Source: Aquabacterium sp. OR-4 (GTDB taxonomy: Bacteria > Pseudomonadota > Gammaproteobacteria > Burkholderiales > Burkholderiaceae_C). Taken from it: a stretch of 64,000 nt of DNA. Shown here piece by piece: positions 1 through 64,000 of this stretch. Each line of letters opens with the position of its first letter. Position 1 is the first letter of the stretch. A model generated the notes under the pieces. That model was not told the origin of the DNA. It ran no database searches and saw only the letters and a program-made list of their open reading frames with translations. The position numbers were made by a program, and so were the translations under genes. The stretch lies in assembly GCF_025290835.2 (NCBI RefSeq), contig NZ_JAOCQD020000001.1, positions 2,418,001 to 2,482,000 on the forward strand. The letters run 5' to 3'.

Positions 1-160
1 TGGCCTGGGCCGGGGCAGCGCCACCGGCGTTGCTGGTGGAGAAGAACAGCGGCTCGATCAGCGCGAAGTCGTTCTCGGCCTGCATGCGGTCCATCAGCAC
101 CGATCCGACCATGCCGCGCCAGCCGACCAGGCCGACGAGAGGGTTCTTGGACAAAGCCAT
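1..160 (-). CDS. asd: Aspartate-semialdehyde dehydrogenase, N-terminal fragment
   Basis: The reverse strand encodes MALSKNPLVGLVGWRGMVGS followed by VLMDRMQ, the NAD(P)-binding start of aspartate-semialdehyde dehydrogenase, which reduces aspartyl phosphate in lysine, threonine and methionine synthesis. The glycine-rich segment GLVGWRGMVGS is the dinucleotide-binding loop. Only about 53 residues are inside the window; the rest lies beyond base 1. The ATG is at 158-160. It follows leuB on the same strand after about 99 bases, the order leuB-asd common in Burkholderiales, so co-transcription with leu genes is possible. An imperfect inverted repeat (GACCCTGG at 190-197 with its complement at 217-224) lies in the gap but has no T tract. 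Confidence 0.93.
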   Translation of the reverse strand, partial: MALSKNPLVGLVGWRGMVGSVLMDRMQAENDFALIEPLFFSTSNAGGAAPAQA

Positions 161-259
161 CTCAATTACCTTTTCAACAGTCAACTCCAGACCCTGGGTT
201 CTCCCGGCTCGAATCGCCAGGGTCCAGAGGGAGGGTGTGGGCGAAACGATCCGAGAGCG

Positions 260-1351
<1,092 letters not shown>

Positions 1352-1410
1352 GGGTTGCTCTCTTCTCTTTACGGTATTGCTTGAAATTGTGGCCTGGGGT
1401 GGGGTGTTTG

Positions 1411-1455
1411 GCTTGGCTTGGCTTGGCTTGGCTTGGCTTGGCTTGGCTTGGCTTG
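1411..1455. repeat. Pentanucleotide tandem repeat (GCTTG)9
   Basis: Nine perfect GCTTG units, preceded by one imperfect unit (GTTTG). The tract begins 59 bases upstream of the leuB start codon, in the leuD-leuB gap, so it lies in the leader of leuB. Tracts of this kind are prone to slipped-strand length change. Confidence 0.95.
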
Positions 1456-1470
1456 CTTCGGCTTGCGCGG

Positions 1471-1576
1471 GGTCCGCGGCCGCCGGGTGACCGGATTGCT
1501 CCGTGTCCCCCGGGCGCCGCTGCGCGACGCCCTCCTCCTTTACCTGCGCAATCCGGTCACCCGGCGTCCGCGGCCC
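1471..1576. repeat. Long hairpin repeat, copy A (50-nt part-conserved loop)
   Basis: Arms at 1471-1498 and 1549-1576 pair over about 28 positions with two mismatches; the inner 18 pairs (1481-1498 with 1549-1566) are perfect. The loop 1499-1548 is 50 nt. Read on the minus strand, which is the leu transcript sense, it begins CGCAGGTAAAGGAGGAGG and ends CGGGGGACACGGAG. Its central 18 nt can form a small inner stem (GGGCG with CGCCC). Copy B at 1631-1730 has the same loop ends in the opposite orientation but unrelated arms. Function unknown; it may be a structured RNA, a transcription-modulating hairpin or a mobile palindromic repeat. Confidence 0.9.
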
Positions 1577-1630
1577 TGGCACCGTTGCCCACTGCGCCGA
1601 GGTTCTTGGCATGCGGCGGTCGTTCCTTAG

Positions 1631-1730
1631 CGCCGGGGTGGGGTGGCGCGCTTTACGCAGGTAAAGGAGGAGGCCGGAGCGAAGCGCAGGCCGGGGGACA
1701 CGGAGTAAAGCGCGTCACCCCAGCCCGGCG
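1631..1730. repeat. Long hairpin repeat, copy B (same loop ends, different stem)
   Basis: Arms 1631-1655 and 1706-1730 pair over 25 positions with one mismatch and one G-T pair. The loop 1656-1705 is 50 nt and on the plus strand begins CGCAGGTAAAGGAGGAGG and ends CGGGGGACACGGAG, identical to copy A read on the minus strand. The middle 18 nt differ from copy A, yet its inner GGCC/GGCC ends can also pair. The two copies are therefore inverted relative to each other, 54 bases apart, both between leuD and leuB. The loop carries AAGGAGG, a perfect Shine-Dalgarno-like string, with no gene behind it. Confidence 0.9.
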
Positions 1731-1769
1731 CGATCGCTCAGACTGCAGCAAACCATCGGCCCAAACCTA

Positions 1770-2420
1770 TCACCCACCCAGCTTCTGCGCCAACCAAGGC
1801 ATGCGCGCAATGCGCTCGGCCTCGAAGGCCTTGATCTTGTCGGCGTGGCGCAGCGTCAGGCCGATGTCGTCGAAGCCGTTGACCAGGCAGTACTTGCGGA
1901 AGGCCTGCACCTCGAACGGGATCTCGCTGCCATCGCCCTTGACGATCACCTGGCGCGGCAGGTCAATCGTGAGGCTGTAGCCCGGGAAGGCCGCCACTTC
2001 GTCAAACAGGCGAGCCACCACGGCCTCGTCGAGCGCGATCGGCAGCAGGCCGTTCTTGAAGCAGTTGTTGAAGAAGATGTCGGCAAAGCTGGGCGCGATG
2101 ATGGCGCGAAAGCCATATTGCTCCAGCGCCCAGGGCGCGTGCTCGCGGCTCGAGCCGCAGCCGAAGTTCTTGCGCGCCAGCAGCACGCTGGCACCGGCGT
2201 AGCGCGGCTGGTTGAGCACGAAATCGGGGTTGGGCCGGCGCTCGGCGGGGTTCTGGCAGGGCTCGCCCTTGTCGAGGTAGCGCCACTCGTCGAACAGGTT
2301 GGGGCCGAAGCCCGCGCGCGCGATCGACTTGAGGAACTGCTTGGGGATGATCGCGTCGGTGTCGACATTGGCGCGGTCCATCGGGGCCACCAGGCCCTGG
2401 TGCACGGTAAAGGCTTGCAT
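1770..2420 (-). CDS. leuD: 3-isopropylmalate dehydratase small subunit
   Basis: Small (swivel) subunit of isopropylmalate isomerase, which with LeuC converts 2- to 3-isopropylmalate. The 216-residue protein begins [20 protein letters not shown] and has the substrate-recognition loop [15 protein letters not shown] at about 85-99. The frame is open far upstream, but that part is an out-of-frame shadow of leuC; the ATG at 2418-2420, with GGAGCC before it, gives the family length. It sits 14 bases behind leuC. Many Burkholderiales carry a small entericidin gene between leuC and leuD; none fits here. Confidence 0.97.
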
Positions 2421-2434
2421 GGGTTCGGGCTCCT

Positions 2435-3889
2435 TCAGGCGATGCGGCGCACGTCGACAAAGTGGCCGGCCAGCGCGGCGGCGGCGGCCATGGCCGGGCT
2501 CACCAGGTGGGTGCGGCCGCCATTGCCCTGGCGCCCTTCGAAATTGCGGTTGCTGGTGCTGGCGCAGCGCTCGCCGGGCTCCAGGCGGTCGGCGTTCATG
2601 GCCAGGCACATGCTGCAGCCGGGCTCGCGCCACTCGAAGCCGGCGGCCTTGAAGACCTCGTGCAGGCCCTCCTTCTCGGCCTGCGCCTTCACCTGGCCCG
2701 AGCCGGGCACCACCATCGCCAGCTTGACGTTGGCCGCCACCTTGCCACCCACCTTGCGCACCACGGCGGCGGCTTCGCGCATGTCCTCGATGCGGCTGTT
2801 GGTGCAGCTGCCGATGAACACCTTGTCGATGAGGATGTCGCCGATGGCCTTGTTGGGCTGCAGGCCCATGTAGCTGAGCGCGCGCTCGATGGCGCCGCGC
2901 TTGACCTCGTCCTTTTCCTTGTCGGGATCGGGCACACGGCCGTCGATGGGCAGCACCATCTCGGGGCTGGTGCCCCAGGTCACCTGCGGCAGGATCTGCG
3001 CCGCGTCGAGCTCGACCACGGTGTCGAACACCGCGCCGGGGTCGCTGTGCAGCGTGCGCCACTGGCTCACCGCGTGATCCCATTCCACGCCACCCACGAA
3101 GCGGCCGGTCTGCGCATCGGTGCCGGGCGTGAACGGCCGGCCCTTGACGTACTCGAGCGTGGTGTCGTCCACCGCCACCAGGCCGGCGCGGGCGCCGGCT
3201 TCGATGGCCATGTTGCACACGGTCATGCGGCCTTCCATGCTGAGGCCGCGGATCGCCGAGCCGGCGAACTCGATGGTGTAGCCGGTGCCGCCGGCGGTGC
3301 CGATGCGGCCGATGATGGCCAGCACGATGTCCTTGCCGGTCACGCCGCGGGCCAGCGTGCCCTCCACCTTGATCAGCATGTTCTTGGCCTTCTTGGCCAG
3401 CAGGGTCTGGGTGGCCATCACATGCTCGACCTCGCTGGTGCCGATGCCATGCGCCAGCGCACCGAAGGCGCCATGGGTGCTGGTGTGGCTGTCGCCGCAG
3501 ACCACGGTCATGCCCGGCAGCGTGGCGCCGTTCTCGGGGCCGATGACGTGCACGATGCCCTGGCGCTTGTCGAGGAACGGAAAGTAGGCCGCGGCGCCGA
3601 AGGCCCGGATGTTGGCGTCGAGCGTGGTCACCTGCTGCTTGCTGGTGGGATCGGTGATGCCGTCGTAGCCCAGCTCCCAGCCGGTGGTGGGCGTGTTGTG
3701 GTCGGCGGTGGCCACGATGGAACTCACCCGCCACACCTTGCGGCCGGCCAGGCGCAGGCCCTCGAAGGCCTGCGGGCTGGTCACCTCGTGCACCAGGTGG
3801 CGGTCGATGTAGAGGATGGCGGTGCCGTCGTCCTCGGTGTGGACGACGTGGTCGTCCCACAGCTTGTCGTAGAGCGTGCGTGCGGTCAT
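2435..3889 (-). CDS. leuC: 3-isopropylmalate dehydratase large subunit
   Basis: Large, [4Fe-4S]-bearing subunit of isopropylmalate isomerase, 484 residues. Cluster cysteines are seen in the motifs [10 protein letters not shown] (about 350) and [10 protein letters not shown] (about 415), and the aconitase-family motif [12 protein letters not shown] is near 130. The start [16 protein letters not shown] with ATG at 3887-3889 is the usual one, preceded by AAGAGGTAAGCC. The stop of the upstream lysR-type gene lies only 3 bases before the start codon, so the regulator and leuCD are probably read from one message, with partner LeuD 14 bases downstream. Confidence 0.98.
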
Positions 3890-3892
3890 GGC

Positions 3893-4897
3893 TTACCTCT
3901 TGGGGGAGCGGGATTGTCGCGCCGAAGCCGCGTCGGGCCCAGCGCCGGAAAGGCTTGTATCGGTGGCCGCGGGCGGGCACAGCGCGTCGATGAAGCGCTG
4001 CACCACCGCCGGCTGCACCGCCTGCGGGCGCACCGCCAGCAGGTAGGGGCGGCGCGACCAGTCTTCGGCCAGCGCCAGCGGCGTGATCGCGAAGATGCGG
4101 GCAAAGCGCTGCGCCACCACCGCCGGCAGCACGGCCACGCCCAGGCCGGCCTCCACCAGCTGGGCGATGGCGTCAAAGCCGCGCACCTGCACCCGCACGT
4201 TGAGCGTGCGGCCCAGCGCCTGGGCACGCTCGCGCATCTGCTCGTGCACCGCGGCGCCCAGGTGCAGGCCGACGATGTCGTAGCCCAGCAGCGCGTCGAA
4301 GCGCACCGCACCGGGCGGTGCCTCGGCCACGCCGACGCCCGCCTGCGGCGCGCCGGCCTGCCGGGCCAGCGCATGGCCCTGCGGCACCAGCACCGCCAGC
4401 TCGCCATCGCGGTAGGGCCGGCAATCCAGTCCGGCCTCGTGCTGCGGCGGCACGAAGATGCCCACATCGGCGCGGCCCGAGGTCACCGCCGCCTGCACCT
4501 CGGCACTGGTGAGGTCTTCAAGGCTGATGCGGATGCCCGGATGGGCCTGGCTGAACGCCGCCAGATCGGCCGGCAGGCATTCGGCAATGGCCCCGGCATT
4601 GGCGGCGATGCGCAGGTGGCCCTTGATGCCGCGCGAGAACTCGACCACCTCGCTCTCCAGCGCATGCAGGCTGGCGTGCAGCGAGCGGATGTGGCGCACC
4701 AGCGCGCGGCCGGCCTCGGTGGTTTCAACCCCGCGCGCCCGGCGCTCGAACAGCGCCACGCCGAGCCGGGTTTCCAGATCGCTCAGGCGCTTGCTGGCGG
4801 CGGCCAGGGCCAGGTGCTCGCGCTCGGCGCCGCGCGTGATGCTGCGCGTCTCGGCAATGGCGAGCACCAGGTTCAGCGTGACGAGGTCGAAGCGCAT
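3893..4897 (-). CDS. LysR-family transcriptional regulator next to leuCD
   Basis: Winged-helix DNA-binding regulator, 334 residues from the ATG at 4895-4897 ([19 protein letters not shown]). The N-terminal helix-turn-helix covers about 5-62 ([23 protein letters not shown]), followed by the linker and a two-lobed effector domain. An in-frame ATG at 4951 would add 18 poorly conserved residues (HPHKCTSAVRQ) and is less likely. It ends 3 bases before leuC and is divergent from nadA, so either set could be its target; the leuC side is favoured by co-orientation and by the recurrence of this pair in Burkholderiales. The effector cannot be read from the sequence. HTH residues look intact. Confidence 0.9.
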
Positions 4898-4966
4898 GCG
4901 GCGGGCGGCGGGCTGGCGGACGGCGGAGGTGCACTTGTGGGGATGGCGCACCCAGACCCCAATGAT

Positions 4967-5026
4967 GCACGAAGCCTGAGCAGCACGTTCTCAGCAATTG
5001 GCAATCCACACTTCGTGCCACACGAA
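4967..5026. promoter_or_regulatory. Inverted repeats in the lysR-nadA divergent gap
   Basis: Between the lysR start (4897) and nadA start (5100) there is a 15-base inverted repeat TTCGTGCCACACGAA at 5012-5026 (6-bp arms, 3-bp spacer) containing a T-N11-A core typical of LysR-type sites. The half GCACGAAG also occurs at 4967-4974. The region is visibly AT-richer than its surroundings (CAATTGGCAATCC), as expected of a promoter. Assignment to this LysR protein is inference from position. Confidence 0.45.
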
Positions 5027-5099
5027 CGCTGAAGCCGGCCGCTGCCGGTAGCATGCGCGGCCTGTGTCGCCCACATGTCAGCCGCATGACGCCCGCCGC

Positions 5100-6161
5100 A
5101 TGAGCCTTGCCACCACCCCCCTGCCCACCGCCGCCGCGCCGGCCCTTGACCCCGCCGCACTGGCCGAGCAGATCCGGGCCGAGCTGCGCGCCCGCGACGC
5201 GGTGCTGGTGGCCCACTACTACGTGGACGGCGCGCTGCAAGACCTGGCCCAGGCCAGCGGCGGCTGCGTGGCCGATTCGCTGGAAATGGCGCGTTTTGGC
5301 CGCCAGCACCCGGCGCGCACCCTGGTGGTGGCCGGGGTGCGCTTCATGGGCGAGACGGCCAAGATCCTGTCGCCCGACAAGCGGGTCTTGATGCCCGAGC
5401 TCGAGGCCACCTGCTCGCTCGACCTGGGCTGCCCGCCCGAGGCCTTTGCGGCCTTCTGCGATGCCCACCCCGAGCGCAGCGTGGTGGTGTATGCCAACAC
5501 CAGTGCCGCGGTGAAGGCGCGTGCCGACTGGATGGTGACCAGCGCCTGCGCGCTGCCCATCGTGCAGCACCTGGCCGACCAGGGCCGCAAGATCCTGTGG
5601 GCACCCGACAAGCACCTGGGCCACTACATCCAGCAGCAGACCGGCGCCGACATGCTGATGTGGGACGGCAGCTGCATCGTGCACGAGGAGTTCAAGGCCA
5701 CCGAGCTGCAGCTGATGCGCGAGCAGTACCCCGACGCCCTGGTGCTGGTGCACCCCGAGAGCCCGGCCGGCGTGGTGGCCCAGGCCGATGTGGTGGGCTC
5801 GACCTCGGCGCTGCTGAAGGCGGTGGCCGATGCGCCCGCCGGCCGCTTCATCGTGGCCACCGACAACGGCATGCTGCACCGCATGCGCCAGCTGGCACCG
5901 GCCGCGGTGCTGATGGAAGCCCCCACCTCGGGCCGCAGCGCCACCTGCAAGAGCTGCGCGCACTGCCCGTGGATGGCGATGAACGCGCTGGAAGGCGTGC
6001 TGCACTGCCTGCGCAGCGGCAGCGGCGAGATCCGGCTCGACGAGGGCGTGCGCCTACGGGCGCTGGGCTGCATCGAGCGCATGCTCGACTTCACCGCCAC
6101 GCGGCCCGCCGCCACCGCCGTGCCACCCGGCGGCTTTGTGCGCCACATCGGGGCCGCCTGA
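5100..6161 (+). CDS. nadA: Quinolinate synthase
   Basis: Condenses iminoaspartate with dihydroxyacetone phosphate to quinolinate, the second step of de novo NAD synthesis, using a [4Fe-4S] cluster. The protein (353 residues from ATG 5100, [10 protein letters not shown]) shows the triplicated-fold motifs [29 protein letters not shown] and the three cluster cysteines in [21 protein letters not shown] and [13 protein letters not shown]. An in-frame ATG at 5064 would add 12 residues with no family match. nadC follows on the same strand after a 53-base repeat-rich gap, and nadB is convergent downstream, giving a complete aspartate-to-nicotinate mononucleotide set in one place. Confidence 0.97.
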
Positions 6162-6210
6162 GCCTCGCCTCGCCTCGCCTCGCCTCGCCCCGCTCCGCCC
6201 AGCCCAGCCC
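6162..6210. repeat. CGCCT and CCCAG tandem repeats between nadA and nadC
   Basis: Starting one base after the nadA stop codon, almost five CGCCT units (6162-6185) are followed by CGCCCCGCTCCG and then three CCCAG/CCCAGC units that run into the nadC ATG at 6215. The tract fills the whole gap and displaces any purine-rich ribosome-binding site for nadC. Confidence 0.9.
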
Positions 6211-6214
6211 AGCC

Positions 6215-7108
6215 ATGACCGAACGCTTCCAACCCACGGCCGCCAACGAGGGCCTCGAGGCCGCACGCCGGCGCAACATCCACGACGCGCTGGCCGAGGA
6301 CATCGGCCGCGCCGACTGGACCGGCCTGCTGGTGCCGGCCACGGCCCGGGTGCGCGCCGCGCTGCGTGTGCGCGAGGCCGCGGTGCTGGCCGGCCGCGAC
6401 TGGTTCGAGGGCTGCGTGCGCGCGCTCGATGCCGACGCCCGGCTGGCCTGGCGCTGCGACGAAGGCGCGCTGATGGCGGCCGACAGCATCGTGTGCGACA
6501 TCGAGGCCCAGGCCCGCGCACTGCTGGCGGCCGAGCGGCCGGCGCTGAACTTCCTGCAGCTGCTGTCGGCCACCGCCACGCGCACGCGGCAGCATGTGGA
6601 TGCGATTGCCGGCGCCTCGCCCAACCCGCGCGGCTGCGCCATCCTGGACACGCGCAAGACCCTGCCGGGCCTGCGTCAGGCGCAAAAGTACGCGGTGCGG
6701 GTGGGCGGCGGCTGCAACCAGCGCCTGGCGCTGTGGGACGGCATCCTGATCAAGGAGAACCACATCGCCGCGGCCGGCGGCATCGCCCCGGCGCTGGCCG
6801 CGGCGCAGGCGCTGGACGCCGGCGTGTCGGTGCAGATCGAGGTGGAAACCATCGCCCAGCTGCGCGAAGCCCTGGCCCATGGCGCCACCAGCGTGCTGCT
6901 CGACAACTTCAGCCTGGCGCTGATGTGCGAGGCGGTGGCGCTGAACGCCGGCCGCGCGCTGCTGGAGGTGTCGGGCGGCGTCACGCTGGCGCAGCTGCGC
7001 GACATTGCCGCCACCGGGGTGGACCGCATCTCGATCGGCAGCCTGACCAAGGATGTGCAGGCCACCGACTATTCGCTGCGCGTGCTAGGGCCTGTTCACA
7101 CGACGTGA
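6215..7108 (+). CDS. nadC: Nicotinate-nucleotide pyrophosphorylase (carboxylating)
   Basis: Quinolinate phosphoribosyltransferase: quinolinate plus PRPP gives nicotinate mononucleotide, CO2 and PPi. 297 residues starting MTERFQPTAANEGLEAA; recognisable blocks are ALAEDIGRADWT, LNFLQLLSATATRT, LDTRKTLPGLRQAQKYAVRVGGG with the PRPP/substrate basic residues, ENHI, VLLDNF and EVSGGVTL. The frame extends upstream inside nadA, but the ATG at 6215 fits the family. No Shine-Dalgarno is visible: the preceding bases are CCCAG repeats, so translation may rely on coupling to nadA or be weak. Its last 13 bases overlap the 3' end of convergent nadB. Confidence 0.96.
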   Translation: MTERFQPTAANEGLEAARRRNIHDALAEDIGRADWTGLLVPATARVRAALRVREAAVLAGRDWFEGCVRALDADARLAWRCDEGALMAADSIVCDIEAQARALLAAERPALNFLQLLSATATRTRQHVDAIAGASPNPRGCAILDTRKTLPGLRQAQKYAVRVGGGCNQRLALWDGILIKENHIAAAGGIAPALAAAQALDAGVSVQIEVETIAQLREALAHGATSVLLDNFSLALMCEAVALNAGRALLEVSGGVTLAQLRDIAATGVDRISIGSLTKDVQATDYSLRVLGPVHTT

Positions 7109-8871
7109 CGCCCGTCCAGCACGGTGGCCAGGGCCACCGGCAGCGTGTCGGGCCAGTCGCGGCTGTGGTGCAGGCCGCGGCTTTCATGCCGCTGCAGCGC
7201 GCTGCGCACCACCAGCTCGGCGCAATCGACCAGGTTGCGCAGCTCCAGCAGGTCGCGCGTGAGGCGAAAGCGCGCGTAGTACTCGTCGATCTCGTGGCGC
7301 AGCAGCGCGATGCGGGCCTGCGCCCGCTGCAGCCGCCGCGTGCTGCGCACGATGCCCACGTAGTTCCACATCAGCAGTCGCAGCTCGTCCCAGTTGTGGC
7401 TGACCACCACCAGCTCGTCGGCGTCGCTGACCTGGCTCTCGTCCCAGGCCGGCAGCGGCGGCACCGCCCGCGGCGGCTCGGCCAGCAGGTGCTCGGCGCA
7501 GGCGCGGCCGGTGACCACGCATTCCAGCAGGCTGTTGCTGGCCAGGCGGTTGGCGCCATGCAGGCCGGTGCAGGCGGCCTCGCCCACGGCGTGCAGGCCC
7601 GGCAGATCGGTGCGGCCGGCCAGATCGGCCACCACGCCGCCGCAGCTGTAGTGCGCCGCCGGCACCACCGGGATGGGCTGGCGCGCGATGTCCAGGCCCA
7701 GCGCCAGGCAGCGCGCATGGATGGTGGGAAAGTGCTGCTTCAAGAAGGCCTCGCCCAGCGCGGTGGCGTCGAGCAGCACATGGTCGAGGCCATGGCGCTT
7801 CATCTCGGCGTCGATGGCGCGGGCCACGATGTCGCGCGGCGCCAGCTCGGCGCGGGCATCGTGGGCTGGCATGAAGCGCAGGCCGGCGGCGTCGCTGCTG
7901 CCGCCCACGCCCGGCGGCAGGCGCAGCACCGCGCCTTCGCCGCGCAGCGCCTCGGTGATCAGGAAGCGGCGGTCCTGCGGGTGGTACAGGCAGGTGGGAT
8001 GGAACTGGATGAACTCCATGTTGGCCACCCGGCAACCCGCGCGCCAGGCCATGGCCACGCCGTCGCCGGTGGCCGTATCCGGGTTGCTGGTGTAGCGGTA
8101 GACCTTGCCGATGCCGCCGGTGGCCAGCACCACGGCCTGCGCCGGCAGCGCCTGCACCCGGCCACTGGCCAGATCGAGCGCGTAGACGCCCCACACGCGC
8201 GGCGCGGCGCCTGCAGGCGCCATGGCGTCGTCGGCCGGGGCGTGATTGGCCGGGGCGCCATCGGCCGAGGCGCCATCGGCCGGGCCGGCAGCGCCCAGGT
8301 GGCGCCTGGTGAGGTGGCGGTCGGTGATCAGGTCGACCACCATGGCCTCGGTGCGCACCTGGATGTTCGGGTGCGCCAGCACCTGGCGCAGCAGCGCGGC
8401 ATGGATGGCGGCGCCGGTGGCATCGGCGGCATGGGCGATGCGGCGCACGCCGTGGCCGCCCTCGCGCGTGAGGTGCAGGCCCAGCGGGCCGCCCGACTCG
8501 GCCGTGAACGGCACGCCCTGGGCCTGCAGCCAGGCCACGGCCTCGGCACTGGCCGCCGAGATGCGGCGCGCCGCCGCCTCGTCCACCAGGCCGGCGCCGG
8601 CCGCCATGGTGTCGTGCACATGGGCCTCGACGCTGTCGTCGGCCCCCAGCACGCCCACGATGCCGCCCTGGGCCCAGGCGGTGGCGGCATCATCGAGCCG
8701 GCGCTTGGCCAGCAGCAGCACCGGCTGCCGCCGCGCCAGGTGCAGCGCGGTGCTGAGGCCGGCCAGGCCGGCACCGACCACGATCACCGGCGCCTCGCCC
8801 GGGCCGCTGCGGCGGGTGGCGGCGGCCGGGGCGGCGGCCCGGGCGGCGGATTCGGTGGCGGCGTGGGTCAT
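7096..8871 (-). CDS. nadB: L-aspartate oxidase
   Basis: FAD-dependent enzyme that oxidises L-aspartate to iminoaspartate, the substrate of NadA. 591 residues from ATG 8869-8871. Seen: dinucleotide-binding VIVVGAGLAGLSTALHLA (about 25-42), AWAQGGIVGV, the catalytic-domain stretch YSCGGVVADLAGRTDLPGLHAVGE and GANRLASNSLLE, and a C-terminal helical domain. An insertion of about 27 low-complexity residues (ADGASADGAPANHAPADD) follows LTRRHLG near residue 195. The open frame continues upstream through a GCGGAT repeat that would encode Ser-Ala repeats; this is not supported. No good ribosome-binding site precedes the ATG. The 3' end overlaps nadC tail to tail by 13 bases. Confidence 0.95.
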   Translation of the reverse strand: MTHAATESAARAAAPAAATRRSGPGEAPVIVVGAGLAGLSTALHLARRQPVLLLAKRRLDDAATAWAQGGIVGVLGADDSVEAHVHDTMAAGAGLVDEAAARRISAASAEAVAWLQAQGVPFTAESGGPLGLHLTREGGHGVRRIAHAADATGAAIHAALLRQVLAHPNIQVRTEAMVVDLITDRHLTRRHLGAAGPADGASADGAPANHAPADDAMAPAGAAPRVWGVYALDLASGRVQALPAQAVVLATGGIGKVYRYTSNPDTATGDGVAMAWRAGCRVANMEFIQFHPTCLYHPQDRRFLITEALRGEGAVLRLPPGVGGSSDAAGLRFMPAHDARAELAPRDIVARAIDAEMKRHGLDHVLLDATALGEAFLKQHFPTIHARCLALGLDIARQPIPVVPAAHYSCGGVVADLAGRTDLPGLHAVGEAACTGLHGANRLASNSLLECVVTGRACAEHLLAEPPRAVPPLPAWDESQVSDADELVVVSHNWDELRLLMWNYVGIVRSTRRLQRAQARIALLRHEIDEYYARFRLTRDLLELRNLVDCAELVVRSALQRHESRGLHHSRDWPDTLPVALATVLDGRHVV

Positions 8872-8887
8872 GGCGGGCGCTGAAGCT

Positions 8888-8929
8888 GCGGATGCGGATG
8901 CGGATGCGGATGCGGATGCGGATGCGGAT
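8888..8929. repeat. Hexanucleotide tandem repeat (GCGGAT)7
   Basis: Seven perfect GCGGAT units end 16 bases in front of the nadB start codon, so the tract lies in the nadB 5' untranslated or promoter region. A change in copy number would alter spacing by six bases without touching the coding frame. Confidence 0.95.
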
Positions 8930-9331
8930 CGTGCCTGAAGGCGGGTGGGTCGGGGCTGGCGGGCCCGGCATCCGGCCCTGACACCCGGGCATGAAATCCG
9001 GGCCAGACACCCAGGCCTGACGCCCAACGCCATACACCCAACACGCATGTTACGCGGCAATGCCAGCCGGCACCGTGCCGGCGGCGCCGCAGCGCCATCG
9101 GGGCGGCCGCAAAACCATTGGGGGGGGTGCGGCCCGCGCCGCACGCCGCCGCCGACTCACATCGGTGAACGTGGGCGGGGGCGGGCTTGCGCGCCGGGTA
9201 GGCGCCTGGGTGTCCGGCGGGGCCGCGGCTGCATCATCGGCGCAGCGGCGGCCGGGCGTGCACGCAAGTCTTCAACACGGGCTTCGCCCGGCACGAAACC
9301 AGCCCGGGCAAGGCGGCGGCCTGCCGCCGGT
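8930..9331. other. Intergenic region, no gene seen
   Basis: About 400 bases between nadB (minus) and the universal stress gene (minus). It contains loosely repeated CCGGGC/CCAGACACCC-like segments at 8960-9020 and a run of eight G at 9120-9127. The frames that are open here are low-complexity and lack support. The nadB promoter should lie at the left end. Confidence 0.6.
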
Positions 9332-9811
9332 TCAGTCGCCCTCGGCGGCCACGCCGTCGTCCACCGGTTCGGCCGGCTCGGCGGCCACCGCCCGCACCAC
9401 GGTCACCGGCACCGGGCTGTGGTCCAGCAGGGCCAGGGCCACGCTGCCCGGCCCGCCGGCCTGGGCATCGGTGACGCCGCGCGCGCCCATCACCACGGCC
9501 TGGCAGCCGTAGTTCTCCAGCAGCTCCAGCAGCAGCGGCGCGGGCTGGCCGCCGGCCACCTCGCTTTCCCACGACACGCCGGCCGCGTCCAGCAGCGCCT
9601 CGGCCGGGGCCAGCAGGTCGGCACCAGCGGCGGTGCGCACCGCCTCAAGCACCTGGGCATCGTGGGCGGTGACCACCTCGTACAGCGATGGCGGCTCCTG
9701 CACGTTCACCAGCACCATCTCGGCCGCCAGGCCCTGGCGCACCAGGGCCAGCGCATGCGCCACGGCCGCCAGGGCATCGGGTGAACCGTCAACGGGCAGC
9801 AGGATCTTCAT
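9332..9811 (-). CDS. Universal stress protein (UspA family)
   Basis: Cytosolic alpha/beta nucleotide-binding fold protein of 159 residues. It starts MKILLPVDGSPDALAAVAHA, the first beta strand and helix of the fold, and carries the ATP-loop-like segment VVMGARGVTDAQAGGPGSVALALLDHSPVPVTVVRA (about 110-145), the equivalent of G-2X-G-9X-G(S/T). An ATG directly before (9812-9814) is also possible; the second ATG has better spacing to GGAG. It is last in a minus-strand series after the VOC gene, 120 bases away. Specific role cannot be told; members help cells survive starvation or stress. Confidence 0.88.
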   Translation of the reverse strand: MKILLPVDGSPDALAAVAHALALVRQGLAAEMVLVNVQEPPSLYEVVTAHDAQVLEAVRTAAGADLLAPAEALLDAAGVSWESEVAGGQPAPLLLELLENYGCQAVVMGARGVTDAQAGGPGSVALALLDHSPVPVTVVRAVAAEPAEPVDDGVAAEGD

Positions 9812-9934
9812 CATGGGCTCCAGGCCTGGCTTCGATGCACCAGCATACGCGCCACCCTGGCCGGTGCCTTGCCCACGGTCAAGCCGGGCCGGCGGGCGCC
9901 GCCGTGGTGTGCCCCGGTGGGTCTTGCCCGGGCC

Positions 9935-10402
9935 TCAGCCCAGCGCGGCCACCACCTCGGGCGGGGCCTGCACCAGCTCGATCAGCACGCCCTCGCCGCC
10001 GATCGGGAACTCGTCGCTGGCCTTGGGGTGGATGAAGCAGATGTCGTGGCCCGCCGCACCCTTGCGGATGCCGCCCGGCGCAAAGCGCACGCCGTTGGCG
10101 CCCATCCACTCGACGGCCAGGGCCAGGTTGTCCACCCACAGGCCCACATGGTTCAGCGGCGTGGCGTGCACGGCCGGCTTCTTGTCGGGGTCGAGCGGCT
10201 GCATCAGGTCCACCTCGACCGCATGCGGCCCAGAGCCCAGCGCGCAGATGTCCTCGTCGACGTTCTCGCGCTCGGACACGAAGCTGCTCTTGACGCTCAG
10301 GCCGAAGATGTCGACCCACAGCTTCTGCAGGCGCTGCTTGTCCGGGCCGCCGATGGCGATCTGCTGGATGCCGAGGATCTTGAAGGGCTTGGGCGTGGGC
10401 AT
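9935..10402 (-). CDS. VOC-superfamily protein, candidate methylmalonyl-CoA epimerase
   Basis: 155-residue glyoxalase/bleomycin-resistance fold made of two beta-alpha-beta-beta-beta modules (about 6-75 and 83-150). It starts [20 protein letters not shown]; the second module begins [18 protein letters not shown] and ends [10 protein letters not shown] with the usual metal-binding Glu. The first-module ligand, His in classical epimerases, is Gln here (IQQIAIG). The neighbouring bioB, pccA, pccB, meaB and mcm genes make a methylmalonyl-CoA epimerase role attractive because no other epimerase is seen, but this is inference; a glyoxalase-like or dioxygenase-like activity remains possible. Confidence 0.75.
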
Positions 10403-10455
10403 GGCGGTCTTTTTTGATGGACGGTGGTGGCGCGCCGTGGCGCGGGCTCGGATGC

Positions 10456-11481
10456 TCAGGCGCCGGCGCCGGCCACCGGCAGATCCAGCCGGCGCAGCAG
10501 CGCGCGGTCGGCCTGCGCATCGGGGTTGCCGGTGACCAGCAGCTTGTCGCCGTAGAAGATCGAGTTGGCGCCGGCCATGTAGCACAGCGCCTGGATGCCG
10601 TCGCCCAGCTCGCGGCGGCCGGCCGACAGGCGCACCCGGGCCTGCGGCATGCTGATGCGCGCGGCGGCAATCACGCGCACCACCTCGAACGGATCAACCG
10701 GCTCGGCGCCGGCCAGCGGCGTGCCTTCCACGCGCACCAGCTGGTTCACCGGCACCGATTCGGGCTGCGGGCTCAGGCTGGCCAGCTCGGCGATCAGGCC
10801 GGCGCGCTGCGCCTGGGTTTCGCCCATGCCCACGATGCCGCCGCAGCACACGGCAATGCCGGCCTCGCGCACATGGGCCAGGGTGTCGAGCCGGTCCTGG
10901 TAGGTGCGGGTGGAGATGATGTCGCCGTAGAAATCGGGCGCGCTGTCGAGGTTGTGGTTGTAGTAGTCGAGCCCGGCCTCGCGCAGCGTGCGGGCCTGGT
11001 GCTGTTCCAGCATGCCCAGCGTCACGCAGGTCTGCAGGCCCAGGTCCTTCACGCCGCGCACCAGCTCGGCCACCTTCTCGACATCGCGGTCCTTGGGCGC
11101 ACGCCAGGCGGCGCCCATGCAAAAGCGCGCGGCCCCGGCGGCCTGCGCCGCACGTGCAGCCTCGAGCACGCTGTCCAGGCCCATCAGCTTGCCGGCCTCG
11201 ACACCGGTGTCGTGGTGCGCGCTCTGCGGGCAGTAGCCGCAATCCTCGGGGCAGCCCCCGGTCTTGACCGACAGCAGCGAGGCCAGCTCGATGTCACCCG
11301 CCGGAAAGTGGGCGCGGTGCACCGCATGCGCCTGCTGCACCAGGGCCATGAAGGGCTGCTGCATCAGCGCCAGCACGGTGTCGGCCGTCCAGCGGCCGGT
11401 GGCGGCAGCGGGGCCGGTGGCAGCGGCCGGCGCGCGGCGGTGCAAGGTGATGGGTTGCGGCAGGGTGGACAACTGGCTCAT
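10456..11481 (-). CDS. bioB: Biotin synthase
   Basis: Radical-SAM enzyme that inserts sulfur into dethiobiotin. 341 residues from ATG 11479-11481 ([16 protein letters not shown]). The radical-SAM motif is [13 protein letters not shown] (C-x3-C-x2-C, about 80-92), followed by the [2Fe-2S] ligands in [23 protein letters not shown] and the conserved Arg in [12 protein letters not shown]. The Ala/Pro-rich stretch at 16-30 is an unconserved N-terminal extension. Other bio genes are absent; bioB instead follows pccA, whose product needs biotin, after a hairpin terminator and 57 bases. An upstream in-frame ATG (11496) would add MCREP. Confidence 0.96.
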
Positions 11482-11494
11482 GGGTTCTCGACAC

Positions 11495-11525
11495 AAAAAA
11501 GGGGCGCCCGGGCCAGCCGGGCGCC
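11495..11525 (-). terminator. Rho-independent terminator after pccA
   Basis: Read on the minus strand, a 9-bp GC stem (11503-11511 with 11517-11525, loop 11512-11516) is followed by CC and six T. It lies 14 bases past the pccA stop and just before bioB, so it would limit read-through from the carboxylase genes into bioB. Confidence 0.8.
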
Positions 11526-11538
11526 GCCAGGGCGCGGA

Positions 11539-13569
<2,031 letters not shown>

Positions 13570-13591
13570 GTTCTTTTCTCCTGCTGCGCGA

Positions 13592-15124
<1,533 letters not shown>

Positions 15125-15140
15125 GTCGGTTTCTCCTCGG

Positions 15141-15174
15141 TCGGGAATCGGGAATCAGGGTTCGGGAATCGGGA
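15141..15174. repeat. Short GGGAATC repeats between meaB and pccB
   Basis: TCGGGAATC-type units occur three to four times in 34 bases, partly separated by AGGGTT. They lie in the meaB-pccB spacer 17 bases before pccB. Confidence 0.85.
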
Positions 15175-15183
15175 TGTCGAAAT

Positions 15184-16224
15184 TCAGTGAAACAGGTCGA
15201 GCAGGCGGCGTGCGGCCACCGAGGCCGCCACGCGGCCCGCCCGCACCTCGTCGCTCAGCGCCGGCAGCGCCTGCTGCACGGCAGGGTGGTCCTTGAACAG
15301 CCGCTTCAGGCCGGCGTCGATGCGTTCCCACATCCAGGCCTGGTCTTGCGCCTGGCGTCGCGCGGCCAGGCGGCCGTTGGCGGTCTGCACCTCGCGAAAG
15401 CGGGTCACGGCGGCCCAGAACGCATCGAGCCCCGAGCCCTTCAGCGCACTGAGCTGGATGACCTGCGGCTGCCAGGTCTCCACCGGCTGGTGGCCATGGT
15501 CGGGGTGGCCATGCACGCCCATGCTGGCAATCAGCCGCAGCGACGAGGTGATCTGCGCCCGCGCCCGGGTGGCCGCGGCGGCATCGATGTCGGCCTTGTT
15601 GATCACCACCAGGTCGGCCAGCTCCATCACGCCCTTCTTGATGGCCTGCAGGTCATCGCCGGCGTTCGGCAGCTGCAGCAGGCAGAACATGTCGGTCATG
15701 CCGGCCACGGCGGTTTCGCTCTGGCCCACGCCCACGGTCTCGACGATCACCACATCGTGCCCCGCGGCCTCGCACACCAGCATGGCCTCGCGCGTCTTCT
15801 CGGCCACGCCGCCCAGGGTGCCGCTGCTGGGGCTGGGGCGGATGTAGGCGCGCTCGTCCATCGACAGGCGTTCCATGCGCGTCTTGTCGCCCAGGATCGA
15901 GCCGCCGCTCACGCTGGACGATGGGTCGACCGCCAGCACCGCCACGCGGTGGCCGCGCTCGATCAGGTACAGGCCCAGCACCTCGATGAAGGTGCTCTTG
16001 CCCACGCCGGGCACGCCGCTGATGCCCAGGCGCAGCGAGCGCCCGGGGTGCGCCTGGCCGCTGTAGGGCAGCAGCGCGTTCAGCAGCGCGTCGGCACGCA
16101 CGCGGTGGTCGGCACGCGTGCTTTCCAGCAGCGTGATGGTCTTGGCCACGGCGCGGCGGCGGCGGGCGGCATCCGCGCCGGTCACCCCGTCGAGCAGGGG
16201 CTGGTCGTCGAGCGGCGGTGTCAT
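15184..16224 (-). CDS. meaB: Methylmalonyl-CoA mutase-associated GTPase (MeaB/ArgK)
   Basis: G3E-family P-loop GTPase that protects and reloads the adenosylcobalamin of methylmalonyl-CoA mutase. 346 residues with Walker A GVPGVGKST (about 70-78), the switch region DPSSSVSGGSILGDKTRM, Walker B VIVETVGVGQSE and base-recognition NKAD. The C-terminus (about 295-346) is the helical dimerisation arm. It follows mcm by 81 bases on the same strand and precedes pccB, the expected mutase operon order. ATG 16222-16224; no alternative start is preferable. Confidence 0.95.
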   Translation of the reverse strand: MTPPLDDQPLLDGVTGADAARRRRAVAKTITLLESTRADHRVRADALLNALLPYSGQAHPGRSLRLGISGVPGVGKSTFIEVLGLYLIERGHRVAVLAVDPSSSVSGGSILGDKTRMERLSMDERAYIRPSPSSGTLGGVAEKTREAMLVCEAAGHDVVIVETVGVGQSETAVAGMTDMFCLLQLPNAGDDLQAIKKGVMELADLVVINKADIDAAAATRARAQITSSLRLIASMGVHGHPDHGHQPVETWQPQVIQLSALKGSGLDAFWAAVTRFREVQTANGRLAARRQAQDQAWMWERIDAGLKRLFKDHPAVQQALPALSDEVRAGRVAASVAARRLLDLFH

Positions 16225-16305
16225 CGGGCCAGCACTCCCCCAGGGCGCCGCAAGGCGCGCCGCCCCCGCGCGCCGCGCACGGCGAGACGCAGGTCTCGTC
16301 GCATC

Positions 16306-18480
<2,175 letters not shown>

Positions 18481-18544
18481 GTCGAAACCTCGTGTGACGC
18501 AGGGGCCGCGGCGCGACCGGCGGCCGTGCCACCCGTGCGCTGGA

Positions 18545-18560
18545 ATTCATAATTATGAAT
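18545..18560. promoter_or_regulatory. 16-bp palindrome, candidate GntR operator of mcm
   Basis: ATTCATAATTATGAAT is a perfect palindrome in otherwise GC-rich DNA. On the minus strand a TTTGCC-like -35, a 16-base spacer and TATGAA could form the mcm promoter, overlapping the palindrome. Twelve bases (AATTATGAATTC, minus-strand sense) recur in front of the GntR gene at 21574-21585. Confidence 0.65.
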
Positions 18561-18666
18561 CACAAAAGGCAAATCCGTACACGGCCAGGCCGCAGGCGCC
18601 AGCCCGGCGGGCGGCACGGGGCCGATCGGCGGCCCGGCTGCAGGTGCCCGTTCTTCAGCCGCGCCC

Positions 18667-18734
18667 GCGCAGCAGGAGCTTGCGCAGCAGGAGCTTGCGC
18701 AGCAGGTGCCCTCGCAGCAGGTGCCCGCGCAGCC
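18667..18734. repeat. 15-bp imperfect tandem repeat downstream of the CheW-like gene
   Basis: About four units of GCGCAGCAGGAGCTT and variants (the later two read GCAGCAGGTGCCC) end in a GCAGCCGCTGCTGC palindrome. They lie between the stop of the chemotaxis-type gene (18751) and the mcm promoter. The rest of 18481-18750 holds nothing else recognisable. Confidence 0.85.
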
Positions 18735-18750
18735 GCTGCTGCGCGTCCGG

Positions 18751-21252
18751 TCAGGCGGCAGCCAGATCGGGCAGCACCATGGCGCCCAGGGCCTCGGCAT
18801 TGAGCAGCTGCACCAGCACCTCGCCGCCATCGGCCTGGCCGCAGCCCAGGCGCAGCAGGCCACCCAGCAGGGTGCTGCGCATGCCCATGCCGGGCGGCAC
18901 GGGTTGCAGGTGCTCGGGGCCGATGTCGAGCACGGCCGACACATCGTCCACCAGCAGGCCCAGGCTCGGGCGGCCGGGCTGGGCATGGGTGCCCAGCACC
19001 AGCACCACGCCATCGGCGGCGCGCGGCGCGTAGTGCACGCCCAGCATGGCGCGCATGTTCAGCACCGGCACCACCCGGCTGCTGCGCTGATCGGGCACTT
19101 CCAGCAGGCCGGCCATGTCGGCCATGCCCATGCGGGCGTTCACCAGGCCGGTGCGCGGGCGCGCCTCGATCAGCAGCCCGGCGGGCAAGGCAAAGCGCCC
19201 TGCCCCCACGCTGAACAGCGCGTACTCGCGCTGCTCGCTGCGGCGGGTGGTGGGCAGGGCCTGCAGATTGACCTCGTGCTGCTGGCCGCGGCGGCGTTCC
19301 ACCGGGCCCAGGCGCAGCGCCACCACCACCTGCACGCCGTGCTCGTAGCCGTCGTGCTGCTTGAACTCGCGGTAGCCGTGGGTGCCCACACGGGCCAGGG
19401 TGTACTGCGCGCCGTCCTGCTCGAACACCGCACCGTGTTCGCGCTGGGCCAGCAATTGCCCGGCCGGCCAGGCCTCGGTGGTGGAGACCATCACGCGGCC
19501 CTGCGCATCGACGAAGGCGGCCATGCCGGCCGAGTCGCCCAGCACGTCATCAAGCATCGCGCGCAGCTCGCGCTCGGTGTTGAACACGATCGCGATGCCG
19601 CCCACGGTGCGCCGCTGCGGCCCGCCGCGCACGGCCGCCACATAGCACCACGCGGGCACGCCGTCCGACAGCGCCGAGGCCGCATAGGGCGTCACCGCAT
19701 AGCGCTGGCCATCGCCCAGCGTGGCCACCAGCTGGGTCAGCGCCGGCTCGACCCGGCTGCCGGTGAGCGGCGGCAGGCCATCGGCTGCCTCGCGCGAGAC
19801 GCCGCGCACGCAGCCCTGGGTGTCAAACACCACCAGCCGGGCATACACGGTGTACAGGCTGTTGATGTGCGCCAGCACGTGCTGCAGCGTCTCGGCGTCG
19901 GCCACCTCGTCGCCCGAGCCTTCGGCCAGCGCCTGCTCGAGCACCGGCGACAGCGCCCACCAGCGGCAGTCGTTGGCGCGCTCGTAGAGGTTGCGGTCCA
20001 GGATGTCGGCGGCCAGCCGGGCCAGATCGCCCGACTGGTGGCCGATGCGGCCGATGGCACTGCGGTAGAGGTTGCGGATGGCCAGGGCCACGCTCTCGCG
20101 GGTGCGGCTGCCGGCCTCGTTGATCTGCCGCAGCACGGCCTTCAGCCGCGCCTGCTCGCCGTCGCGCGTGCCGGCCGCCAGGCGGCCGTTCCAGACCACG
20201 CGGCGCAGGTCGCCATTGATCGCGTCGACCTCGTGCTGGATGCGCGCCAGGTCTTCGTTGCCCAGCGGCAGCGCATCAAAGCGCTCGGCATCGCCGTTGC
20301 GGTCGCGAAACGCGGTCAGCACCGAGGTCATGGCCTGCGCGCGCCAGCCCTTGGGCCCGGTGTAGCCCTGGTAGCCATGGGTGGCACGGGTCACGCTGAG
20401 GTACTCGCGGCCGCCAAAGCTGGTGAGGCCCACCTGGCCATCGGCCGCGGGATGCAGGCGCGCGGCCACCGGAATGTGCGCGGGGTCGTTGCTGGCGATC
20501 ACGCGATCGCCCGCATCCAGCAGCACCACGGCCACATTGCGCGTGGGCTGCACCACGCTGTCGAAGATGCGGATCAGCTCGTCGTGGCTGCGAAAGCGCA
20601 GCACCAGCACGCCGCAGCAGTGGCCCGCCGCATCGTGCACGGCATGGCCGTACAGCAGCGCCGGCTGGCCATCGGGCGCCAGATCGGAGGCGCCGAAGCG
20701 CTCCACATAACCCCGCGCCACCGCGGCCTGGCCCACGATCTCGTCATGGCTGTGGCTCAGCGGCTGGCTGCTGTCGAGCCGCGCCAGCAGCTCGCCGCGC
20801 GGCGAGAGCAGCAGGATGTCGTCGTACACGGTGTACTTGTCGCGGTACTCGCCCAGCCGGCGTTCGAGCTCGCCGCGCAGGCCGGCGCGCACATCGGCCG
20901 GCGCCGCGCAGAACGCGCACACCGGGCCATCGGTGGCCAGAAAACCCACATCGGCGGTGCGCTCGAACAGGTTGCGCACCAGGATGTCGATGGTGCACTG
21001 CGCGCTGGCCGCCAGCTCGTCGCGCAGCTCGGCCACGCACTCGCCGGCCAGCTGCGACACCAGGCGCTTCTGCAGCGAGGCAAAGCGCACCCGCGTCTGG
21101 GTCAGCATCGGCAGGATCGACTCGGCCTCCTCGGGGCAGCTGATGGCCGAGCTGGCCTCGATCATCTGCCACAGCAGGTTCAGGTCGCGCAGGTCGCGCT
21201 CGGCCGCCTGCACGCGGCGCATGTACGGGATGAGTTCGTCGGCGAGGGACAT
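18751..21252 (-). CDS. Soluble duplicated Cache-like sensor fused to a CheW domain
   Basis: 833-residue protein without a signal peptide or obvious membrane helix. Two related sensor blocks are visible: one with ILVRNLFERTADVGFLATDG then YRDKYTVYDDILLLSPRGEL (about 85-165), and one with ILDRNLYERANDCRWWALSP then INSLYTVYARLVVFDTQG (about 420-500). Each leads into a Cache/PAS-like beta region. The C-terminal ~170 residues (EYALFSVGAGRFALPAGLLIEA ... GLLVDDVSAVLDI) are a CheW domain, the adaptor that couples receptors to CheA. No methyl-accepting coiled coil is seen. It lies between mcm and its probable GntR regulator. Role inferred: chemosensory input. Confidence 0.8.
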   Translation of the reverse strand: MSLADELIPYMRRVQAAERDLRDLNLLWQMIEASSAISCPEEAESILPMLTQTRVRFASLQKRLVSQLAGECVAELRDELAASAQCTIDILVRNLFERTADVGFLATDGPVCAFCAAPADVRAGLRGELERRLGEYRDKYTVYDDILLLSPRGELLARLDSSQPLSHSHDEIVGQAAVARGYVERFGASDLAPDGQPALLYGHAVHDAAGHCCGVLVLRFRSHDELIRIFDSVVQPTRNVAVVLLDAGDRVIASNDPAHIPVAARLHPAADGQVGLTSFGGREYLSVTRATHGYQGYTGPKGWRAQAMTSVLTAFRDRNGDAERFDALPLGNEDLARIQHEVDAINGDLRRVVWNGRLAAGTRDGEQARLKAVLRQINEAGSRTRESVALAIRNLYRSAIGRIGHQSGDLARLAADILDRNLYERANDCRWWALSPVLEQALAEGSGDEVADAETLQHVLAHINSLYTVYARLVVFDTQGCVRGVSREAADGLPPLTGSRVEPALTQLVATLGDGQRYAVTPYAASALSDGVPAWCYVAAVRGGPQRRTVGGIAIVFNTERELRAMLDDVLGDSAGMAAFVDAQGRVMVSTTEAWPAGQLLAQREHGAVFEQDGAQYTLARVGTHGYREFKQHDGYEHGVQVVVALRLGPVERRRGQQHEVNLQALPTTRRSEQREYALFSVGAGRFALPAGLLIEARPRTGLVNARMGMADMAGLLEVPDQRSSRVVPVLNMRAMLGVHYAPRAADGVVLVLGTHAQPGRPSLGLLVDDVSAVLDIGPEHLQPVPPGMGMRSTLLGGLLRLGCGQADGGEVLVQLLNAEALGAMVLPDLAAA

Positions 21253-21573
21253 GGTGGGTGGGAACTGAAGCGCTGGCCAGGATGCCCGTCAGCCTAGGGG
21301 CAGCGCCCACCCGGCGTAGCCCCGAATTGGCCGCCGTGCCAGGCCAGTTTGCCCGCCAGCCCGGCCATGCCCCAAGCTGTGGCACGGCATGCACCACGGC
21401 GGCGCAGCGAGCCGGCATGGGCGGCGCCTGACCGCGGATTGAACTCGGCTCGACCGCCGCTCGGACGCCGCTTGAACGCGGCCCGAACCCGGCTCGACCG
21501 CGGCCTGAAACCAGCCCGCTCGCCGCCCTTGCCGGCCCTTGCCGGCCGCGCCGGCGCAGCCGACGTCATGCAA

Positions 21574-21599
21574 AATTATGAATTCAAAACCCCTACAAT
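21574..21599 (+). promoter_or_regulatory. Candidate operator and -10 of the FCD-type gntR gene
   Basis: AATTATGAATTC (21574-21585) matches 12 bases of the mcm palindrome, and TACAAT at 21594-21599 is a good -10 hexamer. No convincing -35 is seen. Their position argues that the translation start lies downstream (GTG 21631 or TTG 21607), not at the ATG 21568. The preceding stretch 21253-21567 holds only GC-rich repeats of the CGGCTCGACCGC kind. Confidence 0.55.
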
Positions 21600-21630
21600 C
21601 CGCCGCTTGGCCGATGCCCCCCACCCTGCC

Positions 21631-22278
21631 GTGCACACGTTGCCCGCCTCGCCGCTGACCCCGCGCGCCCTCTACCAGGACGTGGCGGAGCGCCTGCGCG
21701 AGCAGATCTTCAACCGCGCGCTCGAGCCCGGCAGCTGGATCGACGAGCAGAAGATCGCCGCCGAGTACGGCATCAGCCGCACGCCGCTGCGCGAGGCGCT
21801 CAAGGTGCTGGCCGTCGAGGGCCTAGTGACGATGAAGGTGCGCCGCGGCGCCTATGTCACCGAGATGAGCCGCGACGACGTGGCCCAGGTCTACCACCTG
21901 CTCTCGCTGCTGGAGAGCGACGCCGCCGCGCAGGTGGCAGCCAGCGCCAGCGCCGCCCAGCGTGCCGAACTGGCCGCCCTGCACCGCCAGCTCGAGGCGC
22001 AGCGCGGCCAGCGCGACGCGTTTTTTGCCACCAACGAGCAGTTTCACCTGCGCCTGCTGCAGATGGCCGGCAACCGCTGGACCCAGCAGATCGTGACCGA
22101 TCTGCGCAAGGTGATGAAGCTCAACCGCCACCACTCGCTGTTCAAGCAAGGCCGCATCGACGAATCGCTGGCCGAGCACCGCGCCATCATGGCCGCCATC
22201 GAGTCTGGCGATGCCGAGGCCGCACGCGGCCTCACCCGCGCCCATTTCGACAACGGACTCGAGGCCGCCGCGCTGTAA
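21631..22278 (+). CDS. GntR-family regulator with FCD domain
   Basis: Transcription factor of about 215 residues from the GTG at 21631 (VHTLPASPLTPRALYQDVAERLR). The winged helix (about 12-75) includes EYGISRTPLREALKVLAVEGLVTMKVRRGAYV; the all-helical FCD effector domain (about 85-215) carries ligand/metal-type residues in FFATNEQFHLRLL and ESLAEHRAIMAAIESGD. An ATG at 21568 would add 21 residues but lies upstream of a -10 element. In related genomes this regulator is divergent to mcm; the shared AATTATGAATTC motif supports control of mcm and of itself. The ligand is unknown. Confidence 0.85.
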   Translation: MHTLPASPLTPRALYQDVAERLREQIFNRALEPGSWIDEQKIAAEYGISRTPLREALKVLAVEGLVTMKVRRGAYVTEMSRDDVAQVYHLLSLLESDAAAQVAASASAAQRAELAALHRQLEAQRGQRDAFFATNEQFHLRLLQMAGNRWTQQIVTDLRKVMKLNRHHSLFKQGRIDESLAEHRAIMAAIESGDAEAARGLTRAHFDNGLEAAAL

Positions 22279-22398
22279 CGACGCAGCCAGGCACCCGGGT
22301 TCACGTCTCACCCCCGCCCAGCAGCAAGGCCCCGCCGTATCAGCTTGCGGTCAGCCCTGCTCTCCACACTGTGCGGGATCAGCTCTAGGAGACCCCCT

Positions 22399-23559
22399 GT
22401 GAAGATCCACGAATACCAAGGCAAGGAAATCCTGCGCCAGTTCAATGTGCCGGTGCCGCGCGGCATTGCGGCGTTCTCGGTGCAGGAGGCGGTGGAAGCC
22501 GCGCAGAAGCTGGGCGGCCCCGTGTGGGTTGTGAAGGCGCAGATCCATGCGGGCGGCCGCGGCAAGGGCGGCGGCGTGAAGGTCACCAAGAGCCTGGACG
22601 GCGTGAAGGACCTGGCTGGCCAGATCCTGGGCATGCAGCTGGTCACGCACCAGACCGGCCCCGAGGGCCAGAAGGTGCGCCGCCTGTACATCGAGGAAGG
22701 TGCCGACATCAAGAAGGAGTACTACGTCTCCCTCGTCACCGACCGCGCCTCGCAGAAGGTGGCCTTCATCGCCAGCAGCGAAGGCGGCATGGACATCGAA
22801 GAGGTGGCCCACAGCACGCCCGAGAAGATCAGCACCGAGCTGATCGACCCGCTCACCGGCCTGGGTGATGCGCAGGCGGCCAAGATCGCGCGCGCCATCG
22901 GCCTGCCCGAGGGCTCGGTGGCCCAGGCGGTCGAGATCTTCCAGAACCTCTACCGCTGCTACATGGCAACAGACGCCAGCCTGGTCGAGATCAACCCGCT
23001 GAACTGCGACAGCCAGGGCAAGCTGATTGCGCTGGACGCCAAGTTCAACTTCGACGCCAACGCGCTGTTCCGCCACCCCGAGATCGTGGCCTACCGCGAT
23101 CTGGACGAGGAAGACCCGGCCGAGGTGGAAGCCAGCAAGTTCGACCTCGCCTACATCAGCCTGGACGGCAACATCGGCTGCCTGGTCAACGGCGCCGGTC
23201 TGGCCATGGCCACCATGGACACCATCAAGCTGTTCGGCGGCGAGCCGGCCAACTTCCTGGACGTGGGCGGTGGCGCCACGGCCGAGAAGGTGACCGAGGC
23301 CTTCAAGATCATGCTGAAGAACCCGGATGTGAAGGGCATCCTGGTGAACATCTTCGGCGGCATCATGCGCTGCGACACCATCGCCGAAGGCGTGATGACC
23401 GCGTGCAAGGCGGTGAACCTGTCGGTGCCGCTGGTGGTGCGCATGAAGGGCACCAACGAAGACCTGGGCAAGAAGATGCTGGCCGAAAGCGGCCTGCCGA
23501 TCATCGCCGCAGACACCATGGCTGAAGCCGCCACCAAGATCGTGGCGGCTGTGGCCTGA
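22399..23559 (+). CDS. sucC: Succinate--CoA ligase (ADP-forming) beta subunit
   Basis: ATP-grasp subunit of succinyl-CoA synthetase, making succinate and ATP from succinyl-CoA in the TCA cycle. 386 residues beginning (V)[21 protein letters not shown] with a GTG start at 22399, placed behind CTAGGAGACCCCCT; the ATP-binding loop [12 protein letters not shown] is near 45-60, and the C-terminal half contains [18 protein letters not shown] and [10 protein letters not shown]. An upstream in-frame ATG (22345) gives 18 unconserved residues. sucD follows after 17 bases. Confidence 0.97.
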
Positions 23560-23576
23560 GCCCAGGAGAAATTCAA

Positions 23577-24476
23577 ATGTCCATCCTCATCAACAAAGAC
23601 ACCCGCGTCATCACCCAGGGCATCACCGGCAAGACCGGCCAGTTCCATACCAAGGGCTGCCAGGGCTACGCCAACGGCCAGGCCGCCTTCGTGGCCGGCG
23701 TCAACCCGAAGAAGGCCGGCGAGAGCTTCGAAGGCATCCCGATCTACGCCAGCGTGAAAGAGGCCGCCCAGGCCCAGAGCGCCACGGTCAGCGTGATCTA
23801 CGTGCCGCCGGCCGGTGCCGCGGCCGCCATCTGGGAGGCGGTGGAAGCCGACCTCGATCTGGCGATCTGCATCACCGAAGGCATTCCGGTCAAGGACATG
23901 CTGGAAGTGCGCAACAAGATGAAGGCCAAGGAGGCCGCCGGCGGCAAGAAGACGCTGCTGCTGGGCCCCAACTGCCCGGGCCTGATCACGCCCGACGAGA
24001 TCAAGATCGGCATCATGCCGGGCCACATCCACCGCAAGGGCCGCATCGGCGTGGTCAGCCGCTCGGGCACGCTGACCTACGAAGCCGTGGCGCAGCTCAC
24101 CGAGATCGGCCTGGGCCAATCGAGCGCGGTCGGCATCGGCGGCGACCCGATCAACGGCCTGAAGCACATCGACGTGATGCGCCTGTTCAACGACGATCCC
24201 GACACCGACGCGGTGATCATGATCGGCGAGATCGGCGGCCCCGACGAGGCCGAGGCCGCACGCTGGGTGAAGGATCACATGAAGAAGCCGGTGGTCGGCT
24301 TCATCGCCGGCGTCACCGCCCCTCCGGGCAAGCGCATGGGCCATGCCGGCGCGCTGATCTCGGGCGGCGCCGACACCGCCGACGCCAAGCTGGCGGTGAT
24401 GGAGGAGTGCGGCTTCACCATCACCCGCAACCCCAGCGAGATGGGCAAGCTGCTCAAGGGCCTGCTCAAGCTCTGA
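23577..24476 (+). CDS. sucD: Succinate--CoA ligase (ADP-forming) alpha subunit
   Basis: CoA-binding subunit with the phosphorylated histidine, 299 residues. The Rossmann-like N-terminus has QGITGKTGQFHTKGCQGYA; the active-site His lies in GHAGALISGG near 250, and GPNCPGLI and IGIGGDPINGL-type strands are present (VGIGGDPINGLKHID). AGGAGAAATTCAA precedes the ATG at 23577. It forms a two-gene operon with sucC; a G10 run begins 10 bases after its stop. Confidence 0.97.
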   Translation: MSILINKDTRVITQGITGKTGQFHTKGCQGYANGQAAFVAGVNPKKAGESFEGIPIYASVKEAAQAQSATVSVIYVPPAGAAAAIWEAVEADLDLAICITEGIPVKDMLEVRNKMKAKEAAGGKKTLLLGPNCPGLITPDEIKIGIMPGHIHRKGRIGVVSRSGTLTYEAVAQLTEIGLGQSSAVGIGGDPINGLKHIDVMRLFNDDPDTDAVIMIGEIGGPDEAEAARWVKDHMKKPVVGFIAGVTAPPGKRMGHAGALISGGADTADAKLAVMEECGFTITRNPSEMGKLLKGLLKL

Positions 24477-24486
24477 GCGTCGCCCC

Positions 24487-24496
24487 GGGGGGGGGG
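24487..24496. repeat. Homopolymer tract G10 after sucD
   Basis: Ten consecutive G follow CCCC shortly after the sucD stop; the remainder of the 168-base gap to the secretin gene has a GC-rich dyad (GAGCGC...GCGCTC) that might terminate sucCD. Such a run is also prone to sequencing length errors. Confidence 0.7.
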
Positions 24497-24644
24497 CCGA
24501 GCGCTGCGCCGCGCCGCACTGCGCGCCCGCGCTCCGGCCCCCTCGCCGCATCGCTTGACCCTTCTTTGATCGCCGCACACATGGCGCGGTGATGTGGGCC
24601 GGCAGCATGCGCGTCCGTTTCTGCCCGGATGCCCCGCTGCCCCG

Positions 24645-26879
24645 ATGCCGCCCACCTTTGCCCATGCCCGCCGGCAGACCGCCTGCCGTGCCGCCGCCGG
24701 CACACCGCCGCAGCGCCTGCCGGCCCTGCTGCTGATCGCCGCCCTGGGCCAGCCGGCCTGGCCGGCCCCTACCGCTGCACCCACTGCTGCACCGGCCACC
24801 TCGCCCGCCACCGCGCCCGCCACCTCGCCCGCCCCCAGGCGATCGGCCCACCAGGCCGTGACGCTGAACTTTCCGTCGGCCGATGTCGAGACGGTGACGC
24901 GCGCCGTGGCGGCCCTGCTCAACCGGCCCATCCTGCTGGACCCGCGGGTCAAGGGCGCGCTGTCGCTCTACACCGAGCACGAAGTCAGCCCGGCACAGGC
25001 CTTCTCGATCTACCAGGCCGCGCTGCGCGGCCTGGGCTTTGCGGTGATCGACCGCGACGGCCTGCTCACCGTGCTGCCCGAGGCCGATGCCAAGCTGCAC
25101 GCCCGCGCACTGAGCACCGGCGCACCCGCCAGCGTGCCGGCCGGCGACCCGGTATTGACCCAGGTACTGCGGCTGCAGCACGAGAACGCGCAGAACCTGG
25201 TGGCGGTGCTGCGGCCGCTGATCACGCCCAACAACACGGTCAACGTCAGCCCCGGCAGCAATGCGCTGGTGATCACCGATTACGCCAGCAACCTCAGGCG
25301 CCTGGCCACCCTGGTGGCGGCGCTGGACGTGCCCAGCGCCAGCGATGTGGAGATCATCCGCCTGCAGCACAGCACGGCCAGCGAGCTGGCGGCCACGGTG
25401 CTCAAGCTGGTGGCCGAGGGCAGCGCGGGCGCGGGCGGCACCGCCGGCGGTGGTGCGATGCCGGCGCCCACCGTCACCGCCGATGCCGCCAGCAACGCGC
25501 TGCTGGTGCGCGCCGCCACGCCGGCGCGGCTGGCCGCGGTGCGTGCGCTGGTGGCCCGGCTCGACCAGCCGGCCGCCGATGGCGAGGGCCTGGGCAGCCA
25601 CCTGGTGCACCTGCGCCATGCCGATGCCACGCGCCTGGCCCAGGTGCTGCGGGCGGCGTTTCCCAACCTGGGTGGCAGCGGCGCCGGTGGCGCGGCGGGG
25701 GTGGCCTCATCGGGCGGTGGCCAGGCCGGTGGTGGTGGTGGTGGCGGTGGCAGTGCCGGCGTGTCAGCCGAGGCCGCGGGCAGCAGCAGCAGCGCCAGAT
25801 CGGGCGCCTCGTCCAGCGCGGCCACCACGCCGGTGGCGGCCACCGCGGCGCCCAGCACCGGGGGCGGCATCCAGGCCGATCCGGCCACCAACACACTGGT
25901 GATCAGCGCCACCGGGGCGCAGTTCCGCAAGATCCGCGCACTGATCGATGGCCTGGATTCGCGCCGCGCCCAGTTGTATGTGGAATCGGTGATCGTCGAG
26001 GTCGACGCCAGCAAGGCCGTGGATGTGGGCCTGCAATGGAAGTCGATCTTCAACCTCTCGGCCACCAGCACGCTGAGCCTGGGCGCGCTGGTGATGGCGC
26101 TGCGGGCCACGGCGGGCACCAACATCCTGTCCACCGCCAACCTGGTGACGCTGGACAACGAGGAGGCCAAGATCGTGGTCGGCCAGAACGTGCCCTTCGT
26201 CACCGGCAACTACACGGTGGGCACCAGCAGCAGCCCGTTCCAGACCATCGAGCGCAAGGACGTCGGCATCACCTTGCGGCTGCGCCCGCAGATCGGCGCC
26301 GACAACACCGTGCGGCTGTCGATCTACCAGGAGTCGTCGGCGCTTTCCACCACCACCGCCACCGGCACCAGCAATGCCGGGCCGACCACGCACAAGCGCT
26401 CGATCGAATCGACGGTGGTGGTCGACGACGGCAAGTTCATTGTGCTGGGCGGCCTGATCGAGGACAGCCTCAGCACCGCCGATGCGTCGGTGCCGGGCCT
26501 GGCCAGTTGGCCGCTGCTGGGCGGGCTGTTCCGCAGCCAGTCGCGCACCCGGGCCAAGAGCAATCTGGTGGTGTTTTTGCGGCCGCACATCATGCGCGAC
26601 GAGGCCGGCATGAACCGGGTGAGCGCCGCGCGCTACAGCGACATGCGCTCCGCGCAGGCCAGCGTGCCGGCCGAGGGCCCGCCGCTGCTGGACGAGCACA
26701 GCCTGCCGCGCCTGCCGGCGCTGGCAGCGCCCGCGGTGCCGCCGGGCCAGTCGGGCCAACCGGGCCTGCCGGGCCTGCCGGGCCAGTCTGGCCAACTGGG
26801 CCCGGATGCCCTGCCGATCACCGCGCCCGGCAACGCGCCCGGCACCGCGCCACCCCCCGCATCGACCACCACGCCTTGA
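24645..26879 (+). CDS. Secretin of the GspD type with shortened barrel region
   Basis: Outer-membrane secretin of a type II secretion system or relative, 744 residues from ATG 24645. A signal peptide (LPALLLIAALGQPAWPAP) and Ala/Thr/Pro linker precede N0 (VTLNFPSADVETVTRAVAAL), N1 (VLRLQHENAQNLVAVL), N2 (IIRLQHSTASELAATV) and N3, which holds a Gly/Ser-rich insertion of about 75 residues. The secretin core includes TLDNEEAKIVVGQNVPFVTG, ERKDVGITLRLRPQI and VVVDDGKFIVLGGL. Between VDVGLQWK and LGALVMALRATAGTNILS only about 12 residues remain, where GspD proteins usually have some 60-80. A GTG at 24594 would add 17 residues. No other gsp gene is nearby, so partner genes must be elsewhere if it works. 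Confidence 0.85.
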   Translation: MPPTFAHARRQTACRAAAGTPPQRLPALLLIAALGQPAWPAPTAAPTAAPATSPATAPATSPAPRRSAHQAVTLNFPSADVETVTRAVAALLNRPILLDPRVKGALSLYTEHEVSPAQAFSIYQAALRGLGFAVIDRDGLLTVLPEADAKLHARALSTGAPASVPAGDPVLTQVLRLQHENAQNLVAVLRPLITPNNTVNVSPGSNALVITDYASNLRRLATLVAALDVPSASDVEIIRLQHSTASELAATVLKLVAEGSAGAGGTAGGGAMPAPTVTADAASNALLVRAATPARLAAVRALVARLDQPAADGEGLGSHLVHLRHADATRLAQVLRAAFPNLGGSGAGGAAGVASSGGGQAGGGGGGGGSAGVSAEAAGSSSSARSGASSSAATTPVAATAAPSTGGGIQADPATNTLVISATGAQFRKIRALIDGLDSRRAQLYVESVIVEVDASKAVDVGLQWKSIFNLSATSTLSLGALVMALRATAGTNILSTANLVTLDNEEAKIVVGQNVPFVTGNYTVGTSSSPFQTIERKDVGITLRLRPQIGADNTVRLSIYQESSALSTTTATGTSNAGPTTHKRSIESTVVVDDGKFIVLGGLIEDSLSTADASVPGLASWPLLGGLFRSQSRTRAKSNLVVFLRPHIMRDEAGMNRVSAARYSDMRSAQASVPAEGPPLLDEHSLPRLPALAAPAVPPGQSGQPGLPGLPGQSGQLGPDALPITAPGNAPGTAPPPASTTTP

Positions 26880-26900
26880 GCGCGGCGGCGGGCCTGGCCA

Positions 26901-28208
26901 TCAGCTGCCGCGCGGCGTCTCGTAGGCCAGGGCCAGGTGGCGGGCCAGCGCCTCGGCAAAGCCTTCGGCCCAGGGCTGGCCGGCGGGCAGGCCCATGCGC
27001 TGCCAGATCTCGAGGTACAGCGCCCAGCAGCGCGCGGCATCGGCGGTGGACGCCGAACCGATGGCGCGCTCGAAAGCCTGCGGCGCCAGCGTGCGGCCCA
27101 TGCGCTCGGCGCTGGCGTCCACCGCGTCGAGCAGGCGCTCCTGGTGCTGCAGCAGATCGCTGCAGGCCTGGGCCACGGCGGCACCGGGGTCGGCATGGGT
27201 CAGCAGCGCGTACATGGCCTGGGCCGACTCGCCGGCCAGGCGCAGCGGGTTGGGCTCGCCATCCAGCACCGCCGGTGGCCGCGCGCCGATGCGGTTGCGC
27301 ACCCGGGCCTGCTGCGCCAGCAGGTGGTGCAGGCCGCCCACCGCGGCCTGTGCCAGCGCGGCCACGCGCAGCGTGAGCTGCAGCGCATCTTCACTGGCCA
27401 GCACCGAGGCCGGCAGGCCCAGGCCATCGGCCAGCGCATTGCGCACCGCCTGCGCACCGGCAGCCGACAGCTCGCCGCCGCGCGGCGGGTGGGCCAGGGC
27501 GGGCGCTGGCCGGTGCAACCCGGCCGGCCCGGGCGCCGGGGCCCCGGCGGCCAGCACCGGGCCGGGGCGGGCCGGCGATGCGTGCGGCGATGTGTGCGGC
27601 GATGTGTGCGGCAACGAGGGTGACGTGGGCGCGGACGCACCCGGCGCAGCCGGCGCACCCGGCACCCCGCGCGGCCGGCGTGCGGCGCGCGGCGGCTGGG
27701 CCATGCGGGTGAGGCCCAGGTCGGCCTCGTGCGCGGCACCCTGCGCCACATCGGCCGCCGGCACAGGCACCGGCACCGACACGGGACTGGGCAGTGCGGC
27801 CGGCATGACAGCCGGCATCGGCGTCGCGCCGGGCGCCAGCCGCGGGGCGCCCACGGTGCGTGCGGCCAGCGGGCTGGCGTTGACCGTGGCATCCACCATC
27901 GCCAGGCGCACCTGGTAGGGCCCCAGCGTGATGCGGTCGCCATGCTGCAGCAGGCGATCGGTGCGCAGGCGCTCGGTGTCGTCGTTGACGAAGGTGCCGT
28001 TGGTCGACAAGTCGCGCAGCAGCACACCGCGTGCGGTGACCATCAGCTCGCAGTGCCGGGCCGACAAGGCCAGCGTCGAATCAGGAATCGGCCAGTTGGC
28101 GGCAGGATCGCGGCCGATCACGAAACGTGGCGTGCCATCGGGCCATTGCACCTCGGCACGAACGCCGGGGGCCAGTTCGGCCCCGCGCAGGATCTTCAGC
28201 GACACCAT
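26901..28208 (-). CDS. FHA-domain protein of the type VI secretion (TagH/ImpI) kind
   Basis: 435 residues from ATG 28206-28208. The N-terminal FHA phosphothreonine-binding domain (about 1-105) has FVIGRDPAANWPIPD, SARHCEL and LLRDLSTNGTFVND with the conserved GR, SxxH and NG. A Pro/Ala-rich linker with TSPHTSPHTSPHASP repeats spans about 120-240. The C-terminal helical domain (about 245-435) resembles the one in TagH/ImpI proteins, which take part in threonine-phosphorylation control of type VI secretion. No other tss genes are in the window. It is convergent with the secretin gene, 21 bases apart. The 194 bases upstream to the gltA terminator hold only its promoter region. Confidence 0.75.
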   Translation of the reverse strand: MVSLKILRGAELAPGVRAEVQWPDGTPRFVIGRDPAANWPIPDSTLALSARHCELMVTARGVLLRDLSTNGTFVNDDTERLRTDRLLQHGDRITLGPYQVRLAMVDATVNASPLAARTVGAPRLAPGATPMPAVMPAALPSPVSVPVPVPAADVAQGAAHEADLGLTRMAQPPRAARRPRGVPGAPAAPGASAPTSPSLPHTSPHTSPHASPARPGPVLAAGAPAPGPAGLHRPAPALAHPPRGGELSAAGAQAVRNALADGLGLPASVLASEDALQLTLRVAALAQAAVGGLHHLLAQQARVRNRIGARPPAVLDGEPNPLRLAGESAQAMYALLTHADPGAAVAQACSDLLQHQERLLDAVDASAERMGRTLAPQAFERAIGSASTADAARCWALYLEIWQRMGLPAGQPWAEGFAEALARHLALAYETPRGS

Positions 28209-28402
28209 GGCGGCGGTTTCGGGTCGGGGTTGCGGGCGGGCCAGGGCCGCAGAACGGCTGGCCATCTGCCGCCCATGCTGGCTGCAATGCCGGCCCGGGT
28301 GGCAGGGCAGTATCGGCGCCCGCCAGCGCCGCCACAAGGGGCGCCGGCCCGGGGCCACCGCCCGAATCAGGGGCGCAACAACGCCGAACGCGGCGCCGGG
28401 GC

Positions 28403-28429
28403 AAAAAAAAGGCCACGCATCGCGTGGCC
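28403..28429 (-). terminator. Rho-independent terminator of the sdh-gltA operon
   Basis: On the minus strand an 8-bp stem (GGCCACGC, 28411-28418, with 28422-28429; 3-nt loop) is followed by eight T. It lies 48 bases past the gltA stop and closes the sdhCDAB-sdhE-gltA operon. Confidence 0.93.
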
Positions 28430-28476
28430 TTCGGGCGGGCCGGCAGGCGCGTGGCCGGCCGGCAGGCGGCTGAAGA

Positions 28477-29790
28477 TCAGCTGCGGGCAGCCAGCGGCTT
28501 GACGTCGCGGCGCGGCGCGCCAACGAACAGCTGACGCGGACGGCCGATCTTGTACTCGGGGTCGGCGATCATCTCGTTGAGCTGGGCGATCCAGCCCACC
28601 GTGCGCGCCAGCGCAAACACGGCGGTGAACAGCTGCACCGGGATGCCGATGGCGCGCTGCACGATGCCGGAGTAGAAGTCGACGTTCGGGTAGAGCTTGC
28701 GCGCCACGAAGTAGTCGTCTTCCAGCGCGATCTTCTCGAGCGCCATCGCCAGCTTGAACAGCGGGTCGTTCTCGAGGCCCAGCTCGGTCAGCACTTCCTT
28801 GCAGGTTTCCTGCATCAGCTTGGCGCGCGGGTCGTAGTTCTTGTAGACGCGGTGACCGAAGCCCATCAGCTTGACGCCGGAGTTCTTGTCCTTCACCTGG
28901 CTCATGAACTCGCCGACCTTGGCCACGCCGCCCATCTTCTGGATGTCTTCCAGCATGTTCAGGCAGGCCTCGTTGGCACCACCGTGCGACGGGCCCCACA
29001 GGCAGGCCACGCCGGCGGCGATGGCGGCAAACGGGTTGGTGCCCGACGAGCCGCACAGGCGCACCGTGGAGGTGCTGGCGTTCTGCTCGTGGTCGGCGTG
29101 CAGGATGAAGATGCGGTCGAGCGCGCGCTCGATCACCGGGTTCACCTTGTAGTCCTCGCACGGCGTGCCAAACATCATGCGCATGAAGTTGCCGGCGTAC
29201 GACAGCTCGTTGCGCGGGTACATGAAGGGCTGGCCGACGCTGTACTTGTAGGCCATGGCCACCAGCGTGGGCATCTTGGCGATCAGGCGGATGGCCGAGA
29301 TCTCGCGGTGCTGCGGGTTATTGATGTCGGTGCTGTCGTGATAGAAGGCCGACAGCGCGCCGACCAGGCCGGTCAGCACGGCCATCGGGTGCGCATCACG
29401 ACGGAAGCCGCGCAGGAAGAACTGCATCTGCTCGTTGACCATCGTGTGGTTGTTGACGAGCTTGTGGAAGTCTTTCTGCTGCACCGCATTGGGCAGATCG
29501 CCGTTGAGCAGCAGGTAGCAGGTGTCGAGGAAGTCGCACTGCACCGCCAGTTGCTCGATCGGGTAGCCGCGGTACAGCAGCTCGCCCTTGTCGCCATCGA
29601 TGTAGGTGATGGTCGAGTTGCAGCTGGCCGTGCTGAGAAAGCCCGGGTCGTAGGTGAACTTGCCCGTCTGGCCGTAGAGCTTGCGGATGTCGATCACATC
29701 CGGACCGATGCTGCCCTTGTAGATGGGCAGATCCATGCTGGGGCTGCCGTCGGAGAAGGACAGCGTTGCTTTCACGTCGGAGGGGGTCAT
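28477..29790 (-). CDS. gltA: Citrate synthase (type II, hexameric class)
   Basis: Condenses oxaloacetate with acetyl-CoA. 437 residues from ATG 29788-29790 ([20 protein letters not shown]). The fold core shows the catalytic His regions in [16 protein letters not shown] and [15 protein letters not shown], the Asp-bearing [17 protein letters not shown], and [20 protein letters not shown] two codons earlier is not needed. It is last of the operon sdhC-sdhD-sdhA-sdhB-sdhE-gltA, 25 bases behind sdhE, and is followed by a strong terminator. Confidence 0.97.
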
Positions 29791-29815
29791 GGGCAATTCC
29801 CTTTGTGGTCAGTGT

Positions 29816-30124
29816 CTAGACGGTCGGAACAGGCGTAGCACGCAACATACCCAGCACCTCGCTCACCTCGGGGCGAGCGAGCTCACCCTCGGGCTCGCGA
29901 CGGGCGAGCAACAGATCCAGCAGGTCGTTATCGGCCAATTCGGTCAGCGCCTGAAGGCCGTCGGCGTGGCGCACCGTGAGCGTGGCCTCGTGGCGCTGGA
30001 AAAACCGCTCGATGAACAGGTCGTTCTCGAGCAGGCCGCGGCGGCAGCGCCATTTGAGACGGCTGAGCTCGGTGCCGCCGATCAGGGCACTGCCGTTCTC
30101 GCCGTCTTGGGCTGGAGTGTTCAT
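29816..30124 (-). CDS. sdhE: FAD assembly factor SdhE
   Basis: Small helical protein (102 residues) that promotes covalent flavinylation of SdhA. The conserved SdhE signature is WRCRRGLLENDLFIERFF (RGxxE near residue 30), followed by LTELADNDLLDLLLARREP. The ATG at 30122-30124 is chosen over an in-frame GTG two codons upstream. It lies between sdhB (67 bases upstream) and gltA (25 bases downstream), the standard Burkholderiales arrangement. Confidence 0.93.
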   Translation of the reverse strand: MNTPAQDGENGSALIGGTELSRLKWRCRRGLLENDLFIERFFQRHEATLTVRHADGLQALTELADNDLLDLLLARREPEGELARPEVSEVLGMLRATPVPTV

Positions 30125-30191
30125 CGCCACGCTTGCTGGAGCCTGTCGGTGGGGTGTGGATGTGTTGCGGCAGGCGCTGGCTGGGCGGCGC

Positions 30192-30893
30192 TCAGACGGC
30201 GCGACGCACCATCAGTTCCTTGATCTTGCCGATGGCCTTGGTGGGGTTCAGACCCTTGGGGCAGACATCGACGCAGTTCATGATGGTGTGGCAGCGGAAC
30301 AGGCGGTACGGGTCTTCGAGGTTGTCGAGGCGGCCGGCGGTGTCTTGGTCGCGGCTGTCGGCAATGAAGCGATAGGCCTGCAGCAGGCCGGCCGGGCCGA
30401 CGAACTTGTCGGGGTTCCACCAGAAGCTGGGGCAGCTGGTCGAACAGCTCGCGCACAGGATGCACTCGTACAGGCCGTTCAGCTCGTCACGCTCCTCGGG
30501 CGACTGCAGGCGCTCCTTCTCGGGCGGCTGGGTGTCGTTGACCAGGTAGGGCTTGATCGAGTTGTACTGCTTGAAGAACTGCGTCATGTCCACGATCAGG
30601 TCGCGGATGACCGGCAGGCCCGGCAGCGGCTTGAGCACCACCACGCCCGGCAGGTCGCGCATGTTGGTCAGGCAGGCCAGGCCGTTCTTGCCGTTGATGT
30701 TCATGGCATCGGAGCCGCACACGCCTTCGCGGCAGCTGCGGCGGAAGCTCAGCGTCGGGTCCAGCGCCTTCAGCTTGAGCAGCGCGTCGAGCAGCATGCG
30801 CTCGTTGCCGTCCAGCTCGACCTCGAGGGTCTGCATGTAGGGCTTGGCGTCCTTGTCCGGGTCGTAGCGGTAGATCTGGAAGGTCTTCTTCAT
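30192..30893 (-). CDS. sdhB: Succinate dehydrogenase iron-sulfur subunit
   Basis: 233-residue electron-transfer subunit of complex II. The N-terminal ferredoxin domain binds [2Fe-2S] with SCREGVCGSDAMNINGKNGLAC (about 54-75); the C-terminal domain binds [4Fe-4S] and [3Fe-4S] through CILCASCSTSCP and CHTIMNCVDVCPKGLNP. It sits 21 bases after sdhA and passes electrons from the SdhA flavin to the membrane anchor. The start MKKTFQIYRYDPDKD matches the family length. Confidence 0.98.
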   Translation of the reverse strand: MKKTFQIYRYDPDKDAKPYMQTLEVELDGNERMLLDALLKLKALDPTLSFRRSCREGVCGSDAMNINGKNGLACLTNMRDLPGVVVLKPLPGLPVIRDLIVDMTQFFKQYNSIKPYLVNDTQPPEKERLQSPEERDELNGLYECILCASCSTSCPSFWWNPDKFVGPAGLLQAYRFIADSRDQDTAGRLDNLEDPYRLFRCHTIMNCVDVCPKGLNPTKAIGKIKELMVRRAV

Positions 30894-30914
30894 GATGGTT
30901 TCCTGCGACCTGGC

Positions 30915-32726
30915 TTAGAAAGTACGAACCTTCGGGGGCACCGAATCCACCGTCAGCGGCTGGAGGTTCACCGGCTTGTAGTCGAGGCGGTTGCCTTCGC
31001 TGAACCACAGGGTGTGCTTCATCCACTCCTTGTCGTTGCGGCCCAGCGGGAACTCGGCGTCGTCGGCGCCACGTTCGTAGTCCTTGACGGTGTGGGCGCC
31101 GCGGCACTCGTGGCGGGCGGCCGCACCTTCGATGGTGGCCTGTGCCGCCTCGATCAGGTTGGCCACTTCCAGCGCCTCGATGCGGGCGGTGTTGAAGACC
31201 TTGCTCTTGTCCTTGAGCGTGATGCCGTTGACGCGCTCGCGGATGGCTGCCACGGCGTGCGTGCCGGCGGTCATCAGCTCTTGCGTGCGGAACACCGCGG
31301 CGTGCTTCTGCATCGTTGCGCGCAGGTCGTTGGCCACGTCTTGCGCGTACTCGCCGCCGGTCGAGGCGTCGAGCTTGGCAATGCGCGCCAGCGAGTAATC
31401 AGCGGCGTCGGCCGGCAGATCCTTGTGGTTGCGCGGGGCCTTGGCCAGCGCATCGACGATGTGGTTGCCGGCGGCCTTGCCGAACACCAGCAGGTCGAGC
31501 AGCGAGTTGGTGCCCAGGCGGTTGGCGCCGTGCACGCTGACGCACGAGCACTCGCCCACCGCGTACAGGCCGTTGATCACGCTGTTGGGGTTGCCGTTCT
31601 TCGGCGCCACCACCTGGCCGTTGATGTTGGTGGGGATGCCACCCATCTGGTAGTGGATGGTCGGCACCACCGGGATCGGTTCCTTGGTGATGTCGACGTT
31701 GGCGAAGTTGTGGCCGATCTCGAACACGCTGGGCAGGCGCTTGAGAATGGTGTCGCCGCCCAGGTGGGTCATGTCGAGCACCACGTAGTCCTTGTTGGGA
31801 CCGCAGCCGCGACCTTCCTTGATCTCCTGGTCCATGCAGCGCGAGACGAAGTCGCGCGGCGCCAGATCCTTCAGCGTGGGCGCATAGCGCTCCATGAAGC
31901 GCTCGCCATTGCAGTTGCGCAGGATCGCGCCCTCACCGCGGCAGCCTTCGGTGAGCAGCACGCCCGCACCGGCCACGCCGGTGGGGTGGAACTGCCAGAA
32001 CTCCATGTCTTCGAGCGGGATGCCGGCGCGCGCCGCCATGCCCAGGCCGTCGCCGGTGTTGATGAAGGCGTTGGTGCTGGCGGCATAGATGCGGCCGGCG
32101 CCACCGGTGGCGAACAGCGTGACCTTGCCTTCGAGGATGAAGACATCGCCGGTCTCCATCTCGAGCGCGGTGACGCCCAGCACATCGCCCGAGGCGTCGC
32201 GGATGATGTCGAGCGCCATCCATTCCACAAAGAACTGCGTGCGCGCCTTCACGTTCTGCTGGTACAGCGTGTGCAGCATGGCGTGGCCGGTGCGGTCGGC
32301 CGCGGCGCAGGCGCGCTGCACCGGCTTTTCACCGTAGTTGGCGGTGTGGCCGCCGAACGGACGCTGGTAGATCGTGCCGTCGGGGTTGCGGTCGAAGGGC
32401 ATGCCGAAGTGCTCGAGCTCGTACACCACCTTCGGCGCCTCGCGGCACATGAACTCGATGGCGTCCTGGTCGCCCAGCCAGTCCGAGCCCTTGACCGTGT
32501 CGTAGAAGTGGTAGTGCCAGTTGTCCTCGGCCATGTTGCCGAGCGAAGCACCGATGCCGCCCTGCGCCGCCACCGTGTGGCTGCGGGTGGGGAACACCTT
32601 GGAGAGCACCGCCACGTTCAGACCGGCACGGGCCAGCTGCAGCGAGGCGCGCATGCCGGAACCGCCGGCACCGACGATCACCACGTCGAACTTGCGGCGG
32701 GCGACGGAAGACTTGATGTTGGCCAT
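30915..32726 (-). CDS. sdhA: Succinate dehydrogenase flavoprotein subunit
   Basis: 603 residues; oxidises succinate to fumarate on the inner face of the cytoplasmic membrane. FAD site VVIVGAGGSGMRASLQLA (about 15-32), the covalent FAD histidine in SHTVAAQGGIGASLGN (about 50), active-site HPTGVAGAGVLLTEGCRGEGAIL and GANRLGTNSLLDL are present. The ATG is at 32724-32726, 30 bases after sdhD. Maturation should depend on SdhE encoded downstream. Confidence 0.98.
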   Translation of the reverse strand: MANIKSSVARRKFDVVIVGAGGSGMRASLQLARAGLNVAVLSKVFPTRSHTVAAQGGIGASLGNMAEDNWHYHFYDTVKGSDWLGDQDAIEFMCREAPKVVYELEHFGMPFDRNPDGTIYQRPFGGHTANYGEKPVQRACAAADRTGHAMLHTLYQQNVKARTQFFVEWMALDIIRDASGDVLGVTALEMETGDVFILEGKVTLFATGGAGRIYAASTNAFINTGDGLGMAARAGIPLEDMEFWQFHPTGVAGAGVLLTEGCRGEGAILRNCNGERFMERYAPTLKDLAPRDFVSRCMDQEIKEGRGCGPNKDYVVLDMTHLGGDTILKRLPSVFEIGHNFANVDITKEPIPVVPTIHYQMGGIPTNINGQVVAPKNGNPNSVINGLYAVGECSCVSVHGANRLGTNSLLDLLVFGKAAGNHIVDALAKAPRNHKDLPADAADYSLARIAKLDASTGGEYAQDVANDLRATMQKHAAVFRTQELMTAGTHAVAAIRERVNGITLKDKSKVFNTARIEALEVANLIEAAQATIEGAAARHECRGAHTVKDYERGADDAEFPLGRNDKEWMKHTLWFSEGNRLDYKPVNLQPLTVDSVPPKVRTF

Positions 32727-32756
32727 TTTGTTTGTCGTCTTTGTTTCAGTCGCCGG

Positions 32757-33119
32757 TCACAGGCGCCACAGCACCTGCACCGCCCAGCCGGCACAGCCGA
32801 CCAGCCACGCGATGGTGGCCACCTGCAGCGTCAGGCGCATGCCCACCGGCTTCACGTAGTCCATCCACACGTCGCGCACGCCCACCCAGGCATGCCACGA
32901 GAAGGCCACCACCACGACGAAGGTGAACACCTTCATCCACTGCTGGGCGAAGATGCCCGACCAGGCGTCGTAGCCCAGCGGGCCGCCGAAGATCACCTGC
33001 AGCAGCAGCAGCACCGCGTAGAGCACCACGATCACCGCGGTGGCGCGCTGGCTGAGCCAGTCGCGCAGGCCATAGTGCGCGCCAACGACCACGCGCTTCG
33101 AACCGTAATTGACAGCCAT
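32757..33119 (-). CDS. sdhD: Succinate dehydrogenase membrane anchor subunit SdhD
   Basis: 120 residues with three predicted transmembrane helices (about 25-45, 59-80 and 96-118). The family motif is seen as FSWHAWVGVRDVWMDYVKP with the heme-region His and the quinone-region Asp/Tyr. It anchors SdhAB and helps reduce ubiquinone. It follows sdhC by 35 bases on the same strand. Confidence 0.95.
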   Translation of the reverse strand: MAVNYGSKRVVVGAHYGLRDWLSQRATAVIVVLYAVLLLLQVIFGGPLGYDAWSGIFAQQWMKVFTFVVVVAFSWHAWVGVRDVWMDYVKPVGMRLTLQVATIAWLVGCAGWAVQVLWRL

Positions 33120-33154
33120 GGGTTCCAGTCCTTGTTGTTGTCAGCGAGCCGCGC

Positions 33155-33592
33155 TCAGAACAGGCCGAACAGCTTGGCGCCCAGCAGCGCGGTAAGCACC
33201 AGGCTGGCGGCAAACACCACCACCGCCGAGCTGTGGCCCTGCTCCTTGGTCACGCTGTGGGTGGCGTCCATCCACAGGTGGCGCACACCGGCGAAGGCGT
33301 GGTGCAGGAAGCTCCAGATCAGCGCCAGCACCGCCAGCTTGACGATCAGCGCCGGCACGAAGCCGATGCCGGCGACAAAGGCGCTGGTGTAGGCGTCGTA
33401 CGAGATTTCGGAGCTGACGCTCTTGTCGAACAGCCAGATCACGAACGGCAGCAGGCCGAACATGATCAGGCCGCTGGCGCGGTGCAGGATGGACAGCTTG
33501 GCCGCCAAAGGCAGCCGGTACTGCAGCGCCTCGATCAGCTTCATGTTCTCGCCCGGTCTTGAAACGGGCCGGGTCTTGATGCTCTCTGCCAT
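33155..33592 (-). CDS. sdhC: Succinate dehydrogenase cytochrome b556 subunit
   Basis: 145 residues, three transmembrane helices (about 40-58, 75-100, 120-143). The motifs LSILHRASGLIMF and FLHHAFAGVRHLWMD give the quinone-site Ser/Arg and the heme-ligand His. It is the first gene of sdhCDAB-sdhE-gltA. The region between it and the GntR gene (33593-33721) should carry the operon promoter; TTGCAATAAAC at about 33628-33645 (minus sense) is a candidate -10 area, but I cannot assign boxes with confidence, and the GTCTTATATAAGAC palindrome of mdh and acnB is not there. Confidence 0.95.
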   Translation of the reverse strand: MAESIKTRPVSRPGENMKLIEALQYRLPLAAKLSILHRASGLIMFGLLPFVIWLFDKSVSSEISYDAYTSAFVAGIGFVPALIVKLAVLALIWSFLHHAFAGVRHLWMDATHSVTKEQGHSSAVVVFAASLVLTALLGAKLFGLF

Positions 33593-33721
33593 GTTTGGAT
33601 GCCTCGACGTAATCCGGGTGAAACCCTTGGAGTTTATTGCAACGCAGCAGGCTTACCGCAGGCTTGTACAAAGCCCGACACGCCGGCCACGCTGACTTGG
33701 ATGGGCAGACCGCGCCCGCTC

Positions 33722-34528
33722 TCAGCTGAGCTCATTGCGATAGAAATGCCCGCTGGTGTTGTAGAGGCCGCGGCGCAGCTCGACCGGCTTGTCGTCATAG
33801 GTGAACGACAGGCGCTCGACGCTCAGCAGCGGCGTGCCGGCGGGCACGGCCAGCAGCTCGGCGTCGGCCGCATCGGCCGGCAGCGCGCGGATGCGCTCCT
33901 CGGCACGGATCATGCGCACGCCGAACTCGGTCTCGAACATGCCGTACATCGGGCCCTTGTAGTCGGCCAGGCGCTCGGCCGTGAGGCCCTTGAACAGCAC
34001 GCCAGGCAGCCAGATCTCGTCGAGCACCACCGGGCGCTCGCCGGCGGGCTGCACGGTCTTGTCGGGCGCCAGCAGCAGGCGGCGCAGCTGCACCACGGCA
34101 TCGCCGCTCTTGATCGCCAGCGCGCGGGCCACGTCGGCCGGGGCGCGGGCGCGCCGGCAGTCCAGCAGGCGCCGCGCCAGGCGCTGGTCGCTGCCGTCGT
34201 CGGGCATCAGGCGCAGAAAGCGGTACTGGATGTGCTGCTCGGCATGCGTGGCCACGAAGGTGCCCTTGCCCTGGCGGCGCACCAGCAGGTTCTCGGCCGC
34301 CAGCTCGTCGATGGCCTTGCGCACCGTGCCCTGGCTGACCTTGTAGCGCGCGGCCAGCTCCAGCTCACTGGGAATGGCCTCGGCCGGCTTCCAGGTGCCG
34401 GCCTGCAACTCGCGGGTCAGCAGCGCCTTGATCTGCTGGTACAGCGGCGCGAAGGCCGGCCCGGCCGGGCCGGACTCGCCGGCCTCGGCAGCGGCGGCGG
34501 CATGTGGCAGGGCAGGCAACGCAGGCAT
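33722..34528 (-). CDS. GntR-family regulator (HutC/UTRA type), probable TCA-cycle regulator
   Basis: 268 residues from ATG 34526-34528 (MPALPALPHAAAAAEAG). The winged helix (about 28-95: FAPLYQQIKALLTRELQ ... YKVSQGTVRKAIDELAAENLLVRRQGKGTFV) is followed by a UTRA ligand-binding domain (about 115-265). The open frame reaches 34597, but that start lies inside the palindromic operator, so it is rejected. The gene is divergent from mdh across ATGTCTTATATAAGACAT, and the core of this palindrome recurs in the acnB promoter; I infer autoregulation and control of mdh and acnB. Effector unknown, possibly a TCA intermediate. Confidence 0.85.
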   Translation of the reverse strand: MPALPALPHAAAAAEAGESGPAGPAFAPLYQQIKALLTRELQAGTWKPAEAIPSELELAARYKVSQGTVRKAIDELAAENLLVRRQGKGTFVATHAEQHIQYRFLRLMPDDGSDQRLARRLLDCRRARAPADVARALAIKSGDAVVQLRRLLLAPDKTVQPAGERPVVLDEIWLPGVLFKGLTAERLADYKGPMYGMFETEFGVRMIRAEERIRALPADAADAELLAVPAGTPLLSVERLSFTYDDKPVELRRGLYNTSGHFYRNELS

Positions 34529-34579
34529 GTATCGGATTGCAGCACAGACCGCCGCCAGCCGTCCATCGAATGCTGACAG

Positions 34580-34597
34580 ATGTCTTATATAAGACAT
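34580..34597. promoter_or_regulatory. 18-bp palindromic operator between gntR and mdh
   Basis: ATGTCTTATATAAGACAT is a perfect palindrome, 52 bases upstream of the gntR ATG and 7 bases upstream of the mdh -35 box. Its 14-base core GTCTTATATAAGAC is identical to the one inside the acnB promoter at 38349-38362. Two such copies in GC-rich DNA are very unlikely by chance. Confidence 0.85.
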
Positions 34598-34604
34598 GAG
34601 ACCT

Positions 34605-34633
34605 TTGACATCCTCCGTGGCAACCCCTAGACT
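34605..34633 (+). promoter_or_regulatory. Sigma-70 type promoter of mdh
   Basis: TTGACA at 34605-34610, a 17-base spacer, and TAGACT at 34628-34633. The transcript would have a leader of about 165-170 bases before the mdh ATG. The operator palindrome ends directly upstream of the -35 box. Confidence 0.75.
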
Positions 34634-34808
34634 CGCCTACACTTCGTGTCGACCTGCCTGGCAGCGCGCCGTCAGCCGTATCGGCCGCGCGCCCGGCGCC
34701 AGTGCCAAGAGGCATGGGCGCCGCCGGGACACCGGTCGCAGGCACCGGCCGCACGCCGGTACAAGACGGTTACATCAACCTCTCCCTGATCCCTTCCTGG
34801 AGCCCACC

Positions 34809-35795
34809 ATGAGCAAGAAGCCCGTTCGCGTCGCCGTCACTGGCGCCGCCGGCCAGATCGGTTACGCCCTGCTGTTCCGCATTGCCTCGGGCGAAATGCT
34901 CGGCAAGGACCAGCCGGTGATCCTGCAGCTGCTGGAGATCGCCGACGAGAAGGCCCAGAACGCGCTGAAGGGCGTGATCATGGAGCTGGAAGACTGCGCG
35001 TTCCCGCTGCTGGCCGGCATCGAGGCCCACAGCGACCCGATGACCGCCTTCAAGGACACCGACTACGCCCTGCTGGTGGGTGCCCGTCCGCGCGGCCCCG
35101 GCATGGAGCGCGCCGACCTGCTGGCCGCCAACGCCCAGATCTTCACCGCCCAGGGCAAGGCCCTGGACAAGGTGGCCTCGCGCAACGTGCGCGTGCTGGT
35201 GGTGGGCAACCCGGCCAACACCAACGCCTACATCGCGATGAAGTCGGCCCCCAGCCTGCCGGCCAAGAACTTCACCGCCATGCTGCGCCTGGACCACAAC
35301 CGCGCCGCCAGCCAGATTGCCGCCAAGATGGGCATCGCCGTGGGCGACATCGAGAAGCTGGCCGTGTGGGGCAACCACTCGCCCACCATGTACGCCGACT
35401 ACCGCTTTGCCACCGTCAACGGCAAGAGCGTCAAGGACGCCATCAACGACCACGACTGGAACGCCAACACCTTCCTGCCCACGGTGGGCAAGCGCGGTGC
35501 GGCCATCATCGCCGCGCGCGGCCTGTCGTCGGCCGCCTCGGCCGCCAACGCCGCCATCGACCACATGCGCGACTGGGCGCTGGGCACCAACGGCAAGTGG
35601 GTGACCATGGGCATCCCGTCCAAGGGCGAGTACGGCATCCCCGCCGAGGTGATGTTCGGCTACCCGGTCACCTGCGAAGGTGGCGAGTACAAGATCGTCG
35701 AAGGCCTGCCGATCGACGCCTTCTCGCAAGAGTGCATCAACAAGACCCTGGCCGAGCTGCAGGGCGAGCAGGACGGCGTCAAGCACCTGCTGTAA
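34809..35795 (+). CDS. mdh: Malate dehydrogenase
   Basis: NAD-dependent oxidation of malate to oxaloacetate; 328 residues starting [25 protein letters not shown], the Rossmann TGAAGQIGY loop. Active-site blocks: [40 protein letters not shown] (the catalytic Asp) and [13 protein letters not shown] (the catalytic His). GGAGCCCACC precedes ATG 34809. Its promoter carries the GntR palindrome, and a hairpin terminator follows 45 bases after the stop. This is the cytosolic-type (LDH-like length) bacterial enzyme. Confidence 0.98.
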
Positions 35796-35840
35796 AGCCG
35801 CAGACCCCGGGCGCCTGGCGCCCACCCCCGAGGGGTCAGC

Positions 35841-35873
35841 AAAGCCGGACTGGGCAACCCAGATCCGGCTTTG
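35841..35873 (+). terminator. Terminator hairpin after mdh
   Basis: AAAGCCGGA and its complement TCCGGCTTT enclose an inner CTGGG/CCCAG stem with a short CAA loop; TTTGTCGTTT follows. It separates mdh from the citE-like gene. Confidence 0.85.
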
Positions 35874-35969
35874 TCGTTTCTGCCTCCCCGCGCACCCCTG
35901 GCCGCCGTGCCGCCTGCTTTCTGCCGGGGGCTGGTCTGGTGCTTTGCACGGGGCAGAGATACTTGCACC

Positions 35970-36983
35970 ATGACCCCATCCCTGCTGCCCCAACAGGCCC
36001 TCGTCGACGACGGTGACGCGGCGCCCGACATCCCGGTGTGTGACCACTATTGCGGCACCGAGCCGCGCATGCGCAAGGCGCTGGCGCTGCAGGCCGAGCT
36101 GGGCCCGGTGTTCGACATCACGCTCGATTGCGAAGATGGCGCACCGGTGGGCGCCGAGGCCGCGCATGCGCAGCTGTGCGCCGAGCTGGCGCTGTCGGCC
36201 GACAACCGCTTCGGCCGCGTGGGTGTGCGGGTGCATCCGGTCGACCATGCCAGCTTCGAGGCCGATCTCGACACGCTGATCGGCCGCGCCGGTGACCGCC
36301 TGGCCTTTGTGATGGTGCCCAAGCCACGCCACCTGGCCGATGCGCAGCAGGCCATGGCCCTGATCGAGCAGACCGCGCGCCGCCACGGCCGCGGCCAGGC
36401 CCTGCCGGTGCACATGCTGGTCGAGACCCACGGCGCGCTGCGCGATGTGCAGGCCATCGCCCAGCTGCCGCGCATCCAGAGCCTGTCGTTCGGGCTGATG
36501 GACTTCGTCTCGGCGCACCGCGGCGCGATTCCGCACACCGCCATGGGCGTGCAGGGCCAGTTCACGCACCCGCTGGTGGTGCGCGCCAAGCTCGAGATCG
36601 CCGCCGCCTGCCATGCCGCGGCCAAGGTGCCCTCGCACTGCGTGGTCACCGAGTTCAAGGACGCCCAGGCGCTGGCCGCGGCCGCCACCCGCGCCGCGCG
36701 CGAGTTCGGCTACACGCGCATGTGGAGCATCCACCCCGACCAGATCCGCGTCATCGTCGACGCCTTCTCGCCCAGCACGGCCGAGGTCGACCAGGCGCTC
36801 GAGATCCTGCTGGCCGCGCAGGCGGCGCAATGGGCGCCGATCCGCCACCGCCATGCCGGCCAGGACCAGCTGCACGACCGCGCCAGCTACCGCTACTTCT
36901 GGCAGGTGCTGCTGCGCGCGCGCCGCACCGGCCAGCCCTTGCCGGCCGAAGCGGCGCTGGCCCTGTTCGGGCAGGCCGCATGA
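35970..36983 (+). CDS. HpcH/HpaI aldolase / citrate-lyase beta (CitE-like) family protein
   Basis: 337 residues from ATG 35970 (MTPSLLPQQALVDDGDAAP). TIM-barrel CoA-ester lyase family; the metal and CoA-thioester binding motifs are seen as FDITLDCEDGAPVG (Glu/Asp), VGVRVHPVDH, HMLVETHGALRD (Glu ligand), SLSFGLMDFVSAH and WSIHPDQIRVIVDAF. No citD or citF partner is present, so it is not a citrate lyase subunit; malyl-, citramalyl- or malyl/methylmalyl-CoA lyase-like activities are possible. Similar genes occur between mdh and acnB in Burkholderiales TCA clusters. The stop overlaps the next start (ATGA). Confidence 0.85.
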   Translation: MTPSLLPQQALVDDGDAAPDIPVCDHYCGTEPRMRKALALQAELGPVFDITLDCEDGAPVGAEAAHAQLCAELALSADNRFGRVGVRVHPVDHASFEADLDTLIGRAGDRLAFVMVPKPRHLADAQQAMALIEQTARRHGRGQALPVHMLVETHGALRDVQAIAQLPRIQSLSFGLMDFVSAHRGAIPHTAMGVQGQFTHPLVVRAKLEIAAACHAAAKVPSHCVVTEFKDAQALAAAATRAAREFGYTRMWSIHPDQIRVIVDAFSPSTAEVDQALEILLAAQAAQWAPIRHRHAGQDQLHDRASYRYFWQVLLRARRTGQPLPAEAALALFGQAA

Positions 36984-37804
36984 GCGGCCCGTCGATCCGC
37001 GGCCAGCGCGCCGCCCTGGCCGCCCTGGCCGCCCTGGCGAGCTTCGCCAGTCTCGCGAGCCTGGCCACGGCCACCGCCTTGGCCTGGCCCGCCCCGGCCC
37101 TGGCGCAGACCAAGACGCCCGCTGCGACCAAAGCCCAGGCCACCCGACCGGCGGCCACCAAGGCCGGCCCGGCGCGGCCGGCCAGCGGCAAGGCCACCGC
37201 GGCCAAGCCCGCGGCCGTGGCCGCCGCGGCAGCGGCACCGGTGCTCAGCGCCGGCGAGCTTGACGTGGTGGACCGCGTGCTCACCGGGGTGGCCGACTGC
37301 GAGTTCAAGCAGCAGATCAGCGTCTTGGCGGTGCCGGGCCAGCACGGCCTGTTCGAGATCCGCCATCTGAAGCAGCGCTACCGCATGAGCCCGCGCGAAA
37401 CCGCCACCGGCGCGGTGCGGCTGGAAGACCCGCACAACGGCATGCTGTGGATCCAGATCCCGAGCAAGTCGATGCTGATGGACAGCCGCCGCGGCCAGCG
37501 CGTGGTTGACCACTGCCTGCACGCCGAGCAGCGCGCCGCACTCACCGCGGTGCAGCAGGCAGGCACCCATCTGGGCATTGCGCCGGCGCCGGCCACCGCT
37601 GCGGCCACCAACGCGGCCACCAACGCGACCACCAACGCCGCCACCAACGCGGCCTCTGCGCCGGCAGCACAAGCGTCGGCACCGGCCCCCATGCCCGCAG
37701 CGGCAGCAGCGGATGCCCGTGCTGGCGCCCCCAACCCGGCCAGCTCGGCCAGCCCGGCCACGCCAGCACCGGCGCCAACGGCCCCCGCCACGCACCAGCC
37801 GTGA
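36980..37804 (+). CDS. Secreted Ala-rich protein of unknown function
   Basis: 274 residues, translationally coupled to the CitE-like gene through ATGA at 36980-36983. Signal peptide: LAALAALASFASLASLATATALAWPAPALAQ. A Lys/Ala/Pro linker leads to a compact domain of about 110 residues (about 90-200: LDVVDRVLTGVADCEFKQQISV ... LKQRYRMSPRETATGAVRLE ... VVDHCLHAEQRAAL) with two cysteines (in DCEF and DHCL) that could form a disulfide in the periplasm. The tail is TNAATNATTNAATNA-type repeats and Ala/Pro. I do not recognise the family by name; its recurring place in TCA gene clusters is all that suggests a role. Confidence 0.8.
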   Translation: MSGPSIRGQRAALAALAALASFASLASLATATALAWPAPALAQTKTPAATKAQATRPAATKAGPARPASGKATAAKPAAVAAAAAAPVLSAGELDVVDRVLTGVADCEFKQQISVLAVPGQHGLFEIRHLKQRYRMSPRETATGAVRLEDPHNGMLWIQIPSKSMLMDSRRGQRVVDHCLHAEQRAALTAVQQAGTHLGIAPAPATAAATNAATNATTNAATNAASAPAAQASAPAPMPAAAAADARAGAPNPASSASPATPAPAPTAPATHQP

Positions 37805-38023
37805 CCCGCATCACGCCCGGCACGGCCCGGGCGCGTTGCGGCACTCAAGCCCGCCTGCCCCGCGCCGAGAAACCGTAGCGCTGCCCTGGCCTGTGCCGGG
37901 GCTGGCACAAGGCCCGCGGCGTTCAGGGGTCTTGCCGGGCATTCCCGCGCGGGCTGGCAGCCTGCGACGGGCTTTCGTATGCTGCTGCGCAGCATTGACC
38001 TTCATCAACCCGAAGCTTTCACC

Positions 38024-38158
38024 ATGACGATCGTGTTTCTGGCCCTCGTGCCGCTTGTGTTTGCCGCTGGCAGCCTGACCTGGCTGATGACCATGGGTGC
38101 CAAGGTGCAGGCCGAATCCGACGCCTGGGCCGCGCAGTGGATGCGCGACAACGCCTGA
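38024..38158 (+). CDS. Small single-span membrane protein, 44 residues
   Basis: ATG 38024 to TGA 38158, encoding MTIVFLALVPLVFAAGSLTW then a hydrophilic tail ending AQWMRDNA. A hydrophobic helix spans about residues 3-24; the tail is charged. G/C-rich third positions resemble real genes of this genome, and a strong terminator with a T8 tract follows after 64 bases. The start is preceded by GAAGCTTTCACC, a weak ribosome-binding site. Function unknown. The upstream stretch 37805-38023 shows no other gene. Confidence 0.55.
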   Translation: MTIVFLALVPLVFAAGSLTWLMTMGAKVQAESDAWAAQWMRDNA

Positions 38159-38222
38159 GCGTTCCGGCGCGCGGCACCACGGCCTGAGCGCCACCGCGCC
38201 AGGCGCCCGGCACGCCGCGGCA

Positions 38223-38250
38223 GCCCGCCCCCACCGGCGGGCTTTTTTTT
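38223..38250 (+). terminator. Rho-independent terminator before acnB
   Basis: GCCCGCC (38223-38229) pairs with GGCGGGC (38236-38242), followed by eight T. It closes the transcript that includes the 44-residue peptide and possibly the CitE-like and secreted-protein genes, and insulates acnB. Confidence 0.93.
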
Positions 38251-38341
38251 GCCCGCGCACGCACGCCATGGGCTTGTCAGCCCGGCGTGCGGGCGCTGCG
38301 TCAGAATGTCCTGTTCCCGTGCAGTCCGCTGTGGATTCCGC

Positions 38342-38369
38342 TTGGCAAGTCTTATATAAGACATAAAAT
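38342..38369 (+). promoter_or_regulatory. acnB promoter with GntR palindrome in the spacer
   Basis: TTGGCA (38342-38347) and TAAAAT (38364-38369) with a 16-base spacer make a good sigma-70 promoter. The palindrome GTCTTATATAAGAC (38349-38362) fills the spacer exactly, so a bound protein would block RNA polymerase; repression is therefore expected. Confidence 0.8.
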
Positions 38370-38475
38370 ATCGGACAAACCCGAACGCCCGGCATGGCCA
38401 GCCCCGGCCGTGCCGGCGGGCAAACCCGCCGCCCGCCTCTCCCGTCGTCGAAACCCTCTCACAGGAGCCCTCGAG

Positions 38476-41067
38476 ATGCTGCAAGCCTACCGCCAACACG
38501 TGGCCGAACGTGCCACCCTCGGCATCCCCCCGCTGCCGCTGACCGCAGCCCAAGTTTCCGAGCTGATCGAGCTGATCAAGGCGCCGCCCGCGGGCGAAGA
38601 CGCCTTTTTGCTGGATCTGCTGACCCACCGCGTGCCGCCGGGCGTGGATGACGCGGCCAAGGTCAAGGCCAGCTTCCTGGCCGCCGTGGCGCACGGCGAG
38701 CTGAAGGTGGGCCTGGTCTCCAAGGCCAAGGCCACCGAGCTGCTGGGCACCATGGTGGGCGGCTACAACGTGCACCCGCTGATCGAGCTGCTCGACGATG
38801 CCGAGGTGGCTGGCGTGGCCGCTGCCGCGCTGAAGAAGACGCTGCTGATGTTCGACTTCTTCAACGACGTTGCCGCCAAGGCCAAGGCGGGCAACGCCCA
38901 CGCCAAGGACGTGATGCAGAGCTGGGCCGATGGCGAGTGGTTCACCTCGCGCCCCGAGGTGCCCAAGAGCATCACCGTCACCGTGTTCAAGGTGCCCGGC
39001 GAGACCAACACCGACGACCTGAGCCCGGCGCCCGACGCCTGGAGCCGCCCCGACATCCCGCTGCACTACCTGGCGATGCTGAAGAACACGCGCACCGACG
39101 CGGCCTTCAAGCCCGAGGAAGATGGCAAGCGCGGCCCGATGCAGTTCATCGAGGACCTGAAGAAGAAGGGCCACCTGGTGGCCTACGTGGGCGACGTGGT
39201 GGGCACCGGCTCCAGCCGCAAGAGCGCCACCAACTCGGTGATCTGGGCCACCGGCCAGGACATCCCCTTCGTGCCGAACAAGCGCTTCGGCGGCGTCACG
39301 CTGGGCGGCAAGATCGCCCCGATCTTCTTCAACACGCAAGAGGATTCGGGCTCGCTGCCGATCGAGGTGGACGTGTCCAAGCTCGAGATGGGCGACGTGA
39401 TCGACGTGCTGCCCTACGACGGCAAGATCACCAAAGACGGCCAGACGGTGGTCGAGTTCAAGCTCAAGAGCGACGTGCTCTTTGACGAAGTGCGCGCCGG
39501 CGGCCGCATCAACCTGATCATCGGCCGCTCGCTCACCGCCAAGGCACGCGAGTTCCTGGGCCTGGGCGCGAGCACCCTGTTCCGCCTGCCGGCCGCCCCG
39601 GTGGCCACGCAGGCCGGCTTCACGCTGGCGCAAAAGATGGTGGGCCGCGCCGTGGGTCTGCCCGAGGGCCAGGGCGTGCGCCCGGGCACCTACTGCGAGC
39701 CGCGCATGACCACCGTGGGCAGCCAGGACACCACCGGCCCCATGACCCGCGACGAGCTGAAGGACCTGGCCTGCCTGGGCTTCAGCGCGGACCTGGTGAT
39801 GCAGAGCTTCTGCCACACCGCGGCCTACCCCAAGCCGGTGGACGCCAAGATGCACCGCGAGCTGCCGCCCTTCATCAGCAGCCGCGGCGGCGTGGCCCTG
39901 CGCCCGGGCGACGGCGTGATCCACAGCTGGCTCAACCGCCTGCTGCTGCCCGACACCGTGGGCACCGGCGGCGACAGCCACACCCGCTTCCCCATCGGCA
40001 TCAGCTTCCCGGCCGGCTCGGGCCTGGTGGCCTTTGGCGCGGCCACCGGCGTGATGCCGCTGGACATGCCCGAATCGGTGCTGGTGCGCTTCAAGGGCAG
40101 CATGCAGCCTGGCGTGACCCTGCGTGACCTGGTGCATGCCATCCCGATGTACGCCCTCAAGGCCGGCCTGCTCACCGTGGCCAAGGCCGGCAAGAAGAAC
40201 GTGTTCTCGGGCCGCATCCTCGAGATCGAAGGCCTGCCCGACCTGAAGGTGGAGCAAGCCTTCGAGCTGAGCGACGCCTCGGCCGAGCGCAGCGCCGCCG
40301 GCTGCACCATCCAGCTCAACAAGGAGCCGGTGGCCGAGTACCTCAAGAGCAACATCGTTCTGATGAAGAACATGATTGCCGACGGCTACGCCGACGCCAA
40401 GACCCTGGCCCGCCGCATCGAGAAGGTCGAGGCCTGGCTGGCCAGCCCCAACCTGCTGGCCGCCGACGCCAACGCCGAGTACGCCGCGGTGATCGAGATC
40501 GACCTGGCCGAGATCACCGAGCCGATCGTCTGCTGTCCGAACGACCCGGACGATGCCAAGTCCCTCAGCGAAGTGGCCGGCACCAAGATCGACGAGGCCT
40601 TCATCGGCAGCTGCATGACCAACATCGGCCACTTCCGCGCAGCGGCCACGGTGCTGGGCGGCGCGCGCGACATCCCGGTGAAGCTGTGGATCGCCCCGCC
40701 GACCAAGATGGACGCGGCCGAGCTGATGAAGGAAGGCCACTACGCCAACTTCGGCACCGCCGGTGCGCGCACCGAGATGCCCGGCTGCAGCCTGTGCATG
40801 GGCAACCAGGCCCAGGTGAAGGAAGGCGCGACCGTCATCTCGACGTCGACCCGCAACTTCCCGAACCGCCTGGGCAAGAACACCAACGTGTTCCTGGGCT
40901 CGGCCGAGCTGGCCGCCGTGGCCTCCAAGCTGGGCAAGCTGCCCAGCAAGGACGAGTACCTGGCCGCCACCGGCGTGATCACCGCCAAGGCCGACCAGAT
41001 CTACAAGTACATGAACTTCGACCAGATCGGCGAGTACGCGGATGTGGCCAAGGGCGTGACGGCCTGA
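38476..41067 (+). CDS. acnB: Aconitate hydratase B / 2-methylisocitrate dehydratase
   Basis: 863 residues from ATG 38476 ([21 protein letters not shown]), the AcnB length. HEAT-like domain at the N-terminus (about 1-160), swivel domain (about 170-390, with [15 protein letters not shown]), then the [4Fe-4S] catalytic domains with [29 protein letters not shown] and [13 protein letters not shown] supplying the cluster cysteines. Isomerises citrate to isocitrate; AcnB can also act in the 2-methylcitrate cycle. CAGGAGCCCTCGAG precedes the ATG. The gene has its own operator-controlled promoter and its own terminator. Confidence 0.98.
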
Positions 41068-41108
41068 CAGCCCGGCTGAGCGGCATGCTCAGCCCCCCCC
41101 CAGCACAA

Positions 41109-41140
41109 CGGCCCGCCGGGGAAACCCGGCGGGCCGTTTG
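41109..41140 (+). terminator. Terminator hairpin of acnB
   Basis: A perfect 12-bp stem (41109-41120 with 41125-41136) capped by a GAAA tetraloop, followed by TTTGTCT. It lies 41 bases after the acnB stop. A smaller GCTGAGC/GCTCAGC hairpin and a run of nine C precede it. Confidence 0.88.
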
Positions 41141-41531
41141 TCTGCATGAGATCGCCAGCGCCTGGCCGGCGTCGCCCAGCGCAGCCAAGGCACAAAACCG
41201 CGCCTCAGTGCCATGCGCGGCCAGTGCCTGGGCGCTGCGCTTCTTGATCAGTCTGTTCAGGCTGAGGCCGAAGCTGCCCACATCGCCTCACGACACGTCA
41301 AGCCGAAAGCCGCCGCCGGTGTGCTGGCGGCGGCGGCCGCTGCCGCGGCAAAGGCCTTGCGCAAAGGCCTGTACGGCCTGGGTATCGGGCGGCACCCAGG
41401 GCTGGCCATCGGTGCGATGGCGCTCGTGGCGCCATGCTGCGGACTGGGCGGCCAAGCTGCTGTGGCACTGCTGTGGCCCTGCTGTGGCCCTGCGGCGGGC
41501 CGGGCCGGCGCCCGTGCCGCGCGAGAACGTG
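41141..41531. other. Intergenic region, no gene supported
   Basis: About 390 bases between the acnB terminator and the convergent unknown gene. The open frames here give Ala/Cys/Trp-rich, low-complexity products; a CTGTGGCCCTG-type direct repeat is visible at 41462-41485. I see nothing functional. Confidence 0.6.
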
Positions 41532-41999
41532 TCAGCCGTGGCGGCCGTTGCCGCCGATGATCAGGTTGAACACCTCGCGCAGCAGCCCCAGCTCCACCGG
41601 CGCGGCGCCACGCAGTTGCGGCAGGGGCTTGAAGATCGCGCCCGCCGCTTCCAGCAAGGGCTTGGGCGCGTCCTGTGTGGTGAAACGCAGCAGGTGCACA
41701 CGCACCATGCTGCCATCGGCCGCGCGCACCGATTCAATGAACTTGGGGCTGACCACCACGTCGTCATCGAGCAGGCCCAGCTGCGCCATCGCGGCCTGGC
41801 GCACGGCCTCGGCATCGTTGGGCAGATCCCCCTCGGCCGGTGCGGCGCCCTCGGGCAGCGGGCCGGGCCACAGCAGGCTGCCGCCTGGCCAGTGTGCAAA
41901 CACCAAGGCGGTGCTGTAGCTGTCGAAGTGACACAGGATGGCGCGGTTGCGCAGCAGCAGGTCGGTGGCGGGGGCCGTGGTGGTGGTGGTGAGGGACAT
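41532..41999 (-). CDS. Conserved unknown, last gene of the small Rieske operon
   Basis: 155 residues starting MSLTTTTTAPATDLLLRNRAILCHFDSYS, mixed alpha/beta with no signal peptide or membrane helix. Recognisable but unnamed blocks include DDDVVVSPKFIESVRAADGSMVRVHLLRFTT and a C-terminal LGLLREVFNLIIGG. It begins 10 bases after the 81-residue gene upstream, indicating one operon with the Rieske protein. I do not recognise the family. Confidence 0.75.
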   Translation of the reverse strand: MSLTTTTTAPATDLLLRNRAILCHFDSYSTALVFAHWPGGSLLWPGPLPEGAAPAEGDLPNDAEAVRQAAMAQLGLLDDDVVVSPKFIESVRAADGSMVRVHLLRFTTQDAPKPLLEAAGAIFKPLPQLRGAAPVELGLLREVFNLIIGGNGRHG

Positions 42000-42009
42000 G
42001 GCGCGCCTT

Positions 42010-42255
42010 TCAGAAGCCCTGGTCCTTGCGGCCCCAGGGCGTGCTGCCCGGCACCAGCAGGCCCTTGATGCCGGCCTTCTGGATGGCCGCCAGGTCTTTG
42101 TAGAACGTGGCCTCGTGCATCAGCGCGCCCCGCGGGCCCAGGATGCCCACGTACTTGGCCACCACATCGACCTCACACACATAGCCGCCACCGCAATCGG
42201 TGGTGCTGCGCACATTGCCGTCCCAGTCGATGAAGAAGCCTTCGGGGGTACTCAC
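42010..42255 (-). CDS. Conserved unknown, 81 residues
   Basis: Starts at the GTG 42253-42255, which follows CAGGAGTGACACC, a better site than the in-frame start at 42288. The product (V)STPEGFFIDWDGNVRSTTDC, then GGGYVCEVDVVAKYVGILGP, ends GSTPWGRKDQGF. It has two cysteines nine residues apart around a GGG turn; whether they bind metal is unknown. It precedes the 155-residue gene by 10 bases. The 215-base gap to the Rieske gene (42256-42470) shows no gene. Confidence 0.7.
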   Translation of the reverse strand: MSTPEGFFIDWDGNVRSTTDCGGGYVCEVDVVAKYVGILGPRGALMHEATFYKDLAAIQKAGIKGLLVPGSTPWGRKDQGF

Positions 42256-42470
42256 GGTGTCACTCCTGCCGGTTGGGCCGGGCGCCAAGCTGGTCGCGCG
42301 GCCATGCCGTCATTGGAGCAGCAAGGCCTTTTCCGACAGGATTGCTCGCCGGCTGCCGGCCTGCCCCGCACCCAGCACCCTTACCTTGAGCGTTATCAGC
42401 TATCGCCCGCACCGGCCGAAGCGCCGTGGGTTCTGGCGTGCCGAGCCCGAGGCCAGGGCCGGCGGCGCGC

Positions 42471-42794
42471 TCAGCCACGCGCGTCCAGATCCACTTCCAC
42501 CAGGCCGTCGGCGGTGAGGCGCAACGGGTATTCGTCGAGCGCGCAGCCCTCGGGCCGCAGGCCCTGGCCGTTGCGGCCGTCAAACACCCAGCCGTGCACC
42601 GTGCACACCAGCGTGCGGCCGTTGAACTGCGAGTTGTTCACCAGCGATTGCTGCTCGTGCGGGCACACGCCGGCAAAGGCGCGCGGCTGGCCGCCATCGG
42701 GCCACACCACCAGCAGCTCCTGGCCCGCCAGCATGAAGGGCACCGATTCGCCTTCACCCAGGTAGCGCTGCTTGCACAGGGTCTGAAACGCCAT
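42471..42794 (-). CDS. Rieske [2Fe-2S] ferredoxin-like protein
   Basis: 107 residues from ATG 42792-42794 (MAFQTLCKQRYLGEG), 7 bases past AAGGAG. The cluster motif is complete: CPHEQ (about 44-48) and CTVHGW (about 64-69), Cys-x-His with 17 residues to Cys-x2-His. Such proteins carry electrons to oxygenases or act in nitrite-reductase-like systems; no oxygenase, reductase or nirB is in the neighbourhood. Upstream, 16 bases away, is a 55-residue gene; downstream are two unknowns on the same strand. Confidence 0.88.
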   Translation of the reverse strand: MAFQTLCKQRYLGEGESVPFMLAGQELLVVWPDGGQPRAFAGVCPHEQQSLVNNSQFNGRTLVCTVHGWVFDGRNGQGLRPEGCALDEYPLRLTADGLVEVDLDARG

Positions 42795-42810
42795 GGTCAT
42801 GCTCCTTGCA

Positions 42811-42978
42811 TCAGTCGGGGGTCATGTCGGGCCGCAGCAGCACCTCGGCGGGCTGGCCCGGCGTGCCGGGCAGCAGATCCACGCCGCCCAGCGGCGACAG
42901 TCCGCCGTCTTCTTCCAGCAGCACCGGCGCCATGGGCGGCATGGCCGAGAGCAGGTGGATCAGTTGCTGCACTGTCAT
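42811..42978 (-). CDS. Small unknown, first gene of the Rieske operon
   Basis: 55 residues from ATG 42976-42978, preceded by GGAGGATTC, a strong ribosome-binding site. The product begins MTVQQLIHLLSAMPPMAPVL and continues with an acidic turn (EEDGGLSPLGG). The first 25 residues resemble a short amphipathic helix-turn-strand pattern found in several small proteins of unknown role. An in-frame start at 43017 would add Pro/Arg-rich residues and is rejected. Confidence 0.65.
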   Translation of the reverse strand: MTVQQLIHLLSAMPPMAPVLLEEDGGLSPLGGVDLLPGTPGQPAEVLLRPDMTPD

Positions 42979-43089
42979 GAATCCTCCAGGCCGGGGCGCT
43001 GCCACGGGCCGATGCAAGGGCCGCGCCAGCCTGGCCGGCTGCTACGCTCGGTGGCTTCGGCCGCCTTGCCGCCTCTTGCCTGTTGTTCG

Positions 43090-45087
43090 ATGACCGCTGC
43101 ATCCCGCCCCACCCACCGATCACGCGCCGCCGCCCCGGCGCGGGGCCACCGCCTGGCCACCCGGCGTGCACTGGCCGCACTGGCCACGCTGGCCGGCCTG
43201 GTGAGCGCCCTGCCCGCCGCCGCCGCCGAACTGAAGCTGCGCCTGCTGGAAACCACCGACCTGCACATGAACCTGCTGGCCTGGGACTACTACCAGGACA
43301 AGCCCACCGACGAATACGGCCTGGCACGCACCGCCACGCTGATCAAGGCCGCACGCGCCGAGGCCCGCAACAGCCTGCTGTTCGACAACGGCGACCTGCT
43401 GCAGGGCTCGCCGCTGGGCGACTACGTGGCGCGCGTCAAGCCGCTGGCCGCCGGCGCGGTGCACCCGGCCTACAAGGTGCTCAACGCGCTGGGCGTGGAC
43501 GCCGCCAACATCGGCAACCACGAGTTCAACTTCGGCCTGCCCTTCTTGCGCCAGGCCATCGCCGGCGCGGCGTTTCCGTATGTCAGCGCCAATGTCACGC
43601 TCGACGATGGCGACGGCAACCCGGCCAATGACAAGCCCGCCTTCACGCCCTATGTGCTGCTGGAGCGCAGCCTCACCGACGAGACCGGCGCCAAGCGCAC
43701 GCTCAAGGTCGGCGTGATCGGTTTCGTGCCGCCGCAGATCATGACCTGGGACCGCGCCCAGCTCACCGGCCAGCTCACGGTGCAGGACATCCAGGAAACC
43801 GCGCGCCGCTATGTGCCCGAGATGCGCGCCAAGGGTGCCGACCTCGTGGTGGCCATTCCGCACTCGGGCTTCGAGCGTGGCGAGACGCCGCGATTTGCCG
43901 AGAACTCGGTGGCCCGCTTGTCCGAGATCGCCGGCATCGACGCCATCCTGTTCGGCCATTCGCATGGCGAGTTCCCCAGCCGTTTCTTCGCCAACCACGC
44001 GAAGGTGGATCTGGCCCGCGGCACGATCAACGGCGTGCCGGCGGTGATGCCCGGCCGCTGGGGCGATCACCTGGGCGTGATCGACCTGGTGCTCGACGAC
44101 AGCTCGGGCGCCTGGAAGATCAAGGACAGCCGCGCCGAGATCCGCGCCATCCGCGACCGTGCCACGCGCAAGCCGCTGGTCGAGGCCGATCCGATGGTGG
44201 CGCAGCTGGTGGCCGCCGAGCACGAGGCCACGCTGCGTTATGTGCGCGGCGAGGTGGCGCGCAGCACGGCGCCGATCACCAGCTTTTTTGCCCAGGTGGC
44301 CGACGACCCCTCGGTGCAGCTGGTGAACAACGCGCAGATCGCCTACGCGAAGCGCGCGCTGGCCGGCACCGAACACGAAGGCCTGCCCATCGTCTCGGCC
44401 GCCGCGCCCTTCAAGTCGGGCGGCCGCATGGGCTGGAGCTACTACACCGAGATCCCGGCCGGCACGCTGTCGATCCGCCACATCGCCGATCTCTACATCT
44501 ACCCCAACACCATCAAGGCGGTCAGGCTCAGCGGCGCCCAGGTGCGTGAATGGCTGGAGATGTCGGCCGGTGCCTTTCGCCGCATCGATGCCGCCGGCCC
44601 GGCCGAACAGGCGCTGATCGACGAACGCTTCGTGCCCTACAACTTCGACATGATCGACGGCCTGAGCTACCGCATCGATGTCACCCAGCCTGCGCGTTAT
44701 GACCTGGCCGGCAAGCTGGTGGCGCCCGAGGCGCGGCGCATCGTCGACCTGCGCCACCAGGGCCAGCCGGTGAAGGACGATGCGCCCTTCATCGTGGTGA
44801 CCAACAACTACCGCGCCGCCGGCGGCGGCAGCTTTCCGGGCCTGGACGGTCGCCAGATCGTGATGGACAGCGCCGACGAGAACCGCGAGGCCGTGGCCCA
44901 GTACCTGCGCTCTGCCGGCACGCTGGACCCCAGCGCCGACGGCAACTGGCGCATCCAGCCGGTGCCGGGCGTCAAGCTGCGCTTCAGCTCCAGCGCCGCC
45001 GCCATCGCCCAGCTGCCGCGCACGCCGCAGGTGCGCCTGGTCAAGGACAACGGCGACGGCTCGGCGCTGTTCGAGCTGGCGAACTGA
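43090..45087 (+). CDS. cpdB: Periplasmic bifunctional 2',3'-cyclic-nucleotide 2'-phosphodiesterase / 3'-nucleotidase
   Basis: 665 residues from ATG 43090. N-terminal signal sequence with ATRRALAALATLAGLVSALPAAAA. The metallophosphatase domain (about 50-370) has the dinuclear metal motifs ETTDLHMNLL, FDNGDLLQGS, GNHEFNFG and FGHSHGEFPS; the C-terminal 5'-nucleotidase domain (about 390-640) has NNAQIAYAKRAL, FKSGGRMGWSYYTEI and TNNYRAAGGGSFPGL for base stacking. It hydrolyses extracellular nucleotides to nucleosides and phosphate. CpdB rather than UshA is suggested by the ETTDLH and NYRAxGGGxFPG motifs. It is convergent with sbcB, 12 bases apart. Confidence 0.9.
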   Translation: MTAASRPTHRSRAAAPARGHRLATRRALAALATLAGLVSALPAAAAELKLRLLETTDLHMNLLAWDYYQDKPTDEYGLARTATLIKAARAEARNSLLFDNGDLLQGSPLGDYVARVKPLAAGAVHPAYKVLNALGVDAANIGNHEFNFGLPFLRQAIAGAAFPYVSANVTLDDGDGNPANDKPAFTPYVLLERSLTDETGAKRTLKVGVIGFVPPQIMTWDRAQLTGQLTVQDIQETARRYVPEMRAKGADLVVAIPHSGFERGETPRFAENSVARLSEIAGIDAILFGHSHGEFPSRFFANHAKVDLARGTINGVPAVMPGRWGDHLGVIDLVLDDSSGAWKIKDSRAEIRAIRDRATRKPLVEADPMVAQLVAAEHEATLRYVRGEVARSTAPITSFFAQVADDPSVQLVNNAQIAYAKRALAGTEHEGLPIVSAAAPFKSGGRMGWSYYTEIPAGTLSIRHIADLYIYPNTIKAVRLSGAQVREWLEMSAGAFRRIDAAGPAEQALIDERFVPYNFDMIDGLSYRIDVTQPARYDLAGKLVAPEARRIVDLRHQGQPVKDDAPFIVVTNNYRAAGGGSFPGLDGRQIVMDSADENREAVAQYLRSAGTLDPSADGNWRIQPVPGVKLRFSSSAAAIAQLPRTPQVRLVKDNGDGSALFELAN

Positions 45088-45099
45088 ACGCCGCGGCCC

Positions 45100-46554
45100 T
45101 TACCCCATCTCCGGCGCAATCGCCTCCGCCCAGTCATACAGCGCACCCAGGATGTCCTGCGCGCGCTCGTCCTCGCCGGCCTGCTCGCCCAGGGTGTCGA
45201 TACGGGCCATGAAGTCGGCCACGGTCAGCACGCCACCCAGGCCTTCGTGCAGGCGGGCGCTGCAGTGCGCGGCCCAGCGCTGGCGCTCGGCGTCGGCCAG
45301 CGTGTCGGGCCAGTTGCGGGCGCGGTAGCGAAACAGCAGCTCGTCGAGCCGGCCGTCCTCGAAGGCCGGGTGTTTGCCGGCCAGCGCCGCGCCGTCCAGC
45401 CCGCGCAGGCGCTCCAGCGTGCGTCGGTCGCCCGGGCCGATGAAGCCGCCGTAGAGGTCTTCGTCCACATCCGGCGCCTGCGCCGGTGCCGGCCGGGCGA
45501 ACACCTGGCTCCAGGGCACGCCGGCCAGCGCGGCCGCATGCGCCTGGGCCCAGGCGGCGCGCTGCAGGCCGGTGTCGAGATCGAGGCCCCAATGCGCGGC
45601 GCGCGCGGCCGGCAGGGTCTTGAGGTTGCCGATGACCACCGGGCTCTTGTTGACATGGATGGTCTTGACCGGCAGCCGCGCCAGACCCTCGGGCAGCTGG
45701 TCGGCGCGGGTGAACATGCGCAGGCGCAGCGTCTCGACATCCAGCGCCGGCAGTTCGGCCGGATCGGCCGACAGGTCCCACACGATCAGCTCGTTCTTGT
45801 TGGTCGGGTGCACGCCCAGCGGCCACACCAGGGCCAGGCAGCCGCGCTCGGTGCCGTACATGCCCGACAGGTGCAGAAAGGGCTTGCCCAGGCCGATCTC
45901 GGCCCACACCGCGTCTTTCTTGCGCAGCTTCAGGCAGAAGTCCCACAGCCGCGGCTGGCGCTCGCGCAGCAGCCGGGCCAGCGCGATGGTGGCGCGCACG
46001 TCGCTCAGCGCATCGTGGGCGCTGTCGTGCGCCAGGCCGTTGGCCACGGTGAGGTGCTCGAGCTTGAAGCTGGGCCGGCCGTCGTCGTGCTTCGGCCATT
46101 CGATGCCCTCGGGCCGCAGTGCCCAGGCGCAGCGCACGGTGTCCAGCAGGTCCCAGCGGCCGCAGCCGTTCTGCCACTCGCGGCCGTAGGGGTCGATCAG
46201 GTTGCGCCAGAACAGGTGGCGCGTGACCTCGTCGTCGAAGCGGATGGTGTTGTAGCCCACGCCCACCGTGCCGGGTGCGGCCAGCGCGTCGTGGATCTGC
46301 GCGGCAAAGGCCTGCTCGGTCACGCCGCGCTCGGCACACTGCTGCGGCGTGATGCCGGTGAGCAGGCAGCTCTCGGGGTCGGGCAGGGTGTCGTGCGGCG
46401 GCTGGCAGAACAACTCGAGCGGCGGGCCCACTTCATTGAGCGCGGCATCGGTGCGGATGCCGGCAAACTGCGCTGGCCGGTCACGGCGCGGCACGCGGCC
46501 GAAGGTCTCGTAGTCGTGCCAGAAGAATGTGAAATCGCGGGTCGTGTCGCTCAT
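45100..46554 (-). CDS. sbcB: Exodeoxyribonuclease I
   Basis: 3'-to-5' single-strand DNA exonuclease for recombination and mismatch repair, 484 residues from ATG 46552-46554 (MSDTTRDFTFFWHDYETFGR). DEDDh active-site motifs: HDYETFG (about 14-20), GYNTIRFDDEVTRH and AHDALSDVRATIALA. SH3-like and C-terminal helical domains follow (HVNKSPVVIGNLKTLP; RYRARNWPDTL). The open frame upstream is Arg/Ala-rich and non-homologous. Convergent with cpdB; the next gene upstream starts 65 bases away on the same strand. Confidence 0.96.
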   Translation of the reverse strand: MSDTTRDFTFFWHDYETFGRVPRRDRPAQFAGIRTDAALNEVGPPLELFCQPPHDTLPDPESCLLTGITPQQCAERGVTEQAFAAQIHDALAAPGTVGVGYNTIRFDDEVTRHLFWRNLIDPYGREWQNGCGRWDLLDTVRCAWALRPEGIEWPKHDDGRPSFKLEHLTVANGLAHDSAHDALSDVRATIALARLLRERQPRLWDFCLKLRKKDAVWAEIGLGKPFLHLSGMYGTERGCLALVWPLGVHPTNKNELIVWDLSADPAELPALDVETLRLRMFTRADQLPEGLARLPVKTIHVNKSPVVIGNLKTLPAARAAHWGLDLDTGLQRAAWAQAHAAALAGVPWSQVFARPAPAQAPDVDEDLYGGFIGPGDRRTLERLRGLDGAALAGKHPAFEDGRLDELLFRYRARNWPDTLADAERQRWAAHCSARLHEGLGGVLTVADFMARIDTLGEQAGEDERAQDILGALYDWAEAIAPEMG

Positions 46555-46618
46555 GCCGGCACGATACGCGATGTGCGGCCCGGATCGCGCCCGGGCCGCC
46601 GGCCTGCCGGCCTGCCGC

Positions 46619-47323
46619 CTACTTGCGGCGCGTGGCCCGGGGGCTGTCGTCGGACGGCTCGGCAGCGCCCTGGCGCAGCGCATCGGCCATGCCGATCAAC
46701 ACGCCGCTGGCCAGCGCGGCATAGCTCTCGGCCAGGGTTTGCGCCGCCTTCAGGCCGGCGGCGCGGGTCTCGCGCATGGCGGTCTGCATCTGCGCGAGCT
46801 GGTTCTCGAGCTGCTCGGTGGCGGCGCCGGCGCGGGCGCCGGTCTGCGTGGCACCGGGGGCCAGCTTGTCCATCACCTGCTGCCAGGGGCCGGCCAGGCC
46901 TTCACCGGCGGCGCCGGTGGCCTTCTTCACGGCGCCGAAGAGCTGGTCTTCCATCTTCTCCAGATCGCCCAGGGCCTTCTTGAGCTGGGTTTCGCGCAGG
47001 TCGACGCCGCGGTCGACGAACTGCTGCAGCGCCACGCGGTTGGCTTCCACCGCCTTGAGCAGCGCGTCGTCCATGCCGGCCACCGCGGTGTCGAGCATCT
47101 TCTCCACCTGGGCCGGGGCGGCGGGGTTTTGCGCCGCGCCCGCGCTGGCCGCCTGGGCCACCGTGTCGAGCACCTTGCGGATGTTCTTCAGGCTCAGCTC
47201 ACGGCCCTGCAGGGCGCGCAAGGTGCTGTCGTAGACCGCCTGGCGCAGCTGCGTGGTCTGCTTGGCGCTGGCACTGGCAAACATCTCGGCCAGGGCTTGC
47301 GGATCGACGCCGGACTTCATCAT
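46619..47323 (-). CDS. Helical protein of unknown function (DUF6781-like)
   Basis: 234 residues, almost entirely helical with heptad-like patterns (VDRGVDLRETQLKKALGDLEKMEDQLFGAVKKA; TEQLENQLAQMQTAMRETRAAGLKAAQTLAESY). It starts MMKSGVDPQALAEMFASASA and has no signal peptide; the last residues (PRATRRK) are basic. Similar proteins are widespread in Burkholderiales without known role; phasin- or structural-like function is a guess. GGAGGCTACCG precedes the ATG. 160 empty bases lie upstream (47324-47483). Confidence 0.75.
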   Translation of the reverse strand: MMKSGVDPQALAEMFASASAKQTTQLRQAVYDSTLRALQGRELSLKNIRKVLDTVAQAASAGAAQNPAAPAQVEKMLDTAVAGMDDALLKAVEANRVALQQFVDRGVDLRETQLKKALGDLEKMEDQLFGAVKKATGAAGEGLAGPWQQVMDKLAPGATQTGARAGAATEQLENQLAQMQTAMRETRAAGLKAAQTLAESYAALASGVLIGMADALRQGAAEPSDDSPRATRRK

Positions 47324-47483
47324 CGGTAGCCTCCTCGGGGTTCACGGGTGGATGCGTGGCAGGCGCCACGGCAACGGCCATGGTGCCACGGCCGGCCGGC
47401 GCCAGGCTGACAAGCGGCACCCCGTGCCCACCAGCGCCGGCGGGTGGTGGTGACAGGTGACGGCGGGCGGTGGCCGCCGGGGC

Positions 47484-49862
47484 TCAGCGCCCGCGCCAGA
47501 CCTGGCGCAGGTCGTCGGCATCGACCTGCAGCTTGACGAACACCTCGTTGCCGCGCGACACGCCCTGCACCGTGGGCAGGCCCTGGCGGCTGCGGCTGGC
47601 GCCCAGGTACAGCACCGTGCCGGCCGAGCGCCGCCAGGCGTAGGTGAGCGAGCCGGTGCTGCCCACATCGCGCTGCGCCGCCACGCCGGGCTCGGCCAGG
47701 CGGTCGAGCGAACTGCGCTGCCAGATCGCGCGCAGGGTCTGGTGGGCGTCGAAGTGCCACACCGCCAGCAGCTGGCCGGCGGTTTCGCGGTAGGTGCGGC
47801 GGCCGTCGCGCTCGAGCCAGGCGGCGTAGACGCTGGGCTCGAACTCAAGCCGCGCCAGCGGCCGCATGGTGAGCGTGACGCTGCCGTTTGCGCCCGGGCG
47901 CACCACGCCGGCCTGCATGTCGGCCAGCCGGCCCCATTGCCATTCGGTGCTCAGCAGCGGCGCCCAGGTGGCGGGCGTGAACACCGCCTCCAGCTGCCAG
48001 AAGCGCGGGCGCAGCCAGGGCGCACCGTCCGCGGTGCGAACGCCTTCGCCACCATGCCAGTACAGCGAGGCCTCGAGGTTGTGCGCGCCGGTGAGCCACA
48101 CGCCGGGGCTGAGCGCGCTGCTCACCCGCTGGCCGGCCTGGCGGGCGCGCAGCGTCTCGCCCTCGAGGTTGAACCAGAACTCGTTGAACGGCCCCAGACC
48201 GTGCCAGCCATAGGCCACGCGGCCGCTGAGCTCGGTGACATCGTTCTGGTTGACGAAGCCGGTGTCGTCGCGAAAGCCGGCGCTGATGTCGTCCACGCCC
48301 AGATCGGCCTCGTAGTCGGGCTGCTGCAGGTAGAACTTGAGATGCGCGCGGTGGCCGCGCCGCGTGGCGCCGTGCTGCAGGCCGCCCTGGCCATCGGGCT
48401 GGGCGCTGGTGCTCGAGCCCAGCAGCTGCGCACGTGCACGCCAGGCGTCGTCGATCTGCCAGGCCACGTCGGGGCCCAGCACCTGGTTGTCGCCACGGCC
48501 GCCCTCGTAGCGGCGCGCTGCCGCCAGCGCGCCCCACTGCAGCGCGCCACCATCGGCCCGCACCCGCGCCGCCAGCACGCGCGAGGCCGGCTGCTCGGCA
48601 AAGTCGGTGCCAAAGGCGCCGGGCAGCAGCACGTAGCCGCCGCCGCGGTCGTCGATGGCAAAGGCGCTGCCGGCCAGGCGCGCACCGCGCCAGGTGGCGC
48701 GCAGGCCGCCGCGCGGCTCGGTCAGGCTGCGGGTGTACAGCGCCTCGGTGGGCGAACGCAGCAGGTCGCTCGATTCATAGAAGAACGGCCGCTTCTCGGG
48801 AAACGACAGTGCGAACCGGGTGTTGCCGGCCAGCTGCGGCACGTCGAGCGCCACCTGCGAGAAATCGGGGTTCAGCGTGGCGTCAACCACCAGCTCGGGC
48901 AGCGGCCGCCACTTCACATCGAGCGTGGCCTCCAGCCGGCTGCGCTGCTGCGTGGGCTCGCCGGCCGGCTGCTGGCGCTCGCGCCGCCAGGTCAGGCTGG
49001 GCCGCAGCGTGAGGAACTGGTGCTGCTCGGGCAGCACCAGGCCTTGCAGTGGCTGCAGCGCGGCAATGAAGCTGGGCGCCTCGCGCGGGATCAGCACCGA
49101 GGTGTTGAAGTAGAACTGCTCGCGCGGGATGCGCCGCGCAACCATGATGCGCCAGGGCCCGTCGTGCTCGTGCGTGAAGCGCAGGCTGGCGAACGGGATG
49201 CGCAGCACCGCCGTCCAGCCCTGGGCATCGCGTTGCGCGGCGCCTTCCCAGTCGAAATCGGGGGCGAAATCCTCGTTGTCGTCCGACGCGGTGTGCATGC
49301 CGTCGGCAGTGCTGCCGGCGGCATTGACGCGGAAGAACTGCGCCGATTGCCGCGCGCCGATGGCATCGAGGTAGACGGCCACGAAGTCCTGCGTGCGGTT
49401 CACGCCGTCGTGGCGCACCAGCGGCGCGCGGATGGCCTGCGGCTGGGTGTCGAAGCTGCGCACGCCCACGTAGATGGCCTGGCTGTCGAACAGCACCCGG
49501 GCCTCGGTGCGCTGGGCCGGCGGCTTGCCGGTGACCGGCGCCTTCTCGACAAAATCGCGGTGCGCCGTGGCGCGCTGCCAGGCCGGGTGCTCGAGGCTGC
49601 CGTCGAGGGGGATGCGCTCGCCCGGCGCCAGCCGGTGCGCCTGCAGGGCCAGCGCGCCCATCTCGGCGGCTGCGGCCGGGCGGGCCCCGGGTGGCGGCGC
49701 CCCCGAGGCGGCCCCGGCGCTGGACGCCGCACCGGCCGTTGCGGTGGCACCCGCGTCTGGCGCGGCCTGTCCACCCAGTTGCACCAGGGCCAGCGCGCCA
49801 GCCGCGCCCAGCCCTGCCCAGCGGCGCCAGCGTCGGGCGCCCAGTTGAATGTTTTCTCCCAT
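47484..49862 (-). CDS. Outer-membrane DUF5916 protein (CBM9-like domain plus beta-barrel)
   Basis: 792 residues. A signal peptide (AGLGAAGALALVQLGGQA) and Ala/Pro linker precede a CBM9-like domain (about 85-250: IPLDGSLEHPAWQRATAHRDF ... ARVLFDSQAIYVGVRSFDTQP ... AVLRIPFASLRF). The rest (about 290-792) is a DUF5916 beta-barrel with alternating aromatic strands (PDFSQVALDVPQLAGNTRFAL, FPEKRPFFYESSDLL). Members are outer-membrane proteins of uncertain role. Both adjoining genes are unrelated unknowns, giving no functional clue. Confidence 0.85.
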   Translation of the reverse strand: MGENIQLGARRWRRWAGLGAAGALALVQLGGQAAPDAGATATAGAASSAGAASGAPPPGARPAAAAEMGALALQAHRLAPGERIPLDGSLEHPAWQRATAHRDFVEKAPVTGKPPAQRTEARVLFDSQAIYVGVRSFDTQPQAIRAPLVRHDGVNRTQDFVAVYLDAIGARQSAQFFRVNAAGSTADGMHTASDDNEDFAPDFDWEGAAQRDAQGWTAVLRIPFASLRFTHEHDGPWRIMVARRIPREQFYFNTSVLIPREAPSFIAALQPLQGLVLPEQHQFLTLRPSLTWRRERQQPAGEPTQQRSRLEATLDVKWRPLPELVVDATLNPDFSQVALDVPQLAGNTRFALSFPEKRPFFYESSDLLRSPTEALYTRSLTEPRGGLRATWRGARLAGSAFAIDDRGGGYVLLPGAFGTDFAEQPASRVLAARVRADGGALQWGALAAARRYEGGRGDNQVLGPDVAWQIDDAWRARAQLLGSSTSAQPDGQGGLQHGATRRGHRAHLKFYLQQPDYEADLGVDDISAGFRDDTGFVNQNDVTELSGRVAYGWHGLGPFNEFWFNLEGETLRARQAGQRVSSALSPGVWLTGAHNLEASLYWHGGEGVRTADGAPWLRPRFWQLEAVFTPATWAPLLSTEWQWGRLADMQAGVVRPGANGSVTLTMRPLARLEFEPSVYAAWLERDGRRTYRETAGQLLAVWHFDAHQTLRAIWQRSSLDRLAEPGVAAQRDVGSTGSLTYAWRRSAGTVLYLGASRSRQGLPTVQGVSRGNEVFVKLQVDADDLRQVWRGR

Positions 49863-49942
49863 GACAACGATTGTGCCGGCAGGCGGCGTGCCGGCCAGAA
49901 CCCGTTGCCACGCAGCGCGCGAATGGCGGCGCGGCGGCCGCT

Positions 49943-50569
49943 TCAGGCGTGGGGGTGCGGCAACGCGGCGTCGGGCAGCGCGGCGGGGCCAGTGGCCCCG
50001 GTCGGGCTGAAGGCCAGCGGCCGCGGCCGGCGCGAACGCTGGTCGGTGGCCTGCGCCTTGATCAGCGTGACCAGCGGCGGCGCACTGCGAAACGCCGCCG
50101 CCTGCGGCGCCACCGCCTGCTGCAGCAGCGCCAGCACATCGGGCCGGGCCAAGTCGGCAGCGCCGCGCAGGCGCAGGCCCAGCTGGCCTTCACCGGCCGG
50201 CTCCAGCAGGCCCGGTGGCGCGCTCAGGCCACCGGCATGCAGGAAGAACAGCGTCACCCAGCGCGGATAGCCCACCACCGAGATCACCGCATCGGCGCTG
50301 CGCGGCGTGGGGCCGATGCCCAGCACCAGCGCGTTGTGGTTGTCGTACACCAGCTCGTAGCCGCGCGGAAACAGCGCATGCAGCCGGGCGCGGGCCTCGC
50401 GCATCTGCGCCGCGATCTGGGGGCTGTACTTGTCGCAGAAGCCGGCAATGCGGTCATCGACCTCGCGCAGCGCGGCACCGGGGCCTGGCGCCACGGGGCA
50501 CACGAACTCGGTCGCCGCGTGACCCCGGCCTCGACCGACCAGCATGCCCAAGCCTGCCAGGATGCCCAT
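49943..50569 (-). CDS. DUF1801-like protein
   Basis: 208 residues from ATG 50567-50569. The central region IAGFCDKYSPQIAAQMREAR ... ARLHALFPRGYELVYDNHNALVLGIGP ... AVISVVGYPRWVTLFFLHAGGL matches the DUF1801/YdhG-like alpha/beta fold. The C-terminal 40 residues are Pro/Ala-rich. The open frame extends to 50686 but that part is Cys/Arg-rich and not conserved. A second DUF1801-type gene lies 159 bases upstream on the same strand. Confidence 0.7.
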   Translation of the reverse strand: MGILAGLGMLVGRGRGHAATEFVCPVAPGPGAALREVDDRIAGFCDKYSPQIAAQMREARARLHALFPRGYELVYDNHNALVLGIGPTPRSADAVISVVGYPRWVTLFFLHAGGLSAPPGLLEPAGEGQLGLRLRGAADLARPDVLALLQQAVAPQAAAFRSAPPLVTLIKAQATDQRSRRPRPLAFSPTGATGPAALPDAALPHPHA

Positions 50570-50728
50570 TCGCTGCCCTCGTCTTGTTTTGTCGCCCGGT
50601 ACGTCAATGGGCGTGTGCGAGGCATTGTCAGTGACTGCGCCCGACCTGCAACCAGCGCGGCAGACGATGCAGGTAACGCCCGGCAACAGACGCAGCCGAA
50701 CGTGGTACTGAGCGGTTCCGTCAGCGGC

Positions 50729-51154
50729 TCAGGTGCGCGGCGACAGAAACGGCCTCAGCACATTGCGCAGCACCTCCACCAGCATGGCGGGGTCGATGCG
50801 CTGGCTGTGCCGGAAGCGCAGCGTGCGTGGATCGGGGCCGCGCAGCACCCGCGCCGGCGCGCGGCGCGGGCCGGCCGCGGCATGCACCAGCTGCAGCTGG
50901 GTGGACAGCCGGTGCGGCGTGAGCGACAGGAACGGCCGCCCGTTGTTCAGGTAAAGCAGGTTGCCCCACTTGAGGCTGGGCACCAGCAGCGGCGCGGCGG
51001 CCATCACCGCGGCGTGCACGGCGCGCGTGGTGCTGGCCTGGCGCACGGGCATCAGCTCGAACCAGGTGTCGAGCAGGGGCTCGGGCAGCACCAGCGGATG
51101 CGCCCGGGCGCCGGCCGGCAGCGTGGCGCGGCGCGGGGTGGCACGCATGTCCAT
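50729..51154 (-). CDS. DUF1801-family protein
   Basis: 141 residues. The family core is LLDTWFELMPVRQASTTRAVHAAV then PLLVPSLKWGNLLYLNNGRPFLSLTPH, with the typical W-G-x-L-x-Y hydrophobic pattern, and a C-terminal helix (DPAMLVEVLRNVLRPFL). An in-frame GTG one codon earlier is an alternative start. It follows a 95-residue gene by 54 bases, same strand. Function not known. Confidence 0.75.
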   Translation of the reverse strand: MDMRATPRRATLPAGARAHPLVLPEPLLDTWFELMPVRQASTTRAVHAAVMAAAPLLVPSLKWGNLLYLNNGRPFLSLTPHRLSTQLQLVHAAAGPRRAPARVLRGPDPRTLRFRHSQRIDPAMLVEVLRNVLRPFLSPRT

Positions 51155-51208
51155 CACAGGCCCCCGCGGCCGGCATGCCGGTCAATTGGATCGTGCGGCA
51201 TGGCCAGC

Positions 51209-51496
51209 TCAGTGCGTGGCCCAGCCCTGGTACTGCTCGAACAGACGCAGCGCCACGGCGCGCAAGGCCTCGTCGCCCAGGGCGTGCGCGGCGGCCAGGA
51301 TCTGCAGCGCATAACGCCGGTCGTAGCGCATGCGCTGCGGGCCTGCGGCCAGCCCGGCGGCGCGCGCCTGGCGGGCAAAGTCGGCCAGCAGGCTGCGGCT
51401 CAGGCAGGCGCCAGGCACCAGCGCAGGCACAACGCCACCCACCAGCCAATCGGCCGGCAGCGGCGGGTATTCGGTCACCTCGGGCACAGGGATCAT
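51209..51496 (-). CDS. Small unknown protein, 95 residues
   Basis: ATG 51494-51496 sits behind CCAGGAGGTGCCACG, a strong ribosome-binding site, and gives MIPVPEVTEYPPLPADWLVG. The rest is helical (SRSLLADFARQARAAGLAAG; RYALQILAAAHALGDEALRAVALRLFEQY). No signal peptide, membrane segment or metal motif. The larger frame from 51574 lacks support. It likely forms an operon with the DUF1801 gene downstream. Confidence 0.65.
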   Translation of the reverse strand: MIPVPEVTEYPPLPADWLVGGVVPALVPGACLSRSLLADFARQARAAGLAAGPQRMRYDRRYALQILAAAHALGDEALRAVALRLFEQYQGWATH

Positions 51497-51605
51497 CGTG
51501 GCACCTCCTGGTTTGGGGTTGCCGGCGATGATGGCCCGTGGCCGCAGCACGCAAAGCGCCGAGAAGCGCGCCAAACCGCGCGCTCACGCCGCCTTCAGCG
51601 CGGCC

Positions 51606-52274
51606 TCAGTCGGCGGACTGAACCCCGGCACGGCCCGCCACGCTGTACCGGCGCCGCGCCAGCAGCAGCGCCGCACCACCCAGCCACAGCGCCAGCGAGG
51701 CCGGCTCGGGCACCGCCGAGACCTCGAAGTGAAAGCGCACCTGGCGCACATCCTGGTCGCCCACGTCGGTGAAGCCGTAGGTGCCGCCCTGGGTCATGTA
51801 GCCGTCCCACGGCTGCGCCGCGTAGGCGGTGATGTCCCAGCTGGAGCCGCTGTAGAGGCTGCCATCGGCCAGGTGAAAGCTGATCAGGGCGCGATCCATG
51901 CGCACCGCGCGGCTCAGCTGCAGCGGCATGGTGTTGAAGCCCACGTTGGCCCAGCCCGTTTCACCGGCCACCGGAAACAGCTGGGGCTCGCCGATCAGCT
52001 GGATGTCGATGGCCCAGCGGCCGCCGCCGAGGTCGGTCTCGGCCTCCTGCGCGCCGAACAACAGCGTGTCGCCGGTGAGCAGCTCGGCGTTGAACCACTC
52101 TTCGGTGCCGTCGAAGCGCACCGTCGCCGAGGTGGAACCACTGACCGAGCCCTGGAAATAGACCTGGTACTCACTGCCTGGAACGACCAGCGATTCGGCC
52201 CGGGCCAGCGCCGGAACAGCCAGGGCTGCAGCAGCAGCCAGCGCCAGCATGGCGCGATGCACGGTGCGGATCAC
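51606..52274 (-). CDS. PEP-CTERM sorting-domain protein
   Basis: 222 residues. N-terminal signal peptide (HRAMLALAAAAALAVPALARAE) and the C-terminal sorting signal VPEPASLALWLGGAALLLARRR, in which PEP is followed by a membrane helix and basic residues; this is the exosortase/EpsH substrate signal. The mature part is beta-rich without a named domain. The GTG at 52272-52274 behind AAAGGCCTCCC is chosen; ATG 52250 is an alternative. Expected to be exported and linked to exopolysaccharide; the exosortase must be elsewhere. Confidence 0.85.
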   Translation of the reverse strand: MIRTVHRAMLALAAAAALAVPALARAESLVVPGSEYQVYFQGSVSGSTSATVRFDGTEEWFNAELLTGDTLLFGAQEAETDLGGGRWAIDIQLIGEPQLFPVAGETGWANVGFNTMPLQLSRAVRMDRALISFHLADGSLYSGSSWDITAYAAQPWDGYMTQGGTYGFTDVGDQDVRQVRFHFEVSAVPEPASLALWLGGAALLLARRRYSVAGRAGVQSAD

Positions 52275-52453
52275 GGGAGGCCTTTGGTCGAGTGGGCAAC
52301 AACGCTGCGCCGGATTCTGGGCATCGTCGGCCACCGGCGGATGACGTGCCCCCCAAGAGCCAGGGGGGCGATCTGGTAACCGCTTGTCAGAGGCCGCGCA
52401 GCAGCCCGGCGGCGGCGCCGATGCACCCCAGCCACGGCGCCACTGCCGGCGCG

Positions 52454-53361
52454 CTACAGCGTGCGCGCCTCGAAGCTGTTGCAGTCGGCCATGCGCCCAC
52501 CGTCGATGCCGCGGCGGAACCAGCGCATGCGCTGCGCGCTGCTGCCGTGGGTGAAGCTCTCGGGCACCACGGTGCCCTGGCTGGCCTGCTGCAGCGCGTC
52601 GTCACCGATCTTGGCGGCGGCGTTCATGGCCTCTTCCAGATCGCCCTGCTCGAGGATCTGGCGCGAGCGCTGCGCATGGTGCGCCCACACGCCGGCCAGG
52701 CAGTCGGCCTGCAGCTCCAGCCGCACCGACAGCGCATTGGCCTGCGCCGGCGACACGCGCTGGCGCTGCGCCTGCACCTTGTCGCTGATGCCCAGCAGGT
52801 GCTGCACATGGTGGCCCACCTCGTGCGCGATGACATAGGCCTGGGCAAAGTCGCCCGGCGCACCCAGGCGCTGGCGCAGCGTGTCGTAGAAGGCCAGGTC
52901 GATGTAGACCTTCTCGTCGGCCGGGCAGTAGAACGGCCCCATCGCCGCCTGCCCCTGGCCGCAGGCCGTGGGCGTGCTGCCGCGAAACAGCACCAGCCGC
53001 GGGTCGCGATACGCCTGGCCGCCGGCCTGGAACTGCGCGCGCCACACGTCCTCGGTGTCGGCCAGCACGGTGGCCACAAAGGCCGCCAGCGGGTCGGCCG
53101 CAGGCGTGTGCACTGCCGGCCGCGGCGATGTCGCCGGCGCCTGCTGCACGGCCACCGGTGCACCGCCGTCGCCGGCCAGCAGGCCCAGCACGGTGAGCGG
53201 ATTGACACCGAAGATCCAGCCGGCCAGCAGCGCGATGGCGATGCTGCCGATGCCGATGCCGCGACCACCGCCCAGGCGCCGGCCGGGCATGGCGGCACCG
53301 GCCTCGGCGCCGCCGTCACGCCGGTCTTCGACGTTGCTGCTCTGGCGGTTGCCTTCCCACT

Positions 53362-53365
<4 letters not shown>
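52454..53365 (-). CDS. ypfJ: Neutral zinc metallopeptidase, YpfJ family
   Basis: 303 residues: short cytosolic N-terminus, one transmembrane helix ([20 protein letters not shown], about 36-55), then an extracytoplasmic peptidase domain with [18 protein letters not shown] (HExxH near 185) and the downstream Glu-bearing [16 protein letters not shown]. YpfJ-family proteins have this form; substrate unknown. Its start overlaps the dcd stop by 4 bases (53362-53365), suggesting coupling. The motif set is complete. Confidence 0.93.
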
Positions 53366-53931
<566 letters not shown>

Positions 53932-54046
53932 CGCTGTTCACTCCGGGGGTGGCCCGGCATTCTAGGTGGGAGCATTCCGCATGGCAGAGGCGCGGGCGCT
54001 GTGGTGCACTGGGCACGACACAATACCGACCGGAGCATTCACCGCC

Positions 54047-54592
54047 ATGGCCGCCAGCCCCTTCCGCCCCGCCACCGAGCTGCTGGTGCAGTACGCCCTT
54101 TACCACCGCGACCGGCGCAACATCCTCAGCCATTTCATCGGCATTCCGCTCATCGTGCTGGCCATCGGCGTGCTGCTGGCGCGGGTGCCGGTGGGGCCCA
54201 CCAACTTGTCGTGGATCGTCTGCGCGCTGGCCGCGCTGTGGTACCTGGGCCGCGGCCTGCCGCTGCTGGGCGCCGCCACGGTGGTGGTCAACACGGCGCT
54301 GATCGCGCTGGCCCAGCCGCTGGCCGGCGGCAGCACCGCCAGCTGGCTGGGCTGGGGCCTGGGCCTGTTTGTCGTGGGCTGGGTGATCCAGTTCGTGGGC
54401 CACTACTGGGAGGGCCGCAAACCGGCCTTCGTCGACGATCTGGTGGGCCTGCTGGTGGGCCCGATGTTTGTGGTGGCCGAGTGGCTGTTCGCACTGGGCT
54501 GGGGCCGCGCCCTGGCCGCCGAGATCACCGCCCGCGCCGGCCCCGAGCGCCGCAGCGGGCACGGCGCCGGCGGCGCCCCGCTGGCGCGTTGA
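54047..54592 (+). CDS. Mpo1-like (YGL010w/DUF962) membrane protein
   Basis: 181 residues from ATG 54047 (MAASPFRPATELLVQYALYH). Four or so transmembrane helices; the family motifs are YALYHRDRRNILSHFIGIPLIVLAIG and VGHYWEGRKPAFVDDLVGLLVGPMFVVAEW, which place His/Glu residues at the membrane. Yeast Mpo1 is an iron-dependent 2-hydroxy fatty acid dioxygenase; whether this bacterial member shares that activity is inference. An ATG at 53966 would add 27 non-conserved residues. The panE-like gene starts 17 bases after its stop. Confidence 0.85.
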   Translation: MAASPFRPATELLVQYALYHRDRRNILSHFIGIPLIVLAIGVLLARVPVGPTNLSWIVCALAALWYLGRGLPLLGAATVVVNTALIALAQPLAGGSTASWLGWGLGLFVVGWVIQFVGHYWEGRKPAFVDDLVGLLVGPMFVVAEWLFALGWGRALAAEITARAGPERRSGHGAGGAPLAR

Positions 54593-54609
54593 GCGCCCGC
54601 GCCAGGCCG

Positions 54610-55641
54610 ATGCCCTCGCCCGGCCGCCGCCCCACCGCCGACGACCCGGTGCTGGTGATGGGCGCCGGCAGCATTGGCGCCTGGCTGGGCGGCCGGCTGG
54701 CGGCGGCCGATGTGCCGGTGGTGATGGTCGGGCGGCCGCGCACGCTCAACGCCATGCGCGCCCACGGCCTGACCCTGACCGATGCCGACGGCGGCCGCCT
54801 GCACCTGCCGCCGGCGCGCCTGACCTTGGCCGAGGCCGTGCCCGAGGGCCTGCGCCCCGGCCTGGCCCTGCTGTGCGTGAAAAGCGCGGCCACCAGCGCC
54901 GCGGCGGCCGAGCTGGGCGCCCGGCTGCCGGCGGGCACGCCGGTGGTCTCGATGCAGAACGGCCTGGGCCATGCGGCGCGCATTGCCGCGGCCGCGCCAC
55001 GCCTGGCGGTGGTGCCCGGCATGGTGCCCTACAACGTGGCCGAGCTGTCACCCGGCCACCTGCACCGCGGCACCAGCGGCCGCCTGGCCGCCCAGGCGCA
55101 CCCGGCGCTGGCCCCCTGGCTGCCGGTGCTGCAGGCCGCCGGCCTGGCCATGGACCTGCACGCCGACCTCACCGCGGTGCAATGGGGCAAGCTGCTGCTG
55201 AACCTGAACAACGCGGTCAACGCCTTGTCGGGCCTGCCGCTGCGCGCCCAGCTGCTGGACCGCGACCTGCGCCACTGCACGGCCGCGCTGATGCGCGAGG
55301 CGCTGGCCGTGCTGGGGCGCAGCGGCATCCGCCCGGCGCGCCTGTCGCCGCTGCCACCGGCGCTGCTGCCCGCCGTGCTGGACCTGCCCACGCCGATGTT
55401 CCGGGCGGTGGCCGCGCGCATGCTGCGCATCGACGACAAGGCCCGCTCAAGCATGGCCGACGATCTGGCGCTGGGCCGCGTCACCGAGGTCGAGGCGCTC
55501 AATGGCGAGGTGCTGCGCCTGGCCGCCAGCCTGGGCCTGGAGGCCCCGCTCAATGCCCGCCTGGTGGCCCTGGTGCACGGCTGGTCACGGCTGGCCCGGC
55601 CGCTGGACGGGCGCGGCCTGCGTGCCGCGCTGGGGCTCTGA
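54610..55641 (+). CDS. panE: 2-dehydropantoate 2-reductase family protein
   Basis: 343 residues; ketopantoate reductase fold. Rossmann loop VLVMGAGSIGAWLGGRLAAA (about 16-35), NADP-phase residue region VGRPRTLNAMRAHG, CVKSAATSAAAAELGA, SMQNGLGHAARIA, and the catalytic Lys in QWGKLLLNLNNAVNAL; C-terminal helical domain with DDLALGRVTEVEALNGEVLRLA. It reduces ketopantoate to pantoate in CoA synthesis if it is the true PanE; paralogues acting on other 2-oxo acids are common, so the symbol is provisional. Ends 2 bases before convergent rlmJ. Confidence 0.85.
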   Translation: MPSPGRRPTADDPVLVMGAGSIGAWLGGRLAAADVPVVMVGRPRTLNAMRAHGLTLTDADGGRLHLPPARLTLAEAVPEGLRPGLALLCVKSAATSAAAAELGARLPAGTPVVSMQNGLGHAARIAAAAPRLAVVPGMVPYNVAELSPGHLHRGTSGRLAAQAHPALAPWLPVLQAAGLAMDLHADLTAVQWGKLLLNLNNAVNALSGLPLRAQLLDRDLRHCTAALMREALAVLGRSGIRPARLSPLPPALLPAVLDLPTPMFRAVAARMLRIDDKARSSMADDLALGRVTEVEALNGEVLRLAASLGLEAPLNARLVALVHGWSRLARPLDGRGLRAALGL

Positions 55642-55643
55642 AC

Positions 55644-56501
55644 TCACAGGCCGTGGGCCATCTCCAGCTGGCTGGCCGCACCGTCGAACTGGCCCAGCAG
55701 CTTCACCAGCACCGGCAGCGCCTCGCCCAGCAGCGGCTTCAGCGTGTGCGGCGGGTTGATCACGAACATGCCGCTGCCCTGCATGCCGTAGCCGCGCTCG
55801 TCGGGCTGGGCCACGGTGAGCCGCGCATGCAGCCAGCCCTTCTTGGCCTGCTCCTTGGCCACGGCCTTCAGGCGCTGGGGCAGCTGGGCCGATTCGCGCA
55901 GCGTGAGCTGCGGGTACCAGACCAGGATCACGCACTCGGCAAAACGCGCCAGCGCATCGCGGCAGGCGCTGACCACCTGGGCGTAGTCGGTCTTGATCTC
56001 GTACGAGGGGTCGATCAGCAGCACGCCGCGCCGGCTGGACGGCGGCAGCTGGCCCTTCAGGCCGTTGAAGCCGTCCTCCTTGGCCACCGCCACCTGGCGG
56101 TCGCCCTCGAAGGCCTGGGCCAGCAGCGCGTGGTCGGTGGGGTGCAGCTCGAACAGGCGCAGCTGATCCTGCGGCCGCATCATGCCGCGGGTGATCCGCG
56201 GGCTGCCGGGATAGAACTGCAGCTCGCCGGGCGGGTTGCCGGCGCGGATCTGCGCCACGTAGTCGGCCAGCAGCGGCGGCAGGCGCTTGCCTTCCAGCAC
56301 CCGGACCACGCCCTGCTGGTGCTCGGCCAGCTTCTGCGACTGCGGTGCCTGCAGCGCATAGCCGCCGGCACCGGCGTGGGTGTCCACCAGGCGCCAGGTC
56401 TTGTCCTTCTGGTTCATGTGGTTCAGCACGGCCACCAGCGTGGCGTGCTTCAGCACGTCGGCGTGGTTGCCGGCGTGGAAGGCATGGCGATAGGCGAGCA
56501 T
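55644..56501 (-). CDS. rlmJ: 23S rRNA (adenine(2030)-N6)-methyltransferase
   Basis: 285 residues from ATG 56499-56501 (MLAYRHAFHAGNHADVLKHATL), the invariant RlmJ start. The S-adenosylmethionine site is VDTHAGAGGYAL (about 38-49) and the catalytic motif is LLIDPSYEIK; MFVINPPHTL is the C-terminal motif. It methylates A2030 of 23S rRNA. Divergent from the P450 gene with 127 bases between starts; convergent with panE. Confidence 0.95.
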   Translation of the reverse strand: MLAYRHAFHAGNHADVLKHATLVAVLNHMNQKDKTWRLVDTHAGAGGYALQAPQSQKLAEHQQGVVRVLEGKRLPPLLADYVAQIRAGNPPGELQFYPGSPRITRGMMRPQDQLRLFELHPTDHALLAQAFEGDRQVAVAKEDGFNGLKGQLPPSSRRGVLLIDPSYEIKTDYAQVVSACRDALARFAECVILVWYPQLTLRESAQLPQRLKAVAKEQAKKGWLHARLTVAQPDERGYGMQGSGMFVINPPHTLKPLLGEALPVLVKLLGQFDGAASQLEMAHGL

Positions 56502-56551
56502 GGGCCGCACTGTGCCATGAGAAACGCCGGCCACCCCGGGCGCGCCCCGAC

Positions 56552-56584
56552 TTGAATACTGATTCAGGTTTTTCTAGCATCTAG
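56552..56584 (+). promoter_or_regulatory. P450 promoter with palindromic operator candidates
   Basis: TTGAAT (56552-56557), 17-base spacer, TAGCAT (56575-56580). A dyad TGAAT-N4-ATTCA (56553-56566) covers the -35, and CTAG-CAT-CTAG (56574-56584) covers the -10. Either could be the site of the TetR regulator at 57920-58687. Confidence 0.55.
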
Positions 56585-56628
56585 ACGGCGGCCCCGGCAC
56601 GGGGCTTCGCGCCTGCCGGAGACCCCGC

Positions 56629-57939
56629 ATGACCGCCCTGCCGTACCACGCGATTCCCCTGGTGAAGGGCCTGCCCCTGGTGGGCAACCTGCCGAAGTTC
56701 CTGCGCGATCCGCTGGCCCATGCGCAGGGCCTGGCCGAGCACGGCCCGGTGGTGCGCTCGCGCACCTTCTTCGAGACGGTGACGCTGCTGGGCCCCGAGG
56801 CCAACCAGTTCGTGCTGCACGACCGCGAGGGCAACTTCAGCAGCCGCGACGGCTGGTCGTACTGGATCGACGCGGTGTTTCCGGGTGCCATCATGGCCAT
56901 GGACGATCCGCAGCACAGACACCACCGCCGCATCATGCAGGGCGCCTTCAAGCGCCAGGCCATGGCCCGCTACGTGCAGGACATGGGCCCGGTGATCGCC
57001 GCCGCGGTGGACGCCTGGCCGGCCGGGCGGCTGCCGGTGTTTGCGCAGCTCAAGGCCCTCACCCTGAACATCGCCGCGCGGGTGTTCATGGGCCTGGCGC
57101 TGGGCGCCGAAGCCGACCGCATGAACCAGGCCTTTGTCGACACCGTGGCCGCCTCGCTGGCCCTGGTGCGCCGGCCGCTGCCACCGCTGGCCATGTGGCG
57201 CGGCGTGCGCGCGCGGCGCTGGCTGGTGGGGCTGATGCGCAGCAAGATCGCCGACAAGCGCGCGACCGAGACGCCTGACCTCTTCAGCCAGCTGTGCCAC
57301 GCCCGCAGCGAAGACGGCGAGGCCTTCAGCGACGACGAGGTGGTCGACCACATGATCTTCCTGATGATGGCCGCGCACGACACCACCACCTCGGCGCTGA
57401 CCACCATGTTCTATTGCCTGGCACGCGAGCCCGACTGGCAGCAGCGCTTGCGTGCCGACGCGCTGGCGCTCGAGCACGACCAGCTCACGCTGGACGACCT
57501 GCCCGGCCGCGAGCGCACCGAGTGGGTGATGAAGGAGGCGCTGCGCCTGTACCCGCCGCTCACCTCCATTCCGCGCCGCGCGGCGCGCGACTGCGAATTT
57601 GGCGGCTACCGCATCCCGCGTGGCACGCCGGTGGGCGTGTCGCCGATCCACACCCACCACATGCCCGAGCTGTGGACTGCGCCCACGCGCTTCGACCCCG
57701 AGCGCTTTGCGCCGGCGCGCGCCGAGCACAAGCGCCATGCCTATGCCTACCTGCCCTTTGGCGGTGGTGCGCACCTGTGCATCGGCCAGCACTTTGCCGA
57801 CATGGAGGTCAAGGCCGTGATGCACCGGGTGCTGCGCCGCTGGCGCTGGCAGGTGCCGGCCGGCTACCGCATGCCCTACCAGCTGGTGCCGATTGCCAGG
57901 CCGCGCGACGGCCTGCCGATCACGCTGCAGCCGCTTTGA
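56629..57939 (+). CDS. Cytochrome P450
   Basis: 436 residues, soluble class I type. The I-helix oxygen-activation motif is MMAAHDTTTSALTT (about 247-260), the K-helix ExxR is KEALRLYPPL, and the heme-cysteine loop is PFGGGAHLCIGQHFA (Cys near 384). It starts MTALPYHAIPLVKGLPLVGN with GGAGACCCCGC before the ATG at 56629. The substrate is unknown; neither ferredoxin nor ferredoxin reductase is adjacent. The last 20 bases overlap the convergent TetR gene, which probably controls it. Confidence 0.93.
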   Translation: MTALPYHAIPLVKGLPLVGNLPKFLRDPLAHAQGLAEHGPVVRSRTFFETVTLLGPEANQFVLHDREGNFSSRDGWSYWIDAVFPGAIMAMDDPQHRHHRRIMQGAFKRQAMARYVQDMGPVIAAAVDAWPAGRLPVFAQLKALTLNIAARVFMGLALGAEADRMNQAFVDTVAASLALVRRPLPPLAMWRGVRARRWLVGLMRSKIADKRATETPDLFSQLCHARSEDGEAFSDDEVVDHMIFLMMAAHDTTTSALTTMFYCLAREPDWQQRLRADALALEHDQLTLDDLPGRERTEWVMKEALRLYPPLTSIPRRAARDCEFGGYRIPRGTPVGVSPIHTHHMPELWTAPTRFDPERFAPARAEHKRHAYAYLPFGGGAHLCIGQHFADMEVKAVMHRVLRRWRWQVPAGYRMPYQLVPIARPRDGLPITLQPL

Positions 57940-58687
57940 CCCCCGCCGCGGGGCCCGCACCCACCAGCGCCAGAAAGCTGCGCGCCAGCTCGCGCGCCAG
58001 GGCCGCGTCGTGCAGGCGCACCGGGCCGCCGTCGTGCAGCACCGCGTTGACCAGGGTGCTGAACACCATCTGGAAGGCGAAGCCCACGCGGCGGCGGCGC
58101 TGGCCGCGCGGCACGCCGTCCAGCTCGGGGCCCAGGCGGGCATAGACCAGATCCACCACCTCGTTGCACAGGCGCATCAACGGGCCCCAGTAGAGGTGGG
58201 TGCGCGCCGGCTCGCTGACCGCGGCGCGAAAAATGCCCTGGTGCACGCGGTGCACCTGCACCAGCCACTGCATCAGCAGCATCACCTGCCGCGCGGTGCC
58301 GGCGCGCTGCATCGTGGCCGAGGCCAGCAGCTGCTGCAGCTCGTCAAAGGCCGTGGCGCCGGCCTCGCGGCACAGCTCGGCGAACCAGGCGTTCTTGTCG
58401 TCGAAGCGGGTGTAGAACGAGCCCACGGCCACCCCCGCGGCGGCCGCCACCTGGGCCACCGACAGCGAGGGCAGATCCTGCGTGGCCAGCAGCGTGCGAC
58501 CGGCATCCAGCAGCGCCTGGTGTTTGCGCTGGCTGCGCAGCTGCTTGGCCTGGCGCACGCCACGCGGGGCTTCGGCCAGTGGCGCGGCAGGCCCGGCGCG
58601 GCCATCGGCCGACACCCGGCGTGAACCGGTGACCGGGCGGTCCGGGCGGGCGGCTGGGCGATCGGGGTCGGCCGGGCGGGCGGGCAT
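57920..58687 (-). CDS. TetR-family transcriptional regulator
   Basis: 255 residues from ATG 58685-58687, with a Pro/Arg-rich N-terminal tail of about 50 residues before the TetR DNA-binding helices (RKHQALLDAGRTLLATQDLPSLSVAQVAAAAGVAVGSFYTRFDDKNAWFAEL, about 58-108). The C-terminal ligand domain is all-helical and its partner is unknown. GTG/ATG starts nearer the HTH cannot be excluded. It overlaps the P450 gene by 20 bases tail to tail. Control of P450 is inferred from proximity and operator-like dyads at 56553-56584. Confidence 0.85.
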   Translation of the reverse strand: MPARPADPDRPAARPDRPVTGSRRVSADGRAGPAAPLAEAPRGVRQAKQLRSQRKHQALLDAGRTLLATQDLPSLSVAQVAAAAGVAVGSFYTRFDDKNAWFAELCREAGATAFDELQQLLASATMQRAGTARQVMLLMQWLVQVHRVHQGIFRAAVSEPARTHLYWGPLMRLCNEVVDLVYARLGPELDGVPRGQRRRRVGFAFQMVFSTLVNAVLHDGGPVRLHDAALARELARSFLALVGAGPAAGVKAAAA

Positions 58688-58787
58688 GCGGCGATGATGC
58701 CATCGGCCCCGCCAGCGTCGTCCATGCACCACAGGCCCACGCCGGTGTTGACCAGCCGCGGCCCGCTCGCTTAAGGTCTGGCCCACC

Positions 58788-58841
58788 ATGCACAGCACCC
58801 TGGCCCGCGCCCTGCGACGCCGCGTTCGACGACCACGTTGA
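58788..58841 (+). CDS. Arginine-rich leader peptide (candidate attenuator)
   Basis: ATG 58788 to TGA 58841 encodes MHSTLARALRRRVRRPR: seven arginines in 17 residues, including three CGA codons, which are generally rare in GC-rich Betaproteobacteria. AAGG lies 11 bases before the ATG. A rho-independent hairpin begins 49 bases after the stop, and the class III (acetylornithine-type) aminotransferase gene follows at 59021. This is the layout of an amino-acid attenuator of the trp/his/leu type, here sensing arginine. Not proven; it is too short for ORF statistics. Confidence 0.5.
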   Translation: MHSTLARALRRRVRRPR

Positions 58842-58859
58842 ACGGGATCGTTGCTGCCG

Positions 58860-58915
58860 GGCCTGGCGTTGAACGCAAGGCCACCTCCCAAGGCCACGAC
58901 ACCCGTCGTGGCCTT
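58860..58915 (+). terminator. Attenuator terminator before the aminotransferase gene
   Basis: The terminator stem pairs 58891-58900 (AGGCCACGAC) with 58905-58914, loop ACCC, followed by TTTGTCGTT. An upstream hairpin, GGCCT...AGGCC with inner GCGT/ACGC (about 58860-58882), shares the AAGGCCAC string with the terminator left arm, so alternative pairing is plausible. There is no plus-strand gene before it apart from the arginine-rich leader, so it is not an ordinary operon end. Confidence 0.7.
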
Positions 58916-59020
58916 TGTCGTTCATGGGGTGCCCTGCCCCACTGGCTGCATCGGCCCGCGATGGTGCCGTGATCCCTGCGGATCACCCCCCACCCTGTCT
59001 CCACCCCGACTGGAATCGCG

Positions 59021-60379
59021 ATGAACCTGACGCCGCCCTTGGCCAGCCCCGCTGCCACCCCCAGCCCCGCCCACACGGGCCCCCACCTGGCCAGCCCCTT
59101 GGCCTGCCCGCCGGGCAGCCCCCCGGCCAGCCCGCCAGCCCCAGGCCCGGACAGCCAGCGCCAGCCAGGCGCTGCACCGGCGAGCGCGGCCTGGCCGGCC
59201 GCGGCGCTGATGCGCCTGGGCCCGCGCCCGCCAAATGTGTTCGTGCGCGGTCAGGGCAGCTGGCTGTGGGACGCCCAGGGCCGCCGCCACCTTGATGCGG
59301 TGCAGGGCTGGGCCGTCAACACGCTGGGCCACGCGCCCCCGCAGATCGCCCAGGCGCTGGCCCGCCAGGCCGGCTTGCTGCTGCAGGCCGGCCCGGGCTT
59401 TCACAACGCACCGGCGCTGGCGCTGGCCGAGCGCCTGGCCGCGCTGAGCGGGCTGGATCGCGTGTTCATCGGCACCAGCGGTGCCGAGGCCAACGAAGGC
59501 GCGGTGAAGCTGGCGCGCAAGTGGGGCCAGCAGCAGCGCGGCGGCGCCGCCACGGTGATCAGCTTCAGCCACAGCTTTCACGGCCGCACGCTGGCCATGA
59601 TGGCGGCCAGCGGCAAGCCGGGCTTCGGCGCGATCTTTCCGCCCGCCGTGCCGGGCTTTGTGCACTGCCCGTACAACCAGCTGGCGCCGGTGCGCGAGGC
59701 CATCGGCCCCGACACGGTGGCGGTGATGCTCGAGCTGCTGCAGGGCGAGGCCGGCGTGGTGGCGGCCGAGCCGGCCTTTGTGCAGGGCCTGCGCGCGCTG
59801 TGCGACGAACACGGCCTGCTGCTGATCGTTGACGAGGTGCAGACCGGCATCGGCCGCTGCGGCACGCTGCTGGCCCACACCCAGTTCGGCATCACGCCCG
59901 ACATCGTGACGCTGGGCAAGGGCCTGGGCGGTGGTGTGCCGATCGGCGCGGTGCTGGCGCGCGAGGCGGTGTGCCGCCTGGCCCCCGGCGACCAGGGCGG
60001 CACCTACCACGGCAATGCGCTGGTGTGTGCCGCCGCGCTGGCGGTGCTGGAGGTGGTGGCGCAGCCCGGCTTTCTGGCCGGCGTGCAGGCCCGTGGCGAG
60101 CAGCTGGCGGCGGGGCTGCGCGCACTGTCGTCACGGCACGGCCTGGGCGCCGTGCATGGCCGCGGCCTGCTGCGCGCACTGGCGCTGCCGCCCACGCTGG
60201 CCTCGGGCCTGGTGGCCGATGCCGCACGCACCCTGCCGGGCGACTGCGGCCTGCTGGTCAACCCGGCCCAGCCCCAGCGGCTGCGCCTGATGCCGGCGCT
60301 GACCATCAGCGATGGCGAGATCCACCAGCTGCTGCAGCTGCTGGACGAGGCGCTGGTGGTGTGCACCCGGCCTGTGTAG
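59021..60379 (+). CDS. argD: Class III aminotransferase, acetylornithine transaminase type
   Basis: PLP enzyme of arginine biosynthesis type, 452 residues from ATG 59021. Core: NVFVRGQGSWLWDAQGRRHLDAVQGWAVNTLGHAP, FIGTSGAEANEGAVKLAR, FSHSFHGRT, VDEVQTGIGR and the PLP lysine in DIVTLGKGLGGGVPIGA (near 305). The first ~62 residues are Pro/Ser/Ala-rich and unlike the family; starting at ATG 59210 would give 389 residues, the usual ArgD length. Succinylornithine or GABA/other omega-transaminase activity cannot be excluded; an arginine-rich leader with terminator upstream favours arginine biosynthesis. Confidence 0.8.
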   Translation: MNLTPPLASPAATPSPAHTGPHLASPLACPPGSPPASPPAPGPDSQRQPGAAPASAAWPAAALMRLGPRPPNVFVRGQGSWLWDAQGRRHLDAVQGWAVNTLGHAPPQIAQALARQAGLLLQAGPGFHNAPALALAERLAALSGLDRVFIGTSGAEANEGAVKLARKWGQQQRGGAATVISFSHSFHGRTLAMMAASGKPGFGAIFPPAVPGFVHCPYNQLAPVREAIGPDTVAVMLELLQGEAGVVAAEPAFVQGLRALCDEHGLLLIVDEVQTGIGRCGTLLAHTQFGITPDIVTLGKGLGGGVPIGAVLAREAVCRLAPGDQGGTYHGNALVCAAALAVLEVVAQPGFLAGVQARGEQLAAGLRALSSRHGLGAVHGRGLLRALALPPTLASGLVADAARTLPGDCGLLVNPAQPQRLRLMPALTISDGEIHQLLQLLDEALVVCTRPV

Positions 60380-60480
60380 GCCGGCATCGTGCAGGCCGGC
60401 CTGTGCAGGCCGGCATCGCGCAGGTCGGCCTGTATAGGCCGGCATCGTGCAGGCCGGCCGGCGCAGGCCGCTCGGCCTGC
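60371..60480. repeat. 29-bp tandem repeat between argD and the Bug gene
   Basis: Three contiguous 29-base units (60371-60399, 60400-60428, 60429-60457), each beginning CCTGTGTAGGCCGGCATCGT or a close variant, followed by degenerate GCAGGCC copies up to about 60480. The argD stop codon (60377-60379) is inside the first unit. The units are rich in GGCC dyads and lie between convergent genes, so they could form a bidirectional terminator-like structure. Confidence 0.88.
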
Positions 60481-60494
60481 ACCGCACCCGGCGA

Positions 60495-61541
60495 TCAATC
60501 GAGCGACAGGTTGAGCTGCCCGGCCAGCGCGATCCACTCGGCCGAGTCGCCGTCCCACTCGCGCTTCACCTCGGCGGCCTGGGTGAGCGGCAGGTTCGGG
60601 ATGCCGAACTGCTCGCGCAGCTCTTTCAGCCGCGGCGTCAGCGAGGCCTCGCGCACCGCATCGGCCAGCTTGTCGATGATGTCGCGCGGCGTGCCCACCG
60701 GCGCGACGAAGGGCAGGTAGCCCTCCATCGCGAACACCGATGCGGTGAAGCCCTGCTCCACCAGCGTGGGCAGCTCGGGCAGGCGCGGCGTGCGCACGCG
60801 GCCGGTGGCCGCAATGGGCCGCAGCGTGCCCTTCTGGATGTGCGGCATCAGGCCCTGCACGCTGCCCACCGCCACCTGGATCTGGCCCGACACCAGATCG
60901 ACCAGCATCGGCGATTCACCGCGGTAATGCGCCAGCACCATGTTGAGCTTCTCGCCCTTGTGCAGCACATCGCCCAGCATGTGCGCCCATGAGCCGGCGC
61001 CATAGGTGCCCCAGGCCACCGGATTGGCGCGGGCATGGGCCACGAACTCGCGCGCGGTCTTCACCGGCAGCTTCTCGTTCACCCCCACCAGCAGCGCACC
61101 GCTGGGAAACAGCGCGATCGGCTCGAAATCCTTCACCGGCGTGTAGGGCAGCTTCTTGTACAGGGCCTTGGCCTGCCACAGCGGGCCCGAGGTGCTGATC
61201 AGCAGGGTGTAGCCGTCGGGCGCGGCCTTGGCCACCTCGCCGGCGCCCAGGGTGCCGCCGGCGCCGGTCTTGTTTTCCACCACGAACTGCTGGCCGAACT
61301 TGCGTGACAGTTGCTCGCAGTACACCCGCGCATAGGCGTCGGTCAATCCGCCTGGCGGAAACGGCACCACCACCCGCACGGCGCGGTTGGGCCAGGCCGC
61401 CTGGGCCTGCGCCGCGGTGGCAGGCAGCAGCGCCGCACCAGCGGCCGCTGCCGCACCCAGCAGCAGGCGGCGGCGAGGCGCGCAGTGGCCGGCCGGAGCG
61501 GCATCGACATCGGGGCCAAGCGGCGGCGGGGTATGGGGCAT
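60495..61541 (-). CDS. Bug-family tripartite tricarboxylate transporter substrate-binding protein
   Basis: 348 residues, periplasmic receptor. Twin-arginine-like signal APRRRLLLGAAAAAGAALLPATAAQAQ precedes the Bug domain: WPNRAVRVVVPFPPGGLTDAYAR (the carboxylate-binding PFPPGG loop), VVENKTGAGGTLGAGEVAKAAPDGYTLL and GTYGAGSWAHMLGDVLH. Bug receptors capture carboxylates for TctAB-type permeases, but most are orphans, as here; the ligand is unknown. Convergent to argD across the 29-base repeats. Confidence 0.92.
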   Translation of the reverse strand: MPHTPPPLGPDVDAAPAGHCAPRRRLLLGAAAAAGAALLPATAAQAQAAWPNRAVRVVVPFPPGGLTDAYARVYCEQLSRKFGQQFVVENKTGAGGTLGAGEVAKAAPDGYTLLISTSGPLWQAKALYKKLPYTPVKDFEPIALFPSGALLVGVNEKLPVKTAREFVAHARANPVAWGTYGAGSWAHMLGDVLHKGEKLNMVLAHYRGESPMLVDLVSGQIQVAVGSVQGLMPHIQKGTLRPIAATGRVRTPRLPELPTLVEQGFTASVFAMEGYLPFVAPVGTPRDIIDKLADAVREASLTPRLKELREQFGIPNLPLTQAAEVKREWDGDSAEWIALAGQLNLSLD

Positions 61542-62020
61542 CGTCTGTCTCCTGGGGATCTGTTGTGGGGCGCGTCATGCTGGGGTGCTGCGCGCCGCTG
61601 CAGTGTCACCCGATGGACAGGCAGGCGGGCTTGGCAGTTCCGCCTTACGGAACCCGGTGTTTTCCCGGGATCGGGCGCCGGGCTCGGGCTCGGGCTCAAG
61701 CGCTGCAGTCATGGGGTTTGAGCTCGGCCGGCGGTGGGCCTGACGTTGGCGGCAGGCCGGCGTCTTTCTGCCACCCGCGCCATGCCGCGCACCTGGCCTT
61801 GATCGGCGTCATGACACCGCCACCGTCCATTCCACCCGTCTTGCCGCTCCGGCGTGCACCCATGCAGTGCATTGACCCGCCCCGCCTGCGCCGGGCAGCG
61901 CGGCGGCCGCGTGGCCAGCGCGTTACACCCAGTTTCGTGGTGACTCGCCACGCCGGTTTCTGGCATGCTGCTGCAGCGGCCATGACCGCATCAGAACAAC
62001 GCCGAACACGCGATTCAGGG
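61542..62020. other. Intergenic region upstream of the sigma factor
   Basis: About 480 bases between divergent bug and sigma-factor genes. (GGGCTC)3-like units occur near 61679-61697, otherwise no repeat or gene is convincing. Promoters of both genes must be here; no clear -35/-10 or ECF-type GGAAC motif was recognised. Confidence 0.55.
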
Positions 62021-62638
62021 ATGGAGAAACAGGCATTCATGCAGGCCTGCCGGCAAGGCGGTCAGCACGCCGAGACGGCACTGGTCACGATGTACCGTGA
62101 CTACGGCCCGGCACTCTGGCGCGAAGCCTGGCGCACGCTGCACGACAGCGAAGCCGCACGCGACCTGCTGCAGGACACCCTGCTCAAGGCCTGGCGGGCG
62201 TGCGCCAGCTACCGCGGCGACGCCGAGGTGTATGCCTGGCTGGTGGTGATCCTGCGCCGGCGCGCCATCGACGTGCTGCGCGGCCGCCGGCCCGAAGACC
62301 CGCTCTACGACCGCGACGGCCTGCTGCGCGACGATGTCGAGCAGGCCGCGCTGAGCTTTCGCGACAGCGGCATCACCGAGCCGGGCCAGCTGCTGATGCA
62401 GCACCAGAGCGAGGCCGTGTTTCGCCGCTGCGCCGAGCGCTTTGCCGCCGAGCAGCCGCAGGCCGCCCAGGTGATCCGCTGGATTGCCGAGGACAACCTG
62501 ACGCCGCAGGATGTGGCGCAGCTGATCGGCCGCAGCCCGGGTGCCACGCGCGAGTACATCTCGCAATGCCGCAAGAAGGCACGCCAGTACTTCGCCGACT
62601 GGTACGCCCTGGCCGGCACGGCGCAGGAGAGCGCATGA
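62021..62638 (+). CDS. ECF-type RNA polymerase sigma factor
   Basis: 205 residues from ATG 62021 (MEKQAFMQACRQGGQHAETAL); ATG 61982 would add 13 residues of less typical sequence. Sigma region 2 (about 10-80) includes ALVTMYRDYGPALWREAWRTLHDSEAARDLLQDTLLKAWRACASYRGDAEVYAWLVVILRRRAIDVLRG; region 4 (about 140-190) has LTPQDVAQLIGRSPGATREYISQCRKKARQYF. Its stop overlaps the next start (ATGA), and that gene overlaps a third the same way, so the three are coupled. Confidence 0.9.
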   Translation: MEKQAFMQACRQGGQHAETALVTMYRDYGPALWREAWRTLHDSEAARDLLQDTLLKAWRACASYRGDAEVYAWLVVILRRRAIDVLRGRRPEDPLYDRDGLLRDDVEQAALSFRDSGITEPGQLLMQHQSEAVFRRCAERFAAEQPQAAQVIRWIAEDNLTPQDVAQLIGRSPGATREYISQCRKKARQYFADWYALAGTAQESA

Positions 62639-63528
62639 CCCGCCCGGCCGACGACGGCAGCGCGCGCGGCCAGCGTGGCGCAGCACAGCCCCGCGCCGGC
62701 ACGCCGCCGGCCACGCCCAACGCCAACGCCAACGCCTACGCCAACGCCGATCTCGACTGGGCAAACGCACTGGCCGGCCGCCCGCCTGCCGGGCCGCAGG
62801 GCGACACCACGGCACGGCTGGAGGCCGCGAGCCTGCGCGCGGCCCTGCGACGCTGGCCGATCGAAGCGCCGGCCCTGCCGGCCGACCTGGCCGAACTGGC
62901 CAACAGGGCCGACATCGCCGACCCCACCGACGCGACCACCCAAGCTTTCATCCACGCTTCCATCCCCACGGCGCCACGGCCTGCCTCCGGCCAGCCGGGC
63001 ACAGCGCCGGCGCTGGCCCGCCTGCTGGCCGAGGCGCAGCGCCAGGGCCGGGCCTCGGCCGGCAACCCGGCAAGGGCCTGCGCGCCCTGCGCCGCACTGC
63101 ATGCCGCCGGGGCCTGGCTGCGGGCTGCGCTGGCGGGCCAGGCGGCCGGTCGGCCCGGCCATCCCCCGGGGCGCCGGCCGGGCGCCGCGCTGCGCATCGG
63201 TGCCGGCCTGGCGCTGGCTGGTGTGCTGGGCCTGGCCGTGCTGCCGCAGTGGCTGGCACCACCGGCCGAGGCCCCCGCTCTGCGCCACGGCACCCAGCCG
63301 CAGCTGCGCAGCGAAGCCGATCCGCGCGCCAGCCGCGAGGCCCTGGCCGGGCGGCTGGCTGCCGCTGGCGCCGATGTGCAGCGTTATGAGCGCGCGGGCC
63401 GCTACGGGCTGGACGCCGAGTTCCAGCACCCGCCCGATGCCGCGCTGCGGGCCTGGCTGGCCGCGCAAGGCCTGGTGCTGGCGGCCGATGGCAGCCTGCG
63501 GGTCGAGTTCCGGGCGGCCGCGCCATGA
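62635..63528 (+). CDS. Membrane protein of unknown function downstream of the sigma factor
   Basis: 297 residues. Low-complexity N-terminus with NANANAYANAD (encoded by AACGCC units at 62719-62748), a helical cytosolic part (LEAASLRAALRRWPIEAPALPADLAELANRAD; ALARLLAEAQRQGRA; CAPCAALHAAGAWL), one transmembrane helix (LRIGAGLALAGVLGLAVLPQWLA, about 183-205) and a periplasmic C-terminus of about 90 residues. This topology and coupling to an ECF sigma gene fit an anti-sigma-like membrane partner, but no anti-sigma domain is recognised. Confidence 0.7.
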   Translation: MTRPADDGSARGQRGAAQPRAGTPPATPNANANAYANADLDWANALAGRPPAGPQGDTTARLEAASLRAALRRWPIEAPALPADLAELANRADIADPTDATTQAFIHASIPTAPRPASGQPGTAPALARLLAEAQRQGRASAGNPARACAPCAALHAAGAWLRAALAGQAAGRPGHPPGRRPGAALRIGAGLALAGVLGLAVLPQWLAPPAEAPALRHGTQPQLRSEADPRASREALAGRLAAAGADVQRYERAGRYGLDAEFQHPPDAALRAWLAAQGLVLAADGSLRVEFRAAAP

Positions 63529-64000
63529 GGCGGCGCACATGGCTGCGCGCAGGCAGCGCGCTGGTGCCGGCCGGCTGGCTGGCGGCTGGCTGGCCGGCGC
63601 CGCTGGCGGCCCGTGTCCAGGCCCAGGCGCCCGCCGTGGAACCCAGGCCGACCCAAGACCCGCAGCCAGCGGACACCGCGCCGGCCCAGGCCGCGTCAGC
63701 CGCGCCCACCACACCCGCAGGACCCGCTGAACCCGCTGAACCCGCAGTAGGGCCTGAAAGCGCCGCCACGCTGATGGCCTGGGCGCAGCAATGGCAGGCC
63801 CTGGGCCGCACGGCCACCGCGATCTGGCTGGCCAAGCGCGCGCTGGCGGCAACCGCGGCCGAGGCGGCCACGTTGCCAGGCCAAATGCCGGGCCAGGTGC
63901 CAGCCCAGGTGCCAGCCCAGGTGCCGGGCCAGCCATCAGGCCGGGTGCCGGCCCCGCCGTCCGCCGAACTGCCGGCCCGTCTGGCTGCCTGGTCGCAAAG
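63525..64000 (+). CDS. Secreted unknown protein, third gene of the sigma operon (runs off the window)
   Basis: ATG 63525 overlaps the preceding stop (ATGA) and the frame is open to the window end (158 codons). MRRRTWLRAGSALVPAGWLA with LAARVQAQ is a signal peptide, possibly twin-arginine. Then a Pro/Ala-rich linker, a short helical segment (ATLMAWAQQWQALGRTATAIWLAKRALAA, TPR-like) and a GQVPAQVPAQVPGQ repeat. Identity unknown; the C-terminal part is not visible. Confidence 0.7.
   Translation, partial: MRRRTWLRAGSALVPAGWLAAGWPAPLAARVQAQAPAVEPRPTQDPQPADTAPAQAASAAPTTPAGPAEPAEPAVGPESAATLMAWAQQWQALGRTATAIWLAKRALAATAAEAATLPGQMPGQVPAQVPAQVPGQPSGRVPAPPSAELPARLAAWSQ

Follow-up and report, generated by a model that had tools for sequence, protein, structure and literature searches.

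A dispersed family of hairpins with free stem sequence in Burkholderiales and Rhodocyclales, probably mobile and working as folded DNA

Two facing hairpins between leuD and leuB

What kind of element are the two hairpins that lie between leuD and leuB in Aquabacterium sp. OR-4, and in which nucleic acid is their fold preserved? The flanking genes (leuD with its stop near 1767, leuB with its start near 1351) are both on the minus strand of the window, the whole stretch of 64,000 nucleotides that was analysed. Two inverted hairpins had been claimed here in an earlier note made from the sequence, and both repeat search and DNA folding confirmed them, with cores that are inverted copies of each other (Table 1). 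Copies A and B stand head to head, their 5' ends facing each other 53 nt apart, with A on the minus strand. By repeat search, the arms of copy A are 29 nt long (1471-1499/1548-1576) and those of copy B 27 nt (1630-1656/1705-1731), both pairs being 93% complementary. The arms are 48 nt apart in both copies, and both have the same two-sided internal loop (5' GCAGGTAAAGGAGGAG, 3' GGGGGACACGGA).

Table 1. Features of the hairpin pair between leuD and leuB (positions in the window)
Feature	Position	Strand	Basis or remark
Hairpin copy A, whole model match	1472..1575	-	covariance model R1, 81.4 bits, E 2.1e-18
Copy A 5' arm, 28 nt	1548..1575	-	pairs with 1472-1499
Copy A 3' arm	1472..1499	-	repeat search and DNA folding
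Copy A 5' core strand, GCAG-GTAAAGGAGGAG	1532..1547	-	identical to copy B and the family core
Copy A 3' core strand, GGGGGACACGGA	1500..1511	-	core comparison
Copy A inner hairpin, GCA loop closed by C-G	1512..1531	-	DNA folding
Spacer separating the two 5' ends, 53 nt	1576..1628		without promoter-like match
Hairpin copy B, whole model match	1629..1732	+	covariance model R1, 83.1 bits, E 6.9e-19
Copy B 5' arm, 28 nt	1629..1656	+	pairs with 1705-1732
Copy B 3' arm	1705..1732	+	repeat search and DNA folding
Copy B 5' core strand, GCAG-GTAAAGGAGGAG	1657..1672	+	core comparison
Copy B inner hairpin, tip GC(GAA)GC	1672..1692	+	DNA folding
Copy B 3' core strand, GGGGGACACGGA	1693..1704	+	core comparison
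Right outer segment	1733..1766		by eye like the terminal inverted repeat seen in complete units from a genome of the same genus

Folded as single-stranded DNA, copy B reaches -41.2 kcal/mol (z -8.45) and copy A -47.4 kcal/mol (z -8.57), and none of 200 shuffles was as good for either. The complementary strands are less stable as DNA (-32.7 kcal/mol for B, -41.8 for A). RNA parameters give the same shape for both copies, with z-scores of -8.0 and -8.7. The middle segment, which had been claimed to differ between the copies and still to pair with itself, indeed folds into an inner hairpin in both, with the predicted tip GC(GAA)GC in copy B and GC(GCA)GC in copy A. The core strand of copy B is antisense to leuB and leuD. 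For the promoter types covered by the search, no promoter-like match was found in 1300-1900 of the window, and no terminator-like match was found within 1472-1732.

The same spacer was compared in 20 relatives, of which three were unreadable. In all 17 readable same-genus genomes it is a short gap or holds a small reading frame, and it lacks the core; the hairpin pair was therefore most likely inserted at leuD-leuB. The inserted spacer also contains, just upstream of leuB, a tandem GGCTT array of about nine units (1409-1456), possibly a slippage site.

A dispersed family with free stems and a constant core

The element consists of a stem of 25-28 bp, a purine-rich internal loop (GnAGGTAAAGGAGGAG / GGGGGACACGGA) and an inner hairpin of free sequence. 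The exact core is present four times in the window's own genome; of 21 genomes of the genus, this one among them, 4 have it, at 12 places in all. A scan of one genome per species returned 105 stretches with the core, and the record titles of the matches are mostly from Burkholderiales (Rhodoferax, Hydrogenophaga, Roseateles, Pelomonas, Limnohabitans, Polaromonas, Ramlibacter and others) and Rhodocyclales. Altogether 110 distinct hairpin places were compiled. With a covariance model, 15 matches were found in the own genome, of which 14 had E-values no higher than 5.3e-6, and 61 of 120 sampled genomes of the host's family had matches (per-genome counts here are lower bounds, the highest being at least 34). 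Among 276 genomes drawn across the class, matches were present in four: the own genome, a second member of its family and two genomes that both belong to one further family. These searches uncovered a dispersed family, and both its existence and the covariation of its stems are near certain.

By a simple home-made gene finder, 107 of the 110 places are intergenic. The mapping relative to genes also showed that the core may lie sense or antisense to its neighbours, or between convergent or divergent genes; all four contexts occur. A search of Rfam with 1200-2000 of the window at E up to 1 gave six matches to microRNA families, all under their gathering scores. Two stretches with the exact core pattern were found in viral contigs and none in the phage collection, and a search of the plasmid collection with one hairpin as query returned two weak Variovorax records. 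A phage or plasmid origin was rejected since these collections hold almost no copies.

Several further observations concern individual copies. The element was found in records labelled Akkermansia (L070) and Pseudoxanthomonas (L113); the flanks of L070 resemble by eye a pccB-pccA-type locus of Comamonadaceae records, so a mis-binned contig is likely. One copy of the own genome (L140, C2:555774) carries an extra hairpin-rich insert inside the 3' core. At three other own-genome loci (L133, L135, L136) a second structured repeat of about 200 nt (GCCAAGCCGTG..GCGTGAATCTGCGC..) was seen by eye upstream of the 5' arm of solo hairpins. Placement near the origin was considered and set aside: over 28 loci of three near-complete genomes, with the other five genomes with mapped positions left out, the mean distance was 0.33 of the half-chromosome (KS p 0.001), and nearness to dnaA was carried by G138 and G087 and absent in G127.

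In an alignment of 40 diverse copies the covariation score was 0.882 against 0.207 in shuffles (0 of 500 reached it), and at most 0.159 when the partner strand was slid. This alignment left out L016, L085, L111, L118, L065, L103, L125, L123 and L082, together with rows with short flanks, inner segments longer than 19 nt and arms more than 72% alike. Paired cells made up 91.8% compared with 55.7% in shuffles and at most 43.5% with the partner slid, and 431 cells were changed on both sides where shuffles predict 138.8. Such two-sided changes were found at all 28 outer pairs and 2 of 4 inner pairs; the number of pairs with them barely exceeds the shuffles (30 vs 27.3, reached by 17 of 500). No column of the arms is invariant in the 40 copies, and all invariant columns are in the core. 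The outer stem pairs without gaps and its pairing drops after 25 bp: Watson-Crick pairs are present in 93 of 106 copies at the 25th pair and in 55 of 106 at the 26th.

These results strongly support the claim that structure is kept while stem sequence is free. Across the family the arms are neither conserved, as they would be in an ordinary palindromic repeat, nor unpaired. The further suggestion that arms are acquired or replaced in each copy did not hold: closely examined genomes have one or a few lineage-specific arm types, which drift with compensation. Copies A and B do differ in arm type. The arms are not arbitrary, since those of copy A resemble by eye those of most other copies of the own genome, copy B representing another type. 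In three copies (L016, L085, L111) the arms are unpaired, and L118 is also poorly paired near the core. The three represent either recombination at the core or assembly chimeras.

In nearly all of 198 copies the two sides of the core itself are GG-A/G/C-GGAG and GG-G/A-GGACA, a constancy that is partly due to selection of the copies because the search pattern tolerated 3 and 1 mismatches. Between genera the core is unchanged while the arms diverge. Its pattern of guanines would make a two-layer G-quadruplex conceivable.

The strand on which the fold is kept

Wobble pairs were counted at 106 of the 110 places, the remaining 4 being too short. On the core strand, with copies chosen by core letters alone, G.T pairs outnumber A.C pairs by 174 to 17 in 103 hairpins, and by 179 to 23 when the three unpaired chimeras are kept. 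Without the chimeras, the G.T:A.C counts are 78:10 where the core is antisense to tandem genes (n=43), 47:2 where it is sense (n=26) and 25:3 between convergent genes (n=17). Matches of the covariance model, of which 163 were parsed and 160 counted, gave 109:9 in antisense, 97:4 in sense, 41:1 in convergent and 8:3 in divergent contexts (divergent n=6). Because the copies share ancestry, the events counted are not independent of each other. The bias argues strongly that pairing is kept on the core strand regardless of the direction of host transcription. The share of A.C is 10 of 88 in antisense and 2 of 49 in sense copies (Fisher p 0.21; 14 of 96 in antisense copies with chimeras). This difference is not significant, and its direction, the one expected of a weak mRNA effect, is the only such hint.

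The earlier note had placed the function of the hairpins in the leuD-leuB transcript, with a Shine-Dalgarno-like sequence exposed in the loop. This proposal was not upheld, because core-strand pairing is kept whichever way the copy is transcribed and copy B is itself antisense. A Shine-Dalgarno role in general was likewise rejected: by eye no ATG, GTG or TTG follows within the shared core, and in 45 of 106 copies the core is antisense to the genes on both sides.

One copy lies within a gene. At L214 (4180-4286) the linker of cobyrinate a,c-diamide synthase (cobB) contains the hairpin in frame, and the reading frame is open with the hairpin in either orientation. The insert is present in 100 of 120 cobB homologues, the best 120 of 8000 scored, which were ranked by similarity to an insert-bearing query and are therefore not a fair sample. 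Among these 100 proteins the core is sense in 39 (..QVKEEPA..GDTEQ..) and antisense in 61 (..PCPPPALRAPPLPAQN..). In three relatives that lack the insert the linker is short, the same anchors being 78 nt apart. On a single tree, from which the linker and 9 of the 120 proteins were left out, at least 14 orientation changes were required among 92 inserted proteins with labels set by patterns, against 23-33 in 20 label shuffles. A first tree pass with cruder labels gave 11 orientation changes and 15 presence changes.

Wobble pairs inside cobB were counted in 19 of 30 loci (two lacked an anchor and nine the hairpin). The core-strand G.T:A.C counts are 17:4 with the core sense (n=10) and 24:3 with the core antisense (n=9), the mRNA of the latter hence carrying the A.C forms. 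In this one gene, with its one direction of transcription, the fold is thus preserved on whichever strand carries the core, be it that of the mRNA or the opposite one. It is mainly because of this bias that DNA is preferred over mRNA; a separate antisense transcript would also fit.

Just over half of the copies (131 of 242) carry C(GNA)G as the tip of their inner hairpin. GNA triloops occur in RNA too, so their frequency counts as supporting evidence only. The 131 distinct inner segments include 50 with a GNA loop and 12 with a GNRA loop; the complementary TNC is absent. On G-C stems, GNA and GNNA loops are reported to form DNA mini-hairpins of extraordinary stability, and GCGAAGC melts at 78 C (PMC4686876).

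Arrangement, movement and candidate explanations

Neighbours within 400 nt were counted among 165 of the 169 model matches from a search of 100 loci, four partial ones being left out. Of 63 neighbour pairs 60 are head to head, mostly 37-64 nt apart, and 42 hairpins, some of them near the ends of their loci, have no neighbour within this distance. The partner arms of the head-to-head pairs are unlike: none of the 60 exceeds 70% likeness (mean 0.47, maximum 0.68). Arms from different units over all genomes have the same mean likeness of 0.47, so an avoidance of like arms beyond chance was rejected at this level, and the contrast exists only within the same genome. There, the best arm match between units averages 0.80-0.95, compared with 0.29-0.58 within a unit (five genomes, 22 units; only four units were recognised in G003 and in G087, and some arms are offset by a few bases). 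Arm likeness is high (0.93 and 0.89) for two neighbours in the same direction. Two arm types meet in either order in G003, G119 and one Rhodocyclaceae MAG.

At longer range there is a counterexample to unlike arms: in L046 (5636-6784) two nearly identical hairpins stand head to head about 950 nt apart, enclosing a stretch that by eye resembles a tRNA and a reading frame of 179 aa. In L213 (389-2051) hairpins 1.6 kb apart, also head to head, enclose reading frames that by eye look helix-turn-helix-like and methyltransferase-like. An autonomous copy with a gene between its hairpins was sought in these two loci by inspecting the reading frames by eye, and no transposase was recognised.

The spacers of the 60 head-to-head pairs average 60% G+C and are by eye not conserved between genera. 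In 8 of 12 aligned loci of G003 the units have, by eye, inverted ends (GGGCTCt..TGCGGAC...GTCCGCA..GAGCCC). The outer ends vary between genera by eye, and terminal inverted repeats were not seen as a general feature. No clear direct repeat that could be a target-site duplication was visible by eye in the G003 loci. A link to Y1 transposases was not found either: Y1 is absent from 6 of 16 multi-copy genomes, and 17 Y1 loci (56 kb) contain no model match. Nor did the analysis reveal another enzyme or a binding protein for the family.

The family resembles the REP/BIME/REPIN repeats in being composed of short, chromosomal, mostly intergenic hairpins, with head-to-head dimers and several copies per genome. 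A Y1 transposase (TnpA-REP, RAYT) is believed to mobilise REP sequences in single-stranded form. Their dimers are described as predominantly head to head, heterodimers being preferred in most families without an obvious explanation (PMC3733652). According to one published rule, a REP has GTAG or GTGG 0-2 nt 5' of its basal stem, a basal stem of 7-20 nt and either a loop of 2-5 nt or a second stem across a bulge of 1-3 nt (PMC6006769). In the present family the bases 5' of the outer stem are unconserved and GnAG is within the loop, 3' of the 5' arm; the stem is 25-28 bp and the internal loop at least 12 nt on each side. REPs also come with a repeat-flanked Y1 transposase, whereas these hairpins have no linked Y1 gene. 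In these three features, foot, stem and loop, and Y1, the family departs from REP.

The arms of integron attC sites are variable in sequence, and their conserved R'/R'' boxes sit at the stem ends. Here the conserved part is the internal loop, and the arms of the 40 copies have no invariant column. attC sites are recognised as a folded single DNA strand, the bottom strand being preferred (PMC6393395). Rickettsia palindromic elements (RPEs) are hairpins of 105-146 bp found between genes and in frame inside conserved proteins (PMC2229807), a likeness shared by the cobB insert; they belong to another bacterial class, and the comparison is one of description, not of sequence. Caulobacter CIRs are intergenic too, with two inverted-repeat arms joined by a linker, and differ in having a conserved sequence with GANTC at the terminal loop, in belonging to alphaproteobacteria and, in that account, in not being found intragenically (PMC2229807). 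The same source lists NEMIS/Correia, ERIC and other bacterial MITEs as small non-autonomous elements with long stem-loops, most of them with conserved termini, TA ends and target duplications (PMC2229807). Intrastrand-triplex motifs (PMC4666352) were also considered and rejected, no matching term being found in that text. In the open-licence literature, mostly at the level of titles and abstracts, no account was found of sequence-free covarying stems or of in-place flipping. By analogy the element would be filed with the small palindromic mobile repeats, as one with an unusual selection signature. To our knowledge no RPE has been reported to have sequence-free stems or to flip in place, and we know of no sequence-free covarying stem among NEMIS/Correia, ERIC or other bacterial MITEs.

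Two explanations place the fold in RNA. A structured RNA made from the core strand (an sRNA or a protein-binding RNA, independent of the host gene, with the repeats as dispersed RNA genes or sponges) predicts the same covariation and the same wobble bias, the folding under RNA parameters suits it, and the purine loop with AAGGAGG and repeated GGA triplets would be in keeping with such a role. Against it are the absence of a promoter-like match around the pair in the window for the promoter types searched, the G+C-rich spacers unconserved between genera, the equal bias of antisense copies inside cobB, the small number of GNRA loops and the lack of an Rfam family above threshold. We consider it unlikely, and a DNA fold is the likely choice between the two. 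Less probable still is a hairpin of the host mRNA (a terminator, mRNA stabiliser or RNase III site that read-through transcription would place under selection, an idea put forward for ERIC or NEMIS). The intergenic positions, the long stable stems and the slightly higher A.C share of antisense copies agree with this; the wobble bias persists where a copy is antisense to both flanking genes, and also in cobB when the core is antisense, and no terminator-like match was found at the window's pair.

Two further explanations remain. A passive palindrome, free of selection, in which template-switch correction between the arms maintains complementarity and the core is conserved because the copies are recent, would account for the repeated core flips in cobB, which arm-mediated template switching could cause, and for the three copies with unpaired arms. 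Symmetric correction would not yield a roughly tenfold excess of G.T over A.C on one strand, and the core is constant across genera whose arms have diverged. The strand bias therefore disfavours this explanation, unless correction is itself strand-specific, and it is as improbable as the mRNA hairpin. An ordinary DDE-type MITE, with terminal inverted repeats of about 35 bp moved by a putative transposase and hairpins that are incidental, is suggested by the inverted ends common to units of G003. It is the least probable of all: by eye the outer ends change from genus to genus but the hairpin core does not, cobB contains a hairpin on its own, and the covariation is left unexplained.

We conclude that these hairpins of Burkholderiales and Rhodocyclales probably belong to a non-autonomous mobile element that would work through its hairpin, in single-stranded or cruciform-extruded DNA. 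Copies are solo or paired head to head, units insert between genes, and cobB has a hairpin in frame. The stem might then be a mere scaffold of measured length, displaying the purine internal loop capped by the inner hairpin, and a putative protein may recognise this loop when the strand is folded, in the course of replication, transfer or repair. Head-to-head pairing would provide one readable hairpin per DNA strand, and unlike partner arms would keep the pair from collapsing into one long palindrome. The complete proposal, which is tentative and to which we give somewhat less than an even chance, is of a family of chromosomal single-stranded DNA signals: stem sequence is free and its pairing is under strong purifying selection on one strand; a putative protein reads the purine loop, possibly a two-layer G-quadruplex (GGnGG-AG-[hairpin]-GGnGG), on a measured 25-bp stem; head-to-head pairs with unlike arms offer one readable hairpin per strand; and the hairpin can invert in place, even in a coding gene that is open both ways.

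Covariation usually counts as proof of a structured RNA; in this family it seems to be the signature of DNA that is folded and read as a single strand. If this is true, it offers a way of finding single-stranded DNA fold signals from sequence alone. It would point to a protein reading single-stranded DNA in a large group of environmental bacteria, and would be relevant to the question of why palindromic repeats in pairs tend to form heterodimers. The cobB gene would provide a natural example of an insert in coding sequence that flips again and again and leaves the reading frame intact.
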